Shown: one piece after another, positions 1 to 64,000 of the stretch
Numbering within the stretch: position 1 is the first letter of the stretch
How the letters are laid out: the number at the start of each line of letters is the position of its first letter
Source: Actinokineospora auranticolor
GTDB lineage: Bacteria; Actinomycetota; Actinomycetes; Mycobacteriales; Pseudonocardiaceae
DNA length: 64,000 nt
Reading direction: 5' to 3'
Assembly: GCF_002934265.1 (NCBI RefSeq)
Contig: NZ_PTIX01000025.1
Coordinates: forward strand, 1-64,000
Translations under genes and position numbers: made by a program
Notes under the pieces: generated by a model
Database searches by the model: none
What the model was told of the DNA's origin: nothing
The model's input: the letters and a program-made list of their open reading frames with translations, nothing else

Positions 1-190
1 CCGCCAACACACCCAACGAGATCCGATCGGTCAACCGAACAGCCGACGAATCAACGACACCACCACGAACCTGCACCACGCGAGCCACCCGAAAATAATA
101 GCAGCTTCTTGCTTAAGTTAGTGGCATTGCCCCTCCGGCCTCTACTGGAAAACCGTCACGGTCACCGAGAAGGTCGCCCACACCACGTTC

Positions 191-1456
191 GTGTGGACGA
201 TGTTCTTCATCGGCCTCTTCGTGCCGATGATGCAACTCGTCGCGGTCGTCTACTGGACCGTCCAGGTCTACGTCTACCGCATCTGGATCGAACCGCCCTG
301 GGACGGCGGCGGCGGCGTGAACAAGGCCGACGCCGTCAAGGAATCCGGCATGAGCGTCCAGGAATACGAGGACGCCAAAAAACTCGCCGCCGACAAACGC
401 GGCTGGGTCGACGTCGCCATCCAGATCGCAGGCGACACCCTCCAGGAAATGATCGGCATCAAGGGCATCGTCGACAGCTGCGTCAAGGACTTCAACATCC
501 TCGAATGCGGCTACGAGATCGTCTCCGCCCTCCCCTGGACCAAAATCTTCAAAGCGGGCAAGATCGTCGACAAGATCATCGACGCCATCCGCAACGCCAA
601 AGACTGGCTCCGCCGCCGAGACAAAGCCATGGGTGACCTCCGCCGTGTCGAGGAAGCCGAACGCAGACTCGCTTCCCTGAGCGGCTGTAACAGTTTCACA
701 CCCGGCACCTTGGTACTGTTGGCCGACGGCAGCGCCAGACCGATCGAACAACTGAAACTCGGCGATCAAGTCCTGGCCACGAACCCCGAGACCGGAGAAA
801 CGACGCCTCAGGCAGTCGTCGGGACGATCGCCGGACAAGGGGATAAGCGCCTCGTCGACATCACAATGTCCAACGGCGCCACCATCTCCGCCACCGATGG
901 ACATCCGTTCTGGCTAGCCGACTCGGCGCGATGGAGCATCGCTGCGGAACTTCGGGCCGGTTCTCAGGTCCTCGAAACCGATGGCCGCACCGCCACTGTC
1001 ATCAAGGTCGACCATCGGTACGCCGCACAGCGCGCACACAACCTCACCGTCGACACCTTCCACACCTACTATGTCGTCGCGGGAGGCATTTCGGCGCTTG
1101 TGCACAACTGCCCCACCGGGGGCACTGGCACAGGACCCGCGGATGATGCCATCCGCGCTATCGGCCCGTGGACGAAGAGGGATATCCAGGGCGCGGCTCA
1201 TGGATTTGCTCCGAAGCGACTGGGAAACAATATCGAACTGCACCATGCCGATCAAATGCCAGGGTCGGCGATCCACGAACTCGATCGCCAAGTACACCGT
1301 GGAAAGGGAACCAACCTTCACCGTAACAAGAGCAACCAAGGCGTGACCGCAGAAATGCGAGTAGAGGATCGCCAGTTGCACTGGTGGTACAGGTCGCAAG
1401 AACAAGGATGGGGCAGCCTCCCCACACAAACATGGTACGATAATCTTCCCAAGTAG
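191..1456 (+). CDS. HINT-domain polymorphic toxin tip with LHH nuclease, 5'-truncated
   Basis: This is the C-terminal part of a polymorphic toxin. A hydrophobic segment (residues ~4-33) is followed by a helical linker. A HINT/intein-like processing domain runs from Cys166 (CNSFTPGT, then TDGHPFW) to the terminal VHNC near residue 306. The last ~105 residues carry an ELHH motif and a His/Asn-rich tail, typical of LHH nucleases of the HNH/Endo VII group. HINT domains release the tip by autoproteolysis. The frame is open back to base 122 but has no start codon there, and GTG 191 lacks a convincing ribosome site, so this is probably an orphan cassette cut from a longer RHS-type gene. A SUKH gene follows after 19 bases, the expected immunity partner. 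I am sure of HINT, fairly sure of LHH and unsure of the start. Confidence 0.75.
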   Translation: MWTMFFIGLFVPMMQLVAVVYWTVQVYVYRIWIEPPWDGGGGVNKADAVKESGMSVQEYEDAKKLAADKRGWVDVAIQIAGDTLQEMIGIKGIVDSCVKDFNILECGYEIVSALPWTKIFKAGKIVDKIIDAIRNAKDWLRRRDKAMGDLRRVEEAERRLASLSGCNSFTPGTLVLLADGSARPIEQLKLGDQVLATNPETGETTPQAVVGTIAGQGDKRLVDITMSNGATISATDGHPFWLADSARWSIAAELRAGSQVLETDGRTATVIKVDHRYAAQRAHNLTVDTFHTYYVVAGGISALVHNCPTGGTGTGPADDAIRAIGPWTKRDIQGAAHGFAPKRLGNNIELHHADQMPGSAIHELDRQVHRGKGTNLHRNKSNQGVTAEMRVEDRQLHWWYRSQEQGWGSLPTQTWYDNLPK

Positions 1457-1475
1457 TCGGATATATCGCTAGCGT

Positions 1476-1940
1476 GTGGAGCAGGGCGTGGAACTGGCAG
1501 AACTTGAAGCACAGATCGATCAAGCGATTGAGGCGCACAGGCGAAACGACCCCTCCTCCGACTACAGCTTGTTCGAACTAACACCAACTACCGAGAGTGA
1601 AATCAAAGAGATCGAAGAAACTCTCGGGGTTGAGCTTCCCGCAAAGTATCGGGAGTTCATGATTCGACACGGCGGCGGCAGATTCGGATATCTAGAACTA
1701 GTGCCCGTCAAATCCGAGCACGTTCATGACGACAACCTATTGTCGGTAAATACCGGCGAGTTCCAGATTCCGGACTTCATCGCCGTCGCCCCCGTAGGAA
1801 CTGGGGACTGGTGGGGATTCCCAGTAGTTGCTGGTACCTGTCAGTGTCATATTGCTTTTTGGAACCACGACGACGGTAGTGTTCAGTCAACCTCAACGGA
1901 CTTCTACGAGTTTCTATCCAAACAAGGAACTCGGCCGTAA
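1476..1940 (+). CDS. SMI1/KNR4 (SUKH) family immunity protein
   Basis: This 154-residue acidic protein has the SUKH core: a helix with spaced acidic residues, then the signature ELPAKYREFMIRHGGG, then the beta-rich half with GDWWGFPV. SUKH proteins bind and neutralise nuclease toxins. It follows the HINT-LHH gene by 19 bases on the same strand, so it is the likely antidote. GTG 1476 gives the longest form; GTG 1488 would remove four residues. AT content is higher here than in the chromosomal genes, as is usual for immunity genes carried on toxin cassettes. Confidence 0.85.
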   Translation: MEQGVELAELEAQIDQAIEAHRRNDPSSDYSLFELTPTTESEIKEIEETLGVELPAKYREFMIRHGGGRFGYLELVPVKSEHVHDDNLLSVNTGEFQIPDFIAVAPVGTGDWWGFPVVAGTCQCHIAFWNHDDGSVQSTSTDFYEFLSKQGTRP

Positions 1941-2062
1941 TCGCCGACAACGAGGTTGACGTCTCCCCAAAAGAGTAGAACGTTGCAACAACTTCTGGTC
2001 GACATGATTAAACGGGGCAACCCAGGGGTCGGCACGCAGAAGTTCATGCTGCTCGCGCGCCC

Positions 2063-2097
2063 GCGGAGGTGGCGAAGTTGACCATTGCCACCTCCGC
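2063..2097. terminator. 11-bp perfect hairpin after the immunity gene
   Basis: Perfect inverted repeat GCGGAGGTGGC (2063-2073) and GCCACCTCCGC (2087-2097) with a 13-base loop, about 120 bases after the SUKH stop. There is no T-run, so it would be an actinobacterial U-less terminator or part of mobile-element debris. Confidence 0.4.
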
Positions 2098-2155
2098 AGG
2101 TGTCGATAGTGACATCTCGCGCAAACGGGTTTGGGTGGTCCAACGCGTCCCATGA

Positions 2156-2284
2156 GGAGCGAAGCTGGAGAGTTGTGCCTACTTGACCGACCGTCAAGTG
2201 CGTTCAACCTGCGTGAACCACTCCCCCACACGCAGCGGATTCTCTGTCTCCGCTGGTCAGGGCCACGTTCGGCCGCCACTGAGG
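2156..2284 (+). repeat. dispersed repeat copy R1, left of the RHS cassette
   Basis: About 130 bases that recur at 5621-5749 (R2) and in part at 5750-5840 (R3). The best-conserved block is GGTCAGGGCCACGTTCGGCC, present exactly in R1 and R2 and followed in both by GCCACTG. The two copies are in the same orientation and bracket the YbaB-like/EspC-like/RHS cassette. Confidence 0.75.
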
Positions 2285-2600
2285 GCCAAGGAGACGCGTC
2301 TTCCCGCGAAGACAAGTGGTCATCTATTTGACCAGCAGCGTCATACTGAGACACTGCGTTTACTGGCCATGCTTCCATGTACCGCTATCACGACTTTCGG
2401 CCGTCGACCACGAGTGGCGCTCGGTCGATGACGTCACCTCGCGCCAGGGGTGCGGGGTCAGCGCGCTACCGGGTGCGTTCACAACACCTGCGGGACCGGG
2501 ACATCGCAACGCCGATCCTGCGTCGTGGCGGAGGATGTCCGACGTTTGGTGTCAAGATGGGTCGGCGTACTTGGGTGGTTGCTTTCCTGAGGAGGATGCG

Positions 2601-3056
2601 GTGTCGGGTGATCCGGCCTCGGAGTTGTCGGCGGTCGAGGCGATGGTGGTCGACTGGGAGCATGCGGGCCAGGAGCGGTTGGCTCGTGTTCGGCAGGTCA
2701 CGGAGCGGGTGGCCGGGTTGAGTGTGACCGAGGAGTCCGGTCCGGTGCGGGTCACCGTGGATTCGCGTGGTTTGCCCTCTGACATCACGCTGGACGAGTC
2801 GGCCAAGGGGCGGTCGATGGTCGAGGTGTCGAGGTTGATCATGGCGACGTTGCGGCAGGCGCAGGCGCGGTTGCCCGAGTTGATGGAACGGGTCGCGGCG
2901 GAGGAGGGGCTGGCCGGAGACGGAGTGGTCAGTCACCTACTGGACACGGCGCGGGCAAGTTTCCCGGAGCCGGACACCGCGGAACCGGAGCCAGGCTCGC
3001 GGCGTCTGGAGGAAGACGACTTCGAGGGCAGGACAGTGTTCCGCCACGGGGACTGA
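2601..3056 (+). CDS. YbaB/EbfC-like protein of an RHS/type VII cassette
   Basis: A 151-residue acidic protein. The start is GTG 2601, just after GAGGAGG; the open frame extends further upstream but without a ribosome site. Residues ~25-110 have the YbaB/EbfC fold pattern: an N-terminal helix (LARVRQVTERVAGLSVTEES), a central beta segment (VRVTVDSRGLPSDITLDES) and a long second helix (EVSRLIMATLRQAQARLPEL). In actinobacteria such genes commonly precede EspC/WXG-like and RHS genes. EspC-like and RHS genes follow on the same strand within 15 bases. DNA binding is known for the family but is not shown here. Confidence 0.7.
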   Translation: MSGDPASELSAVEAMVVDWEHAGQERLARVRQVTERVAGLSVTEESGPVRVTVDSRGLPSDITLDESAKGRSMVEVSRLIMATLRQAQARLPELMERVAAEEGLAGDGVVSHLLDTARASFPEPDTAEPEPGSRRLEEDDFEGRTVFRHGD

Positions 3057-3070
3057 CAGGGGACAGGGCG

Positions 3071-3376
3071 ATGGCCGAGAACATGGACGTGGCTGCGGGC
3101 GAGTTGACTGGGCACGCGGGCAACCTTGGCGGGATTGAAGAGCGGCTGGGTACCGCGTTGTCCGCAGCCCGGCAGGTGAGCATGGACAACGACGCCTACG
3201 GAGTGCTGGGCAGGCCGTTCGCCTGGTTGCTGGACCCGTTCGAGTCACTGGGTGCCGACATGATCTCCGCCGGGATCGACACGCTCGGCAACGACATCGA
3301 CAACCTCAAGGGCGCCGCCACCGGCTATGGCACCACCGAGGACACCAATACCGCGATGTACGGCGGTGGAGCGTGA
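3071..3376 (+). CDS. EspC-like type VII secretion target protein
   Basis: A 101-residue protein beginning with a helix rich in small residues (VAAGELTGHAGNLGGIEERLGTALSAA). It resembles EspC/ESX-1-associated helical hairpin proteins. A WXG-type motif is not evident; the centre has FAWLLDPFESLG. It lies 14 bases after the YbaB-like gene, and its stop overlaps the RHS start by 4 bases (GTGA), so the three genes are translationally coupled. The likely role is as a secretion partner or chaperone for the RHS protein. The assignment rests on size, helix pattern and neighbourhood. Confidence 0.65.
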   Translation: MAENMDVAAGELTGHAGNLGGIEERLGTALSAARQVSMDNDAYGVLGRPFAWLLDPFESLGADMISAGIDTLGNDIDNLKGAATGYGTTEDTNTAMYGGGA

Positions 3377-5104
3377 GCAACCCCCTGGTCGCCGCCGTCA
3401 AGGACTCCACGACCGGGTACTCCGGTATCCCGATCGCGGAGGACGCCGTCTCGGCTTATCAGGGGATCTCCTCGGGTGACTGGGTCGAGGGCGGTATGGG
3501 TGCGGTGGCGTTCGGCATGGATGTCGCGGACACCGTGGCGAATCCATTCGGGGCGTTGTTCGCCGCGGGTGCGGGGTGGTTGATGGAGCACTTCGAGCCA
3601 CTGCGCCAGGCGCTGGACTGGCTCGCGGGCAAACCGGACGTGATCGCCTCCTATGGCCAGACCTGGGACAATGTCTCCCGGGAACTGGCTTCCATCCAGC
3701 AGGACCACGCCGATCTGGTCTCCCGTGACCTCACTGGCTGGCAAGGTGCCGCCGCTGATGCCTACCGTGCGCACGCCGCCGAGGTCTCCGACGCCTTGGC
3801 CTCGGCGTCCTCGGTCGCGGGCGGCCTGTCCACCGGTACCACGATCATGGGCGCGCTCGTCGCCGCGGTCCGCTCCGCTGTGCGTGATCTGATCGCCCGC
3901 TTGGTGGGCAACGCCGTCCAGTGGCTGCTGGAGGAGGCATTCACCCTCGGCTTGGCCACCCCGATCGTCGTCGGCCAGATCACCGTCGCCGTGTCGAACG
4001 CGATGACCAAGGTCAGCAAGCTCATCGCCAAGGTGACCGGCACGATCCGCAAGGTCACCCCGCTGCTGGAGAAACTCCGAACGCTGTTCGGCAAGATCGC
4101 CGACAAGCTCAAGAACCTCCGCCGCACCGGTCGCAACCACTCCCCCACCGCACACCGTACCGCCGCAACCAAGGGCGATGTTCCCTCGGCCCGTGGGGCG
4201 AACCCGCACTTGGACGATCCACGCGTGGCGTCCCGGTCGTCGGACCGGCCATTCTGCAAGGACGACCCGATCGACGTGGCCACCGGCGAGGTGGTGCTCA
4301 CCCACACCGACCTGTCGCTGCCCGGGGTGCTGCCGCTGGTGCTGGAGCGTCACCACCAGTCGAACTACCGCTCTGGCGAGTTGTTCGGTCCGTCCTGGTC
4401 ATCCACTTTGGACCAGCGGGTCGAGGTGACGGCTGACGCGGTGTGGTTGTTCACCGAGGACGGGAGGCGTCTGCGCTACCCGCGTGTCGCCGACGAGGTC
4501 GCGGAGCTACCGGAACACGGACCACGCATCCGCTTGATCCGCACCGACTCGGGATACCGCGCAGTCGACCTGCACACGGCGCGGACCTCGGTGTTCGTCA
4601 GAGTCGGAGCGGAATGGGAAGCGGGATCCAGGCTACCGCTCACACAGCTCCACCACCGGGCGGGCGCTTCCATCAGCATCGACCTACCTGATCGACCCGT
4701 TCGGGCTGTCCGGATGCGTCGACAACCGGGACTTCACCTCAAGGCAGGACGCACTCGACGCCGCGTACGACCGCGCCGGCATTCCACGCGGCACCGAACC
4801 GGACGCCACCTGGACCGTCGGCAACGACCCCACCAGGCGCGGCGAACCGGGATACCGGCACTCGGAAGACCAAGGCTCACACGGCAACTACCTGCAGTTC
4901 GAAACCGAGAACGGCTCCCGTGTCATCGCCGAACACACCGCCGACCCACGCGCCAAGGGCCCCCACTTCCACGCGGGCCAGCCCAAGGGCGATCCCTCGG
5001 CGAGCGGTGTCGACTTCGGCTGGGGCGACACACCGAACCGCGACCTCCCCCGGTACGGTCAAATCGGCGGGAAACACCACTACTTCTACCCCGAAGGCAC
5101 CTGA
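3373..5104 (+). pseudogene. RHS toxin gene with its repeat core deleted and frame broken
   Basis: Residues 1-240 are an alpha-helical N-terminal region typical of type VII-linked RHS proteins. From residue ~295 the RHS entry sequence follows (FCKDDPIDVATGEVVLTHTD, then FGPSWSSTLDQRV). The match stops at ISID near base 4681. The next bases encode, one frame over, the far end of an RHS protein (YLIDPFGLSGC) and a toxin tip ending at TGA 5102-5104. Thus the ~1,000-residue YD-repeat barrel is missing and the frame is shifted at the join. Read straight through, the original frame passes arginine-rich nonsense and enters the immunity gene, giving a 720-codon hybrid. The gene was probably inactivated by recombination or internal deletion. 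Confidence 0.75.
4682..5104 (+). pseudogene. RHS C-terminal toxin tip, stranded out of frame
   Basis: This frame has no start codon of its own. It begins at the conserved end of the RHS core (IDPFGLSGC) and runs ~130 residues. Features are an HFHAG segment, a GVDFGWGD segment and a terminal GKHHYFYP motif rich in His and Tyr, suggesting a catalytic nuclease- or RNase-like tip. I cannot name the family with confidence. Its stop overlaps the following immunity ATG by one base (TGATG). Confidence 0.65.
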
Positions 5105-5535
5105 TGACAACGCCGGAACAGACCCGCGGCGAACGCTTGGCAGCCGCGGGCTTGATCCTGCTCGGCGTCGTCGAACCAGCCGAGTTCACACCGCGCGCCG
5201 CCTGGGACAGCGTCGCGCGAGGCGACGAACCGACAGTGGCTGTTGACGAAGAGGAAGACCTCTCCGCAGTCACCGCTGCCTGGCTCACCCTGGCCAGGGC
5301 CAAGGGTCTCTTCGCGCCCGACGGGTCGTTCCTGCTGAGCACCACAGGTGATGAGAACCCACTCCCCTGGGCACACGTCCGCCCAGGGCCCGGCCCGCTG
5401 CGACTCGCCGAAACCCTGGTCGCGCACCCCGGCGAACCCGAGTTCGTCACCATGTCCCTTACAGGCGGCCACGTCTGCGGCGTCACCACCGAGGAATGGG
5501 CCTACTGGCTGCTCTGGCGCGACCTCACCCCGTAA
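5104..5535 (+). CDS. probable cognate immunity protein of the RHS tip
   Basis: A 143-residue acidic protein (an EEEDLS stretch; Trp-rich end EEWAYWLLWRDL). Family not recognised. The immunity assignment comes from position: it starts one base inside the toxin-tip stop codon, the classic RHS toxin/immunity arrangement. It is intact although the toxin is broken, consistent with retention as protection against kin. It happens to be in frame with the N-terminal RHS fragment, so readthrough could yield a fused product. Confidence 0.6.
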   Translation: MTTPEQTRGERLAAAGLILLGVVEPAEFTPRAAWDSVARGDEPTVAVDEEEDLSAVTAAWLTLARAKGLFAPDGSFLLSTTGDENPLPWAHVRPGPGPLRLAETLVAHPGEPEFVTMSLTGGHVCGVTTEEWAYWLLWRDLTP

Positions 5536-5620
5536 CCGCGCTCCACCCGCATTGCGCCTAGCAAGCCCCATGCCGTGTCGTCGGTAGCCATCTTTGTACG
5601 GCGAGCCCCGGGCAGGAGCA

Positions 5621-5749
5621 GGAGCGAGACTGGAGAGCCATGCCGACCTGACCGAGTGTCAGATGCGCTCAACGGAGGTCAACGGTTCCACCACACGCAG
5701 CGGGCTCTCTGTTTTCACTGGTCAGGGCCACGTTCGGCCGCCACTGGGG
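5621..5749 (+). repeat. dispersed repeat copy R2, right of the RHS cassette
   Basis: Direct repeat of 2156-2284. Shared blocks include GGAGCGA, CTGGAGAG, CACACGCAGCGG and a long exact block through the conserved GGTCAGGGCCACGTTCGGCC segment. It starts about 85 bases after the immunity gene. Confidence 0.75.
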
Positions 5750-5840
5750 TCAAGTGCGCTCAATCTGCGTCAACCACACCACCGTAGGCAGCGGGTTCTC
5801 TATTTTCGCTGGTCAGCTCCATGCTCGGCCGCCACTGGGG
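5750..5840 (+). repeat. dispersed repeat copy R3, partial and directly after R2
   Basis: The second half of the repeat is duplicated in tandem: TCAAGTGCGCTCAATCTGCG matches R1 (TCAAGTGCGTTCAACCTGCG), and the copy ends GGCCGCCACTGGGGG. It is more diverged than R1/R2 and abuts the tRNA-like remnant. Confidence 0.65.
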
Positions 5841-5876
5841 GTCGAGGGGTCGCAGGTTCGAAGCCTGTCAGCCCGA
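5841..5876 (+). other. tRNA 3'-end remnant, possible attachment site
   Basis: The segment contains a T-arm (GCAGG, loop TTCGAAG, CCTGT) followed by CAGCCCG and A, as at the 3' end of a tRNA. No matching 5' acceptor strand (CGGGCTG), D-arm or anticodon arm lies in the preceding 80 bases, so it is not a complete gene. Integrating elements of actinobacteria carry such 3' tRNA pieces at their att sites. Confidence 0.45.
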
Positions 5877-5883
5877 CGGTCGA

Positions 5884-5929
5884 AACAACGCCTCTCACCA
5901 GCGAGCTTTCGCAGGTGAGGGATGTTGTT
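5884..5929. other. interrupted inverted repeat beside the tRNA remnant
   Basis: AACAAC...CTCACC (5884-5899) pairs with GGTGAG...GTTGTT (5914-5929) around a 14-base loop. It could be an integrase arm or att-flanking structure, or a terminator. The rest of 5877-6015 shows no gene. Confidence 0.4.
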
Positions 5930-6015
5930 CTAGTTGCTGGTGTCGATCATGAATAGATCCACTCTGGACGGCCTTGGGGACTATCTAGGGACCACATCTC
6001 ACCGGGTCTCGCTAG

Positions 6016-6737
6016 GCGTGTCCTGTAATTCGTGATCGCAGTCAGAGGGTGATGGCGGCGATGGCGATTTCGGCCTGGTAGTAGGCGGCGCGTTTGGTGT
6101 AGCGGGTGGCCAGTCCGCGGAACTGCTTGAGTCGGTTGACGCAGCGTTCGACCACGTTGCGCTGCATGTAGCGTTCGGCGTCGAAGGCCGGTGGTCGTCT
6201 CCCTCGTGAGCCTAGGGCCGCGCGGTGGGCGATCTGGTCCTTGCGTTCGGGGCAGGTGAACGTGATCCGGCAGGTCCGCGTCGCGTCGCGGGTCGACTTG
6301 TGCGACACGATCACCGCATCGGGCCGGACGCGCGGGTGTCCCGGCTCGATGCGGGCGACGCGGATGCCGTCCAGCGGCACAAGCAGCTACGGGTTGTCAC
6401 CCGTCTGGCCGGGTGTGATCAGGATGCGCATCGGCAGACGGAGTCGTCCTTGGCGATCACCCAGTCTAGGATGCGCTGCCAGGTGCCGTCCGCGGTCCAC
6501 AGGCGCAGCCGCCCATGCGCGGTCTTCCACGGTCCGTACCGGTCGGGCAGGTCACGCCACGGGGCGCCGGTGCGCAGCCTCCACAGGATCGCGTTGAGCA
6601 CCTGCCGGTGATCGCGCCACCTACGGCCACGCCCGGACACCGGCAACAACGGCTCGATCGCCGCCCACGCGCGATCGGTCAACTCACCACGCACCAGAAC
6701 TACCAGCTCCCCTGATCACCGGCTTACAGGACACTGC
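6016..6737 (-). mobile_element. IS5-type insertion sequence remnant with both ends
   Basis: The ends are imperfect inverted repeats: GGCGTGTCCTGTAA on the left and, read inward on the minus strand, GGCAGTGTCCTGTAA on the right. CTAG directly flanks both ends (6012-6015 and 6738-6741), a plausible target duplication. At ~720 bases it is shorter than a normal IS of this kind because the middle of the transposase gene is lost. Confidence 0.75.
6042..6694 (-). pseudogene. IS5-family transposase, internally deleted
   Basis: The N-terminal part (6694-6419) has the family start LTDRAWAAIEPLLP, then GAPWRDLPDRYGPW and WQRILDWVIAKDD, ending in an early stop. The C-terminal part (6380-6042) has LDGIRV, a degenerate middle, then RNVVERCVNRLKQFRGLATR, the conserved DDE-type glutamate region. 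The segment between them, which should carry the first catalytic Asp and the GRSRGG stretch, is gone and the frames do not join. It cannot encode an active transposase. Confidence 0.8.
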
Positions 6738-6802
6738 CTAGACCACCCTCAACCGAAGCACGCGAGGTGCGTGCAGATGCGCGGACGGGTGTTCGCCCGC
6801 GT

Positions 6803-7452
6803 TCATGATCGACTGTGTGTCCGGGTGGATGTAGCGCTGGGTTGTGTCAGCGCTCCGGGCCTCGCGATCACCCACAAGACGTGAACCGGCACACCGGCAT
6901 CGGCCAACCACGTGATCCCGGTGAACAAGCTCGTCTCCGGATCGCGACCAAGCTCCGAGATTTCTCCATCAGGCTCGGTCTTCGACTCGGCCACCGAACT
7001 GCTGGTGATCCAGACCGTTCAGCACGGCCAAGGCCGCAGCGCGCACCCGGGATGTCGAGCATGCGGGCGGCGTACTGCGCGACCAAAGCTCCGGTCCAAG
7101 CCAGTCGTCGTGCTTGCCCAGCTTGTGCTCGAGCACCGCGCCCGCGAGGCCGAGCGCACGGTGTCGGGGTCGGTGGCAACCCGGTTCAGCAGGTCGTGCA
7201 CGGTCCCCACCCGGGTGCCCACCACGGTGATGGCGATGCGCCCGGCATCGGCTTTCATGCCGTCGGCACGAAGCATGGCGGCCAACGTGGCCAGTTGCTT
7301 GCCCCAACCCAGGGCAGGATGAGGGCGTCCGCGCCGGTTGGGCGGTCTCGCCTGCCGGTGGCAAGGCCAAGGCGATGTCGGATGTCGGCAACCGTCTCAG
7401 CGTTCGCCGACATCACTCGCAGGAAGCCGAACCCCCTGTTGCGGTTGGTCAC
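6803..7452 (-). pseudogene. frame-broken minus-strand gene remnant, family unknown
   Basis: Successive minus-strand frames give protein-like pieces that seem to run on: ADIRHRLGLATG and GADALILPWVGASNWPR (7452-7280), AAMLRADG then AITVVGTRVGTVHDLLNRV (7285-~7150), GLAGAVLEHKLGKHDDWLG (~7150-7080), and a tail with LFTGITWLADAGVPVHVLWV (~6930). At least three frame changes would be needed. I do not recognise the parent family. It may be part of the decayed mobile-element debris next to the IS. Confidence 0.35.
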
Positions 7453-7511
7453 CCTGAGCCGTCGACACCGCTGCTGCGACCGGCGATCTCCCGACTCCAG
7501 CGCGAGACCGC

Positions 7512-8048
7512 TCAGAAGGGTTCGAAGAACCTCTCTTCTCCAGCCAGGTCCCAGCCGAGGATGTTGCGCTTGTCTTTGCTACTCATCACCTCCAGGAGCG
7601 CAGTAGTAATAGTGTGTTCCGTAATTGTGTAGCCGCTCGCCAGATCCCTGTCCAAGTGCACGACGTGCCACTCATCGGGATCAGGGGACCTGGGAAGCCA
7701 CATCAACGCCCCGCCTGCGACGTCACCCCCGCACGGGATAACGCCCCCAGGCTCCGGAAACGGCGGGAAAGCACCCTCCTCTTCCCACAGAAATCGCGCA
7801 AGGGTCAGACTATTGTCGAACTCGAGCTTGAACCGATCCAGAAAATCTCGATCCTGGATCGGGTTCAAAAACCTGATGACACCTCGAAACAATCCCGAAG
7901 GGAATCGGCTCGCGAATTCCTTGAAGTCACCAGGAAACGGTGTTCCCAATCGGCGCTCGACTGTATCCCAGTCGAGCTTTGGAGAATAACTCCCCGACCA
8001 ATCTGCCAGTGTTGCAATTTGTTCGACAACCTTGCGCGAACCAGCCAC
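7512..8048 (-). CDS. SMI1/KNR4 (SUKH) family immunity protein
   Basis: 178 residues from GTG 8048, preceded by AGAGGAG. GTG 8084 would add 12 hydrophobic residues but lacks a ribosome site. The SUKH pattern is clear: WDTVERRLGTPFPGDFKEFASRFPSG, then the aromatic-rich beta half with GGDVAGGALMWLP and DEWHVVHLDRD. It lies 84 bases after an endonuclease-type toxin tip on the same strand and is its likely antidote. This is a second, distinct SUKH gene in the window; it is longer than the one at 1476 and dissimilar outside the signature. Confidence 0.85.
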   Translation of the reverse strand: MAGSRKVVEQIATLADWSGSYSPKLDWDTVERRLGTPFPGDFKEFASRFPSGLFRGVIRFLNPIQDRDFLDRFKLEFDNSLTLARFLWEEEGAFPPFPEPGGVIPCGGDVAGGALMWLPRSPDPDEWHVVHLDRDLASGYTITEHTITTALLEVMSSKDKRNILGWDLAGEERFFEPF

Positions 8049-8132
8049 CGAGACTCCTCTGCACAGGACCAAGAAGAGTACCACGTTGGGCAGACATCGT
8101 TACCCGCCCAACGTGGTACGGACGCCACAAAT

Positions 8133-8570
8133 CTACACACAGCCCGTACGTGGCGAGTTTTTGGCATTCCTGATCACAGCGAAGCAGCGGAACGAGGTCT
8201 TCATGCCCCACGCCTTGATAAATACCAAGCTAGGCAATTCGTCGTTGATATCCGAGTAGTACGCCGTCGCCCGGTAGAGCACACGATCCCCAGCCCGCAC
8301 CGCTCGCCTGACCTCGGCTTCGACATCAAGGTTCATGGTAGGAGTGTTTGCTTTGACATACAGCGGGACAACGTTCTCCACGCCGTTGGAGCCTCCGAAG
8401 GCCGCCGCGACAAGGTGTCCTTTATGCATTATTTTCGGGTCGTAACCAACCGGCGTCGCAGGAGTACCTTTGCGAAAGACAATCTTGACAATACACGCAG
8501 TGCCGCCGGTCGCCTTCTTGGCGGGCAAACCCTTGTAGACAAAGTCCTGCATGTCATCATTCCACGCCAA
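8133..8570 (-). CDS. DNA/RNA non-specific endonuclease-type toxin tip, 5'-truncated
   Basis: A 145-codon frame whose core HKGHLVAAAFGGSNGVENVVP matches the (D)RGH...N..P active-site region of non-specific endonucleases used as contact-dependent and polymorphic toxin tips. A beta/alpha tail follows (DRVLYRATAYY, LPSLVFIKAWG). The frame opens shortly after a stop near 8595; TTG 8570 and ATG 8552 lack ribosome sites and there is no delivery or HINT domain. It is therefore a toxin tip without its carrier, followed by its SUKH immunity gene. Whether it is expressed is doubtful. Confidence 0.65.
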   Translation of the reverse strand: MAWNDDMQDFVYKGLPAKKATGGTACIVKIVFRKGTPATPVGYDPKIMHKGHLVAAAFGGSNGVENVVPLYVKANTPTMNLDVEAEVRRAVRAGDRVLYRATAYYSDINDELPSLVFIKAWGMKTSFRCFAVIRNAKNSPRTGCV

Positions 8571-8582
8571 ATTGTCCGAGCT

Positions 8583-11474
8583 GTCGCGGCCGCGCAGTCA
8601 ACGGAGATCGAAAAGGGCAAGGCCGCCGCGGAGTTGGGGGTGGTGGCGGGCCCAGACCTGCTTGTGCTGACAGACCGCAACTTCGTGGGCGCTTTGTACT
8701 ACGCGGCCGACGACCTGGACAAACCGCACCCGCTCGAGCCGGAACACCAGACGCTCAAGGAGGCGGCCATCGGCGCGCTCGCCGCCGACGGCGAGGACAC
8801 CAGCACACAATTCATCAAAGTTGGGATCTTCGCGGCCAGCACGGAGGACCGGAAGACCGTCACCGAACGCCGCCAGCGCCAGGAAGAGGAGCGCACGGTC
8901 AAGTCGAAGGCCGCCGCGGCGATCAGCGTGCCGATCGACAACACGGTCCTGGCCAAGTCCACCTACGACTTCATCGTCTACCTCGACCTGAAGGCGGATT
9001 CGCACAAGGACACCGCGGTCAAGGAGGCTGCTCGCGCCGCGCTGCCGGGTACCGCCGAGGCGCAGTGGAACTTCCTCGTCGTCGGCATCCACGACGAGCA
9101 CCGCAAGGACCTCGACCGGCTGATCCAGGAGGACACCGCGTGGACGGAAGCCGAGAAAGCCGCGGAACTGGCCCGCCAGGCGAAAGCCAACGCCGCGTGG
9201 CACGCGCTGGGGTTGGGCAGCGACCAGTCGCAGAACCTGATCAACCTCACTGACCAGGACTTCGTCATCGAGGTGTGGAACCGCGCACCGCGTGACACCG
9301 AGGTCTACGGCTCGGCCGAGGCCGCTGTGCGCAGCCGCAACCCCGCGGAGTGGAAGAAGTTCATCGACACGGGAGCCAAGGACGCTCACCTGCGCGACAT
9401 CGAGATCATGCTCGACAAGCGCGATCGAGAGGTCATTCGGCAGATCACCGAGTTGCGCACCCGTGCGGCAGGCAGCCTGGTACACCCCGACCTCGTCACC
9501 GCCGCAGACACCGCGTTGGCCGCTGGACCGGCAGACCGGGAGAAGTTCCTCCGCGTCGGCCAGTACGAGCGGCAGGCACAGTCGTTGCGCATCGAAGTGC
9601 AGAACGGTGACGAGTACTACCTGGCCGATACCAACGGCGATGTCACCGCCGCGCCGTGGACGCCGGGCGAGCACCCCGAGCTGGCCTGGAAGGTCGAGCC
9701 GGGGTTGAGCAACCCGGAGTGCTATTCGTTCCAATCCGTCCTCAGGCCGAACAACTATCTGCGGTGGCGTTCGGGCGCATCCGCTGCGGCAGGCAGTCCA
9801 CCGGCAAGGCGGGTACTCGCGCGAGTCGACCCGTCGGACGGCACCACCGCGTTCAAGACCGACGCGACCTGGTGCGTGCGCGGCGACGCGAATACCATCG
9901 CACTGCGCCCGGCCAGGGACGTCAGCGGGAAGTACCTGTTCGTCACCGGCGCCTACGACAGCGAGGCGAACAACACCGCGCCGAGAGTGCACGCAGAGCC
10001 CCCCAAGCCGCTACTTCCGATGGACCGCCGCTACGCTGCCGAACCCGTCCTGCGCGCCAACCTGGGCGCGCCAATCGGCGATGCGGTTCTCGACGCGGGC
10101 AACCTCGGCTACAAGCCCTACGCGAAGGGCCGTCTCTACCTCAACTCCGACGACCTCGGGAGCTACCGACGTACCGCGGTACACGTGGTCTACAGCGGAC
10201 CGCTCCTCGACAAGCTGCTCTCCCGCGGCGGACCGAAGGCCGTGGGCGGTGCCATGGTCGACCAGGCGCCCGCCGCGGACGGCTTGGGCCAGATCCTACG
10301 ATTCGAGCGGACGAGCGGTCAGCACAACTACATCGTCTGGAGCCCGCAGACAGGTGCGCGGGAAGTCTATGGTTTGGTCGGTCTGACCTGGATGCGGTCC
10401 GGCGGGGAGATCGGCCCGTACGGTTACCCGCGCACCGACGAGACCGGGTACGGCGACGCAGGCGTGCGCTACAGCCGCTTCACCGCGGGCTCCATCTACT
10501 GGGTTCCCGCCCAGAGCGCCATCCGCCAGGTCAAGGGCGAGGTCCACAGGAAGTTCGCCACCATGGGCTTCGAGGCCGGTATGGGCACCCCAACCGGTGA
10601 TGAAGTGGGGTTCGGCACCGACGGCGCCCGGACACAGCGCTTCTCCTCTGGCTCCGTATACCTCACCCAGCGCAACGGAACAGTGGCCCTCAACGGCGAG
10701 ATCCACCAGAAGTTCGCCACGCTCAACTACGAGTCAGGCCCCTTCGGCTACCCGGTCAGCGACGTACTGACCACCTCGGATGGCGTCGGGCGGTATGCCA
10801 ACTTCGCCGCCAACAACGGCGTGATCTACTGGCATCCCAACACCGGAGCTCACACGGTGGGCGCGCCGGTCGCGCAGAAGTGGCGGGATCTCGGCGCTGA
10901 GCGGTCCTGGCTCGGTTACCCGACGACCGACCACAGCGCACTGCCCAAGGGCACGCGCGTGGAGTTCCAGAACGGTCGGATCGACTCGAGCAACGACGGC
11001 GGTGCTTCTACGACGGCGTACCGGACCACCACTGTCACGCAGAGCGCGATCGAGATCAAGGGCGTCCAGTCCGATCGGTGCGTCCAAGTCGCGGGTGTTG
11101 GCGAAGACCCGCTCCGCGACGGCGCGGGCACCGAGCTGTGGCAATGCGTGGCGGGCCCCAAGCAGGTCTGGGACGTGGTGAGCCTCGGCAACAACAGGTA
11201 CGCGTTGAAGAACCACCACTCCCACAAGTGCATGGACCTGTACGCGGGCAGCGTCGCGAACAGCGTCGCCATCATCCAGAACACCTGCGACGGCAGGACT
11301 GCGCAACAATGGGAGTTCACCACCACCGCCGATAGCACGCTCGCCGTGCGCAACGTGTTCTCAGCCAAGGTGATCGAGGCCCAGAACGGCGGGACGGACA
11401 ACGCCGTCCCGGTGACGCAGGTCGCTGACAGCTCTCTGGCATGGCAGCGCTGGACGATCGTGCCGATCGGCTGA
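8583..11474 (+). CDS. ALF-repeat/AbfB/LGFP/ricin-lectin protein, 5' end missing
   Basis: A long wall- or carbohydrate-binding protein. Up to ~9,560 are alpha-helical ALF-type repeats (for example DRNFVGALYYAADDL, AQWNFLVVGIHD). An AbfB-like beta-trefoil follows (DEYYLADTNGD ... NNYLRWRSG). Next come about four LGFP-type repeats (IGPYGYPRTDE, GMGTPTGDE, GPFGYPVSD, SWLGYPTTD), which bind cell-wall glycans. It ends in a ricin-type lectin (RCVQVAG, QVWDVVSLGNNRYALKNHHS, AQQWEF). There is no signal peptide or credible start: TTG 8634 and GTG 8640 have no ribosome site, and upstream bases belong to the opposite-strand toxin tip. The 5' end was probably removed by the rearrangement that placed the toxin pair there. 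Confidence 0.8.
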   Translation, partial: VAAAQSTEIEKGKAAAELGVVAGPDLLVLTDRNFVGALYYAADDLDKPHPLEPEHQTLKEAAIGALAADGEDTSTQFIKVGIFAASTEDRKTVTERRQRQEEERTVKSKAAAAISVPIDNTVLAKSTYDFIVYLDLKADSHKDTAVKEAARAALPGTAEAQWNFLVVGIHDEHRKDLDRLIQEDTAWTEAEKAAELARQAKANAAWHALGLGSDQSQNLINLTDQDFVIEVWNRAPRDTEVYGSAEAAVRSRNPAEWKKFIDTGAKDAHLRDIEIMLDKRDREVIRQITELRTRAAGSLVHPDLVTAADTALAAGPADREKFLRVGQYERQAQSLRIEVQNGDEYYLADTNGDVTAAPWTPGEHPELAWKVEPGLSNPECYSFQSVLRPNNYLRWRSGASAAAGSPPARRVLARVDPSDGTTAFKTDATWCVRGDANTIALRPARDVSGKYLFVTGAYDSEANNTAPRVHAEPPKPLLPMDRRYAAEPVLRANLGAPIGDAVLDAGNLGYKPYAKGRLYLNSDDLGSYRRTAVHVVYSGPLLDKLLSRGGPKAVGGAMVDQAPAADGLGQILRFERTSGQHNYIVWSPQTGAREVYGLVGLTWMRSGGEIGPYGYPRTDETGYGDAGVRYSRFTAGSIYWVPAQSAIRQVKGEVHRKFATMGFEAGMGTPTGDEVGFGTDGARTQRFSSGSVYLTQRNGTVALNGEIHQKFATLNYESGPFGYPVSDVLTTSDGVGRYANFAANNGVIYWHPNTGAHTVGAPVAQKWRDLGAERSWLGYPTTDHSALPKGTRVEFQNGRIDSSNDGGASTTAYRTTTVTQSAIEIKGVQSDRCVQVAGVGEDPLRDGAGTELWQCVAGPKQVWDVVSLGNNRYALKNHHSHKCMDLYAGSVANSVAIIQNTCDGRTAQQWEFTTTADSTLAVRNVFSAKVIEAQNGGTDNAVPVTQVADSSLAWQRWTIVPIG

Positions 11475-11594
11475 TCGAACGGAAAGGCTCTCCGGACGGG
11501 GGACGTCAACCAGAGATGGCCCCCGTTCGGAGCTTCCGCACACCGTGTCGCACACCGCCAAGACAACCATCGGCGGTGGGTCGGATGTCGGCGG

Positions 11595-12161
11595 CTACGG
11601 CAGGTTGTTCGCGGGGGTGACCGCGCCCAGCGGTAGGTACGCAGGGGCGGGTGCGACGCCCGTCCACTCTTCGATGACGACGACCTCGGTGGGGGTGATG
11701 CCGATCGAGGCGCGGAGCAGGGGCGCGGGCGGGGTGCGGCGGAGGCGGCTTTCCTCCTCCGCGGCGAGTGCGTGGGGGTCGGTGGTGGGGATCCGTCGGG
11801 TGCGCCATGAGGCCGCTGGGGTTTCGGCGTGGACGATGACGTGGGTGATCTCGGTCAACGCGCAGTCGCGGATGATGGTTGGCACCTTTTCGTCGACCGC
11901 GGCGCGGGGCGCTGCCGCGACGTTCTGCACGTAGGCGTCCCGATGGGGTGCGTCCACCCACAGCGACTGGAGGAACAGGGTGGGTTCGGTCGGCGAGCGC
12001 AGGACCGAGAAGCGCAGCAGACCGGCGACCGCGGGCATCGCCGCCAACGCTGCCTCCGCTGCGGCGTCGGCCTCTTCCGGGGTGGGGAGCCGCCACCAGC
12101 TGTCGATTCGCACGCCCGCGGTGACTGCGTGGCCGGACACCGTGGTCTGTCGCATCGTCAT
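11595..12161 (-). CDS. hypothetical protein, possible ABM-like fold
   Basis: A 188-residue protein from ATG 12161 (a second ATG lies at 12155). The region LRFSVLRSPTEPTLFLQSLWVDAPHRDAYV and the following helix resemble ferredoxin-like/antibiotic-biosynthesis-monooxygenase domains, but the match is weak. No signal peptide or membrane helix. There is no Shine-Dalgarno sequence before the ATG. It stands alone, convergent with the ALF-repeat gene. Function not assigned. Confidence 0.6.
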   Translation of the reverse strand: MTMRQTTVSGHAVTAGVRIDSWWRLPTPEEADAAAEAALAAMPAVAGLLRFSVLRSPTEPTLFLQSLWVDAPHRDAYVQNVAAAPRAAVDEKVPTIIRDCALTEITHVIVHAETPAASWRTRRIPTTDPHALAAEEESRLRRTPPAPLLRASIGITPTEVVVIEEWTGVAPAPAYLPLGAVTPANNLP

Positions 12162-12625
12162 GGCTATATTGTCGAACCTCGAGTTTACCGGAGGTCAACC
12201 CGTGGAGGCGGGGTGTACCGGTCGGGTTGCCATGGGGCTTGGTGAGCGCACCGAGGTGGAACCTGTCGGGGCAGACCGCGGCACCGGCGGTTGGGAGATC
12301 CGCTGGTGGTGGGCGCGCGGCCTACAAATCGCGCGTACAACGCGGTACAGCTGCGAACTGGTCGTAGCCCGGTTGGCGGATTGGACTGCTCGGGTGGACC
12401 GTGGCGCACGGAGTGGCCATGAACGCGCTGGGGAAGTGGGGCTCGGTTCTGCCAGGACGTAGTCCACCTGGCTGTATGGCGTGGTGCGATCCCCTTACGC
12501 CCTGCGGCTTTCGGGCCGCGCGATGCGGCATTAGGCGGATTCTCGGTCACGACCAGGCAAACGCGGTCCGTGCGAGTGGCGGGAACCTCCACTATGTGGG
12601 TCCTGTGTCCTGACCGGGACCAGCC
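12162..12625. other. gene-free interval
   Basis: No ORF with convincing coding character was found on either strand. It should contain the promoters of the two divergent neighbours; no clear consensus elements were identified. Confidence 0.4.
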
Positions 12626-14365
12626 GTGAAGGGGAGCACTTTGGACGAGACCAGGCCGCCGGAGCCGCACGACGAGACCTCGCCGGACGTGGGCGGTGAG
12701 ACGGTTGCCTTACCGGCGTCGACGCAGGCACCGATCCTCGGCCCCGAGCGCCGTCCGGAGCCGGCAGCGGAACCGGAGGCGGAACCGGGCGTAGAGCCGG
12801 ACGTGGAGCGGAGCGTAGAGCCGGAGGTAAAGCCGGACGAGGGCACCGAACCCGAGCCCGCGCCGGCCCCCGCGGTGCCGTTCGAGCCCGACACCGGCCC
12901 CATCCCGGTGCTGTCCCCCACGATGACGCACCCCGTCGGCGCCGGGCCGGAGACCGGCGGGTACGTCCGACTCGACCAACCACAGCCGGAGCCCGTCCCA
13001 CCGCCGTCCGTCGACCCGCTCGCTGCCGCGCTCGGCAACGCTTCCCTGCTCGGCATCGGCTACTTCTTGCTGCGCAAGCGTTGGCTCGCCGTCCTCGCGG
13101 TCCTGGTGACGATCGGCTACCTGCTGGTCTCCGCGCTCGTGGTCCGGACCATGCTTTCCCACCTGGTGCTCGTGCTGTGGGCAGGTGTCTTGGCCTGGCA
13201 CGGGTGGTGGCTCGCGGCCAAGAGCGGCACCGTGTCGAGTCCGCGGCGGCAGCGGGTGCTCGGCGGTGCCGCGCTGCTCCCGGTGCTCTTGGTCGTCACA
13301 CTGCTGCGCCTCGACGCGGCGGGTATCGAGTCCGACGGCTACGCGGCCCGCGACAGCGGCGACTGCGACCGGACCGTCGCCGCGGTGCAGCGGTTGTCCT
13401 TCGCGCACCGGCTCGCCGACCCGCCGCTCGTGGCGCGCGGTGAGCACGCCACGAGCACGTGCGTGCGGATCGCCGCGTCCGCCGCGACGCTCAGGACCGG
13501 GCTCAGCGGACGCACTGTCGGGCTTTCCGAGGGGTTCAGGGGGTTGGCGGGCGTGTTGCGGGACGAACCGGCGTACGGCAACGTCGTCCGGGTCGTGCTG
13601 GACGGTTTCCTCGCCGACCTGCCCAAGCGCCAGGACTGCGAGGTCGCCGACGTCACCCAGTGGCTGCGCGAGCACCGACCCGACGGCGACGCGCTGGGCC
13701 GCGCGGCCGATGTCGTCCCCGGTCTGGAACCGCGGGCGCTGATGTCGTGCGGTGACCGCAACATGGGGCAGCGGTCGTTCCCGCTCGCCCGCGCCCGGTA
13801 CAAGATGCTGGTCGACACGTACCCGACCCACGAACTCGCGCCGCGCGCCAAGGAAGGCGTGCAGAAGGCCCAGTGGGCGATCGAGTTGGACGCGGTGCGG
13901 TCCGCGCTCGGCACCTCGGCGGGCGTCCGGCCGCGGTACTGCGAAGCGTCCACCGCGTACACCGCCGCGCCGCCGCACGCCCGGCCGGGCCGCGCGTACG
14001 TCGCGGGCTCGACCGAGTTCACCAAGCGCCTGCCCGGCGGCTGGGTCGTGGACGACGTCGCGAACGCGACCGTCGTGCTGTGCGTGGGCCCGTCCGGCGA
14101 GGGCTCGGTCGCGGAGACCTGCCGCTACGTCGAGGTCGGCGGGCTCCGCAGGCGCAGCACCGTGTCGTTCCACCGCATCGCGGTCCCGGTGCGCGCCATC
14201 GAGGTGACCAGCGGCCGGGTGCTGTCCGACACCACGCTGGAGATCGGCGGCGCGACCTGCCCCGAGTTCCTCGACAACCTGCGGTCGACCGGCGATGTGA
14301 AGGAGAAGGTCACGCCGACGGACGCCGACGTGCAGGCCGCGTTCACGCCGCTGGTCAGCCCCTGA
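12626..14365 (+). CDS. membrane protein with Pro/Glu-rich N-terminus and extracytoplasmic domain
   Basis: 579 residues from GTG 12626. Residues ~1-130 are acidic and Pro-rich, with a run of EPx-type dipeptide repeats (EPEAEPGVEPDVE and similar). Hydrophobic segments follow at ~137-190 and ~210-228, giving three or four membrane helices. The C-terminal ~340 residues are outside or soluble: a helical, TPR-like stretch (SFPLARARYKMLVDTYPTHELAPRAKEGVQKA) and a beta-rich end with paired cysteines. The family is not recognised; similar proteins are common, uncharacterised actinobacterial membrane proteins. The nearest genes are a coupled pair of small cytosolic proteins downstream. Confidence 0.75.
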   Translation: MKGSTLDETRPPEPHDETSPDVGGETVALPASTQAPILGPERRPEPAAEPEAEPGVEPDVERSVEPEVKPDEGTEPEPAPAPAVPFEPDTGPIPVLSPTMTHPVGAGPETGGYVRLDQPQPEPVPPPSVDPLAAALGNASLLGIGYFLLRKRWLAVLAVLVTIGYLLVSALVVRTMLSHLVLVLWAGVLAWHGWWLAAKSGTVSSPRRQRVLGGAALLPVLLVVTLLRLDAAGIESDGYAARDSGDCDRTVAAVQRLSFAHRLADPPLVARGEHATSTCVRIAASAATLRTGLSGRTVGLSEGFRGLAGVLRDEPAYGNVVRVVLDGFLADLPKRQDCEVADVTQWLREHRPDGDALGRAADVVPGLEPRALMSCGDRNMGQRSFPLARARYKMLVDTYPTHELAPRAKEGVQKAQWAIELDAVRSALGTSAGVRPRYCEASTAYTAAPPHARPGRAYVAGSTEFTKRLPGGWVVDDVANATVVLCVGPSGEGSVAETCRYVEVGGLRRRSTVSFHRIAVPVRAIEVTSGRVLSDTTLEIGGATCPEFLDNLRSTGDVKEKVTPTDADVQAAFTPLVSP

Positions 14366-14711
14366 CCGAACCCGGCGCCAACGCGGGCTCAGGGGGAAAC
14401 CGCTATCGGGTGCGGCCACCGCAGGTGGTCGCACCCGGCGGCGGACAGTGCGGACGCGAGTCACCGTCGCTCTCGTCGTGACCGGCGTCATCTTGCGCCT
14501 CCGCCGGAGGAACGCCCCGCAGCCGCGGCAGGGAGCACGAACTAAAGTGGCCCGCGGGAGGTCCCCGTGACAGTTCAGTACGACCGGGCTACGAGGGTGG
14601 GCAGGGCGGTCCGCGACAAGACGCCCGCGCGTGGCCTGTGCTCCGGCGGCCCGCCGCAGACCGGGACCGAACGCGGGATCGGCCCCACCACGCGATTGCG
14701 GAGGTGCTGAC
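14366..14711. other. gene-free interval
   Basis: Nothing recognisable was found. The bases just before 14712 (GGAGGTG) are the ribosome site of the next gene. Confidence 0.4.
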
Positions 14712-15158
14712 GTGGACCAGTCCGTGATGTCCCCGGCCCAGGTCTGGGAAACCCTCGACTTCTGGGCCGGTCTCCCCTGGCCGCTGTCCCGCGCCGACGC
14801 CCAACGGCGAGCGGTCGACCGCCCCGGCTGGGCGATCGAGGTCGAGGACGGGCTGGGGTACCTGGTCAACCCGGCCCTCACCCCACCGGCGGTGTCGATG
14901 CCCGGCATCGACACCGTGTCGTCCGTGCGCTTCCGGATCACGGACGCGGTCACGAAGGAGACACCGGCGTCGAGGGCCTTCCTCGGCGACCTCTTCACGC
15001 TGGTGGTGCGCCAAGGGGCGGACCGGCTGGGTCGTCCGTCCATCAGGCGCGACCGCGGGCACACCGACGCGACCTGGGAGACGGGGCCCGCTCAGATCAC
15101 CGTCACGCTGTCGTCTAGGTCCGTGATGGTCCGGTTCCGCACCCCGGAAGGCAGGTGA
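14712..15158 (+). CDS. DUF6301-like small protein
   Basis: 148 residues from GTG 14712 behind GGAGGTG; an upstream in-frame extension to 14631 lacks a ribosome site. The pattern WAGLPWPLSRADA, a VSSVRFRITDAV strand, the FLGDLFTLVVRQGADRLGRP helix and a final VTLSSRSVMVRF strand fit DUF6301-type actinobacterial proteins. Those are often found near type VII secretion and toxin loci, function unknown. It overlaps the next gene by 4 bases (GTGA). Confidence 0.55.
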   Translation: MDQSVMSPAQVWETLDFWAGLPWPLSRADAQRRAVDRPGWAIEVEDGLGYLVNPALTPPAVSMPGIDTVSSVRFRITDAVTKETPASRAFLGDLFTLVVRQGADRLGRPSIRRDRGHTDATWETGPAQITVTLSSRSVMVRFRTPEGR

Positions 15159-15616
15159 CCGAGGTGTCCACTTGGGACATGTTCGCCGGAGGTCTCACCG
15201 AGGCGTTGCGCGAGGTATCGGACCGGGTCTTCCTGGTCGTCTTCTCGCGGGCCGATCCGCTGAAGTTCGTGCAGTTCGCAGGCGGTGAGCACGAACTGCA
15301 CGCCGAGGCTGGGGCGCCGCCCGCGGATACCGGCCGCCTGGCCGCGGCCGGGTGGACACCGCCGATCGACAACGCCCCGCCGAACTGGGCCTGCTCCTCG
15401 CCACTACCCGCGCTGACGGCGGAATACACCGCGATGACGACCCGCTGCGTGGTGGCGTTGCGCGATGTCCACGGTCTCCCCGATCCCGATGACCTGGTGT
15501 ACAAGGCATGGCGCGACCCGGAATGGCCATCCGACGCCGTTCCGCCCACCGAGTGGGACCTCGGTGAGAACCCGCTGGTGCTGTCGTGGCTGGGCATCCC
15601 GTCCGCGTCCGAGTGA
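15155..15616 (+). CDS. small TY-Chap-like protein coupled to DUF6301
   Basis: 153 residues from GTG 15155, overlapping the previous stop. The N-terminal WDMFAGGLTEALREVSDRVFLVVF has the amphipathic pattern of TY-Chap/secretion-chaperone-like domains. A strand FVQFAGGEHELHAEA and an acidic tail follow. It is probably a partner of the preceding protein. The family match is by pattern only. Confidence 0.55.
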   Translation: MTEVSTWDMFAGGLTEALREVSDRVFLVVFSRADPLKFVQFAGGEHELHAEAGAPPADTGRLAAAGWTPPIDNAPPNWACSSPLPALTAEYTAMTTRCVVALRDVHGLPDPDDLVYKAWRDPEWPSDAVPPTEWDLGENPLVLSWLGIPSASE

Positions 15617-15637
15617 CCGCGGGAACGCCGCCGCGCC

Positions 15638-17911
15638 TCAGCCCGGTGCAGGCGCGGGTTGCCGGTGCCCGACCTGCTCGATTCGGGTGAGCAGCTGACG
15701 CGGGGCGCCGGGCCCGTCGTGCGTGCTGTCGAAGCGACGCTCGACCTCGGGCGGGGACGCGGTTTCCTCGACCTGTCGGCCCTGGGCGAGCCTCGCCGTC
15801 GTCAGGCCGCGCAGGGCCAGCGCCTGTCCCCATTCGTCGCTGTCCCGCGCGAAGTGCTCGTACGCCAGGGCGTGCGCGGCCGCGGCGTCGGTCAGGCGGC
15901 CCGCGGCGGCCAGTGTGTCGCCGAGGTGGGTGCGGGCCAGTCCTTCGCCGCGCACGGCGCCGATCTCCTGGAAGACGGCGATGGCCTCTTCGTGCCGGGT
16001 CACCGCCTCGTCGTGGTGGCGCACCTCACGCAGGGCGCGGCCGAGCTGGTTCAGCGCGCCCGCCTCGTACCACCGGTGGGGCTGCGTGGCGAGCAGCGCG
16101 ACGGCCTGCCGCAGGATCGGCACCGCCTCGGCCTGCCGGTGCGCCGTGACCAGGGCGTGTCCCCACCCCTCCAGCGCGATGCCCTCCGCCAGCACGTCGC
16201 CGGTCGTGCCCGCGACCAGGCCCGCCTGCTTGCAGTACCGGATCGCGGCGGCCGGGCGCCCCGACTCGCGGCTGGCCAGGCCGAGGCAGTTGAGCGCGAC
16301 CGCCTCCTGCCGCCGGTCCCCGGTCTCGACGGCCAGTGCGCGGGCGTGCGTCCCCAGTTCCTCCATCACATCCCAGCGCGTGCGGAGGTCCAGGTAGCAG
16401 GGGAGGCTCGCCGTCAACGGGTGCACCAGATCCGCTCTGCCCGCGGCGGTGGCGCGGCGGATCGCGTCGGTGACCGTGTCGATCTCCTCGTCCAGCCACC
16501 GGGTCGCCGCCCGGGCGGTCCGAAGTGGGGAGTCGGGATCGGGGGTCGCGCGGCCACTGGGGTCGAGCAGCCCGGCCGCCCGCGCCGCGGTGGTCAGCGC
16601 CCAGGAAACCAGGTCCGCCTGGATCTTCTCCTGGTCGGCGGACGTCTCCTCGGCGGCGCAGCGGTCCGCGGCGAACAGCGCCACGATGTCGTGGAACCGG
16701 TACCTGTCCGGCGTCGGCGCGGCCTGGGCCAACCCGGCGTCGACGACGGCACGCAGCAGCTCGCCCGCGGTGGCGGGCGTCACCCCCAGGGCCACCGCCG
16801 CGGCGTCCACGCCGAAGTGCCGCCCCGGCACCAGGGACAGGCGGCGGAACAGGCGGCGCGCGGGGTCGGGCAGCGCGTCGTGGGCCGCGGTGAGCACGCC
16901 GCGGACGGTGCGGTCGCCTGCCCGCAGCAGGTCCAGCCGCTGTTCGGCGACGGCCAGGTCGTGCACGCGGTCGGCCAGCGGGCAGCGCGGCCAGGTCGCC
17001 AGCCTGGTGGCCAGGAGCCGGATGGCCAGCGGCAGCAGGGCGCAGAGCTCGACGAGTTCGTGCGCGGCATCGGGTTCCACCGCGACCCTGGCCGGGCCGA
17101 TCACCGCGGCCAGCAGGTCTACGGCCGCGCCCGGGGCCAGCCCCGCGAGCGGCACGTGATGCGCGCCGTCGAGGCCCTCGAGCGGGTTCCTGCTGGTGAG
17201 CACCGTGATCGTGGGACCGCCCGCGATCAGCGGCCGGACCTGGCGTTCGTCGGCGACGTCGTCGAGCAGGATCAGCGCGCGCCGTCCGCAGAGGACAGAG
17301 CGCAACAGCGCCGCCCGGTCGTCGAGGTCGGCCGGGATGCCCGTCTCGGGCAACCCCAGGCCGACGAGCATCCGGTGCAGCGCCTGCCCGACGTCCAACG
17401 GCGCGGGACCGGAGCCGCCGAGGTCGAGGTACAGCGACACGTCGGGCCGCCGTTCGGCCAGCCGGTGCGCGAGGCGCACCGCGACGCTGGTCTTGCCGAT
17501 GCCGGGCGGCCCGGACACCGCCAGCACCCGGGACGCCGCGCCCGCCGCGGGCCGGTCCAGCCACGCCTCGACGTCGGCCAACTCCCGTTCCCGGCCGACG
17601 AAGTCGGCCAGGTCCGCGGGGAACGGGGAGGCCGGTACGGTGCGCTCCGGCGTGAACACGCCCGGTGCCGGATCGGCGCGCGAGGCGAGCACGAGGTCGT
17701 GGAGTCGCCTCAGCTCGCCGTTGCCGTCGTCGAGCACGCGCGAGAAGGCCTCCAGCAGGTGCGCGGGCACCAGGCGCCTGCCCTGCTCGTAGTCGACCAG
17801 TCCACTGTGGCCGGGCAGCCCCAGCTTGCGGGCCAGCGTCCGCAACGACAGGCCACGCGACACACGGCGACGACGCAGTTCCGCTCCGAAAGCGGACAGG
17901 TCCCTATACAC
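15638..17911 (-). CDS. HTH-NB-ARC-TPR transcriptional regulator
   Basis: Start chosen at GTG 17911, behind GGGGGT; ATG 17953 would add 14 residues without a ribosome site. Residues ~5-70 are an XRE-type helix-turn-helix (LSLRTLARKLGLPGHSGLVDYEQG). A linker leads to an NB-ARC/STAND ATPase with Walker A GPPGIGKTS, Walker B RRALILLDD, LTSRNPL and an L-P-L helical region. The last ~300 residues are TPR units (for example EAVALNCLGLASRESGRPAAAIRYCKQA). Such AfsR/SARP-relative STAND regulators control secondary metabolism or development in actinobacteria. It is divergent from a secreted propeller protein that it may control. Confidence 0.85.
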   Translation of the reverse strand: MYRDLSAFGAELRRRRVSRGLSLRTLARKLGLPGHSGLVDYEQGRRLVPAHLLEAFSRVLDDGNGELRRLHDLVLASRADPAPGVFTPERTVPASPFPADLADFVGRERELADVEAWLDRPAAGAASRVLAVSGPPGIGKTSVAVRLAHRLAERRPDVSLYLDLGGSGPAPLDVGQALHRMLVGLGLPETGIPADLDDRAALLRSVLCGRRALILLDDVADERQVRPLIAGGPTITVLTSRNPLEGLDGAHHVPLAGLAPGAAVDLLAAVIGPARVAVEPDAAHELVELCALLPLAIRLLATRLATWPRCPLADRVHDLAVAEQRLDLLRAGDRTVRGVLTAAHDALPDPARRLFRRLSLVPGRHFGVDAAAVALGVTPATAGELLRAVVDAGLAQAAPTPDRYRFHDIVALFAADRCAAEETSADQEKIQADLVSWALTTAARAAGLLDPSGRATPDPDSPLRTARAATRWLDEEIDTVTDAIRRATAAGRADLVHPLTASLPCYLDLRTRWDVMEELGTHARALAVETGDRRQEAVALNCLGLASRESGRPAAAIRYCKQAGLVAGTTGDVLAEGIALEGWGHALVTAHRQAEAVPILRQAVALLATQPHRWYEAGALNQLGRALREVRHHDEAVTRHEEAIAVFQEIGAVRGEGLARTHLGDTLAAAGRLTDAAAAHALAYEHFARDSDEWGQALALRGLTTARLAQGRQVEETASPPEVERRFDSTHDGPGAPRQLLTRIEQVGHRQPAPAPG

Positions 17912-18092
17912 GCACGTACCCCCAGAGACGCTCCCCCAACGCTTCCGCTCCATTGGTACCGCATCCGCATGGCCTTCACAAGGAACGGTTCGAGAACGGT
18001 CGGCGACCGGTCTGGACCATGTCGACCACCCCGTGATCTGTGCTATCTATTTCTTGCCCGTACGTGGGCGAAAAATCTGGAGGGAAACTTTC

Positions 18093-19055
18093 ATGTCAAG
18101 ACGTTTGTTCGTCAGCGCGGCCGTAGCGCTCGCGGCCGCGCTGGTTCTGCCGACCCAGGGAGTCGCCACTGCCGCACCGGAGCAGAAGGCGCCGCGCTCG
18201 CTGAGCGAGATCGTCTCGCCGCGCTCCCCCAACACCCTCCCGAAGCACGCCCGCACCAACACCCGCGCCCGCGCGGCGGCGGCGGCCGTGACCGAGAACA
18301 CCCTCTACGCGTTGTCGCCGAACCGTGACGCGGTCTTGATGTACGACGGCACGAGCTGGACGCAGATCGGCGGCGCCGCCGCTCAGATCTACGCGGGCGG
18401 TGGGCAGGTCTTCGCGACGAACCCGACCACCGGCAGCATCTTCTACTACGAGCACGAGACGACCACCTGGCACCTGATCGGGGGCCCCGGCGACCAGTTC
18501 GTCGTCGACGACGCCGGAATCCTGACCGGGCGCAGCGCGGGCGGCGTCTTCGAGTGGTGGGGCACCGAGTGGCGCAAGATCGGCGGCCCGGCGCGTTCGC
18601 TCATCGCGGGCGGCGAGGGCCTGCTCGCCGCGACGAACACCACCAACGGTGACGTCTACATCTACACGGCCGAGCCCGCCAACCCCTGGCAGAAGATCGG
18701 TGGCGCGGGCCAGGACTTCGTCATCACCGCGCCCGGCTACATCTTCGGGCAGAGCACCGGCGGCATCTTCACCTGGACCGGCACCAGCTGGGACTGGATC
18801 CAGGTGGGTGGCCCCGCCGGGAAGATGTACGGCGGCCCGTACCTCGTCGCCACGGCCCCGTCCAACGGCAACGCGTTCCGCTTCCTCGAGGACCAGTTCC
18901 GCTGGGAGAGCGTGGGCGGCGCGGGCGACCAGTTCGCCGCTGCCAACGACGGCACGCTGTACCGCCTGAACAGCACCGGCGTCTACCGCCTGAGCTCCTC
19001 CGGTGACGGCAGCTGGGCCCGGGTGGGCGACCCCGCCTCCACCCTCGCTGTCTAA
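18093..19055 (+). CDS. secreted beta-propeller (tectonin-like) protein
   Basis: 320 residues from ATG 18093, ribosome site CTGGAGGG. There is a Sec signal peptide (RRLFVSAAVALAAALVLP) with likely cleavage after TAAPEQ or nearby. The mature part has about six ~40-residue repeats with a W-xx-I/V-GG-P/A pattern (SWTQIGGAA, TWHLIGGPG, EWRKIGGPA, PWQKIGGAG, WIQVGGPA, RWESVGGAG), typical of tectonin/propeller lectins. It is probably an extracellular glycan-binding protein. It is monocistronic and ends at a strong terminator. Confidence 0.8.
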   Translation: MSRRLFVSAAVALAAALVLPTQGVATAAPEQKAPRSLSEIVSPRSPNTLPKHARTNTRARAAAAAVTENTLYALSPNRDAVLMYDGTSWTQIGGAAAQIYAGGGQVFATNPTTGSIFYYEHETTTWHLIGGPGDQFVVDDAGILTGRSAGGVFEWWGTEWRKIGGPARSLIAGGEGLLAATNTTNGDVYIYTAEPANPWQKIGGAGQDFVITAPGYIFGQSTGGIFTWTGTSWDWIQVGGPAGKMYGGPYLVATAPSNGNAFRFLEDQFRWESVGGAGDQFAAANDGTLYRLNSTGVYRLSSSGDGSWARVGDPASTLAV

Positions 19056-19070
19056 GGACTTCGGCGATTC

Positions 19071-19105
19071 GAAAGCCCCGGTGGTTGCCAACCACCGGGG
19101 CTTTC
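19071..19105 (+). terminator. strong intrinsic hairpin after the propeller gene
   Basis: GAAAGCCCCGGTGGTTG and its near-perfect complement CAACCACCGGGGCTTTC form a 16-17-bp stem with almost no loop, 16 bases after the stop. It has no T-run, as is usual in actinobacteria. Confidence 0.85.
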
Positions 19106-19303
19106 GACGTCTGTCCGGCTCGATTAGCCTTAACGCCGAGCGAGGTTTTTCGCCCGAGCGTCCGCGGCCACTCGCCCACCGGCGCGAAGTCGTCGATACC
19201 GAACGACTCCACCTATGGCAATCGGTAAAGGCGTCCCCTCATCCGCAAGACCTTCTTGGGCCCGGCTGACGCTTTCCTGGCCGCGCGACGGCGATCACGG
19301 GCA

Positions 19304-19963
19304 TCACGCCGGGTGGATGAGGCGGCTTTCGTGGGCGAAGACCACGGCCTGGATTCGGTCGCGGAGTTCGAGCTTGTGCAGGATGCGCCCGAGGTGGGAC
19401 TTCACTGTCGCCTCCGCGAGGTTCAGCGCGGCGGCGACCTCGGCGTTGGACAGGCCGGAGGCCACCTGCACGAGCACCTCGCGCTCGCGGGCGCTGAGGC
19501 CGTTCAGGCGCTCGTCGCGGGCGGCGGTGGTGGCGTCCGGGATGTGGGGGCGGAACTTCTCCAGCAGGCGGTGGGTGACGCGCGGGGAGACCACCGCGTT
19601 GCCCTCGGCCACGGTGCGGATCGCGGTGAGCAGCTCCTGCGGTCCGGTGTTCTTCAGCAGGAAGCCCGAGGCGCCCGCTTTGAGCCCGGCGAAGGCATAC
19701 TCGTCGAGGTCGAAGGTCGTGAGGATCAGGACCTTGGTCTGCGGGCAGGTCCGGGTGATCTGCCGGGTCGCCTCGATCCCGTCGGTGCCCGGCATGCGGA
19801 CGTCCATGAGGACGACATCGGGGCGCAGGTCGGCGGCGAGGCGGATGGCGGCGGCGCCGTCCTCGGCCTCGCCGACCGGTACCAGGTCCGGCTGCGCCTC
19901 CAGGATCATGCCGAACGCCATGCGCAGCAGTGCTTCGTCGTCGGCGATCAGGACGCGGATCAT
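19304..19963 (-). CDS. NarL/FixJ-family response regulator
   Basis: 219 residues from ATG 19963. The receiver domain has the acidic pair D8/D9 and phospho-acceptor D54 (VVLMDVRMPG), with the conserved Lys in GFLLKN. The C-terminal LuxR-type helix-turn-helix is at ~150-210 (LSAREREVLVQVASGLSNAEVA, ATVKSHLGRIL). It overlaps the sensor kinase gene by 4 bases (ATGA), so the pair is co-translated. Target genes are unknown; the divergent esterase gene at 21247 is a candidate. Confidence 0.92.
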   Translation of the reverse strand: MIRVLIADDEALLRMAFGMILEAQPDLVPVGEAEDGAAAIRLAADLRPDVVLMDVRMPGTDGIEATRQITRTCPQTKVLILTTFDLDEYAFAGLKAGASGFLLKNTGPQELLTAIRTVAEGNAVVSPRVTHRLLEKFRPHIPDATTAARDERLNGLSAREREVLVQVASGLSNAEVAAALNLAEATVKSHLGRILHKLELRDRIQAVVFAHESRLIHPA

Positions 19964-21069
19964 GTGGACACCACCGGGGCGCTGCCGAAGGCGAGGCGGG
20001 TGCGCACTCCCCAGCCGCCGCCGGGAAGGGGGCCTGCCAGCACGGTTCCCCCGTAGGCGGCCGAACGCTCGCGCATGCCGGTGATGCCGTGGCCCGCGGG
20101 GGTGACGGGGGAGGTCTGTGGGCCGGTGTCCGTGACGTCGACCGTGACGGTGTCGGCCGCGCACTCGATCCGGACCTCCGCGCGGGTGCCGGTGGGGGTG
20201 TGCTTGAGGGTGTTGGTCAAGGCTTCCTGCACCAGGCGGTAGACGGTCAACTGCGCGGTCGCGGGTATGTGCGCGTGGCCGCCGTCGATGTCGAGGCCGG
20301 TCGGGAGCCCAGCGGCGCACATCTGGCCCGTGAGGATCTCCAGCTGCGCGATGCCGGGCAGCGGGTGGCGCGCCGCGTCCGCTTCCTCGGCGCGCAGGAC
20401 ACCGAGTGAGCGCCGCATGTCGGTCAGCGCCTGCCTACCTGTTTCGGCGACTTGGCGCATCGCGGCAGTGGCCTTGTCCGGCGACCGGTGCTGCGCGTGG
20501 ACGGCGGCGTCGGTGAGCGCGACCATGACGGACAGGTTGTGGGTGACGATGTCGTGCATCTCCCTGGTGATCCTGGCCCGTTCCTCGGCGGCGGCCCGTT
20601 CCCGTACGGCTTCCAGGTAGGCGCGCGCGGTCCGGGCGTTCACGCCGAGGACGGCCGCGGCGACGACCATCGCGGTGAGCGCGGCGAACGGGGTCAGGAA
20701 CGCGCCGTCCGTCGCCCAGCGCAGGCAGGCGAAGGCGGCCCCGACTTCCACGACGGTGACGGCGGCGAGTGTGACGCGCCTGCTCGAGGTCGCGGCCACG
20801 GTGTGGAGAGCCACCAGCAGCGCGGCGTCCGCGGGCAGTTGAACGTCCACAAGCAACTGGACGAAGGCCGCGGTCGCCACCGCGCCGAACACCGCGAGCG
20901 GAGCCCGGCGCCGCCACAGCAGCGGCAGCGTGAGCGCGACGGTGAGTGCGACGGCCACCGGCAGCTCGGCGGGTGTCCACGTGGTCAGGACGTGCAGCGG
21001 GAAAAGGGCGAGCAGCACCGACTCCCACGCCGCCCGCGGCAGCCGGGACGCCCAGCGCCGCTCGGTCAT
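19960..21069 (-). CDS. NarL-type sensor histidine kinase (HisKA_3)
   Basis: 369 residues from ATG 21069. Hydrophobic segments at ~15-30, 37-52, 57-75, 80-93 and 100-145 give a multi-pass membrane sensor region without a large outer domain, as in DesK-type kinases. The phospho-acceptor motif is REMHDIVTHNLS with H172. The HATPase_c part has VQEALTNTLKHT and GHGITGMRERSAAYGG. It phosphorylates the coupled regulator at 19304-19963. The signal is unknown; the lack of an extracellular domain suggests a membrane-borne cue. Confidence 0.92.
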   Translation of the reverse strand: MTERRWASRLPRAAWESVLLALFPLHVLTTWTPAELPVAVALTVALTLPLLWRRRAPLAVFGAVATAAFVQLLVDVQLPADAALLVALHTVAATSSRRVTLAAVTVVEVGAAFACLRWATDGAFLTPFAALTAMVVAAAVLGVNARTARAYLEAVRERAAAEERARITREMHDIVTHNLSVMVALTDAAVHAQHRSPDKATAAMRQVAETGRQALTDMRRSLGVLRAEEADAARHPLPGIAQLEILTGQMCAAGLPTGLDIDGGHAHIPATAQLTVYRLVQEALTNTLKHTPTGTRAEVRIECAADTVTVDVTDTGPQTSPVTPAGHGITGMRERSAAYGGTVLAGPLPGGGWGVRTRLAFGSAPVVST

Positions 21070-21246
21070 CACACGACGATGGTAGGCCGACGGCTCCCCC
21101 GCGCACATGAGCCCACCGTCTGACGGCGGCGGGCCGGATTGCGACCACGGGAGGAGGCCCGATACCTCCCGCGGTCGTAGTGCGACCGCCGATCCGGGAG
21201 GCTCGATTGCCACCGGAGGCGGCACGGGGAGCGCGTCCGGAGAGCG

Positions 21247-22713
21247 ATGTGGCCGCACGCGTCCGGCGCTGAACATTGCCGGGTGACCGAGACAATCACT
21301 GGACTGAACCTGTCCGCGCTGGAAATCCTGACCTTGCTCAGCGCCGTCGTGCTGGTGGTGGCGCGCTGGCTGCCCGCCGCCGCGCGCCCACGCGTCACCA
21401 TCGCGGCGGGGGTGGTGTTCCTGCTGTCCGCGGTCCTGCTCTGCGTGACGGGGATCCGCTGGCAGCTGCTGCCGGTGCTGGTGGGTGCGCTCGTCGCGGC
21501 GCCGTTCGCCGTCTTCCCGCTGGTGCGCGACCGCGCTCGGCGGGCCAGGTGGTGGCTGGCGTTGCCGGGGTCGGTGGTCTGCGTCGGCCTGATCACCACG
21601 GGGCCCGTGGCGGCGTGGGCGTTCCCCGTGCCCGTCTTCCCGGAGCTCACCGGCGGCTACGCGGTCGGCACCCGGGTGCTGCAGTGGACGGACCCGGACC
21701 GGCCCGAGACCTTCACCCCCGACCCGCAGGACCGGCGCACGGTCGTCGTGCAGCTCTGGTACCCCGCGCAGGCCAGCCCGGCGGACGTACCGCGTGCCCA
21801 GTACCTCGGGCGCACCGAGGACGAGGCGCGCATCGTCGCCGAGGCGCTCGCGGGCGGCGTCGGCCTGCCGGGGTTCCTGTTCGACGGTGTTCCGCGCGCC
21901 CGCACCCACGCCGTTCCCGACGCCCCGGTGGCGGGCGAGGGCGGGCGGTTCCCGATCGTGCTGTTCTCGCCGGGGTCCAGCGGGGTGCGCACCCAGAACA
22001 CCGCGTGGGCGGAGGAACTCGCCAGCCACGGGTACGTGGTCGCCGCGCTCGACCACCCCTACGACTCCGCCGCCGTCGTGCTCGCCGACGGCCGGACGAT
22101 CAGCACCGCGACCGTCTCCAGCGGCGACCGGGACGAGGACGACCGGCTGGCCGAGGACTGGACGGCGATCCGGGCCGCCGACCTCGGCTTCGCGCTGACC
22201 AAGCTGGAAAGCCTCGGCGCCGACCCGCTGGCCGGGCGCCTGGACACCGGCCGGGTCGCCGCGACCGGTCATTCGATGGGTGGTGCCGCCGCGCTCCAGG
22301 TGGCCAGGAAGGACCACCGGTTCGACGCCGTCATCGATCTGGACGGCTACCCGCGCGGGCCCCTGTCGCCTGACCTCGCCCAGCCGACGCTCGCGCTCAC
22401 CCAGGCCATCACCTCGGAGAGCGATCCGCGGTACCTGCCCCAGCTCACCGAGGTGCTCACGCGCGGCACGGCGACGAACTACCGAGTCACGATTCCCGGC
22501 GCCGCGCACCTCACCTTCATGGACGGTCCCCTGTACCTGCCGCCGATGCCCTCGATCGTCGGCTCGCTGGGCCGCGCCGAAAGCCCGCGCGTCGTGGCCG
22601 CTGCGAGCCTCGCGTTCCTGGATTCGGTTCTGGGCAGGGGATCTGGCGACCTGACAGGCGCTCTGTCGAGCTATGGTGAGCTCAGCGTGTATCACGCCAG
22701 CAACGGCAACTGA
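21247..22713 (+). CDS. membrane-anchored PAF-acetylhydrolase-like alpha/beta hydrolase
   Basis: 488 residues from ATG 21247 (GGAG nearby; GTG 21283 is an alternative). Four hydrophobic segments fill residues ~20-135. The catalytic domain has an RFPIVLFSPGSSGVRTQN oxyanion-hole region and the nucleophile elbow GHSMGG (Ser343). A DLDGYPRG segment and a His in PGAAHLTFMDG complete the usual triad region. The arrangement fits platelet-activating-factor acetylhydrolase-type esterases (PF03403-like). The reaction is probably hydrolysis of a lipid or ester at the membrane. It is divergent from the two-component genes. Confidence 0.8.
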   Translation: MWPHASGAEHCRVTETITGLNLSALEILTLLSAVVLVVARWLPAAARPRVTIAAGVVFLLSAVLLCVTGIRWQLLPVLVGALVAAPFAVFPLVRDRARRARWWLALPGSVVCVGLITTGPVAAWAFPVPVFPELTGGYAVGTRVLQWTDPDRPETFTPDPQDRRTVVVQLWYPAQASPADVPRAQYLGRTEDEARIVAEALAGGVGLPGFLFDGVPRARTHAVPDAPVAGEGGRFPIVLFSPGSSGVRTQNTAWAEELASHGYVVAALDHPYDSAAVVLADGRTISTATVSSGDRDEDDRLAEDWTAIRAADLGFALTKLESLGADPLAGRLDTGRVAATGHSMGGAAALQVARKDHRFDAVIDLDGYPRGPLSPDLAQPTLALTQAITSESDPRYLPQLTEVLTRGTATNYRVTIPGAAHLTFMDGPLYLPPMPSIVGSLGRAESPRVVAAASLAFLDSVLGRGSGDLTGALSSYGELSVYHASNGN

Positions 22714-22896
22714 CTGGCCCCGGCTGACCTGGCCGCCATTGGCTCAAGGCTCGAACCTGCGCGAAAGAGCGGGGCTGAAGGTCGAGAGCCGCATACGAAT
22801 CGAGTCCGGTGACACCGACAAGCTCCGACGCAGGCAACGAGACCGCAATCCAGCGGTGGCCAGGCGCGTGCCGTGAGGGGCTTGGTCGTGCGGGCG

Positions 22897-24042
22897 CTAT
22901 CGAGGGTAGAGCGTAGTGCCGAGGGGGTGGGTCTGGTCGTATCCAGGGAGTATGAGGAATGTCGCGCTGGCGGTCGTGGTGGTGAAGGGCAGTAGCGCAT
23001 CGTTGTTGTTCATGTGGACGAGGGTGTTGGTGAAGGTTCGGAGCGTGTTTTGGAAGCTGATGAAAAGTAGACCTGGAGCGGGGTCGTCGATGCTGTAGGA
23101 GCGGCGCAGCATCAGGCCGACACCCACGGCGGTCGAGTGGGCTCTGCGGGCGTGGGCGTCCGCGGGGATCAGGTAGCGGCCGTCCGGGGTCTTGGCGTTG
23201 AGGTTCGGGTCGGTGGCCGTGGTGCCGCCGGAGAGTGGTTCGCCGGTGGCGCGGCGGCGGCCGAAGATCGCTTCCTGGGCGGCGACCGGCAATGCCGCGA
23301 ACCGCGGGAGGTCCAGTTCCATGCGGCGGAGTACGGCGATGGTGGCGCGTGCCACTTGAGGTGGGCCTGCCAGCCAGAGGTCCCGCTGTTGTTGGGCGGG
23401 TGCGTGCGGGCCGACTATGCCGTCGATGAAGCCGAACGGGTTTCGAGGGGCCGTGCGGTCTTGGTCCACCGGGACGGTCGAGCCGCGGTGGGCGGACTGG
23501 CGCCAGCGTTCCTGTACGCGGTCGCCTGCCTGGGCCAGCAGCGCGGTGGCGGCGATCGCGGGGACAACCGCGTCACTGGCGCAGACCTGCACCAGCAGGT
23601 CGCCGCCGCGGGCCTGGGGAGTGATCCGTTCGCGGGGGAACTCCGGGAGGTCGTCCGCGCCGGGCAGGGCAGGGTCGGTCAGGCGCACGAGGCGGGGGCC
23701 GATGCCGACGGTCACGGTGAGGTCGCCCGGTGACAGGCCGAGCAATCGCGTGTCGGTTCCCGCAGTCAGCGCGCGGATGGCCTCTCCCCATTCGGCCAGG
23801 AGCGGGCCGACGGGTACGTCGTCGCCGACATCGAGCACCACGGCCAGCAGGTTGGGCTGAGCTTCGCGAGGGATTGTGATGCCCGCTTGGAAAGGGCCCG
23901 TCGGCGCGATCGTGATAGGAGAGTCCGACCGGTCGCTATTCGGATCGCATGCGGCGACAAACCCGGCGGACAACGCGGTGGCGCCGAGAAAGGCGCGACG
24001 TGATGGTTGTGCGGCGCGGCCCACCGGTGGAGAGTGCCACAT
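22897..24042 (-). CDS. Tat-exported DyP-type heme peroxidase
   Basis: 381 residues from ATG 24042. The N-terminus has a twin-arginine signal (SRRAFLGATALSAGFVAAC) whose Cys could also be lipidated. The DyP signature GXXDG is present as FGFIDGIVGP, and the C-terminal half has the heme-binding region with the SFQNTLRTF stretch. The length fits EfeB-like DyP enzymes. DyP peroxidases oxidise dyes and phenolics with H2O2 or, as EfeB, act in heme/iron uptake; no efeU/efeO genes are adjacent. It is divergent by 45 bases from a beta-helix lipoprotein, so the promoters share one small region. Confidence 0.88.
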   Translation of the reverse strand: MWHSPPVGRAAQPSRRAFLGATALSAGFVAACDPNSDRSDSPITIAPTGPFQAGITIPREAQPNLLAVVLDVGDDVPVGPLLAEWGEAIRALTAGTDTRLLGLSPGDLTVTVGIGPRLVRLTDPALPGADDLPEFPRERITPQARGGDLLVQVCASDAVVPAIAATALLAQAGDRVQERWRQSAHRGSTVPVDQDRTAPRNPFGFIDGIVGPHAPAQQQRDLWLAGPPQVARATIAVLRRMELDLPRFAALPVAAQEAIFGRRRATGEPLSGGTTATDPNLNAKTPDGRYLIPADAHARRAHSTAVGVGLMLRRSYSIDDPAPGLLFISFQNTLRTFTNTLVHMNNNDALLPFTTTTASATFLILPGYDQTHPLGTTLYPR

Positions 24043-24087
24043 TCGACCCGTCGCGGGCGAATCCGTTGGTCGTGCCACACTGGGGGT

Positions 24088-25410
24088 ATGCCTCGTTTCG
24101 GTCTTGCCGTGGTGTTGGCGGTTCCGGTTCTCGCATTGACGGGTTGCGGTGGGGACCAAGGATCAGGCATTGACAAGCGGCCGGACGGGGCGAACGCGAC
24201 CATCCGGGTTCCCGCCGACGCGCCGACGGTTTCCGCGGCGGTGGCGCTGGCCCGGCCCGGGGATCTCGTGTTGGTCGCGCCGGGTGTGTATCGCGAGTCG
24301 GTCAAGGTCGGTACGGAACGCGTCACCGTTCGCGGGGAGTCCCGGGACGGGGTTGTCGTCGACGGGCAGTTGCGGCAGGCGAACGGGATTGTCGTGACCG
24401 CGCCCGGGGTGGCCGTGGAGAACCTGACCGTGCGGAACAACACGCAGAACGGGGTCCTGGTCACCGGATCGGCGAAGGCCGCGGCCGAGTCGCCCGGGGA
24501 CGGCGGCTACGACACCGGAGACGAACCGGTCGCTCTCTTGAAGTCGTTCCTGGTCTCCCACGTGACCGCGACGCGCAACGGGTTGTACGGCATATACGCG
24601 TTCTCCGCCCAGGATGGAGTCATCGAGCACTCGTACGCGTCGGGCTCCCCCGACTCGGGGATCTACGTGGGGCAGTGCAAGCCCTGCCGCATCGTGGTTC
24701 GGGACAACGTCGCCGAGCTGAACGCGGTCGGGTACGAGGGCACCAACGCCAGCGGCGACATGTACGTCGTCGGCAACCGCTTCGTCGGCAACCGGGTGGG
24801 GCTCACCACGAACTCCGACCACCAGGAGAAGCTGCTCCCGCAGCGGGGCGCGCTCATCGCGGGCAACCTGGTCTCGGCGAACCAGCAGGCCGCGACGCCG
24901 GAACAGGCCGACGGCGGTTGGGGTGTCGGCATCGGGGTGGATGGCGGCAGCGAGAACACGTTCGTCCGCAACCGGGTCGCGGGCAACACCAACGCCGGGC
25001 TGGTGATCACCGCGACGGCCGACATACCGCCCAACGACAACCAGGTCACGGACAACGCGTTCACGGACAACGGCGTCGACGTCGGCTGGACCTTCCCCAC
25101 CGCCACTCGTGGACGGGGCAACTGCCTGCGCGGCAACGACCTCGCGACGACGGCGCCCGCTCGGCTGGTCGAGACCGCGGCCTGTCCGGCCGCCGAGCAA
25201 TCACCTTCCGCCACCTGGGTGACGCCGAAGCCGCCTCCGGGCATCCCCTTCACCGACGTCGCCGCGCCCGCCTCGCAGCCGCAGTTCCCGAACGCCACCA
25301 CCACCGGTCCGACCGTCGTCCCGCCGACCCCCGCGCTGCCGGACGTCGCGAGTGTCCCGCTGCCGTCGGCGTCCCTGCTCTCCGATCGCGCGTTGGTGCG
25401 GATGTCCTGA
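24088..25410 (+). CDS. NosD-like right-handed beta-helix lipoprotein
   Basis: 440 residues from ATG 24088. The lipobox LTGC at residues ~18-21 predicts a membrane-anchored lipoprotein. After VPADAPTVSAAVALARPGDLV come parallel beta-helix coils rich in N-x-V/I-x-x-N-x patterns (GVAVENLTVRNNTQNGVLV, NRFVGNRVGL, NTFVRNRVAGNTNAGLVI), typical of pectate-lyase-fold/NosD/carbohydrate-binding proteins. A Pro/Thr-rich C-terminal tail may lie in the wall. The substrate is unknown. It converges on the next gene with a 1-base gap. Confidence 0.82.
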   Translation: MPRFGLAVVLAVPVLALTGCGGDQGSGIDKRPDGANATIRVPADAPTVSAAVALARPGDLVLVAPGVYRESVKVGTERVTVRGESRDGVVVDGQLRQANGIVVTAPGVAVENLTVRNNTQNGVLVTGSAKAAAESPGDGGYDTGDEPVALLKSFLVSHVTATRNGLYGIYAFSAQDGVIEHSYASGSPDSGIYVGQCKPCRIVVRDNVAELNAVGYEGTNASGDMYVVGNRFVGNRVGLTTNSDHQEKLLPQRGALIAGNLVSANQQAATPEQADGGWGVGIGVDGGSENTFVRNRVAGNTNAGLVITATADIPPNDNQVTDNAFTDNGVDVGWTFPTATRGRGNCLRGNDLATTAPARLVETAACPAAEQSPSATWVTPKPPPGIPFTDVAAPASQPQFPNATTTGPTVVPPTPALPDVASVPLPSASLLSDRALVRMS

Positions 25411-25411
25411 A

Positions 25412-26182
25412 CTACGGCGTCGGGGTGACTCCGGGGGCAGGCCGAACCGGGACGTACGCCCGGTTGTCGAAGTCGATGACCACCGGCTGCGTCTCGGACT
25501 CCACGTCCGCCCGCACCCGGTGCGTGGTGCCGTCCGAGTCCACCCAGTAGCGCACGTTGCCCGCGGTGCCGGGTTTGCCGCGCGCGCCCGGTCCGGCCAT
25601 GACGTCCACCTGTCGGTCACCCACCTGGTCGTGGCCGATCCAGCTGGCACCGTTCTGCGGCAGCAGTTCCGCGTTGTCCGGCCGGTCGCTGCCGAGGCTG
25701 AGCGCGATGCGCAGCGCGCTGTCCAGCGCACTGCCGGAAGTACTCAGTGGGCGGTTGTGCCAGCCCGATCCCGGCGGTGCGGCGGGCGCCTCCGCCGGGG
25801 CGTCCGCCATCGGGTGGATGAAGACGGCGGTGGTGCTCCACTGGATCAATCCGTCGCTCGAGGTGTCGCGTCCGGTGCCGCGCACGACCCCGTAGCCGAG
25901 TCCGGCGCGGTAGTCGACGGATCCGGTGATGACCAATCCGCCTGCCGTGGTCGGCACGGCGATTGTCACCGCGCGACCTCCCATTTGGTAGTTGAGAAAC
26001 CGAGTGATCGCAAGCCGATTTGCCTCACCGGCCGTCAACGGTCGTGAACCACTCGGCGTAGAACGTGAACCAACGGTCAAGAATACGACCGTACCAACCA
26101 TCGCAATGACCGCGACACCGATGGTGACCAGCGTCGACCACCGGTGTCGCGAGAGCCGCTGCCGAACTCGGATGCTCCGCAC
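25412..26182 (-). CDS. membrane-anchored hypothetical protein
   Basis: 256 residues from GTG 26182, chosen because it precedes a basic stretch and a single membrane helix (LVTIGVAVIAMVGTVVFL). The open frame extends to 26317 without a ribosome site. The outer part is ~210 residues with no known motif; it contains GLGYGVVRG, a central WSTTAVFIHP strand and a beta-rich end (VVIDFDNRAYVPV). Probably an extracytoplasmic Mce/DUF-type protein of unknown role. Confidence 0.65.
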   Translation of the reverse strand: MRSIRVRQRLSRHRWSTLVTIGVAVIAMVGTVVFLTVGSRSTPSGSRPLTAGEANRLAITRFLNYQMGGRAVTIAVPTTAGGLVITGSVDYRAGLGYGVVRGTGRDTSSDGLIQWSTTAVFIHPMADAPAEAPAAPPGSGWHNRPLSTSGSALDSALRIALSLGSDRPDNAELLPQNGASWIGHDQVGDRQVDVMAGPGARGKPGTAGNVRYWVDSDGTTHRVRADVESETQPVVIDFDNRAYVPVRPAPGVTPTP

Positions 26183-26304
26183 ACCGCATGACGTTAACAG
26201 GCTGTGGAATTCACCCGCACGATTCACCCGATCGCCAGCACACGAAGAGACGCCATTCTGGTTGTCTGTGTCGGTTCGCGACGACTTCCACAAGGGGGAG
26301 AGCG

Positions 26305-28797
26305 ATGACCCGGGCAACCTCGGCGTTTGTGGGCAGACCGGCGCGGGCAGGATCAGCGGTTCTGTTACTCGCCTGTAGTGCGATGGTCGGTATCACCACC
26401 GGAACAGCAGCCGCGGCGGCGGACGGCACCTTGACCGTCCAGGTATTACGAGACTTTTTCGGGACCGGTGTCATCAACGCGACCATGGATGTGCCGCAGC
26501 GGGGCATAAAGGTCGATGTCACCGACCCAGCGGGCCATCGCGTCAACGGCAGCACCGACGCGACCGGAAAGGTCGTGGTGCCGCCGTCCACCGTTCTCGT
26601 CGGCGGCCACTACCGCGTCGACGTCACCATTCCGGCGCCGTACCGCGACTACCTGCGCGCCGCGCCCGCTTCGACGGCGACCAACCACTTCGACAGCTTC
26701 ACCACCTTCGTGGACGTGTCCGACGGCAAGGACGACTCGGTGATCACCGGGGTCTGGAACGCCGCCGACTACACCCTGCCGGACTCCCGGTACTTCATCC
26801 CGGTCCAGAACGGGCCGAGCGGGACGAACACCCGGGCGCTGGTGGCGTTCGGGGTGGACACGCGGGGCACGTGTCCCGCCGACGTCGCGTGCCCGACCAA
26901 CCTCGCCACCCAGGCCCAGGTCGGGACGACGTTCGGGGTGGCCTACGACAAGGACCGGCACCGGCTGTTCCAGAGCGCGTTCGCCCGGCGGCACACCCTC
27001 TACGGGCCCGACGGCGGCGACGCGATCCACTCCGTGCCGCTCGACGGCGGCGCGCCGAGCCTCTTCGCCAAGGTGCCGGGGGCCGCGGTGACGCCGCACG
27101 ACACCGCCGACCTGAACAAGGACGGTGGGTTCACCGGCGCGCCCGGCAAGGAGAGCATCGGCGGCCTGGCCTTGTCCGAGGACGGTTCCGCGCTGTACGC
27201 CGTGAACCTGCTGACGCGGACGCTGGTCACCTTCGACGCAAGGAGCAATGCGGTCGCGGCGCCGCGGGCCGTGGCGCCGATCCCGGACCCGGGCTGCGCG
27301 GCGCTCACCGACTGGCGGCCGTTCTCCGTCACCGCGCACGACCGCACCCTGTACGTCGGCGGGGTGTGCAGCGCGGAAAGCACGCAGGACCGCGCGGACC
27401 TGAAAGCCGTGGTCTACGCCTACAACGGCTCGCAGTTCACCACGGTGCTGACCCAGCCGCTCGACTTCGAGCGCGGCGAGGTCCTCGTCGGGACTCCCCC
27501 GGGCGCGCAGGGCAGGCACTGGAACCCGTGGAACACCGATCTGTCCACCTGGGACAAGCACGACGCGAACGGCGGCGGCGCGATGATCGATCCGCAGCCG
27601 CAACTGGCGAGCCTGGCGTTCGCGCGGGACGGGTCGATGATCCTCGGCTTCCGCGACCGGTTCATGGACGTGGTGGCCTGGGGCGCGCTGGACCCGCGGC
27701 CGGGCAACAACAGCGTGGAGAACGGGTTCTCCGGTGGTGACATCACCATGGCCTGCGCCAAGCCCGCTGGCGGGTACGCCTGGGAGGGCACCGGGGATTG
27801 CCCGAACCACGCGAGCAACACCGACAACGGACAAGAAGGCCCCGGCGTCGTCGAGTACTTCGCGGGCGACTACTTCGCCCCGCAGGGTCCCACGACCCGC
27901 GGGCCGCACCAGGAGACCGCGCAGGGTTCGGTCGCGTACATCCCGCGGCAGCAGTGGGTCGTCAGCACGCAGATGGACCCGACGATCCACGTCAGCACCG
28001 GCGGAACCGGCTATTACGACGTCAAGACCGGGCAGGGGCCCGGCAACAACGGCCCCGCCAACGCCTACGAGTTCGTCACCTTGAACCAGAGCGGCTTCGG
28101 CAAGTCGGGCGGGCTCGGCGCCATCGCCTACCAGACCGCGAACGCCCCCATCCAGATCGGCAACCTGGTGTGGTTCGACGGCGACCACAACGGTGTCCAG
28201 GACCCCGGGGACGTGCGGCTGCCGGGCGCGACGATCAACCTGCTGGACGCCGACGGCAAACAGGTCGCCACGACCAAGACCGACGCGGCGGGCGAGTACT
28301 ACTTCGGTGGCGTGGGCGCGGCCTACGAGCTGACGCGGGGGGCGAAGTACACGGTGCAGTTCACTGTCTGCACGGCGAACACGGACAAGGTCGCCGGGCG
28401 ACCGGCCGCTGCCGACCTGCGGTTCACCCTTCCACTGGTCGGGGACGACCGCGTGCACGACTCCAACGTGACCCCGCCCACCACCGGACAGCTGTGCAGC
28501 GGGTCCGGGCCCGTCACGGCGCCGGGCGAACCCGGCGAGGTCGACCACACCATTGACGCCGGGGTCTACGTACCGCAGCCTTCGCCGACGACGTCATCGA
28601 CCACGCCCTCGCCGACGACGACGAGCGTGTCGCTGCCGACGTCGAGCAGCCCGGTGCCTGGCGACAAGCAGTCCGGATCCCTGGCCACCACGGGCGTCTC
28701 GGGCCTGCCGTGGCTGGTCGGACTCGGTGTCCTCGCACTCGGCGCGGGCTCGGCACTCGCCTTCGCGAGCCGGAGGCGTCGCGTCAAGGGGGAATGA
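26305..28797 (+). CDS. secreted SdrD-B-domain surface protein with LATTG sorting signal
   Basis: 830 residues from ATG 26305, ribosome site GGGGGAG. A Sec signal peptide ends near GTAAAAAD. A long unassigned beta-rich region (~45-620, propeller-like) is followed by an SdrD B-type domain (IGNLVWFDGDHNGVQDPGD ... LPGATINLLD), a Ca-binding Ig-like fold of cell-wall proteins. A Ser/Thr/Pro stalk leads to the C-terminal signal LATTG, a hydrophobic helix and RRRR. LAxTG-type signals are used by actinobacterial class E sortases. The likely role is a wall-attached structural or adhesive protein. No sortase gene is in the window. Confidence 0.87.
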   Translation: MTRATSAFVGRPARAGSAVLLLACSAMVGITTGTAAAAADGTLTVQVLRDFFGTGVINATMDVPQRGIKVDVTDPAGHRVNGSTDATGKVVVPPSTVLVGGHYRVDVTIPAPYRDYLRAAPASTATNHFDSFTTFVDVSDGKDDSVITGVWNAADYTLPDSRYFIPVQNGPSGTNTRALVAFGVDTRGTCPADVACPTNLATQAQVGTTFGVAYDKDRHRLFQSAFARRHTLYGPDGGDAIHSVPLDGGAPSLFAKVPGAAVTPHDTADLNKDGGFTGAPGKESIGGLALSEDGSALYAVNLLTRTLVTFDARSNAVAAPRAVAPIPDPGCAALTDWRPFSVTAHDRTLYVGGVCSAESTQDRADLKAVVYAYNGSQFTTVLTQPLDFERGEVLVGTPPGAQGRHWNPWNTDLSTWDKHDANGGGAMIDPQPQLASLAFARDGSMILGFRDRFMDVVAWGALDPRPGNNSVENGFSGGDITMACAKPAGGYAWEGTGDCPNHASNTDNGQEGPGVVEYFAGDYFAPQGPTTRGPHQETAQGSVAYIPRQQWVVSTQMDPTIHVSTGGTGYYDVKTGQGPGNNGPANAYEFVTLNQSGFGKSGGLGAIAYQTANAPIQIGNLVWFDGDHNGVQDPGDVRLPGATINLLDADGKQVATTKTDAAGEYYFGGVGAAYELTRGAKYTVQFTVCTANTDKVAGRPAAADLRFTLPLVGDDRVHDSNVTPPTTGQLCSGSGPVTAPGEPGEVDHTIDAGVYVPQPSPTTSSTTPSPTTTSVSLPTSSSPVPGDKQSGSLATTGVSGLPWLVGLGVLALGAGSALAFASRRRRVKGE

Positions 28798-28821
28798 GCC
28801 GAAAGGCTGGTGGTTGGCACA

Positions 28822-28851
28822 GGCCCCGCCCTCCACGTGGGGGGCGGGGCC
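28822..28851 (+). terminator. GC-rich hairpin after the surface-protein gene
   Basis: GGCCCCGCCC (28822-28831) pairs with GGGCGGGGCC (28842-28851), 25 bases after the stop; the inner CCACGTGG can extend the stem. There is no T-run. Confidence 0.75.
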
Positions 28852-29180
28852 GCTCGGCCGCGCCGAGAACGACGACGGTTTCCCATTCGCCCTCTCGTGG
28901 GCGATTCGGGTCTCGCCAGGAGTTCTGTCCCGCATCGAGTCGATGAAGATGTTCGCCGCGCCAGCGACCCGACAGGGCAACGTTGATGACCGCGCCGAAG
29001 GGGACGAGCACGGCGTTTCGGAAGCGGGAGAACCGGACAAACAGGACATTCACCAGAGCCGCCGACTCACTGGCTTCGCAGTGGGGCGGGCTCAAGGCGT
29101 ACAATGAGGCGACTCCGGGCTCGGTCGCGCACTGGACCACATGGGCACCAAGGTGGTCAAGGAGGGAACGAAGCCCGTCA
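28852..29180. other. gene-free interval
   Basis: No convincing gene. The minus strand has a short open stretch with hydrophobic character (around 29060-28950), which I could not assign. GGAGGGA at 29161 may be a distant ribosome site for the next gene. Confidence 0.35.
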
Positions 29181-29720
29181 ATGACACCCTCAACCCCGAT
29201 TCGGTTGCGCGACATCCGTTGGGGAGTGGCCAGCGCCGTCGGTGTCCTCTTCTTCTTCGCCGGGATCTGGGTGTTCACGGCGGTCGAAAGTCGAACCGGC
29301 CTCACCACCAACGCCTTGTCCGTTGCCCGAACCGGTTCCGCCGAGGTGCGGTCGTGCTCGGCCGATCCGCTCCGCCTCTGGCTGACTTCGGTCTGTGACG
29401 CGCAGGTGCGCTGGGCGGGCGAGAGCACCACCGTGGCCAGGCGGGTCCACTCGACTCATCCGTTGAGCGGGACGGTCGAGGTCCAGTTGCGCAACGAGGG
29501 GCACAGTCGGAACGGCGGCAGGAGCGGCCGCACGGTCGTGGCGGCGGACTACCCGCACCACCAGGACGGGGCGCTGTACTTCGTCGTGATGACGGGCATC
29601 TGCGGCGGCGGCTTGGCGCTCGGCATCGTGTTGGGGAGCCTGCTGTCGAAGCTGTTGCCTCCCCGCCGCCCGGAGAGGCTTCGTTTGCGGCCCTTGCGGA
29701 GGCTGCGCCGGAAACGCTGA
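29181..29720 (+). CDS. two-helix membrane protein, DUF6346-like
   Basis: 179 residues from ATG 29181; upstream in-frame ATGs lie in unlikely sequence. There is a membrane helix at ~17-37 (VASAVGVLFFFAGIWVFTAV) and another near 140-165 (VMTGICGGGLALGIVLGSLL), with a very basic Arg-rich C-terminus. The intervening outer loop has two cysteines and the SVCDAQVRWAG motif. It resembles small DUF6346-type actinobacterial proteins. Function unknown; convergent with the next gene. Confidence 0.6.
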   Translation: MTPSTPIRLRDIRWGVASAVGVLFFFAGIWVFTAVESRTGLTTNALSVARTGSAEVRSCSADPLRLWLTSVCDAQVRWAGESTTVARRVHSTHPLSGTVEVQLRNEGHSRNGGRSGRTVVAADYPHHQDGALYFVVMTGICGGGLALGIVLGSLLSKLLPPRRPERLRLRPLRRLRRKR

Positions 29721-29745
29721 GCATCGGGGTCCTCAATGGACAACC

Positions 29746-30426
29746 TCAGCCGCGGCGCAGGGACATCAGCAAGCCGTACACGACCACGCCCGCGCACGCA
29801 CCGATGGCCCACACCATGGTGACCACTCCCGCTCTGCCGTCGACCACCGGTACGACGAACGCGACGAGCGCGGCCATAACCGCCAGTGCGCCCAAGATGA
29901 GGTACAGCCACCTCGCGCGTTCTCGCCACGATCGGCGCGGGGCCGGGTCGCAGTGGGCTTGGATCACCGCCACCAACGACTCGGCGGCGTCGGTCGTCGC
30001 GTCGAAGATGACCCTGCGGCCGGTGCGGAGGTGGATTTCCGCCTCCAGCGGGGAGCCGGTGTACCTGGCGAACGGGTCCGGTACCCGGTTGCGGCGGACG
30101 CGGACGAACGCGATGTCCTCCCACCGCCAATGGCATGTTCCGCGCCGGCCGGTGTAGGCGATTCCCCTGGCGTGCACCGCGAACCGCTCGTCGTTCCCGC
30201 CGCGCACCGCGCGCACCAGTGAGCGGACGCCGGTGGCCAGTCCGGCGCAGCCGAACAGCATCACCAGTTCGGTGACGGAGCCGTACACCCCGTTGATCGA
30301 CAACGTGAAGCCGATTCCGAAACCGAGGCTGCTCAGGACGGTGAGCGTCACCCCGAGGCGGCGTCGGCCCGGGTTGTCGTTGTAGTGGGTGGTCACCAGG
30401 GTGCCCAGGTCGGTGCGGGAGAGCAT
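29746..30426 (-). CDS. four-helix membrane protein with PH-like middle
   Basis: 226 residues from ATG 30426 behind GGGGAGG. Two helices lie in the first ~65 residues (LTVLSSLGFGIGFTL, ELVMLFGCAGLATGV). A cytoplasmic beta-rich domain (~80-160; FAVHARGIAYTGRRG, WRWEDIAFVRVRR) resembles bacterial PH-like/DUF domains. Two more helices form the end (YLILGALAVMAALVAF, VVTMVWAIGACAGVVV). Function unknown. It is divergent from the sigma-factor unit. Confidence 0.7.
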   Translation of the reverse strand: MLSRTDLGTLVTTHYNDNPGRRRLGVTLTVLSSLGFGIGFTLSINGVYGSVTELVMLFGCAGLATGVRSLVRAVRGGNDERFAVHARGIAYTGRRGTCHWRWEDIAFVRVRRNRVPDPFARYTGSPLEAEIHLRTGRRVIFDATTDAAESLVAVIQAHCDPAPRRSWRERARWLYLILGALAVMAALVAFVVPVVDGRAGVVTMVWAIGACAGVVVYGLLMSLRRG

Positions 30427-30539
30427 CCGGCGCCTCCCCGGGGAAGTCGGTTCCTGGACTAAAGATTCCGCCGTGTGGCAGCTGTTCCCTGTGCGAGTAT
30501 CGGCGAACCGCGCCGACGCTATCGGACAGGGGGTGCCCC

Positions 30540-30737
30540 GTGCTAGATCCATACGCGGTGACGGTGGTGCTGGCGGTTGTGGCCCAGGTGGTGGCGGCGT
30601 GGTCGCGGGCCGCTCGGGAGCGGGAGCGGACGCGGGCCGCCGTCGTGGTCGCCGCGGCCCGCGCCGCGCGGCCGGTGGTGGTGCTGGACCGGCGGCGCGG
30701 CAGCGTGTTGGTCGTGCGGGCGGGTGGTGACCGGTGA
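30540..30737 (+). CDS. 65-residue membrane-anchored peptide leading the ECF operon
   Basis: It starts at GTG 30540 behind GACAGGGGG. A single N-terminal hydrophobic helix (AVTVVLAVVAQVVAAW) is followed by a very basic, Arg-rich tail. It overlaps the sigma-factor start by 4 bases, as do the next two genes, so it belongs to the unit. It is too small for a classical anti-sigma factor; it could be a membrane tether, a regulator peptide or a leader that sets translation of the sigma factor. Confidence 0.6.
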   Translation: MLDPYAVTVVLAVVAQVVAAWSRAARERERTRAAVVVAAARAARPVVVLDRRRGSVLVVRAGGDR

Positions 30738-31393
30738 CCTCACCGCGGGAGCGGTCGTTCGAGGAGTTCTTCGTCGAGTCGCTGCCCCGGGTGCTGGCCC
30801 GGGCGCTGGTGATCTCGGTGAACCGGCACGACGCCGAGGACGCCGTGCAGGACGCCTACGCCCAGGCGCTGCTCCGGTGGGGCCGGCTCAGCGGCTACGA
30901 CGAGCCGGAGGCCTGGCTGCACCGCGTGGTGCGCCAGCGGTTGTGGAAGACCTCGGCCCGGTGGCGGCGGCTCTCGCTCGACACGGTCGAACTGCGGGCG
31001 TGGCGGGCGACCAGCGGCGACCCCGAGCAGGCCGTGCTGGTCGAGGCCGTGTTGGCGGCGGTCGCCGCGTTGCCCGCGCGGCAGCGGCAGCTGGTGGTGA
31101 TGCAGTGCCTGCACGGCATGTCCCAGCGCGAGATCGCCGAGGAGTTGGGGATCCGGCCCGGCACCGTCGCGGCGGCGGTGTTCAACGCGCGCAAGTCGCT
31201 GCGCGAGTCACTCGGAACCGTGCGGGAGCAGGAGCTGCTCGACCGCCTGGCGCCGGCGCAGGTGCTCGCGCACGCCGTCGACCGGGAGCCCGTCGAGGCC
31301 GTGCTGGAGGCCACCGCCGAGTGGCTCGCCCGCTGCGTCGCCGCGCACGGCACGGGCGTGGCGCGGATCCGGCGCAACGTGGGGGTGCGGTGA
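30734..31393 (+). CDS. ECF-type RNA polymerase sigma factor (SigE-like)
   Basis: 219 residues from GTG 30734, overlapping the previous stop. Sigma region 2 is at ~10-75 (ALVISVNRHDAEDAVQDAYAQA) and region 4 at ~105-160 (LPARQRQLVVMQCLHGMSQREI, ELGIRPGTVAAAVFNARKSL). About 55 extra residues follow region 4. It lacks the zinc-binding anti-sigma partner normally next to such factors; instead it is coupled to a small membrane peptide and an M48 peptidase (GTGA overlap). Confidence 0.9.
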   Translation: MTSPRERSFEEFFVESLPRVLARALVISVNRHDAEDAVQDAYAQALLRWGRLSGYDEPEAWLHRVVRQRLWKTSARWRRLSLDTVELRAWRATSGDPEQAVLVEAVLAAVAALPARQRQLVVMQCLHGMSQREIAEELGIRPGTVAAAVFNARKSLRESLGTVREQELLDRLAPAQVLAHAVDREPVEAVLEATAEWLARCVAAHGTGVARIRRNVGVR

Positions 31394-32859
31394 TCCTCGT
31401 CGCCGCCGTCCTGGCCTTGGCGCTGCTGACCGGCTTCTACCTGCTGGTCGCCGGGATCGTGTGGTTCTACCTCAGGATGCTGCACATTCTCGTGTCCTCA
31501 CCGCGCGTCATGGAAACCCTGGACTGGAGCGGCTACCTGCAACTGGGCATCCTCGGATTCGCCTTGGCCGTCATGGTGCGCAGCGTGATCACTGCCAGCG
31601 GCCCACCCGCGGCCCGGCCGGACTCCGTCGCGGTGTCGGAGGAGCAGGCGCCGGGGCTGTGGGTACTGGTTCGTGGGGTGACCGCGCGGTTCGGCATCGC
31701 GGCACCGGCCGAGATCCGGCTCACCGGGGAGCCCAACGCGGCGGTGAGCGAGCGGGCCCGGCTGCTGGGCCTCCTGCGCGGGCCGCGGACGCTGTACCTG
31801 GGCGTGCCGTTGCTGGTCGGGCTGACCACCGACGAGTTGCGCGCGGTGCTGTGCCACGAGTTCGGCCACTGCGCTCGAGGGCACACCCGGCTCAGCGCCG
31901 TCACCTACCGGGGCCACGCGGCGATCGGCGCCGTCCGGCGGGACTTGATCGACCGGACCAAGGTCGCGCCGTGGCTCTACGGGTTCGCCTTCCTCCTGGT
32001 GCGCGGCCTGCTCGCGCTCTACGCCCTCGGCTACGACCTGGTCTCGCTCGCCGTGCGCAGGCGGCAGGAAGTCGACGCGGACCGGGCCGCGGCCGCGGTC
32101 ACCGGCGCGACCGTGCTCGCCGACGCGCTGCGGTCGGCCGACGCCACCGCGGTCGCCTGGGCGGACTTCCGGGCCCGGTTCGTCGCCCCCGCCGCCCGGC
32201 GGGCCGTGCTCCCGGTCGAGGAGTTCAGCCCGTTCGGCGCGATGCTCGCCGACCCCGGGTACCGCGAGCGGGTCGCCCGCCGCCGCGCGAACCCGCCGGA
32301 GGGCGGCGGGTGGCGCGACTCCCACCCGCCGCTGCGCCGCAGGCTGGACCGGCTTGCCCGCCTGCCCGGCTCGCCGGTCCGACCGCCGGAGGATCCTGGG
32401 GAGCTGCTGGCCGATCCGGCCGCCCTTCTGCCGTCGGTGACGCCCAGGGCCACTCGACCGGCGAGGCGGCTGGAGTGGCGGGAGTGGCTTGACGACATCG
32501 CGGAGCACCACGCGCGCGCCGCCGCGGCGATGGCGCCGGTCGAGCCGGTCACCCTGGCTTCGGTGCTCGAGCTGGTGGCAGGCGGTTCGCGCGTGTCGTT
32601 CGACGCGGTGTATGCCGCTGTCGGTCAAGCGCTGGTCGCGGCGGGCACGGCTAGGTGGAGTGTGCCGTGGAACGGCACTCGTGCTCTGGTTGACGCCGAC
32701 GAGATCACCGAATTGGTTCGTCTGGCGGTGGATGACCGCACTGTGGTGCCGAGGCTTCGGGAAGCCCTGGTGGCCGCGGGTGTTGATGACGTGCTCACGC
32801 GTCAGCCGACGGACACGCTGACCCGGCCACGCGGCGCGCTCCCCGGGCAGGCTGTGTGA
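31390..32859 (+). CDS. membrane M48-family zinc metallopeptidase
   Basis: 489 residues from GTG 31390, overlapping the sigma-factor stop by 4 bases. Two N-terminal helices (~2-28, ~47-66) are followed by the zinc motif HEFGH (His155, Glu156, His159) and a helix pair at ~197-222. A later ExxxD motif in RQEVDADRAAA supplies the third ligand, the HtpX/M48 arrangement. The C-terminal ~200 residues are soluble with LRRRLDRLARL near a SHPP segment, also seen in M48 proteins. It may cut a membrane or wall substrate, or act on a regulator of the coupled sigma factor. Confidence 0.88.
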   Translation: MILVAAVLALALLTGFYLLVAGIVWFYLRMLHILVSSPRVMETLDWSGYLQLGILGFALAVMVRSVITASGPPAARPDSVAVSEEQAPGLWVLVRGVTARFGIAAPAEIRLTGEPNAAVSERARLLGLLRGPRTLYLGVPLLVGLTTDELRAVLCHEFGHCARGHTRLSAVTYRGHAAIGAVRRDLIDRTKVAPWLYGFAFLLVRGLLALYALGYDLVSLAVRRRQEVDADRAAAAVTGATVLADALRSADATAVAWADFRARFVAPAARRAVLPVEEFSPFGAMLADPGYRERVARRRANPPEGGGWRDSHPPLRRRLDRLARLPGSPVRPPEDPGELLADPAALLPSVTPRATRPARRLEWREWLDDIAEHHARAAAAMAPVEPVTLASVLELVAGGSRVSFDAVYAAVGQALVAAGTARWSVPWNGTRALVDADEITELVRLAVDDRTVVPRLREALVAAGVDDVLTRQPTDTLTRPRGALPGQAV

Positions 32860-33169
32860 CGCCGGGCGAGAAGCGGGTCAAGTTGGTGTGGCGGGTGCCT
32901 ACGAGTCGGCCTGGTCAGTGCAGACGACCAGCGCTGCTGCCTTTGCCTGGCGGAGATACTCCGACGGGTCGTTGTCGTAGTTGGCGCATGCCGTTTGCCA
33001 GGGGGCGAATGCTTGCTGGATATCCGCGACGGTGTGCGTGTGCGGGCCGACACCACCGTGTTGGACTGTGGTGCGAGCGTCGTTGGTCCAGACTAGGTCG
33101 AGTCCGCGCAGGTGCTCGAGGGTGCCCGTCGGCGTCGGGCACCCTCGTTTCGGTTTTCTTCATAGGCGC
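32860..33169. other. interval with a possible minus-strand gene remnant
   Basis: No gene with a start is seen. On the minus strand, from about 33160 to 32900, one frame reads like protein (LEHLRGLDLVWTND, then HTHTVADIQQAFAPWQTACA) and ends at TAG, but it has no start codon upstream of its first stop. A plus-strand frame from 32856 is poor. Confidence 0.35.
33118..33160 (+). terminator. intrinsic terminator with T-rich tail
   Basis: GAGGGTGCCCG (33118-33128), loop TCGGCGT, CGGGCACCCTC (33136-33146), then GTTTCGGTTTTCTT: a canonical 11-bp hairpin with a T-rich tail on the plus strand. It separates the ECF/M48 unit from the end of the siderophore operon and may act both ways as a hairpin. Confidence 0.85.
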
Positions 33170-34450
33170 TCAGGACAGGCGGTCGAGGAAATGGGCGATC
33201 ACCGCCACGGATTGTTCCGGGTTGAGTCTTGGGTCGCAAGTGGAGCGGTAGTCCGGGAAGGATGGTTCGGCGTCTTGGGGTGAGACGCACTCGGTGACGG
33301 GGTCCGGGGTGAGTTCCAGGTGCAGGCCCGAGGGGCGCAGTCGCAGTCCACTGAGGACTTTCACGAACGTGGCGACCTCGGTCAGGATGTCCTCGACGAG
33401 GCGCGTTTTGGTACCCGCGATCTTGAGGCCGTTGCCGTGCATGGGGTCGCATAGCCATACGACGGGGGTGCCGTGCCTGGCAACGGCTTTGGCCACTCCG
33501 GGAAGCAGTCGGTCGACTTCGCCCGCGCCGTAGCGGGTGATGAGGCAGAGCTTGCCGGGTAGGCCTTCGGGGTTGAGCGCCCGGGTCAGCGCCACGACGT
33601 CGTCGGGGGTGGCGGTGGGGCCGATCTTGACTCCGATCGGGTTGCGCAGTCCGGCCGCCAGCGCCACGTGCGCGCCGGGCAGGGCGCGGGTTCGCTCGCC
33701 GATCCAGCCGAAGTGGGTTGAGGTGGTGAAGGGGCCTTGGGCGCCCGCGCGTACCAGTGGCCGTTCGTAGGGCAGGAGGAGGAGTTCGTGGGCTACGTGG
33801 ACGCGCTCCGCCGGGGGTTTGCCCCTTGACGCCCGGCGGACCTCGCGCAGGACGGCTTGGGCGCTGTCGTAGGCGGCGCGGAGGCGGCGCGGGTTCGGTA
33901 CGCGTTGGGGTGGTTCGGGTTCGGGGGCGTTGACCGCGTCGCCGCAGTAGGCGACCATGCGCAGGCCGGGGTCGGTCGGGGACGGTTCGTAGGGGGAGGA
34001 ACGCGGTTTGCCGTATTGGCCCGCGAGTCGGCCGACGGCCACGCTGGGCAGGCCGCTGGCGGCGCGCATCATGGCGGCCAAGCCCTGCAGGTAGTCCACC
34101 TTGCGGCGGACGAGGTCGGGTACGGCTTCGTGCAACCGCTCGGCGCAGTCGCCGCCTTGCAGCACCAGCGCGTCGCCGCGGGCGACCAGGGTCATGGCGC
34201 CGGCCAGGTCGTCGACTTCCGCTTCGGTGGTCAGGCCGGGTAGTTCGGCCAGTTCGGCTTCCACGTCGTCGACTTCGAACTGGTGCGGCCACGGCGGTTG
34301 CTGCGCGGCTGGGCGGGCGGAGACTGCGGTCAGCAAGGCCGTGACCGCGGTGTCCCGGCGTACTGGGAAGGCGGCGTCCGGCGGTTCGCAGCAGCAGAGA
34401 CTTTCGCGGACGGCCGCGCCGCCACGCGCGGGGCTGTCGTGGTGGATCAT
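33170..34450 (-). CDS. class II 3-deoxy-7-phosphoheptulonate (DAHP) synthase
   Basis: 426 residues from ATG 34450. It makes DAHP from phosphoenolpyruvate and erythrose 4-phosphate, the first step to chorismate. Class II landmarks are LVLQGGDCAERL, QYGKPRSSPYE, FTTSTHFGWIGERTRALPGAHV and a metal-binding set ending in VVWLCDPMHGN and GGLHLE-type SGLHLELTPDPVTEC. The length is slightly below the ~460 of primary-metabolism enzymes. It overlaps the exporter gene by 4 bases (ATGA) and ends the siderophore operon. An extra copy would raise precursor supply for dihydroxybenzoate under iron limitation; feedback behaviour cannot be judged from sequence. Confidence 0.92.
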   Translation of the reverse strand: MIHHDSPARGGAAVRESLCCCEPPDAAFPVRRDTAVTALLTAVSARPAAQQPPWPHQFEVDDVEAELAELPGLTTEAEVDDLAGAMTLVARGDALVLQGGDCAERLHEAVPDLVRRKVDYLQGLAAMMRAASGLPSVAVGRLAGQYGKPRSSPYEPSPTDPGLRMVAYCGDAVNAPEPEPPQRVPNPRRLRAAYDSAQAVLREVRRASRGKPPAERVHVAHELLLLPYERPLVRAGAQGPFTTSTHFGWIGERTRALPGAHVALAAGLRNPIGVKIGPTATPDDVVALTRALNPEGLPGKLCLITRYGAGEVDRLLPGVAKAVARHGTPVVWLCDPMHGNGLKIAGTKTRLVEDILTEVATFVKVLSGLRLRPSGLHLELTPDPVTECVSPQDAEPSFPDYRSTCDPRLNPEQSVAVIAHFLDRLS

Positions 34451-35865
34451 CGTTGTGCTCCTTCCGTGGCTTGGGCAGCAGGCGGGTTTTGTCGTGGCCG
34501 GGGTAGGCGGGTGGCGGCCAGGGCCGCGAGGACGGTCGCGGCGAGCACCCACCAGAAGGTGTCGGCGAACGCGGCGGCGGTGTCGGGGCCGCGGGCGGTG
34601 AAGCGGGTCTGCAGGACCAAGGCCAGGGCGGCGGTGCCGACGGAGCCGCCGAGGGTGTTGAGCAGGCTCAGTGCCCCCGCGGCACGCGGGATCTGGGCGG
34701 GGGCGACGGCGCGGTAGGCCATGGTCATGACCGGGGCGCCGATCATCGCCGCGCCCAGGCCGCGGAGCAGCAGGGAGGCGGCGATGGCGGCGTCGGGGAT
34801 GTCGTTGGCCAGTTGGGTGAACACGGCCGTGCCGAGGGCGACCAGGACGATGCCGCTCAGCACGAGCGTGCGGGGCGCGATGCGGTGCACGACCCGGCTG
34901 ACCCACAGCGAACCGACGGCGGCGCCGATGCCCTGGGGGGCGAGCAGGAGCCCGGTCTGCCACGCGGTTTGGCCGTCGGCGCGTTGCAGGTACAGGGGGA
35001 GCAGGAACATGGTGCCGAACACGGAGGCGCCCAGGACCAGCAGCGCCATCGCCGCGACGCCGAGCGGTGGGCGGGTGAACAGGCGCGGGTCGATCAGGGG
35101 GACGCCCTTGGTGCGGAGGCCGTGCACGACGAAGGCCGCGAGCATGCCCGCGCCCACGGCGATCGCGATGGGCGGGACCGGGCCGTGGCCCAGGCCGGTC
35201 AGACCGTAGACGAGGACGGCGAGTCCGGGTGAGAGGAGGGCGGCGCCGCGTAGGTCGAAGGGGGTGCGGTGGTCGGCGGGCGGGCCGGTGGGGACGCACC
35301 GGCGGACGAGGAGGAGGGCGACCGCGCCGATGGGGAGGTTGACGCAGAACAGCCAGGGCCAGGGGGCGACGGCGAGGATGGCGCCGCCCGCGAGTGGGCC
35401 GAGGACCGGGGACAGGAGGGGGATCACGGCGACGACGCTGATCACACGGCCGATGCGGTCCGGGCCCGCGGTTCGGGCGAGGAGGGCTTGGCCGAGGGGT
35501 GGTAGCAGTCCGCCCGCGGCACCCTGCAGGACGCGGAAGGCGATGAGGCTGGGGAGGGACCAGGCCAGTGCGCAGAGCAGGGAGGCGAGCAGGAAGACCG
35601 CGATGGCGGCGGTCCAGGCGCGCCTGCCGCCTGTGCGGTCGGCTAGCCAGCCGGAGGCTGGGACGGCGGCGACTACGGCGAGCAGGTAGGCGGTGCTGAC
35701 CCATTGGATGTCGGTGACGGAGACGGCGAACCGGTCGACCAGGACGTCCATGGCCACGGAGACGATGGTGGTGTCGAGTGTCGCCATGAAGGTGCCGAGC
35801 ACCAGGACGAACGCGGTCCGCCACAACGCCCGGTCGACGGTGGGGCGCGCCGCGTCGGTGCTCAT
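34447..35865 (-). CDS. MFS drug:H+ antiporter (DHA2), probable siderophore exporter
   Basis: 472 residues from ATG 35865 behind GGGAG. It has about 14 hydrophobic segments and the DHA2 landmarks LDTTIVSVAMDVL (motif D1), a GWLADRTGGRR loop (motif A) and RVLQGAAGGLLPPLGQALL (motif C region). It resembles EmrB/QacA-type exporters. Placed between the NRPS/linker ORF and DAHP synthase with overlapping stops and starts on both sides, it most likely exports the finished catecholate siderophore. Confidence 0.9.
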   Translation of the reverse strand: MSTDAARPTVDRALWRTAFVLVLGTFMATLDTTIVSVAMDVLVDRFAVSVTDIQWVSTAYLLAVVAAVPASGWLADRTGGRRAWTAAIAVFLLASLLCALAWSLPSLIAFRVLQGAAGGLLPPLGQALLARTAGPDRIGRVISVVAVIPLLSPVLGPLAGGAILAVAPWPWLFCVNLPIGAVALLLVRRCVPTGPPADHRTPFDLRGAALLSPGLAVLVYGLTGLGHGPVPPIAIAVGAGMLAAFVVHGLRTKGVPLIDPRLFTRPPLGVAAMALLVLGASVFGTMFLLPLYLQRADGQTAWQTGLLLAPQGIGAAVGSLWVSRVVHRIAPRTLVLSGIVLVALGTAVFTQLANDIPDAAIAASLLLRGLGAAMIGAPVMTMAYRAVAPAQIPRAAGALSLLNTLGGSVGTAALALVLQTRFTARGPDTAAAFADTFWWVLAATVLAALAATRLPRPRQNPPAAQATEGAQR

Positions 35866-36572
35866 GTGGACTCCCGTGGCAGGCGGTTGGTGAGCGGGGC
35901 GGGTCGCGCTGGTGGAGCGGGGCGGTGCGGGTTGGTGGTGAGGGGCCTGGGACGGGGCGCGCCAGCGCAACTCGCGGTGGCGCTCGTGTGGTCCCTGCCC
36001 GGCGAGCGGGCGATGTGCTTGTTGGACTGGGTGAGAGGGGCGGTGTGCCGGAGGTTGATGGCCGGGGCGGGACCCCTGGTCTGGAGACCAGGCCTACCGG
36101 TGCGGCTCGCGTGGTCTCCGCGCGGCAGGCGGTCGAAGTGCTTGTTGGGCTGGGTGGATTGGGCTCGTGGGGCGGTGTGCCGGAGGTTGTTGGCGGAGGT
36201 GGAAGGCCCGGCCTGGGACGCGCGAGGGGCGGCGTGCTGGGGGTTGATTGCGTTGGCGTCGGCGGGGTGCGGGGTCTGACCTGGAGTTGGAACACGCTGG
36301 TCCGATTCGCGGCGGGTGCTCGTGTGGTCTTCACCCTGCGGCTGCTCGATGTCTTTGTTGAGCTGGGTGGGCGACGGGTGTGGAGCTGTGCGCTGGAGGC
36401 CGGCTATGACGACGGGGCGGGGATACAGGCCTACGGCCGGAGCGGTGTGGCCCGCACCGGTGCTCGCGTTGTCGCGGGCCGGGTCAGGCTGGGCGCGCGG
36501 GAGACCGGTGGCGATGGGGTCTTCCTGGGGCAAGAGCACCCGCCCCGTGTCGGGGCTCATGTGGTCTCCCCC
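35859..36572 (-). repeat. degenerate tandem repeats derived from a ribosome-site/start segment
   Basis: On the plus strand the unit GCTCATGTGGTCTCCCC (near 36555) recurs as GCTCATGTGGACTCCCG (35860), GCTCGTGTGGTCCCTGC (~35982), GCTCGCGTGGTCTCCGC (~36105), GCTCGTGTGGTCTTCACC (~36319) and a poorer copy near 36462. Spacing is 93-214 bases, often ~122. A second motif, GGGCGGTGTGCCGGAGGTTG, lies at ~36030 and ~36172, with a diverged copy near 36225. Confidence 0.7.
35862..36560 (-). CDS. repeat-derived 232-residue ORF coupling NRPS to exporter
   Basis: The ORF starts at ATG 36560, inside the NRPS stop (ATGA), with GGGGGAG in front. Its own stop overlaps the exporter ATG in the same way. The protein is Pro/Arg/His/Thr-rich and hydrophilic, without a signal or helix, and is built of degenerate units: NLRHTAP, then NKHxxR, then a P-x-GDHxS motif. 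The units contain copies of the region around the exporter start (GGRRWCCACATGAGC with the ATG mutated). I know no homologous family. It may be a bona fide disordered protein, or a minisatellite kept open so ribosomes reach the exporter. Confidence 0.55.
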   Translation of the reverse strand: MSPDTGRVLLPQEDPIATGLPRAQPDPARDNASTGAGHTAPAVGLYPRPVVIAGLQRTAPHPSPTQLNKDIEQPQGEDHTSTRRESDQRVPTPGQTPHPADANAINPQHAAPRASQAGPSTSANNLRHTAPRAQSTQPNKHFDRLPRGDHASRTGRPGLQTRGPAPAINLRHTAPLTQSNKHIARSPGRDHTSATASCAGAPRPRPLTTNPHRPAPPARPAPLTNRLPREST

Positions 36573-39500
36573 AGCAGTCGGTCGGTGGGCTCGTCGAGGA
36601 GGGTGGGTAGGGCGCGCAGGGTGTGTTGGAGGTCGGTGGCGATGGCGTTGAGCTCGCCTGGGTCGAAGAGTCCGGCTTGGGGGGAGAGCACGGCCGTCCA
36701 GCCCGCGTCGGTGGGGACGACGGTGAGGGTGAGTGGGTGGTGGGTGCGTTCGCGGAAGCGGGTGTCGGTGACGGTTAGACCGGGGGCTGGTTCACGTAGG
36801 CGGGTTGGGTCTACCGGGTAGTTCTCGAAGACGAGGAGGGTGTCGAAGAGGCGCTCTCGGGCGGTGAGTGTGGTGAGTTCGGGTATCCCGATGTGCTGGT
36901 GTTCGACCATCGCCTGTTGGCGTGACTGGGCGTCGGCCAGTGCTTCCGCGACGGTTCCTTGGAGGTGGACGCGGACCGGGACGGTGTTGGCCAGCAAGCC
37001 GAGGATGTCCTCCACGCCCGCCACCTCGGGTGTGCGGCAGGCGACCATGGTGCCGAAGGTGACGTCGCGACGGCCTGAGCGGGTGGCGAGGATCGCTGCC
37101 CACGCTCCCTGGAGCATGGTGTTGGGGGTCAGTCCCCGGGCCGTGGCCGCGGTGGTGAGGGCGGCGACGGTGTGGGTGGGGACGGTGAACAGGACCGGGT
37201 CGGCGGCGGCGACGGTGGAGCGCCTGCCGTGCAGGAGGTGGTCGCCTTCGGGGAGGTCCAGGAGTTCGGTGCGCCAGGCGCGCAGGTCGGTGGTGTGGTC
37301 GTGGGCGGCCAGCCATCGGGTGTAGTGGGAGAAGGGGGTGGGGACGGGTAGGTCGGTTTCGGTGTAGTGGGCGAACAGTTCGGTGAGGATGCGCGGGGCT
37401 GACCAGCCGTCGGAGAGGAGGTGGTGGGTGGTCAGTACCAGGTCGTGGTGGTTGGGGCCTCGGTGGAGGACGGTGATTCGGAAGAGGGGGCCGGTGGCGA
37501 GGTTGAACGGTTCAGCCAGGAGTTCGGCCAGGACCCGGTCTCGTTCGATGTCGTCGACGTCGCGGGTGGTGAAGTCGGGCTCGGGCTGGGTGGGGATGAC
37601 TTGGACGGCGTGGCCGGGTGGGAACACCGCGCCCAGGTTGGGGTGGCGGGTAAGGAGGTGTGTGCCCGCCGCGCGGAGGGCAGGCAGGTTGAGGGGGCCG
37701 TTGAGGGTGAAGACGCCTTGGACGGTGTAGGGGTCGGTGCCTGTGCGTGCTTGGTCGAGCATGAGTTCTTGCAGCGGGGTCAGGGGGAGGATTTCGCCGT
37801 CGGGGGTGTCGGTGGTGAGCGCGTGGAGTTCGTGGGCGAAGCGCTCCCCCAGTTCGCCGATCCGGGCGGGGGTGAACAGGGCCGCGGGCCAGGTGAAGCG
37901 GACGCCCAGCTCGTTGTCGCGGAGGATGGCGTTCACCATGAGCGCGTGCGGTAGCGGTAGGTCAACGCCGCCGGAGCCGAGGGGGTCGGCGTCCGGCGGG
38001 GGCTGCCAGGCGGTTTCCTCGGTGGGCGCGGCGGGGAAGCGGCCGAGGTAGTTCCAGCTGACGTCGGGGTGGCGCACGAGGTCGTCGCCCAGGATGCCGT
38101 GGCCGAGGCCGTCGCCCGCGGCGCGCAGGTGTTCGCGAACGGCGCGCAGGGCGGGGGCGGTGCCCGCGGGCGGGTGGATGCGGGCCGGGTGCACGGCGGT
38201 GAACCAGCCGACGGTCTGCGACAGGTCGGCCGGACCGGAGAAGTCGGGCCGGTGAGCTGGGCGGCCGTGGCCCTCGAGGGCGACGAGCAGGTCGGGGGCG
38301 GTGCCGCGCCAGGCGGCGATCGCGCGGGCGAGGGCGGTGAGCAGGACGGTGTCGGGGGTGGTGCGGTAGGCGGCGGGGAGGGTGGTGACCGCGGCGCGGG
38401 TGGTGGCCGGGTCGATCCGGACGTGGTGGTGGCGGGCGGTTGCCGCGGTGTCGCGGGTCGAGTCGAGTGCGGGGAGCGGGCACACGGGGGTGGCGGCGAC
38501 GCGGTGCCAGTGGGCGCGTTCGCTTTGGCGGGCGGGGGCGGCTTCGCGCAGGGCTGTGGCCCAGCCGAGCAGGGATAGGCCGTGGCGGGGTAGGGGGGCG
38601 CCTGCGTGGGCTTGGGCTAGGTCGTCGATCAGGATTCGCCAGGACACGGCGTCGACGACGAGGTGGTGGGCGACGAGGATGAGCCTGCCGAGGCGGTTTG
38701 GTCCGGCGTCGATCCAGATCGCGCGCAGGAGTGGGCCGGTGCGGGGGTTCATCTCGGCGCGGGCGCGGGTGATGTGCGCACGGGCGAGTGCGCCGAGGTC
38801 GACGGCGGCGGAGAACAGGTCGGCAGTGCTCGCCTGCCCGGACTCGGGAGAGTGCGGTGGCTGATTCGCTGCGGCGCCGGCGATGTGCTCCCAAGCCGGA
38901 GCAGCAGAGGCATCGACAGGGGGCGCCGAGGTGGACGCATCCGCGCCAGTCGCCACACTCGCCTCAGGAGCGTCCACTACCGGTCCCGTGGACGGGTCGA
39001 CCGCTCCGTGGGCGATGTGCTCCTGAGCCGCAGCACTGGAGGCATCAGCGGGGGACGCCGTGGCGAACACGGTGGTGGCGGCGGGGGTGGTCTGTGCGTC
39101 CGGGGCGGATACCACGGTGAGGATGTCTGTGCTGGTAACGGCTCCCGCCGCGGGGATGCGTAGTACTAGGCCCGCCTTGGTGTCGGCCAAGTGGGCGCGT
39201 AGGGCGTCGTGGCGGGTTAGGAGGGCGTTTAGAGTTTGGTGCCATTCGGTGGTGGTGCTGGGGGGTACGCAGATTTGGACCCATTGGCAGAAGGTGTCCG
39301 CGGGGCCGCGTTGGAGTAGGGATCGCATTAGTGGGGTCAGGGGGGCGTCGCCTACTGCTGGGCTGTCTTGTGTGGACTCTGCGGTGTGGCAGCGGGCGGC
39401 TATTCCGGCGATTGTGCCGCCTTCGAATACGTCGCGGGCGGTGAGGGTCAGGCCTGCTCGGCGGGCTCTGGAGACTACTCGTAGGGAGACGATGCTGTCG

Positions 39501-42500
39501 CCGCCGATGTCCAGGAAGGAGTCGTCCAGGTGGACGTTGCCCAGTACTTCGCGGAAGACGGCCAGCAGCGCGGTTTCGGCGGGAGTGGCTGGTTCCCTGG
39601 ACTCGGTGGAGGTGCGTGGGGCCGGGTCGGGGAGGGCGTCGCGGTTGAGTTTGCCGGTGGGGCCCAGGGGTAGGTGGTCGACCAGGACGAAGGCTGTGGG
39701 GACCATGTGGTCGGGGAGGTCGGTGCTCAGGTGTTCGCGTAGTGATGCCGAGTCGGGGGCGGTGTCGTCGGTGGGCAGGATGTAGCCGACCAACCTGCCC
39801 TCGCGGACGATTACGGCGCACGCGCGGACATTGGGGTGTCTGCTGAGGACGGTCTCGATCTCGGACAGCTCGATGCGGAAGCCGCGTACCTTGACCTGGT
39901 GGTCGGTGCGGCCCAGGAACACCAGTTGGCCGTCGGGGCGCCAGCGGACGAGGTCGCCGGTGCGGTAGCAGCGGGAACCGGGCGGGCCGAAGGGGTCGGC
40001 GACGAAGCGTTCGGCGGTGAGGGTGGGGCGGTTGACGTAGCCTCGGGCCAGTTTGGGGCCGCCCAGGTACAGCTCGCCCGCGACGCCGACGCCAACCGGT
40101 TGCAGGCCCGCGTCGAGGACGTAGGCGCGGACCTGGGGGTCGGGGCGGCCGATCGGGAGGGGGCCCGGGTCGTCGGGGCGGTAGCGCCACGTGACGGAGT
40201 TGATGGTGACCTCGGTGGGGCCGTAGGCGTTGAACAGCGCGCGGCGGTTTCCCCAGCGGTGGGCCAGTTCGGGGTCCAAGCGCTCGGCGCCGATCATGAC
40301 GAGGACGTCGCGGTCGACCGGGGTGTCGTCGGGGATCGCGGCGACGAAGGACGGCAGCAGGTTCACCCCGGTGACCCGGTGCTCGACGATGTAGTCGAGC
40401 AGTTCGTCGCCGGGGACGCGGGCTTCCTCGGGGGCGATGACGGAGGTGCCGCCGGAGAGCAGGGGCAGCATGAACTGCCAGAAGGCCACGTCGAAGCTGG
40501 TCGAGGCGAAGTGCAGGTAGCGTTCGCGGGCGCGGATGCCGACGACGTCCTCTTGCAGGGTGACCAGGCTGGGCAGGCCGCGGTGCGGGATGGCGACGCC
40601 CTTGGGCTTGCCGGTGGTACCGGAGGTGTAGATGACGTAGGCGATGGAGTCGTCGGTGATGCGGCGCCGGGCGGCGACCGGGTCCGAGTCCCAAGTGGAC
40701 GTACCGGCGATGGTGGTGGGGTCGATGACCGGCGCGTCGACCGGGATTGCCCGCGAGTCGGGGGTGGCGATCACGGCGGCGGGAGCGATGTCCTCGACCA
40801 TGTACCGCAGTCGGTCGACGGGGTAGGTCGGGTCCATCGGGACGTGCACGGCACCGGCCTTGAACACGCCGAACAGGGCGACGACCATCTCGATGTCGCG
40901 GGTGAGCAGCACCGCGACGGGGTCCTGCGGGCGCACGCCCCCCGCGATCAGGGCGTGGGCGAGGCGGTTGGCGCGGCGGTCGAGTTCGGCGTAGGTGAGG
41001 GTGCGGTCGCGGCACACGACGGCCTCCGCGTCGGGGCTGCGGCGCACCCACCGGTCGAACTCCGCCAGGCAGCCCGCCACCGGCCTGCTCGGCTCGGGCC
41101 CCTCCCCCATGGCGAGCATCGCCCGGTGTTCGGCGGCGTCGAGGGCGCGCAGCCTGGCGACGGGTCGGTTCGGGTCGGTGACGATCTCCGCGAGGAGAGT
41201 GCGCAGCCAACGGCCGTAGCCGCGCACGGTGTCCTCGTCGAAGACGCCCGGCTGGTAGCCGAGGCCGACGACGATCTCGTCCCCCGGAATCACGATCACG
41301 GTCAGCGGGTAGTGCGTCGCGTCGGTGATGTCCACGCCCACCAGGTCCAGGCCGGGGGCGAGGGTGGTGCGGTTCCTGCTGGAGAGCGGGAAGTTCTCCA
41401 TCACCAGCATGGTGTCGAACAGCTCACCCAGCCCCGCCGCGCGCTGTACGTCGGGCAGCCCGACGTGGTGGTGCTCGACCAGGGCGGCGCTCTCGGCCTG
41501 CACCCGCGCGAGCACGGAGGTGGCGGTCTCGGCCGCCGCGGCGCGCACGCGCACCGCGATGGTGTTGCCGAGTTGGCCGATGACGCGTTCGACGCCGTCG
41601 AGTTCGGCGGGCCTGCCGGAGACCGGGCAACCGAACACCACGTCGTCGCGCCCGGTGAGCCTGCCGAGCAGCACGCCCCACGCGGTCTGGAACACGGTCG
41701 TGGTGGTCACGCCTTGCTCCCGGGCGAACGCGCGCAGCTGTCCGCTGAACTCCGCGCCCAGGTTGACGATCACGCGCTCCGGACGGGCCACTTCGGACAC
41801 CGCGGCGGGAGGCGCCAGTCGGGTGCCTGCCTCGAGGCCGGTCAAAGCGGTACGCCACGCCGCCAAGCCCGCGGTGTGGTCGCGACCGGCCAGCAGGCGG
41901 TGGTAGTCGGTCAGGGAAGGCCCGGTCGGGGCGGCGGGGCCGCCGCCGAGTTCGGCGTAGGTCGCCAGGAGGGTCCGGCCGACCAGTGGCATGGACCAGC
42001 CGTCGAGCAGGGCGTGGTGGTTGGTGATGACCAGGCGGTGCTCGTCGGGGCCGAGGGTGCACAGCAGGAAGCGCACCAGCGGCGGGGCGGCGGGGTCGAA
42101 GGGGCGTTCCAGGTCGGCGCGGCAGTGCTCGGCGAGGAGTCGGGCGCGCTCGTCCGGGGTGTGCCCGGTCAGGTCGACGCGCCGCCAGTCGAGGGTGACC
42201 TCGGCGGGGATGACCTGGACGACCTCCCCTCCGGTGGTGGTGTGCAGGTGGACGCGCAGCGCGGGGTGCCTGCGCAGCAGCTCGTGGGTGGCCGCGCGCA
42301 TCCGGTCGGGGTCGAGGGCGCCGCGCAGCAGGGTCAGTGCCTGCACGACGTAGACGTCGGTGTCCTGGTCGCCGCGGACCTGGGTGTGGAAGGCCAATCC
42401 GACCTGGAGGGGCGTGGCGGGCAGGACGTCGAGCACCCGGCCGTGCCGCTCGAGTTCGTCGATGGCGTCCTGGTCGAGAGCGACCAGCGGCAGGTCGGAC

Positions 42501-45500
42501 GGGGTGAGCCCGCCGCCGTGCTCGGCGTGCGCGGCGAGGGCGCCGAGCGCCCGCTCCCACGCGTGCCGCAGGTCGGCGAGCGCCTCCGGGGTGACGACGA
42601 GCCCGGCGGCGGTCCACTCGACGGCGATGCGCGGCCGGGTGCCCTCGCGGACGAAGCAGTTGAGGGCGAGTACCTGTTCCAGCGACTTGGTCGCGGGTTC
42701 GATGACGGCGAACGGGTCGTCGTCGGGCAGCCGCCACCCGCCGTCGGGCACCGGGGCGAAGCGGCCGAGGTAGTTGAGCAGCACGTCCGGCGGCGGGACC
42801 GCGGCGAACTCCGCGCGGGTCTCGGGATCGAGGTGGCGCAGCACGCCGTGGCCGATGCCGTGGTCGGGAACCGCGCGCTTGGCCTCCTTGACCGCGCGCA
42901 CCAACCGCCCGGCGGCCTGACCGCCGGCGAGCGCGTCGGCCAAGTCCTCGGACGAGCGCACGGCGTCGGCGGGGAGGCGCAAGGGGTGTTCGGCGGTGAA
43001 CCAGCCGACCGTGCGGGCGAGGTCGAGCCCGGAGTGGTCCCGACCGTGCCCCTCGACGGTGACGGTCACCGCGTCGCGTTCGTCGCCGCGCCACAGCCGC
43101 AGGGCGAGGACGAGCGCGGCGAGCAGCACCTCGTCGGAGCCCGCGCGGTAGGCGTTGGGCAGTCCACTGAGGACGGCCGCGCTCGCTTCCGGCGAGGCGA
43201 CGGTGGTGGTGCGGTACGCGGTGGCCGTGGTGTCGAGAGCCTGGTCCAGCGGACGGGTGCCGACGCGGAAGTCGTCGCGGGCGGCACGCCAGTGGTCGAT
43301 CTCCGCCCGGCGGGCACCGGTGGCGCCCTGCGCGGCGAGCCGGAGCGCGTGTCCGCGCCACGAGGTGCCTACGGGCGAGAGTTGTTCACCCGCGCAAGCG
43401 GCGCGCAAGTCCGCGAGCAGCACCCGCCACGACACGCCGTCGACGGAGAGGTGGTGGATCACGACCACGACCTCGTCCGGCGCGCCCGGCGGCGTGCGCA
43501 GCAGCGCCACCCGCACGACCTCGCCCGCGGCCGGGTCGAGTTCGGCGGCCAACGCGGCCGCCGAAGCTGCCGCGTCGTCCCCTTCGGACTCGACGACCTC
43601 GGGCCCCGAGAGCCCCGGCGGAGGCACGAGCAGTTCACCGGATGACGAGACCCGCAAGCGCAAGGCGTCGTGGTGGTCGACCAGCGCGCGGACGCCCCGG
43701 GCGAGGTCCGCGAGGGTCAGGAACTCGTTGACGCGCAACGCCGTCCACTGCGCATACCCCGCGATCGACGTGTGGTCGGGGTGCGGGTCGAGCAGCGCGC
43801 GCACGATGGGTGGCGCGGGCACCGGCCCGGTCGGCTCGTCGACCTCGACCACTCGCGCCTCGTCGAGGTCGCGCCCGGCGGCGGCCAGCGCGGCGAAGCT
43901 GCCGCGGCCGAGGAGGTCGCGGGGACGCAGGTCGACGCCGTGTGCGCGCAGCCTGCTGCTGACGCCGATCGCGGTGATGCTGTCGCCGCCGACAGCGAAG
44001 AAGTCGTCGTCCGGGCTGACCTGTTCCGCCCCGACGACTTCAGCGACGGCGGCGCACAGCAGCCGTTCCCGCTCCGTGCGCGGAGCACGTCCACCGCTCG
44101 CCGAGCGGGGAGCGGGCAGCGCCGTGCGATCGAGCTTTCCGTTGGTGGTCACGGGAAGCGCGTCCAGCACGACCACGGCCGTGGGCACCAGGTGATCGGG
44201 CACCCGCTCCGCCAATTCCGCGCGGACCCGGTCCGGGTCGAGCGTGGTCAGCGCGGCGGGGACGACGTAGCCCACGAGCCGGGGCGCACCGGTGTCGGTG
44301 CGCACGGCCGCCGCTGCGGCCCCCACCCCGGGGAGTGCGCCCAACGCGGCCTCGACCTCGCCGAGTTCGACCCGGTGGCCCCGAACCTTGACCTGCCCGT
44401 CGCGGCGGCCCAGGTACGCCAGACCCCGGCCCGGTACCCAGCGGGCCAGGTCGCCGGTGCGGTACATCCGGTCGCCGGGGGCGCCGAACGGGTCGGCGAG
44501 GAACCGCTCGGCGGTGGCGCCGGGCCGGTCGAGGTAGCCGCGCGCCAGGTGCGGGCCCGCCAGGTACAACTCCCCCGCACTGCCCGGCGGCACCACGCGC
44601 AGCGCGTTGTCCAGCAGGTAGACGCGGGTTCCGGGGACCGGGAACCCGATCACCGGGTCGCCGCCGTCGAGCCAGGCGCCCACACTGTCCACAGTGGCCT
44701 CTGTCGGCCCGTAGAGGTTGCGTGCGGCTATGCCGGACGCGGCCACCCGACGCCACAGCGCGGGCGGCGCGGCCTCCCCACCGAGGATGAGCAACACCGG
44801 TCGATGGGGGCCGTCGAGCAGTCCCGCGTCCACCAAGGGAGCGGCCATCGACGGCGTGGTGTCGACGACGTCGATGCCATCACGCGTCAGCGCGGAGACC
44901 AACGCGGTCGCGTCGCGTGCCGTGTCGGCGTCGTAGACGTGCAGTTCGTGCCCGCACAGCAACCACAGCAGCTGGTCGAGCGCGGAGTCGAAGGCGAACG
45001 AGTACGTGTGCGCTGCCCGCAGCCGCCGTCCCGCCGCCCGCGTGGCGCGGGTCACCGTGGTGGACCGGTGGTGGTGCACGAGCGAGGCCAGACCGCCGAC
45101 CCGCCCCAGCACGCCCTTGGGGGTGCCGGTGGAACCGGAGGTGAAGATGACATAGGCGAGGTGGTCGGGATGCCGAGGCGCCGACAGCTCCTCAGTGGAC
45201 AACGGAGCGCCCGACAACGCGGCCAGTTCGGCGCGAACCTCCGGCGCGTCGAGCACCAGGCGCGGCACCTCCGGCGGCACCACGTCGACGGTGGCCGCCG
45301 AGGCGAGCGCGAGCACCGCACCCGCCTCGGTGACCGTCGCGCGCAGCCGCGGCGCCGGGTGCTCGATGTCGAGCGGGAGGAACGCGGCGCCCGCCTCCAG
45401 CACCGCCAGCAAGGCGACGACGAGGTCAGCAGACCGGTCCAGCGGCAGCGCGACCACGTCGTCGGCACCGACACCGCGCGCCCGCAGCGCCCGCGCCAGC

Positions 45501-47032
45501 CTGCGCACCTCGACGACCAACTCCTCGACGCTCAGCCGCCGCGCCCCGCACACCAATACCGTCTGTCCACAGTGGTCGACGAGCAGATCGGCCAACAGAC
45601 CGGGCACATCGCGCGGCACCCCCGGCACGGCCTCGACTCGCCACGCGTCGAGCAGCGCCACCAAGTCCTCGGGCCCGACCAGCTCGACCCGCCCGACCAC
45701 GGGCGCGTCCGAGTCCGTCAGGCCCCGGATCAGCGCGCACAACGCGTCCAGCCTGCGGTCGACACCCGCCTGGTCGTGGGTGCGGGCGTCGACCTCGAAG
45801 CCCAGCAGCACCCCACCATCACCAGTGGGCAGCACGCTCAGCCCCATGTCCTCCGGCGGTCCGCCCGCGACGTTGCGCATGGTCCCGGTGGACCCGGCGA
45901 AATCGATCGCGAGGTCGAACGCCTTGAGGTTCACCCCGCGCCCGTGCAGCAACGCTCCCGCGCCGGGCACGGCCAGGTCGCGGGGCAGGTCCTCGCCGCG
46001 GTAGCGCTGGTGCGCGCGCATTTCCCGCATCGCCGTGGCCACCCGCGCGGTCAGCTCAGCCAGCCCGTCGCCGCCGAACACCTTGACCCGCAGGGGAAGC
46101 ACGTTGACCGCCATGGCCGGTGTGCGCAGCGCGGACCCGAACCGGCACATCAACGGCAGCGCGAACACCACGTCGTCACGGCCCAGCACCCGGTGCAGGA
46201 ACGCGGCGTAGCAGGCGATGAGCGCCTCACCCCACGTCGCGCCAACGCTCTCCGCGACCTCGCGCAGCCGGTTGAGGTCGGCGGTGGGCAACACGGTCCG
46301 AGCGGTGACCGTGCGCTCGGGAAGCCCGGTTCCCCCCGCGATGTCGTCGAGGTCGGGCAACGGGGTGAACCGCGCGCGCCAGTACGCCCGGTCCTGTGCG
46401 GCCCGCTCGCTCGCGAGGTAGGCGCGGTCGGCGGCCACTACGTCGGCGAACCGGCCGAACGGAGACGGCGCAGGCAGGCTCCCGCTCACCAGAGCTGTGT
46501 AGTGGGCCGCGGTGCGACGGGCCAGCATGGCCGCGGTGTAGCCGTCGAACACCAAGTGGTGGCCCAGCTGCGTGAACCACACCTCCCGGTCGGTCAGGCG
46601 CAGCACCGTGTGCGAGAACAGCGGGCGTTCCACCATCTCCCGGCACGCCTCGGCCACCCGGCGGCGCTCCGAGTCGACCAGCGCGTGCGCGGCGGCCACC
46701 GGGTCCGGCGCGCCGCGCAGGTCGACCACCTCCGGCAGCGGCACCGGCTCGGCGGAGATCTCCTGGCGCGGTCCGTCCGGGGTGGTGAACACCCGCAACC
46801 GCAGGCTGTCCGCCTCCTCGGTGGTCGCGCGGATCGCCGCGCGCAGCGCCTCGACGTCCACCGGGCCACCGCCGCCGATCTCCAGCACGTCACCGACGAC
46901 GTAGTACGGCGAGTCCGGCTCCAGGCGCTGCGCGTCCCAGATGCCGCGCTGGGCGCGGGTCAGTTCCCAGGACGTCTCGGGTGAGCAGGCCGACTCGGAC
47001 CGGGTGCCGGGGTGGGCGTGGGCTGTGCTCAA
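36557..47032 (-). CDS. non-ribosomal peptide synthetase, C-A-T-E-C-A-T-E-C
   Basis: 3,491 residues from TTG 47032 (AGGAGA seven bases before). C1 ~15-455 has HHLVFDG near 157, suited to take the aryl acid. A1 ~470-970 has [11 protein letters not shown]1 has GGDSI near 1013. E1 has HHLSVDG near 1190 and NYLGRF. C2 has HHALLDGW near 1670; A2 has [10 protein letters not shown] near 2133; T2 has GGDSI near 2509. E2 has [11 protein letters not shown] near 2785 and an Ala/Ser-rich insertion at ~2640-2744. The terminal C3 has HHLLSDGW near 3202. No thioesterase. My alignment to PheA gives pocket codes near D-S-D-D-I-G-L-V-D-K (basic residue likely) and D-V-W-N-V-I-A-I-N-K (Ser/Thr-like, weak). It probably makes a dihydroxybenzoyl-D-aa-D-aa unit. 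Confidence 0.93.
38881..39078 (-). repeat. in-frame 132-bp duplication inside the second E domain
   Basis: CGATGTGCTCC at 38881 recurs at 39013. About 65 bases after each start are clearly related, so the period is 132 bases or 44 codons. The duplication encodes an Ala/Ser/Thr/Pro-rich stretch with EHIA in each copy. It sits in the loop between the start of E2 and its HHLVVDA motif. Confidence 0.65.
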
Positions 47033-47057
47033 CGCGATCTCCTGGTGTCGGGGGTGG

Positions 47058-47831
47058 TCAGAGGGCGGGGACGACCATCGGCGTGCCGGTCACCGGGTCG
47101 GGCACCACCACGCAGGGCAGCTCGAAGACCTTGGTGATCAGCGCGGCGTCGACGACCCGCGCGGGCGCGCCCTCGGCCACGATCTGGCCGTCGCGCATGG
47201 CGACGACGTGGTCGGCGTAGCGGCAGGCCTGGTTGATGTCGTGCAGCACCGCGATCACGGTGCGGCCCTGGTCGCGCAGCCGGGCCAGCAGTTCCAGCAG
47301 CTGGTACTGGTGGGCGATGTCGAGGAACGACGTCGGCTCGTCGAGCAGCAGGTGCGTCGTGCGTTGCGCCAAGACCAGCGCGACCCACACCCGTTGCCGT
47401 TGACCGCCGGAGAGTTCGTGCACCGGACGGTCGGCGAGGTCGGCCACACCCGCTGCTTCCATCGCCTCAGCGACGCTGCGCTCGTCCTCTTCGGACCAGG
47501 TCGACAGCAACGACTGATGGGGGAAACGGCCGCGCGCGACGAGTGCGCGTACTCGTACGTCCTCGGGCGCGACCGGTTCCTGCGGCAGGAAACCCAAGGC
47601 GCGCGCGAGTTCCTTGTTCGGGTACGTGCTCACCGCCCGCCCGTCGAGCTGGACGGCGCCCGCCGAAGGGCGCAGCAGCCGTACGAACGCGCGCAGCAGC
47701 GTCGACTTGCCGCAGGCGTTCGGGCCGACGATGGCGGTGAAGGCGCCGTCGGGCACGTCCAGGGACAGCCGGGTGGAGACCACCCGGTCGTCGTAGCGCA
47801 GGGTCAGGTCCCGTGCGGTCAGGCGGGTCAT
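47058..47831 (-). CDS. ferric-siderophore ABC transporter ATPase (FecE/FepC type)
   Basis: 257 residues from ATG 47831. It has Walker A GPNACGKST, the Q-loop FLPQEP, signature LSGGQRQRV, Walker B LLLDEPTSFLD and switch VLHDIN. It energises the two-permease importer encoded just upstream and overlaps the second permease by 4 bases. The NRPS gene follows after 25 bases, so uptake and synthesis genes share one transcript. Confidence 0.94.
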   Translation of the reverse strand: MTRLTARDLTLRYDDRVVSTRLSLDVPDGAFTAIVGPNACGKSTLLRAFVRLLRPSAGAVQLDGRAVSTYPNKELARALGFLPQEPVAPEDVRVRALVARGRFPHQSLLSTWSEEDERSVAEAMEAAGVADLADRPVHELSGGQRQRVWVALVLAQRTTHLLLDEPTSFLDIAHQYQLLELLARLRDQGRTVIAVLHDINQACRYADHVVAMRDGQIVAEGAPARVVDAALITKVFELPCVVVPDPVTGTPMVVPAL

Positions 47832-48850
47832 GCGCGCCCGACCTTCCTGGCGAGCAGCCAGATCAGGTACGAGCCGCCGACCGCGGTGCTGACCACCCCG
47901 GCGGGCAGGGGCACCGGCGCGAGCAGCACCTGGGCCAGCAGGTCCGTGCCCAGCAGCAGCACCGCGCCGGTCAGCGCGGCCGGGAGCATCGGGACACCGG
48001 GCGCGGCGGCCACCCGCCTGCCGATCTGCGGGGCGGCCAGCGCGATGAACGCGATCGGCCCGGCCACGGCGGTCACCGTCGCCGTGCAACCCACGCCGAT
48101 GAGCACCAGCTCCAGCCGCAGCCGCTCCAGCCCGACCCCCGTGGCGACCGCGACCTCCCGACCCAGCCCCGCCTGCTGCGCGTCCCGCGAGCGCGCCGCC
48201 AGGAACACCAGCAGGACACCGAGGACGACGAACGGGACGCCGACGTCGTCCCAACCGAGCCCGTTGAGCGAGCCCGCGCTCCAGCCGACGGCGGCGATCG
48301 CCACCTCCAGCTCCGCGCGCAGCACGATCCACGAGTTGACCGCGGTCAACATGGCGTTGACCGCGATGCCGATCACCACCAGCCGCAGCCCGGAGAGCCC
48401 ACCGGACCGGGAGAGCAGGTAGACCAGGGTCGCGGCCACCAACCCGCCCAGCACGGACCCCGTGATGAGCTGCGCCGAGGACCCGGAGAGCACGGTGAGC
48501 ACCACGAGTGCCCCGGTGTAGGCGCCCGCGTCGAGGCCGATGACCTCCGGGCTGCCCAACGGGTTGCGGGTGACGCCCTGGAAGATCGCCCCCGCCACGC
48601 CGAGCGCGGCGCCGAAGACCACGGCCGCCAGCACCCGCGGCAGGCGCCACTGGCGGATCACCACACCGGAGTCGCCGCCTGCCCCCGTCAGCGCGGCGAA
48701 CACCTTGGCCGGACTCGCCCAGACCGCGCCGTGGCACAGACCGAGCAGCGCCAGACCGGCGATGACGACCAGCGCGACGACGCTGACGACCAGGGTTCGG
48801 CGTTCGACGCGGATCGAGAAGCGCCCGCGGCGCAGGACGACGGCGGTCAC
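47828..48850 (-). CDS. FecCD-type siderophore permease, second subunit
   Basis: 340 residues from GTG 48850. About nine to ten hydrophobic helices, with RLPRVLAAVVFGAALGVAGAIFQ and NPLGSPEVIGLDAGA (the usual FecCD entry motifs) and PIAFIALAAPQIGRR (EAA-like coupling loop). It should pair with the preceding permease and the ATPase to move ferric siderophore into the cytoplasm. Both ends overlap neighbouring genes by 4 bases. Confidence 0.93.
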   Translation of the reverse strand: MTAVVLRRGRFSIRVERRTLVVSVVALVVIAGLALLGLCHGAVWASPAKVFAALTGAGGDSGVVIRQWRLPRVLAAVVFGAALGVAGAIFQGVTRNPLGSPEVIGLDAGAYTGALVVLTVLSGSSAQLITGSVLGGLVAATLVYLLSRSGGLSGLRLVVIGIAVNAMLTAVNSWIVLRAELEVAIAAVGWSAGSLNGLGWDDVGVPFVVLGVLLVFLAARSRDAQQAGLGREVAVATGVGLERLRLELVLIGVGCTATVTAVAGPIAFIALAAPQIGRRVAAAPGVPMLPAALTGAVLLLGTDLLAQVLLAPVPLPAGVVSTAVGGSYLIWLLARKVGRA

Positions 48851-49860
48851 AGCGGCGCCGCCCCGTAGCGGCGGACGGCCCAGATGAGCACCGGCCCGCC
48901 GAGGAACGCGGTCACGAACGCCACCGGCACCTCACCGGTCGGCAGCAGCACCCGCGACCCCACGTCGGACACCAGCAGCAGGACCGGTCCGATCACCGCG
49001 GCGTAGGCGACCAGCCACGGCACCGAGCCGCCCGCCGCGCGCCGGGCCAGGTGCGGCACGATCAGCCCCACGAACAGGATCGGCCCGGCGACCGCGGTCG
49101 CCGCGCCCGCCAGCACCGTGATCAGCACCAGCGCGCCCGCCCGGACCCGCGACACGTTCGCGCCGAGGCTGCGCGCGACGGTCTCGCCGAGCGCCAACGC
49201 GTTGAGCTGCCTGCTCAGCAGCGCGGACCCCACCAGCGCCGCCGCGATGGCCAGCAGCGGCACCAGCATCGGCGCCTGCTCCCGACCGGCCAGCGACCCC
49301 ACCGCCCAGAACCGGTACGCGTCGAAGACATCCGGCAGCAACAGCCGCAGTCCCAGCGACAGCCCGGACAGCACCGAACTCAGCGCCACCCCGGTGAGCA
49401 CCAGCCGCAGCGGCGAACCCCAGCCCACCGCGAAGACCACGACCGTCGCCAACACACCGCCGACCACCGCCAGCGCCAACTCCCCCACGGCAGAGGCGGC
49501 GGCACCCATCGCGGACCCGACGGTGATGGCGAACCCGGCGCCGGTGGTGACCCCGAGCACCCCCGGCTCGGCCAACGGGTTCCGTGAGATCACCTGCACC
49601 AGCACGCCCGCGACGCCCAAGGCCGCGCCCACGCCGATGGCCAGCAGCGCGCGGGGCGCGCGGATGTGCCGCACCACTGAGTCGTTCGCGGTGTCCGACG
49701 GGGCGAACAGCGCCCGCAGCACGTCCTCCGGCGCGATGGGGTGCGCGCCGATGCCGAGGCTGACCACCGCGACCGCCAGCAACGCGACGAGCGCCACGAC
49801 GAGCCACGCGACGCGCGCTCCCGACCGTAGTCGCGCGGGTGGGACCTGGACGGTGGTCAC
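48847..49860 (-). CDS. FecCD-type siderophore permease, first subunit
   Basis: 337 residues from GTG 49860, overlapping the binding-protein gene by 4 bases. Landmarks are RAPRALLAIGVGAALGVAGVLVQ, NPLAEPGVLGVTTGAG and PILFVGLIVPHLARR. It forms the heterodimeric channel with the next permease. Upstream in-frame sequence belongs to the binding protein in another frame. Confidence 0.93.
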   Translation of the reverse strand: MTTVQVPPARLRSGARVAWLVVALVALLAVAVVSLGIGAHPIAPEDVLRALFAPSDTANDSVVRHIRAPRALLAIGVGAALGVAGVLVQVISRNPLAEPGVLGVTTGAGFAITVGSAMGAAASAVGELALAVVGGVLATVVVFAVGWGSPLRLVLTGVALSSVLSGLSLGLRLLLPDVFDAYRFWAVGSLAGREQAPMLVPLLAIAAALVGSALLSRQLNALALGETVARSLGANVSRVRAGALVLITVLAGAATAVAGPILFVGLIVPHLARRAAGGSVPWLVAYAAVIGPVLLLVSDVGSRVLLPTGEVPVAFVTAFLGGPVLIWAVRRYGAAPL

Positions 49861-50849
49861 GACGTCAGCAGCGGTGCGAGCGCTTTGTCGACCGCGTCGG
49901 CGGTGGCCATCGCCGAGCCGTACGTCGTGGCCTCCGTGTAGCGCAACGGGAACGCCTTGCCCGCCTTGACCGCGGGCAGCCCCTTCCAGAGCGGCGAGTC
50001 CAGCACGTACTGCACGCCCTTGGGGTTGGAGCCGTCCGCGTTGACCGTGTAGGTGATCACCTCGGCCTCGGCGAAGGCGGTGGGCAACTCCTCGATCGAC
50101 GGGTACTCGCTGACGTCCTTGGAACCGCCACCCCGCACCTTGACCTGGCCGTAGTAGTTCGCACCGAGGTCTTGGGCGACGTTGGTGCCCCAGGAACCGT
50201 TGAACTCGCGCTGGAAGTTGCCGTTGGCGATCTCGCCGTAGGCACCCAGGTGCGCGAACTTCAGTCCGGGTAGGACACCCGCGTACTTCGCGGCCAGCGC
50301 CTTCGTCTTGGTCTGGTAGGCGTCGCGGATGGTGTCGAAGGTGGCCAGCGCGCCCGCCGCGTCGGCCTGCCTGCGCGAGAGGTCCCGCCACGCGGAGGGC
50401 AGCGAGGGACCGATCGCCACGACCGGCGCGATGGCCCGCAGCCGCGCGATGTCGATGTCGGCGAGCACCGGCTTGGGCACGCCGATCACGATCAGATCGG
50501 GCTCGAGCTGGGCGATCGCCTCGTAGTTGGTCTCGGCGGCGGACTCGCCTGCCACCTTGGCCAGCCGGTCGTAGGTGGCGCGGATCTCCGGGGTCATCAT
50601 CGGCAGCCCGCGCCGCCAGGTGGAGATCCCGACGAGCGGCGCGTTGGCCTCCATCAGGGCCGGGACGGCGTAGCCGGTGGCCACGACGCGCTTCGGCGAG
50701 ACCGGGATGGTGATGTCGCCGTTGTCCGCGGTGAAGACCCGGGTGGCGCCCGCGGGTGCGGCGGGCTCGCCGGGGCCGGAGCCGCACCCGGCGGCCAAAG
50801 CGGCGAGCACGAGCGCACCGGCGATGCGGGCGGATCTGGGGACGCGCAT
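49857..50849 (-). CDS. siderophore-binding lipoprotein (FepB/FhuD type)
   Basis: 330 residues from ATG 50849 behind GAAGGAAT. The lipobox AAGC at ~19-22 predicts a membrane lipoprotein. The periplasmic-binding-protein class III fold is indicated by PKRVVATGYAVPALMEANAPLVGIS, then LEPDLIVIGVP, a central helix and an EAEVITYTVN strand. It captures ferric siderophore outside the cell for the FecCD-type permeases. Basic and aromatic residues that would suit a catecholate are present, but I cannot rank the ligand. Confidence 0.92.
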   Translation of the reverse strand: MRVPRSARIAGALVLAALAAGCGSGPGEPAAPAGATRVFTADNGDITIPVSPKRVVATGYAVPALMEANAPLVGISTWRRGLPMMTPEIRATYDRLAKVAGESAAETNYEAIAQLEPDLIVIGVPKPVLADIDIARLRAIAPVVAIGPSLPSAWRDLSRRQADAAGALATFDTIRDAYQTKTKALAAKYAGVLPGLKFAHLGAYGEIANGNFQREFNGSWGTNVAQDLGANYYGQVKVRGGGSKDVSEYPSIEELPTAFAEAEVITYTVNADGSNPKGVQYVLDSPLWKGLPAVKAGKAFPLRYTEATTYGSAMATADAVDKALAPLLTS

Positions 50850-50891
50850 GGGAGATTCCTTCAGCAGGTTGGTTGATCGCGACCGGGGGGC

Positions 50892-51731
50892 TCAGTCGTC
50901 GTGCTCGTCGTCGAAGTCGACGACACCGCGCTTCCAGTAGCCGGTGATGTCGTGGTCGGTCTTGTCCAGGCCCAGTTCGTCGCGGACCCAGCGGCGCAGC
51001 GGCTTGATCGAGCCCGCCTCGCCCGCGATCCACACGTAGACCCGCTCACCTTCGGGGACGCGCACTGCCCGCACGGCACGGTCGAGCAGACCGGGCTCGG
51101 CACCGTGCAGCCACTGGACTTCGACGCCCTCGGGGGCGCTCAGCTCGATGTGCTCGCTCGCGTCCGCCACCTCGATGAACGCCCAACCGCGCGCGGTGCG
51201 GGGCAGTTCCTCGAGCCAGCGGGCGATGGCGGGTAGCGCGGTGAGGTCGCCCGCGAGGAGGTAGCGGTCGTAGTTGTGCGGGACGATCAGGCCGCCGGGA
51301 GGGCCCGCGATGTGCGCGACCGCGCCGGGTTCGACGGCGCGCGCCCAGTCGCTGCCCAGTCCGTCCGGGTGCAGGGCGATGTCGAGGTCGAGTTCGCCGG
51401 TGACCGGGTCGTAGCGGCGCACCGTGTACTCGCGGGAGGTGGGCGACGGCTTGGGCCAGCGCAGCATGTCGCCGTTGGGCTCCGGCAGGCGCAGGGTGCC
51501 GTCCGGGTCCGGGAACAGCACCTTGACGTGCTCGTCGGGCGCGTGCGCCTCGAACCCGGCGGTCCCCGGGCCGCCGAGGGTGACCCGCAGCAGACCGGAC
51601 CCGACCATGGCCGTGCGCACCACCACCGCGGCGCGCACGCGGATCGGGTAGCCCACCTTCTCCGCCGCGGTGCCCGCGCGGACCTCGGCGATCCGCTCCC
51701 GGTGGCGGTGCCGGTGGTCGACCCGGTTCAC
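50892..51731 (-). CDS. siderophore-interacting protein, FAD ferric reductase
   Basis: 279 residues from ATG 51731, overlapping the carrier-protein stop by 4 bases. The SIP/ViuB pattern is present: an FAD-binding barrel with REYTVRRYDPVTGELDLDIALH, a GPPGG turn, then the NAD(P)H domain (YLLAGDLTALPAIARWLEELP, VYVWIAGEAGSIKPLRRW). It reduces Fe(III) in imported catecholate to release iron. An acidic end (DFDDEHDD) closes the protein. Confidence 0.93.
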   Translation of the reverse strand: MNRVDHRHRHRERIAEVRAGTAAEKVGYPIRVRAAVVVRTAMVGSGLLRVTLGGPGTAGFEAHAPDEHVKVLFPDPDGTLRLPEPNGDMLRWPKPSPTSREYTVRRYDPVTGELDLDIALHPDGLGSDWARAVEPGAVAHIAGPPGGLIVPHNYDRYLLAGDLTALPAIARWLEELPRTARGWAFIEVADASEHIELSAPEGVEVQWLHGAEPGLLDRAVRAVRVPEGERVYVWIAGEAGSIKPLRRWVRDELGLDKTDHDITGYWKRGVVDFDDEHDD

Positions 51732-51979
51732 GCGCCCGCCCCGGTCACCAGTCGGGTCCAGCGGTCCAACCGGGGTTCCTCGGCCAGGTCGGCGAACTCC
51801 ACCTCGGGCGCGCCCGCCGCCCGCCAGCGCTCCAGCAGGGCCATGGTGCGCATGGAGTCCAGGCCCAGGTCGAGCAGGTCGGCCTCCGGGGTCACCTCCG
51901 CCGGTGCGCAGCCGAGCACCTCGGCGATGTCCGCCCGCACGCGGTCGCCGGTCAGCGCGCCCGCCTCGGGGGCGCTCAT
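51728..51979 (-). CDS. stand-alone aryl carrier protein
   Basis: 83 residues from ATG 51979. One PCP/ArCP four-helix domain with the phosphopantetheine site LGLDSMR (Ser42). EntE would load dihydroxybenzoate here, for condensation by NRPS domain C1. In enterobactin and bacillibactin clusters this domain is fused to isochorismatase; here the two are separate genes overlapping by 4 bases. A phosphopantetheinyl transferase gene was not found in the window. Confidence 0.88.
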   Translation of the reverse strand: MSAPEAGALTGDRVRADIAEVLGCAPAEVTPEADLLDLGLDSMRTMALLERWRAAGAPEVEFADLAEEPRLDRWTRLVTGAGA

Positions 51980-52644
51980 CGCCCGGCTCCCGCCGAGACC
52001 GGCGCCGACAGCTCGGTCAGCGCGTCGGCGGTGGTGATCACGGTGCCGCAGCACTGCGCGACGTACTCGCAGGCCCGGTCGTGGTGCGCGCGGGAGAAGT
52101 CGGCCACGGCGTCGGCGACCAGGATCGGCCGGATGTCGGACATGAACGCCTCCACGGCGGTGGCCTGGAGGCCGATGTGCGCGTAGACCCCGGTGATCAG
52201 CAGCTGGTCGCGGCCCGCCGCGGCGAGCCGCGCGCGCAGCGGGGTGCGCTGGAACGCGCTGTAGCGCCACTTGGTGAGCACCGTGTCACCCGGCCTCGGG
52301 GCGAGTTCGGCGACGACGTCCGCCGCGCGCGGGTCGCGGTCGATGACCCCGCCGATGCCCGGGCCCCAGAACTCGGTGAGCAGGCCCCGGTCCGCGGCGC
52401 TCTGGCGACCCGGCTGGGCGGTGTAGAACACCGGGACGCCCGCGGCGCGCGCCGCGTCGAGCAGGGCGGCGGTGTTGGCGAGCACCTGCGGGATCGGCGC
52501 GCCCGCGAAGGGGGCGAGGAAGTAGCGCTGCGCGTCGTGCACGAGCAGCGCCGCCCGGGCCGGGTCGGGCCGCCAGTCGACCCGGCCCACGGGCAGCTCG
52601 GACGCCGTGGGCAGCGGGTAGCCCGCGATCTTGGGTAAGGACAC
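51976..52644 (-). CDS. entB: isochorismatase without carrier domain
   Basis: 222 residues from GTG 52644. It converts isochorismate to 2,3-dihydro-2,3-dihydroxybenzoate and pyruvate. Conserved features are LLVHDAQRYFL (Asp37), TAQPGRQ, VLTKWRYSAF (Lys125) and TGVYAHIGLQATAVEAFMSD. The length matches the isochorismatase half of EntB/DhbB; the C-terminal carrier half is absent and encoded by the next gene. It follows entE by 3 bases. The symbol refers to the isochorismatase activity only. Confidence 0.93.
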   Translation of the reverse strand: MSLPKIAGYPLPTASELPVGRVDWRPDPARAALLVHDAQRYFLAPFAGAPIPQVLANTAALLDAARAAGVPVFYTAQPGRQSAADRGLLTEFWGPGIGGVIDRDPRAADVVAELAPRPGDTVLTKWRYSAFQRTPLRARLAAAGRDQLLITGVYAHIGLQATAVEAFMSDIRPILVADAVADFSRAHHDRACEYVAQCCGTVITTADALTELSAPVSAGAGR

Positions 52645-52647
52645 CGG

Positions 52648-54275
<1,628 letters not shown>

Positions 54276-54276
<1 letters not shown>

Positions 54277-55505
54277 CACCGCTCCCACGCGCCGAGCGCC
54301 CGCAGCAGGGTGCGGAACTTCGCGCCGGTCTCGGCCAGCTCCGCGTCCGGGTCCGACCCGGCGACGACGCCCGCGCCCGCGAACAGGCGCACCGCCGCGT
54401 CGCACACCTCGGCGCAGCGGATGGTGACCACCCACTCGCCGTCGCCGCGCGCGTCGGTCCAGCCGACCAAGCCGGTGAAGTAGCCGCGGTCGAAGGGTTC
54501 CAGGGCGGCGATCGCGTCGCGCGCGCCGTCGACGGGCACCCCGCACACTGCGGGCGTGGGGTGCAGCGCCTCGGCGATGGCCAGCGACGAGGCACCGGGG
54601 TCGGTGGGGTCGGCGATCCGGCCGGTGATCCTGGTGGAGAGGTGCCACATGGTCGGCGTGCCGACCACGGTGGGCTCGGCGGGCACGACGAGGTCGCGGC
54701 AGAACCGACCGAGCACCCGCGCGACCTCGGCCGCCACGTGCGCGTGCTCGGCGCGGTCCTTGGCCGAGGCCAGCAGCGCGGCCCGGCGCCTGCGGTTCTC
54801 CGCCTCGTCGGCCACCCGCGGCGCCGACCCGGCGAGCGGGTTGGCCACCACCTCGGTGCCGCGCCGCGACACCAGCAGTTCCGGGCTGGCGCCGACCAGC
54901 GTGCGCGGGGCGGGGTCGCCGGGCGCGCTGACGTCGACGGCGAAGGCGTGCGCGGTGGGATCGGCGCGCACCAGCCGGGCGAGCAGCGCGGGCACCGCGA
55001 CCGGGGCGTCGGCCAGCAGATCGAGGCACCGTCCCAGCACGACCTTGGCCAGTTCGCCACCGGCGATCCGCTCCAGCGCGCGGCGCACGGCGTCGGCGTA
55101 GTGGGACGGTTGCGGTCGAGGGGCGATCGTCCACGCGGGTGCGACCGCCGCCCCGGTGGGACCGTCGCCGGTGGGCGCGCAGGCCCGGCGGACGAGCGCG
55201 GGCACGACCAGGCTCGCCGGGCCGTCCGGGCGGAAACCGATGGCGCCCACCACCATGGGGTGGTCGACACCCGCCCGGGCCGCGGCGGCCAGCGCCGCGG
55301 ACACGGCGCGGGCGCGGTCGCCGTCGCGGGTCTCGACCGTGGCGTGCACGCCGTCGGCGAGGATCGAGCCGTGCGCGGAGGAGTAGTAGAACGAGCCGGG
55401 CAGGTAGGCGGATAACAGGTCTGCCGCCCGGTGGACAGGGCGGGGACGCACCAGGACAGCAGGAGACACGCCAGGATTCCCTTTCGTGACAGCGGTTCGG
55501 GACAC
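54276..55505 (-). CDS. entC: isochorismate synthase
   Basis: 409 residues from GTG 55505. Chorismate-utilising enzyme fold: [31 protein letters not shown], a helical segment with [23 protein letters not shown] and [10 protein letters not shown], then [14 protein letters not shown] and VTIRCAEV. It isomerises chorismate to isochorismate in a Mg-dependent reaction. The presence of isochorismatase and EntA rules for DhbC/EntC rather than salicylate synthase, which would be MbtI-like and longer. Confidence 0.93.
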
Positions 55506-55568
55506 GGGCTGGACGTCGTCCCGCCGATTCCGCTCGTGCTTCTCAGCGGTGGCCGCGCGGGCGGGCGA

Positions 55569-56348
55569 CTAGGCGCACAACGTGGCGCCACCGTCCACGT
55601 AGAGGTTCTGCATGGTGATGTGCCGCGCGCGGTCGGAGACCAGGAAGACCACGGCGTCGGCCACGTCGGCGGGGTCGGCGATGCGCTTGAGCGGGATACC
55701 GACGCGGAACTGCGCGGGGTCGCCCGCGATGACCCGCTCCGGCCCGTTGCCGTCGGTCCAGAGCGCGCGCTGCATCGCGGTGTCGGTCGAGCCCGGCGAG
55801 ACGATGTTGCAGCGCACCCCCGACCCGGCGAGTTCGAGGCCGAGGCACCGGGTGAGCATGGTGGCCGCCGCCTTGGACGCCGCGTAGGCGGCCATGCCCG
55901 TGCGCGGCACGCCCGCCGCGTTCGAGCCGACGGTGACCAGCGCCCCGCGCCCGCGTGAAACCATGCGGTGGGAAATTTCCCGCAGCACGAAGAACACACC
56001 GGTCGAGTTGACCGCGAACGTGCGCGCCCAGTCCTCAGTGCTGGTCGCGCCGACGGAAGCCGGGTGCAGCACCCCCGCCGCGGACACTCCGATGTCGAGC
56101 GGGCCGAGGTCGCGCTCGACCTCGGCCACGACCCGGGCGAACGCGTCCTGGTCGGTCACGTCCACCGGGAACGGCACCACCGACCCGCCGGTGCGGTCCG
56201 CCGTCTCCTTGAGCCCGTCGACGTCGATGTCCACCCCCGCAACGGAAACACCCTCACGGGCCAGCGCATCGGCGACGGCGGCACCGATCCCCCGCGCGGC
56301 ACCGGTGACCAACGCGGTACGGCCGGACAACCCGGTCACCCCGACCAC
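55569..56348 (-). CDS. entA: 2,3-dihydro-2,3-dihydroxybenzoate dehydrogenase
   Basis: 259 residues from ATG 56348. Short-chain dehydrogenase with NAD motif TGAARGIG (15-22), catalytic Ser142, Tyr155 and Lys159 (YAASK), and a C-terminal [10 protein letters not shown]. It oxidises 2,3-dihydro-2,3-dihydroxybenzoate to 2,3-dihydroxybenzoate. It is the first gene of the operon, 22 bases downstream of an iron-box-like site; 63 bases separate it from entC. Confidence 0.93.
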
Positions 56349-56370
56349 TGGCGTCTCCCTTCACGGTGAA

Positions 56371-56389
56371 ATAGCCAAGCCTCCCCTAA
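56371..56389 (-). promoter_or_regulatory. iron-box-like operator before entA
   Basis: On the minus strand the site reads TTAGGGGAGGCTTGGCTAT. It shares about 13 of 19 positions with the IdeR/DmdR consensus TTAGGTTAGGCTAACCTAA and lies 22 bases before the entA start. It would let an iron-loaded DtxR-type repressor shut the whole operon. Confidence 0.65.
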
Positions 56390-56703
56390 GTTAGCCATTC
56401 ACAGTCCGGTTACGCGACAGCTGCGCCCGCACTCTCATCCACATTTTTGCCGGTTACACATTAACTTCGCTATACCAGACCAAAGGTTCCATGACCACGC
56501 GTTTGGCTCATCGAGCCGCATACCCGCCACGACCGGACACCTCGTTGCGGACGCAACCGAATATCTTTCGCGTCAGGCGCGGGAAACCGACTCCACGACG
56601 GCCGCGACTATCTCCTGTGGACGAAAACGGGCGTCGCCGAAATAGTCCACGTGGGATGGACAATCGTGTCGGGCGGTACCGGGATGGCCGCGCTCCGTCG
56701 GAA
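56390..56703. other. interval carrying the siderophore promoter region
   Basis: No gene is seen. The first part is comparatively AT-rich (around 56440-56480) and should contain the operon promoter; the rest lies after the hypothetical gene ending at 56704. No second iron box was recognised. Confidence 0.4.
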
Positions 56704-57384
56704 TCAGCCCGCGGTGAGTCGAGCGGGGCGGTAGGCGATCGGATCAGGCCCCAGGGTGTCCAGCGCGTCGTGGAGGGAGTCCGCGGGCTCGTCGCCGGGG
56801 TGCTCGACGGCCCGCACCAGCCACCCGTCCCCGAGCGGCCGGGAAGCGTGCGCGGGCAGGGCCGCGAGTCGCTCGCGCAGCTGGTCGGTGAGCCCGGCAC
56901 CGGAGACGTAGGTCCAGGGTCCGAACTCCTCCGGCAGGACGGAGCCGGGGAGGAGCCGCCTGGACGCGTAGCTCGGCTCGTGGCTGTCGACGTGCCACGC
57001 GGTCAGGTGCGCCAGGCTCGGCCCGAGACCGGTCACGAGCTGTGTCGCGAGGGAGAGCGCCATCTCCCACTCCGGCCCGAGCGGGTCCGGCTCGTCCAGG
57101 TGGACCGTCAGGAACAGCTCAACGGACGCCCCCGGGTCGGCGTCGCCGAGCATCAGCTGGACCCAGGAATTGGCGGCCGGGTAGGCGGGGTGCTTGAGGG
57201 CAACCGTCACCGCCTCCCCTTCGCCACCGAGGAAGCGGGCGCTGCGGGCACCGCTCGGCTGGAACCCCGCGCCACCGAAGGTGCCCAGCGCGGCGACGGC
57301 TCCGCGCAGAACAGCGCTCTCCGGCATGTTGACCGCGCCCGCCGCCAGTACCAGCACGCTTCCCGCCATGTACGAGTCGCCCAC
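56704..57384 (-). CDS. hypothetical protein coupled to the effector, possible immunity
   Basis: 226 residues from GTG 57384, chosen because GGAGGAGG lies about nine bases before it; GTG 57393 sits on top of that ribosome site and ATG 57369 is also possible. A mixed alpha/beta protein with LGPEWEMALSLATQLVTGLGP and a Trp-His region (AHLTAWHVDSHEPSYASRR), followed by FGPWTYVSGAGL. Family not recognised. It begins five bases after the stop of the large effector-like gene, the position of an immunity gene. Confidence 0.6.
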   Translation of the reverse strand: MGDSYMAGSVLVLAAGAVNMPESAVLRGAVAALGTFGGAGFQPSGARSARFLGGEGEAVTVALKHPAYPAANSWVQLMLGDADPGASVELFLTVHLDEPDPLGPEWEMALSLATQLVTGLGPSLAHLTAWHVDSHEPSYASRRLLPGSVLPEEFGPWTYVSGAGLTDQLRERLAALPAHASRPLGDGWLVRAVEHPGDEPADSLHDALDTLGPDPIAYRPARLTAG

Positions 57385-57389
57385 GTCCC

Positions 57390-60300
57390 TCACCTCCTCC
57401 AGATCACGGTGATGTGTTTTTTCCCGCCGTGTTCGATGGCATCTTCGATGACCTCCTGGAACGCCGCCTTCGAACGCGGGTCAAGGCTATCGAACTCGGG
57501 CCAGTCGATGATGTGCTCGACGTACTTCCCTTGACTGCCATCGATTTGCCCGAACAGTTGCTCTCTCAAGCCCGCCACTCGCTTGTCCCTGACGTCGTCG
57601 CTGAGCTTACCGGTCACATGCTTGTACTCGACCATGACGTGCCGCGAGCGGCCCTCGACGTGCGCTCGGAAGGTGTAGTCGACGCGCTTCTTCCCGACAT
57701 GGACCTCGATGCCGGTCAACTCACCGTTGTTCTTGAGGAAGTTCACGATGGCTTCCATCTGCTTGCGGACCCCCACATTGAGGGGCTGGAACTTGTTGGC
57801 GCCCGAAGCCAACGAGTTCGCCAGGCCGTCGGGGTCGTCGCCCTCGAGATCCGGTGCTTCGTCCCGCTTCAGTTTGTCCCGGTACGCGGCGATCGTGTCG
57901 CGATAGACCTTGATCACCTCCATCTCGACCCGGAGGATGCCTGGACCCTTCTGCACCAGGTCGGCCGAGTCGACGTGCACCATGGGAAAGCTGCCCGGGG
58001 CGGCCGAGCCGAACCCGGGTGCGCGCTGAATCTGCAGGAACGAGTAGTCCCCGCCGTACAGGTACTTCCCGCTGTCCGTCCGCACGTCGTAGCCGAACAG
58101 GTCCTTGGGGACGCCGGCGATGAGCGTACCGAGCCACGGTTCGATGGGGTTCTTCGCCGCGAAGATCTCCTTGAGCGCGTCGGCCAGTTGTCGCTGCTGG
58201 CCCGCCAGCTCCTGCTGCTTCGCGGTCAACTTCTTCCTGCCCGCGTCCTCATCGGACTTGGGCACGTGCACCGCGAGCTTCGCGATCTCGTTCGCCTGGT
58301 CACCCGCGGCCTCCGCCAGCCGACGCGCGGCCCGCGCCTCTTTCCTGACCTTCGGATCGGTCTTCTCGTCGGCGATGACGTGGTCGAGGTAGTTCAGGAG
58401 CGACTGCTCGCGGCTGGCCACCATGAGCGTGGCCGTGCTGCCGGACACCACGAACCAAAGCCGGTGCGTGTGCCGGTCGGCGGAGAACGTGACCACCGCC
58501 CAGTCCGGCTCCAGCCGCCGCACGTCGCCCGGCCGTGCCTTGGTCGGGGGCTGGGTCTTCCCCGGTGGCGTCTTCCCCGGTGGCGTCTTCTCCGGTCGCG
58601 TCTTCTCCGGATGCCCCTTGTCGGGCCGCTGCTTGGCCGGGGGCCGCCCCTTCTTCGGCCGGTCCTTGCCGGGACGCGCCTTGCCGAACTCGTCCTTGAC
58701 CGTCTTCGTGATGGCCTTGACCTTGGCCAGCACCCCCTTGGCCAAACCGACGATCTTGTCGATGACCCAGTCCACGGCCTGGTTGACCGGTTTGGCCAGC
58801 TTCTGGAAGACGTCCTTGATCTTGCCCGCGATGCCGCCCACGCCCAGCAGTGCGGCCAGCATGCCGATCAGGAGCGGGATCGAGCGGGCGAGGGCCTTCT
58901 CGACCAGGCCGGGTACGCCGCCACCGCCGCCCTTGGCGATGGCGATCACCGCGTCCAGGACGGTGTTGACGAACTCGATGATCCGGCTGCCGTTGGTGAC
59001 GATGAACCGGATGATGTCGATGATCATCTTGCAGGCGCGGATGAACGCCGACGCGGGGTTGAACAGGGAGATGATCCAGGTGATGCCCGCGACGATGATG
59101 GTCGGCAGCAGGAACGACACCAGGTTGTCGACGAGGTTCTTCTTCAGGTCCCCGACCCGCGACTTGAGGTCGTCCCACAGCGCCTTCACGCCGTGTTTCC
59201 GCGCCTCCACGACGATCGGGAGGGCGTGCTCGCCGACCTCGATCGCGGTCATGGCCTCCTTGGGGAGCTTCGTGGCCAGGCGCGCGCGCAGGCCGGCCCA
59301 GGTCAGGCCGAGCAGACCGGCGACCAGCAGCACGATGCCCAGCACGTCGAAGGTGGCGGGCAGCACGATGCCCGCGGTGGCGGCGGTGCCGAGCAGCCAC
59401 GACAGCACCCCCTGCTCGAGGTGGGCCTTGGCGTTCTCCTTGAACCGCGTCAACCCGCCGCCGACCGCGCGCACCAGGTTGCCGAGGAAGCCGATGGGGT
59501 CCTTCAGGATGCCCAGGACGGCCTGCGCCGCCTTGGCGAGCACGCCGAGCAGGAGGTCCTTCAGTTCGAGGATGGTCTTGATGACGCCCTTGACGGCATC
59601 GATCGCCTTGTCGACGAAGCCCCGGTTCTTCTCCTTCTCCGCGGCGATCTCGTCGTCGACCGACTTGACGGCGTCGGTGTACTTCGTGGCCAGGGTGTCG
59701 ACGAGCGCGCTGCTCTTGTCGTCGACGGACTGGGTCAGCTGGTCGAACTTGTCGGCGAACCCGGCGGCGGCCTCCGTGCCGAGCGCCTTGAGGTCCTTGG
59801 GCAGCTTCTCGACCTCGGCCCTGAGTTCGTCGCGGCCCTTGGCGATGCGCTGCTTCGCCCTGGTCAGCTCCCGGCCGACGGTGTCCGCCACCCCGGAGAT
59901 GACCTGGCGCATCCGCTTGACGTAGTGGTCCCGGGCGTCGACGAAGATCTGGTTCGCCTCGTCGGGGAGGCCGAAGAGCTTGTCGTGCCCCCACTTGACC
60001 ACGCCCCACGCGCCGCCGTACCGCCGGTCCTTGTACTCGTCCATCTTGCGGCGGTGTTCGGCGGTGAACGCGTCGCGGGCTTCCTTCTCGCCCTGGGTGA
60101 ACTGGTCGTCGACCAGCTTGTCCAGGCCGGTGAGGATGCCTTCGACGTCGGTCTTCATGACGTCGAAGACCTTCTGCAGGATAGCCGTTACCTGGGCCCG
60201 CTTGTCCTCGTCGCTGGACTTCGCGTTCGTCTTGCCGGTGCCGACCTGCTGACCGGTCCGCACCCGCTGGTTGGTGATCGCGCCCATGGCGGTGGTGCCG

Positions 60301-61271
60301 AGGCGCTTGGCCTGCGCGGTGGTCCGGTGCAGCTGTGCGGACTCGTGCTCGCGCAGCTGCCCGGGCGCGGTGTCCGAGTGCTGCTCCGCGGCCTTCTTGT
60401 CCTTCACCGCCGCGTCGAACGACGGTTCGTTCGACTTCCGCAGCTGCGGCTCGGTGACCTGCGCGTCGGCCATCTCCTGGTTGACGCGCGCGGGCCCGGC
60501 CGACATGTCCGTGGCCGACGGCGGGAGCTTGTCCGGCGTCGCCTTCGCCGGGTCGGGGGTGCCCGGTCGGCCCGGCGGGCGGTCGGGCGCGAGGGGCACG
60601 ACCTGCTTGGCGACGGCGGCCGACGTGTCCGGTGGCGCGGCCGTGGTGTCGGCGATCTGCGCGGCCGAGTCGGCCTTGCCCTCACCGACCCGGCCCTGGA
60701 CCTCGCCCTTGATCTCGGCGGGTTTGCCGGAGTCGGCGAACCCGTCGGCCTGCTCCAGGTTCTTCGGCGCCTTCTCGGCGATGGCCTTCTCGACCGCGGC
60801 GATGAACGCGTCCTTGTCGAAGTCCTTCGGCTTGGCGTCGTTCATCTTCTCGGCGTTGGCCGTCTTGCCCTGCGCGACCGCGTCGTCCTTGGGCGGTACC
60901 GAGGCTTGCAGCGCCGAGGTCGCCTCTTTGCCTGCCGGGGGGTGGGAACGCGCGATCGTCCGCTTCTTGTGCGCGACGTCCTGCTTGAGCACCGCGAACT
61001 TGGGATCGGTCCCCGGCCCCCTGGCCAGCCCGGCCGCCACCGCGCCGTTGCCGACCTGGTCCTGCGTCCCCTTCTGGGACGGGTCGCCCAACGGCTTCTT
61101 GCCGCCCACCCGCAACGCCGCCGACACCGCGGCGTTCGACGGCGGCAGCAGCGGCGGCTTGCGTTGCGGCGGACGGTCTTTCACCGGCACGGGCGCCTTC
61201 GCGGGCGTCACCGCCGGGTCCCGCACGGCGGAGCGCTTCGCACCGACCATCGACGGAGGCATCGACGGCAC
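57390..61271 (-). CDS. large effector-like protein with candidate PD-(D/E)XK nuclease tip
   Basis: 1,293 residues from ATG 61271. Residues 1-300 are Pro/Lys/Ala-rich and disordered. A helical region (~300-620) follows, then long hydrophobic helices at ~627-660, 710-731 and 795-816 (SIPLLIGMLAALLGVGGIAGK). That core resembles eCIS/phage-tail-associated and polymorphic-toxin proteins. A basic linker of xPxK repeats (~857-914) leads to the final part, whose last ~110 residues contain VDYTF (Asp1198) and VEYK (Glu1215, Lys1217), a D-ExK nuclease pattern. No DUF4157 HExxH domain or eCIS structural gene is seen here. The likely role is delivered toxin; family assignment is by pattern. Confidence 0.65.
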   Translation of the reverse strand: MPSMPPSMVGAKRSAVRDPAVTPAKAPVPVKDRPPQRKPPLLPPSNAAVSAALRVGGKKPLGDPSQKGTQDQVGNGAVAAGLARGPGTDPKFAVLKQDVAHKKRTIARSHPPAGKEATSALQASVPPKDDAVAQGKTANAEKMNDAKPKDFDKDAFIAAVEKAIAEKAPKNLEQADGFADSGKPAEIKGEVQGRVGEGKADSAAQIADTTAAPPDTSAAVAKQVVPLAPDRPPGRPGTPDPAKATPDKLPPSATDMSAGPARVNQEMADAQVTEPQLRKSNEPSFDAAVKDKKAAEQHSDTAPGQLREHESAQLHRTTAQAKRLGTTAMGAITNQRVRTGQQVGTGKTNAKSSDEDKRAQVTAILQKVFDVMKTDVEGILTGLDKLVDDQFTQGEKEARDAFTAEHRRKMDEYKDRRYGGAWGVVKWGHDKLFGLPDEANQIFVDARDHYVKRMRQVISGVADTVGRELTRAKQRIAKGRDELRAEVEKLPKDLKALGTEAAAGFADKFDQLTQSVDDKSSALVDTLATKYTDAVKSVDDEIAAEKEKNRGFVDKAIDAVKGVIKTILELKDLLLGVLAKAAQAVLGILKDPIGFLGNLVRAVGGGLTRFKENAKAHLEQGVLSWLLGTAATAGIVLPATFDVLGIVLLVAGLLGLTWAGLRARLATKLPKEAMTAIEVGEHALPIVVEARKHGVKALWDDLKSRVGDLKKNLVDNLVSFLLPTIIVAGITWIISLFNPASAFIRACKMIIDIIRFIVTNGSRIIEFVNTVLDAVIAIAKGGGGGVPGLVEKALARSIPLLIGMLAALLGVGGIAGKIKDVFQKLAKPVNQAVDWVIDKIVGLAKGVLAKVKAITKTVKDEFGKARPGKDRPKKGRPPAKQRPDKGHPEKTRPEKTPPGKTPPGKTQPPTKARPGDVRRLEPDWAVVTFSADRHTHRLWFVVSGSTATLMVASREQSLLNYLDHVIADEKTDPKVRKEARAARRLAEAAGDQANEIAKLAVHVPKSDEDAGRKKLTAKQQELAGQQRQLADALKEIFAAKNPIEPWLGTLIAGVPKDLFGYDVRTDSGKYLYGGDYSFLQIQRAPGFGSAAPGSFPMVHVDSADLVQKGPGILRVEMEVIKVYRDTIAAYRDKLKRDEAPDLEGDDPDGLANSLASGANKFQPLNVGVRKQMEAIVNFLKNNGELTGIEVHVGKKRVDYTFRAHVEGRSRHVMVEYKHVTGKLSDDVRDKRVAGLREQLFGQIDGSQGKYVEHIIDWPEFDSLDPRSKAAFQEVIEDAIEHGGKKHITVIWRR

Positions 61272-61402
61272 TCCTCCCCGTCAGGGCACCCAACGGTTCA
61301 GAGTCGCAAACCAACCGTCACCACGGCGTCGCTACAACGTTCCCGGATTGTCAGCGACGCGGAACACCCCGACCGCACCCCCGGCGAGGTCGGCCGTCGG
61401 AC

Positions 61403-61777
61403 TCAGACGGCCCAGGGGATCGGCTGCCGGGCCTCGCTGCCGGGTGCGCCGACCTGGCCGCCCGCGGCCATGCACACCAGGGCATCACCCGCCTCCGCGA
61501 GGGCGTGGAACCGACGGCTCGCACCCGCCGGGACCACCACGGCCTGGCCCGCCACGGCCTTCGCGGATTCACCGTCCACTGTGAACTCGAAGGCGCCTGC
61601 GATGATCATCCAGACCTGCTCGCGGTCGACGACGTGCACCGGGGACGGCGACCCCGGGTTCATCCGCACCCGCCAGGTGCTCAGCTCGGCGCTGCCCCGG
61701 CTGGGCGCGGCGAGACCGATCATGACGGCCGCCGGGGTGGTGACGGTGCGCTCCTGGCTCGCGGAGATGACGTGCAC
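61403..61777 (-). CDS. single-domain cupin protein
   Basis: 124 residues from GTG 61777. Cupin motif 1 region HVVDREQVWMIIAGAFEFTVDG and motif 2 region VVVPAGASRRFHAL are present, but the usual metal-binding His set is reduced, with one His in each motif. It may bind a small ligand or act with the divergent MarR regulator; the two are separated by an operator-like palindrome. Confidence 0.82.
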   Translation of the reverse strand: MHVISASQERTVTTPAAVMIGLAAPSRGSAELSTWRVRMNPGSPSPVHVVDREQVWMIIAGAFEFTVDGESAKAVAGQAVVVPAGASRRFHALAEAGDALVCMAAGGQVGAPGSEARQPIPWAV

Positions 61778-61847
61778 TCGCGTGCTCCTATACTCGTGGT
61801 GGTGGTTTGACGGACTCCCGCTGAACCGCGGTGGTGAGCTACGATGC

Positions 61848-61866
61848 GAGTAAAGCCGCTTTACTC
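61848..61866. promoter_or_regulatory. perfect 9-1-9 palindrome, MarR operator
   Basis: GAGTAAAGCCGCTTTACTC is a perfect inverted repeat about one base. It lies in the 110-base divergent region between the cupin gene and the MarR gene, 22 bases before the marR start. Size and position suit autoregulation by a MarR dimer. Confidence 0.7.
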
Positions 61867-61887
61867 ACACCTGTCAAGAAGGACCCC

Positions 61888-62364
61888 GTGACCCACGACG
61901 CCGATCCGCTCAGGCACGCCGACCTGACCGTCCTGCTCGGCATGTCGTTCCAGGTCGTGCTCGCGGAGTTCACCCAGCGCCTCGACGCGGCGGGCTACGC
62001 CGAACTGCGCCCCGTGCACGGCTTCGTCTTCCAACAGCTGCGCGGCCCCGGGCTGACCGGGACCGAGCTGGCCCAACGGCTGGGCGTCACCAAGCAGGCC
62101 GTCGGGCAGATCGTCACCGAGTTGGAGAAGCGCGGCTACGTGCGGAAGGCGCCGCACCCGAACGGGGGGCGCGCCCAGCTCATCCAGCTCACCGAGCGGG
62201 CGCACGACCACCTCGACGTCGCCGGTCGGCTGCTGCGTGCCGTCGAGTCCGAACTGGCCGACCGGATCGGCGACACCGATCTCGCGCACCTGCGCGAGCA
62301 ACTGGCCACGCTGGTCCGCGCCGCGGTCGGCGACGCGATCCCCCCGCTGCGGCCCATCTGGTGA
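61888..62364 (+). CDS. MarR-family transcriptional regulator
   Basis: 158 residues from GTG 61888 (AAGGA five bases ahead); the frame continues to GTG 61831 but that would place the palindrome inside the gene. The winged helix has LTGTELAQRLGVTKQAVGQIVTELEKRGYVRKAPHPNGGRAQLIQ spread over ~55-100, with dimerisation helices at both ends. It probably represses itself and the divergent cupin gene through the palindrome. Confidence 0.87.
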   Translation: MTHDADPLRHADLTVLLGMSFQVVLAEFTQRLDAAGYAELRPVHGFVFQQLRGPGLTGTELAQRLGVTKQAVGQIVTELEKRGYVRKAPHPNGGRAQLIQLTERAHDHLDVAGRLLRAVESELADRIGDTDLAHLREQLATLVRAAVGDAIPPLRPIW

Positions 62365-62386
62365 CGTCCACCGCGGACGCGCCCCG

Positions 62387-62851
62387 CTACCTCCCCCGCG
62401 TCGGGACGGCGAGCGTGGTCTTGATCGGGTCGAGCACGAACATCGTCGAATAGCGGCGCAGGTGCGGTGCGTTCTTCATGACCCGATCAGCCGTTTCCCG
62501 GTGCTGCCGCATATCGTCGGTCGCCAGGATCACCACGTAATCGTGCTCGCCCGACACGTTGTAGAACTGCTGCACTTCCGGGGCGGCGAGCACCCATTCC
62601 CGAAACCGGTTGTGCGTTTCCGGTGATTCCTGGTCGAGGGTGACCAGGCACACGGCGAGCAGCGCGGGTGCCGGGTCGAGCACCGCGACCTCGCGCAGGA
62701 GCAGCCCGCTCGCCCGGTAGCGGTCGATCCGCCGCTGCACCGCGCTGGGTGAGAGCCCGACGAGTTCGCCCAGCGCGGCGAGGGTGCGGCCGCTGTCGCG
62801 CTGCAGCAGGTCGAGGAGCCGGTGGTCGGTGTCGTCGAGGTTCGCGGGCAC
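62387..62851 (-). CDS. Lrp/AsnC-family transcriptional regulator
   Basis: 154 residues from GTG 62851. An N-terminal helix-turn-helix (LDDTDHRLLDLLQRDSGRTLAALGELVGLSPSAVQRRIDRY, ~5-45) and a RAM/AsnC ligand domain (VCLVTLDQESPE, YNVSGEHDYVVILATDD). Lrp proteins sense amino acids. It is divergent from an EamA-type exporter, a common Lrp-target arrangement. Confidence 0.9.
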   Translation of the reverse strand: MPANLDDTDHRLLDLLQRDSGRTLAALGELVGLSPSAVQRRIDRYRASGLLLREVAVLDPAPALLAVCLVTLDQESPETHNRFREWVLAAPEVQQFYNVSGEHDYVVILATDDMRQHRETADRVMKNAPHLRRYSTMFVLDPIKTTLAVPTRGR

Positions 62852-63075
62852 GCGAGATTGTTGCGCGAAAGCCGGGAAACGCTCAATCGCGTCCCGCGCG
62901 GGTTCGGCTACGGTGGGCCTTGTCCGCACGAAATCGACGCGGACTCGAGACGGTTCGACAATGCGCGAGCGAGCGGGTTGAAGGGCATGGCCGGGCTGCG
63001 GCAATACCCGTCCACGCCATTCACAACGAGGTGGGCTGTGCCCCTGCTCGACCCTCCAGGAAACGGTTGTGGCTG

Positions 63076-64000
63076 ATGACTCCGATCTCCCTTGACCCAT
63101 CCGAGCCGGTGCGCCGCCCTCCAGCCGGGCTGGCCCTCGGTCTCGCCCTCGGCGCGGTGGGCGCGATCGCCGTGGGCAGCGCCGCGCCCGCGCTCAAACT
63201 GCTCGCCGTGACCGCGCTGTCCCCGGTGAACGCCATCCAGGCGCGGACCGTCGTCGGCGCGGTCGCGCTGCTGGCGGTGGCGCTGGTGTTGCGGCGCGGC
63301 AGGATGGCGGTGCGTCGGGCGGACTGGTGGCTGGTCGCGGTGTACGGAGTGCTGACCCTGGCGGTCAACCAGGTCGTCTACACCGTCGCCCTGGCGCGGC
63401 TGCCGGTCGGCGTGGCGCTGCTGCTGGAGTACCTCGCGCCGGTGCTGGTCGCGCTGTGGGTGCGGTTCGCGCGGCGCGAGCACGTGCCGCGCCTGCTGTG
63501 GGCCGGGATCGTCGTGCTGCTCGCCGGGCTCGCGCTGGTCACCCAGGTGTGGACGGCGGCGGCGCCGGACAGCCTCGGTGTCCTTTTCGGACTCCTCGCG
63601 GCGGTGACCCTCGCCGCCCGGTTCGTGTTGGCCGAGCGCGGTTTGCGCACGTACGACCCGCTGGTCATGGCGACCTGGGGCGCGTCCCTCGGCGCGGTCG
63701 CGCTGGTCGCGGCGGGTGTGGTCGCGCCGTTCCCCTGGCACGCGCTCACCGCGGTGAGCACCGTGGGATCGATCGGCGCGCCGGTGTGGGCGCTGGTGCT
63801 CTACGTCGGGCTCGTCGGCATGGCGGCCGCGATCCTGCTCGGCGCGGTGGCGCAGCGGCGCATCCCGTCGACCTCGGCGAGCCTCGTCGCGGCCGTGGAG
63901 ATCGTGGTGGGCGGGGTGCTGGCCGCGGTTCTGCTCGGTGAGCACCTCGACAACGCGCAGTGGGCCGGGTGTGCGGCGATGCTGGCCGGGATCGTGCTGG
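63076..64000 (+). CDS. EamA/RhaT-family transporter, 3' end beyond window
   Basis: The gene starts at ATG 63076 and is still open at base 64000 (308 codons seen). About ten hydrophobic helices in two EamA halves: ALGAVGAIAVGSAAPALKLL, NQVVYTVALARLPVGVALLLEY (end of half one), then FGLLAAVTLAARFVLAERGL and TSASLVAAVEIVVGGVLAAVLLGE (half two). EamA proteins export amino acids or other metabolites. It is likely regulated by the divergent Lrp-type protein. Only ~10-20 residues are missing from the usual length. Confidence 0.9.
   Translation, partial: MTPISLDPSEPVRRPPAGLALGLALGAVGAIAVGSAAPALKLLAVTALSPVNAIQARTVVGAVALLAVALVLRRGRMAVRRADWWLVAVYGVLTLAVNQVVYTVALARLPVGVALLLEYLAPVLVALWVRFARREHVPRLLWAGIVVLLAGLALVTQVWTAAAPDSLGVLFGLLAAVTLAARFVLAERGLRTYDPLVMATWGASLGAVALVAAGVVAPFPWHALTAVSTVGSIGAPVWALVLYVGLVGMAAAILLGAVAQRRIPSTSASLVAAVEIVVGGVLAAVLLGEHLDNAQWAGCAAMLAGIVL

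Follow-up and report, generated by a model that had tools for sequence, protein, structure and literature searches.

In the soil actinomycete Actinokineospora auranticolor, a 232-codon open reading frame (ORF) lies between an NRPS gene and an exporter gene. Comparison of its sequence with its neighbours and with related loci indicates that it very probably arose by reiterated duplication of the junction in which it lies. We also think it fairly probable that the ORF as a whole is a bridge born at this junction, its frame having been kept for translational coupling. The stretch of DNA analysed is 64,000 nucleotides long (hereafter the window), and the genes concerned follow each other on its minus strand in the order NRPS, 232-codon ORF (here called the bridge ORF), DHA2-family MFS exporter and class-II DAHP synthase. 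The features of the locus are as follows.

36557-47032, minus strand: NRPS, the upstream gene, 3491 aa from the listed TTG start
35862-36560, minus strand: bridge ORF of 232 codons, very probably repeat-born, with its ATG at 36558-36560 and its TGA at 35862-35864
34447-35865, minus strand: DHA2-family MFS exporter of 472 aa, the downstream gene, matching Pfam MFS_1 and, above the cut-off, NCBIfam TIGR00711
36557-36560, minus strand: ATGA overlap of the NRPS stop (TGA at 36557-36559) with the bridge-ORF start, GGGGGAG just 5' of it
35862-35865, minus strand: ATGA overlap of the bridge-ORF stop with the exporter start (ATG at 35863-35865), CGGGAG just 5' of it

The NRPS contains five condensation, two adenylation and two carrier stretches, and a condensation domain is C-terminal. 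Upstream of it are genes for an isochorismatase, an AMP-ligase, a chorismate-binding protein, a short-chain dehydrogenase, a siderophore-interacting protein and a periplasmic binding protein. Because of these gene families, the cluster of NRPS and exporter looks like a catechol-type siderophore cluster. An earlier note on this DNA had described the frame as flush with both the NRPS stop and the exporter ATG, in each case as ATGA, and the coordinates bear this out. Translational coupling by termination-reinitiation at ATGA overlaps is the subject of PMC6728339 and PMC10666635. Like such coupled pairs, both junctions of the bridge ORF are 4-nt ATGA overlaps of stop and start, with a G-rich ribosome site just 5' of each. 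In contrast to those pairs, the two genes are here separated by an additional ORF that itself consists of junction sequence, and coupling is predicted from the arrangement.

The ancestral state of the junction was sought in relatives. A search with the exporter yielded 55 named loci, in which the NRPS tail was looked for within 400 nt upstream; the closest named relatives of the locus are Actinokineospora species. The tail was found in 38 loci, and in 36 of these it overlapped directly with a start-like codon running into the exporter (23 ATGA, 12 GTGA and 1 CTGA). The two exceptions are A. enzanensis, treated below, and Saccharopolyspora elongata (L045), whose overlap is slightly different. 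Sixteen of the other 17 loci were without such an NRPS tail and one was without an exporter match. Among the 16 is L053, for which another comparison gave a tail ending in ATGA 72 nt 5' of the estimated exporter start; a broken exporter match is the probable reason why this locus escaped. Outside the genus, direct overlap was seen in all 24 family loci fetched (19 GTGA and 5 ATGA), which come from 75 family genomes with an exporter match and are partly of the same species as the named loci. Five genus loci were also available: three had the direct overlap (species shared with three named loci), one was that of A. enzanensis, and the fifth (L014) lay too near a contig end for the overlap test. 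Relatives without an insert thus have a single junction, probably the ancestral state. The earlier note had proposed aligning this region in relatives, and the overlap free of any insert that is found nearly everywhere points to duplication as the origin of the ORF.

In A. enzanensis, 95 nt separate the two starts and form a 32-codon ORF that is flush as GTGA at both ends. This ORF ends PVLLDDDVDRLPKEST, and the NRPS of the same species ends PALLDEDVDRLLGEFT. No shuffle out of 1000 matched the NRPS tail as well as this in-frame copy at the amino acid level, and at the DNA level the copy scored 44 against a shuffle maximum of 35 (n=500). The ORF begins VSTD, as the exporter does; the match of its exporter part was not significant (310 of 1000 and 33 of 500 shuffles were as good). 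In the DNA tree, the window species and A. enzanensis are sisters (98/98), and the protein tree left this grouping without support. Because the A. enzanensis insert copies the NRPS tail, and because of the sisterhood in the DNA tree, the two species probably share one duplication, which then expanded in the lineage of the window species.

Traces of the start region recur inside the bridge ORF. The motif GACCAC[A/G][T/C]GAGC, with at most one mismatch, is present once at each outer junction and, between them, in four in-frame copies that lie 93, 237, 450 and 573 nt downstream of the ATG. The ATG is replaced in these inner copies by GCG, ACG, GCG and ACG, respectively. The final site, at 695 nt, is the exporter's own start and lies in a different frame.

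36462-36473, minus strand: inner start-site remnant with GCG for ATG, the weakest copy, with one mismatch
36318-36329, minus strand: inner start-site remnant with ACG for ATG, from the motif search
36105-36116, minus strand: inner start-site remnant with GCG for ATG, from the motif search
35982-35993, minus strand: inner start-site remnant with ACG for ATG, from the motif search

Over the whole window, the motif with at most two mismatches showed no excess over chance (50 found, 52.5 expected). The longer repeats of the bridge ORF are real, its best self-match scoring 34.8, where the highest score among 200 dinucleotide shuffles was 19.6. Eight repeat offsets exceeded the 95% level of the shuffles; those of 123, 132, 213, 336, 189, 57 and 255 nt are multiples of 3 and that of 23 nt is not. 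Among the best 25 offsets, 18 are multiples of 3 and 7 are not. Since several offsets are sums of others, only about four independent duplications, themselves partly dependent, stand behind these counts. Tandem Repeats Finder, which the earlier note had suggested running here, reported a sole array with a 23-nt unit (35888-35946) but none of the other copies, presumably because these are degenerate and unevenly spaced.

The ORF had been read before as degenerate repeats of the segment that holds the ribosome site and start codon. The inner GCG and ACG copies agree with this, but the repeated unit is larger and takes in about the last 27 NRPS codons as well. The copies recognised in this way are listed below, with alignment scores and the maxima of the shuffles.

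36457-36520 (ORF nt 40-104), minus strand: degenerate copy of the NRPS tail, matched by the A. enzanensis NRPS end with 49 against a maximum of 35 (300 shuffles)
36308-36414 (ORF nt 146-253), minus strand: degenerate copy of NRPS tail plus junction, matched by the single junctions of A. diospyrosa (56 against 48) and A. globicatena (54 against 46; 300 shuffles)
36104-36195 (ORF nt 365-457), minus strand: degenerate copy of NRPS tail plus junction, matched by the window NRPS end over 92 columns with 76 against a maximum of 51 (300 shuffles)
35975-36033, minus strand: another copy of the junction, sharing 81% identity with the one at a distance of 123 nt

The A. terrae junction also aligns to ORF nt 146-253, at the edge (score 58, 1 of 300 shuffles as good). 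When the exporter start with 40 nt upstream was compared with the inner bridge ORF, the match was not significant for the window (28 of 300 shuffles as good) and was marginal for A. enzanensis, where this is the second junction (5 of 300 as good). An amino-acid match of the NRPS tail to the core of the bridge ORF was discarded as not significant (142 of 1000 as good). The frame of the inner copies was worked out by hand from the alignment blocks. Their tail parts lie in the NRPS reading frame, which the A. terrae alignment leaves in one block. Two copies have an alignment that continues across the junction; in both, a single additional base immediately 5' of the junction motif shifts the reading to the exporter frame, which lets it run on past the former stop. 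Together with the relatives, these copies of the NRPS tail strongly support the tandem duplication at the intercistronic junction that the earlier note had put forward as the origin.

The following course of events would account for the ORF. In the ancestor, the siderophore NRPS and exporter genes would have overlapped as ATGA or GTGA, and a tandem duplication would have spanned this overlap together with the ribosome site and the NRPS tail before it. An ATGA overlap sets the downstream frame back by one base relative to the upstream one, and a duplication of length 2 mod 3 would align the frame of the first start with the upstream frame of the second copy. The new frame would read former coding frames until the second stop, and an ORF coupled at both ends would appear in one step, of which the 95-nt insert of A. 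enzanensis may be an example. In the window lineage, the unit would have been reiterated and have decayed to the 695-nt insert, inner ATGA becoming ACGA or GCGA, while one-base shifts near the junction copies would have joined the pieces into the 232-codon frame; the order of these events is a reconstruction. The frame would have been retained because ribosomes finishing the NRPS must pass to the exporter and because the C-rich message would have to stay covered by ribosomes.

The openness of the frame is no evidence of coding and was set aside as such: it was open in 1302 of 5000 dinucleotide shuffles (26%), and one reverse-strand frame across the bridge ORF is likewise open. The dN/dS check recommended earlier for the frame came out against a conserved protein. 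Among the repeats, pN is 0.25 and pS is 0.26 (six partly overlapping comparisons), so that the ratio is not well below 1 as for a functional protein, and this absence of constraint on the amino acids speaks against the product having a conserved function as a protein. In the aligned flanking genes of the window and A. enzanensis, the exporter has a dN/dS of 0.18 and the NRPS tail one of 0.23. The proposal that coupling kept the frame open found nothing in the openness itself, but is indirectly favoured by the offsets, which are mostly multiples of 3, by the insert lengths (95 and 695 nt), each of which is 2 mod 3, and by the lack of amino-acid constraint. We infer that the frame was retained and the sequence was not, a pattern that fits a translational bridge between coupled genes. 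On these grounds the bridge ORF may carry ribosomes from the siderophore NRPS gene to the exporter gene, and we lean towards selection for translation of its frame in that role.

What such a bridge could spare the operon is suggested by the behaviour of spacers elsewhere. In the native gene pairs tested in PMC10666635, most or all reinitiation was lost once a spacer of about 20 nt, or of 38 nt in E. coli, lay between the genes. Work cited in it found that coupling falls slowly over spacers of 150-850 nt, and work cited in PMC12548453 found coupling without loss up to a spacer of 25 nt. A passage of PMC12548453 also describes Rho loading onto untranslated mRNA, and polarity. A translated insert would avoid both the loss of reinitiation over a spacer and the loading of Rho.

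Other readings of the insert were weighed against these data. By neutral decay, the junction would have been duplicated, the exporter would now use its own ribosome site for initiation, and the 695-nt insert would be drifting DNA, its frame open by composition only. The open shuffles and reverse-strand frame and the equality of pN and pS suit this reading, as does the ribosome site just before the exporter ATG, because of which the exporter may not need coupling. We nevertheless hold it to be rather unlikely, as the repeat offsets cluster on multiples of 3, both inserts came out as 2 mod 3 in a scan that did not filter for frame, the inner copies have their tail parts in the reading frame of the NRPS, and ATGA is intact at both ends. 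The insert could also be a regulatory device, which would be compatible with a bridge: as a leader or attenuator, a translated C-rich and G-poor stretch would shield a region of Rho loading, and expression of the exporter and of the genes beyond it would then depend on good translation of the NRPS. This is unlikely in our estimate. The peak of C over G in the insert (78-nt windows) is at the 99.98th percentile of NRPS plus exporter, in line with what the part of PMC12548453 mentioned above says of Rho and polarity. The mean over the whole insert, however, is only at the 91st percentile of blocks, the NRPS tail itself is already C-rich, and the insert is only 95 nt long in A. enzanensis and absent from the other relatives.

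A functional small protein, that is, a repeat-built product rich in Pro, His and Thr that aids the exporter or the NRPS, might be suspected from the position between the two genes and from the coding-like GC content by codon position (0.71, 0.64 and 0.82). Against it, besides the equality of pN and pS, stand the A. enzanensis counterpart, which has 32 codons and a different sequence, and a single-sequence fold of low confidence (pLDDT 51, pTM 0.14) to which no secondary structure was assigned. The bridge-ORF protein had no match in Pfam or NCBIfam, none in 15 other genomes of the genus at E 0.1 and none in 60 other genomes at E 0.001. It is thus a candidate orphan, with no homologue found outside its lineage in these searches, in agreement with the statement that no described family resembles it. 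We consider this particular role very improbable and a protein function of any kind very unlikely; the peptide is probably a disordered by-product. It is more improbable still, to the point of being hardly credible, that a dispersed mobile repeat landed in the junction. The insert is repeat-rich and specific to the lineage, but a DNA search of the own genome gave only one short match below E 0.001 besides the insert itself, where a dispersed repeat would have many copies, and the copies within the insert match the NRPS tail itself.

Similar ORFs were also sought elsewhere. We scanned for ORFs flush at both ends between long frames, required a length of 2 mod 3, and scored the identity of the two junctions (80 nt). 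In the own genome (G000, the window and 80 further stretches), 4 of 374 candidates reached at least 0.55, namely the window case (0.625), two in L110 (0.625 and 0.588) and one in L113 (0.562). None of 83 candidates in G007 and none of 103 in G063 reached 0.55, and the 130 candidates of the 55 named loci gave one match, that of A. enzanensis (0.613). The L113 candidate (identity 0.56) was dropped, since it is a low-complexity tandem array that aligns just as well in a shifted register. The L110 cases lie in one operon.

L110:11350-12442 (G000:C1), minus strand: two junction-copied mini-ORFs of 27 and 35 codons, with inserts of 80 and 104 nt

The 27-codon ORF is located between an HpcH/HpaI-like lyase gene and an acetaldehyde-dehydrogenase-like gene, and the 35-codon ORF separates this second gene from a 4-hydroxy-2-oxovalerate-aldolase-like one; we presume these names from reading the sequences. 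Each mini-ORF ends in an in-frame copy of the tail of the gene upstream, which no shuffle out of 1000 equalled in either case; at the DNA level, 2 of 500 and 0 of 500 shuffles were as good. Their match to the start of the gene downstream was not significant (177 and 75 of 1000 shuffles as good). Six relatives in the genus have a close aldolase (87-90% identity), and in all of them the genes meet at both junctions in a direct ATGA overlap; three further genomes, whose aldolases are only about 40% identical, were left out of this comparison. In one of the six (L138, genome G002), the aldolase start carries an in-frame tandem repeat of its first codons, giving MTGVAHDAVAHDAVARDVVV, and the exporter start of Streptomyces sp. 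SirexAA-E has a similar repeat. We interpret these repeats to mean that a protein is lengthened when the copied piece stays in frame, whereas a new ORF results when its length is 2 mod 3.

Junction duplications were also scanned for without regard to phase, with 43, 4, 7 and 12 matches in the four sets. Among the matches listed, the window (695), A. enzanensis (95) and one L110 case (104) are all 2 mod 3; the scan is no clean test of length mod 3, because it is swamped by repeats that we read as lying inside genes. The two smaller cases in the same genome suggest that junction copying can recur. We see an even chance that operons repeatedly gain new genes by the tandem duplication of stop/start overlaps. 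On this reading, a length of 2 mod 3 would at once give an open, doubly coupled ORF, which could grow by in-frame reiteration because its translation and not its sequence would matter; the window ORF would then be a large and advanced case, that of A. enzanensis an early one, and L110 would hold two more events.

Leader peptides and attenuators are ORFs ahead of a gene that control it by their translation. Like them, the bridge ORF lies ahead of a gene that its translation could control; unlike leader peptides, it is long, lies inside an operon, and is known here without regulatory codons or a structure switch. Chimeric genes at the breakpoints of tandem duplications are known mainly from eukaryotes. 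Parts of neighbouring genes are joined into a new frame in those genes and in the bridge ORF alike, but what was duplicated here is a stop/start overlap within an operon, which makes the new ORF flush at either end from the outset; it was then reiterated, and mostly the upstream gene tail is recognisable. In enterobacteria, about 13% of co-directed intergenic small ORFs stop within 10 nt of the next start, according to a section of PMC11188072. The bridge ORF is young and lineage-specific like the de novo microproteins treated in that section, but its source is coding DNA of the neighbour and not intergenic DNA, and with 232 codons it exceeds their 15-70.

Among co-directed prokaryotic neighbours, short stop/start overlaps are by far the commonest spacing, as an excerpt of PMC10666635 has it. 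If the copying of an overlap gives a coupled frame about one third of the time, operons have a built-in source both of new ORFs and of raw protein that is mostly disordered. Among the open-licence PMC papers listed in our searches, judged by title and abstract opening, we recognised none on duplication of stop/start overlaps as a source of ORFs. The parts are known (coupling, chimeric ORFs from duplications and orphan ORFs), and their combination at stop/start overlaps with growth in frame was likewise not recognised among the papers so listed. The series of no insert, 95 nt and 695 nt, with 80 and 104 nt elsewhere, would allow a direct test of whether translation of a frame is selectable apart from its content. 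For annotation, some 'hypothetical proteins' that lie flush in operons may be copies of a neighbour's tail.

Several smaller observations were made on the way. A few exporters of the relatives carry longer N-termini between the overlap and the conserved part, and that of Streptomyces sp. SirexAA-E (L050) has in-frame repeats, MSADAPGGPTSGDVPGGPGSADAPGG, with the first Met replaced in the inner copies. The only other own-genome match to the insert is a stretch of 48 bases (L002, C20:65299-65346), 88% identical to the 3' part of the bridge ORF (E 2.9e-6), which may reflect shared composition. In the same genome, L113:12384-12696 is a GC-rich tandem array with units of 10-40 nt. Along the NRPS (36557-47032, minus strand), third-position composition drifts from 5' to 3', C3 rising from about 0.46 to 0.7 and G3 falling from about 0.47 to 0.2. 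The NRPS also contains an in-frame insertion of about 99 low-complexity residues (38797-39151, minus strand), shortly 5' of HHxxxDxxSW, a condensation-domain motif. This insertion is absent from the same NRPS of A. enzanensis, A. diospyrosa, A. globicatena and A. terrae. It holds a pair of 58-nt repeats, 78% identical and 132 nt apart (a multiple of 3), and looks like the same kind of degenerate in-frame expansion as the bridge ORF.
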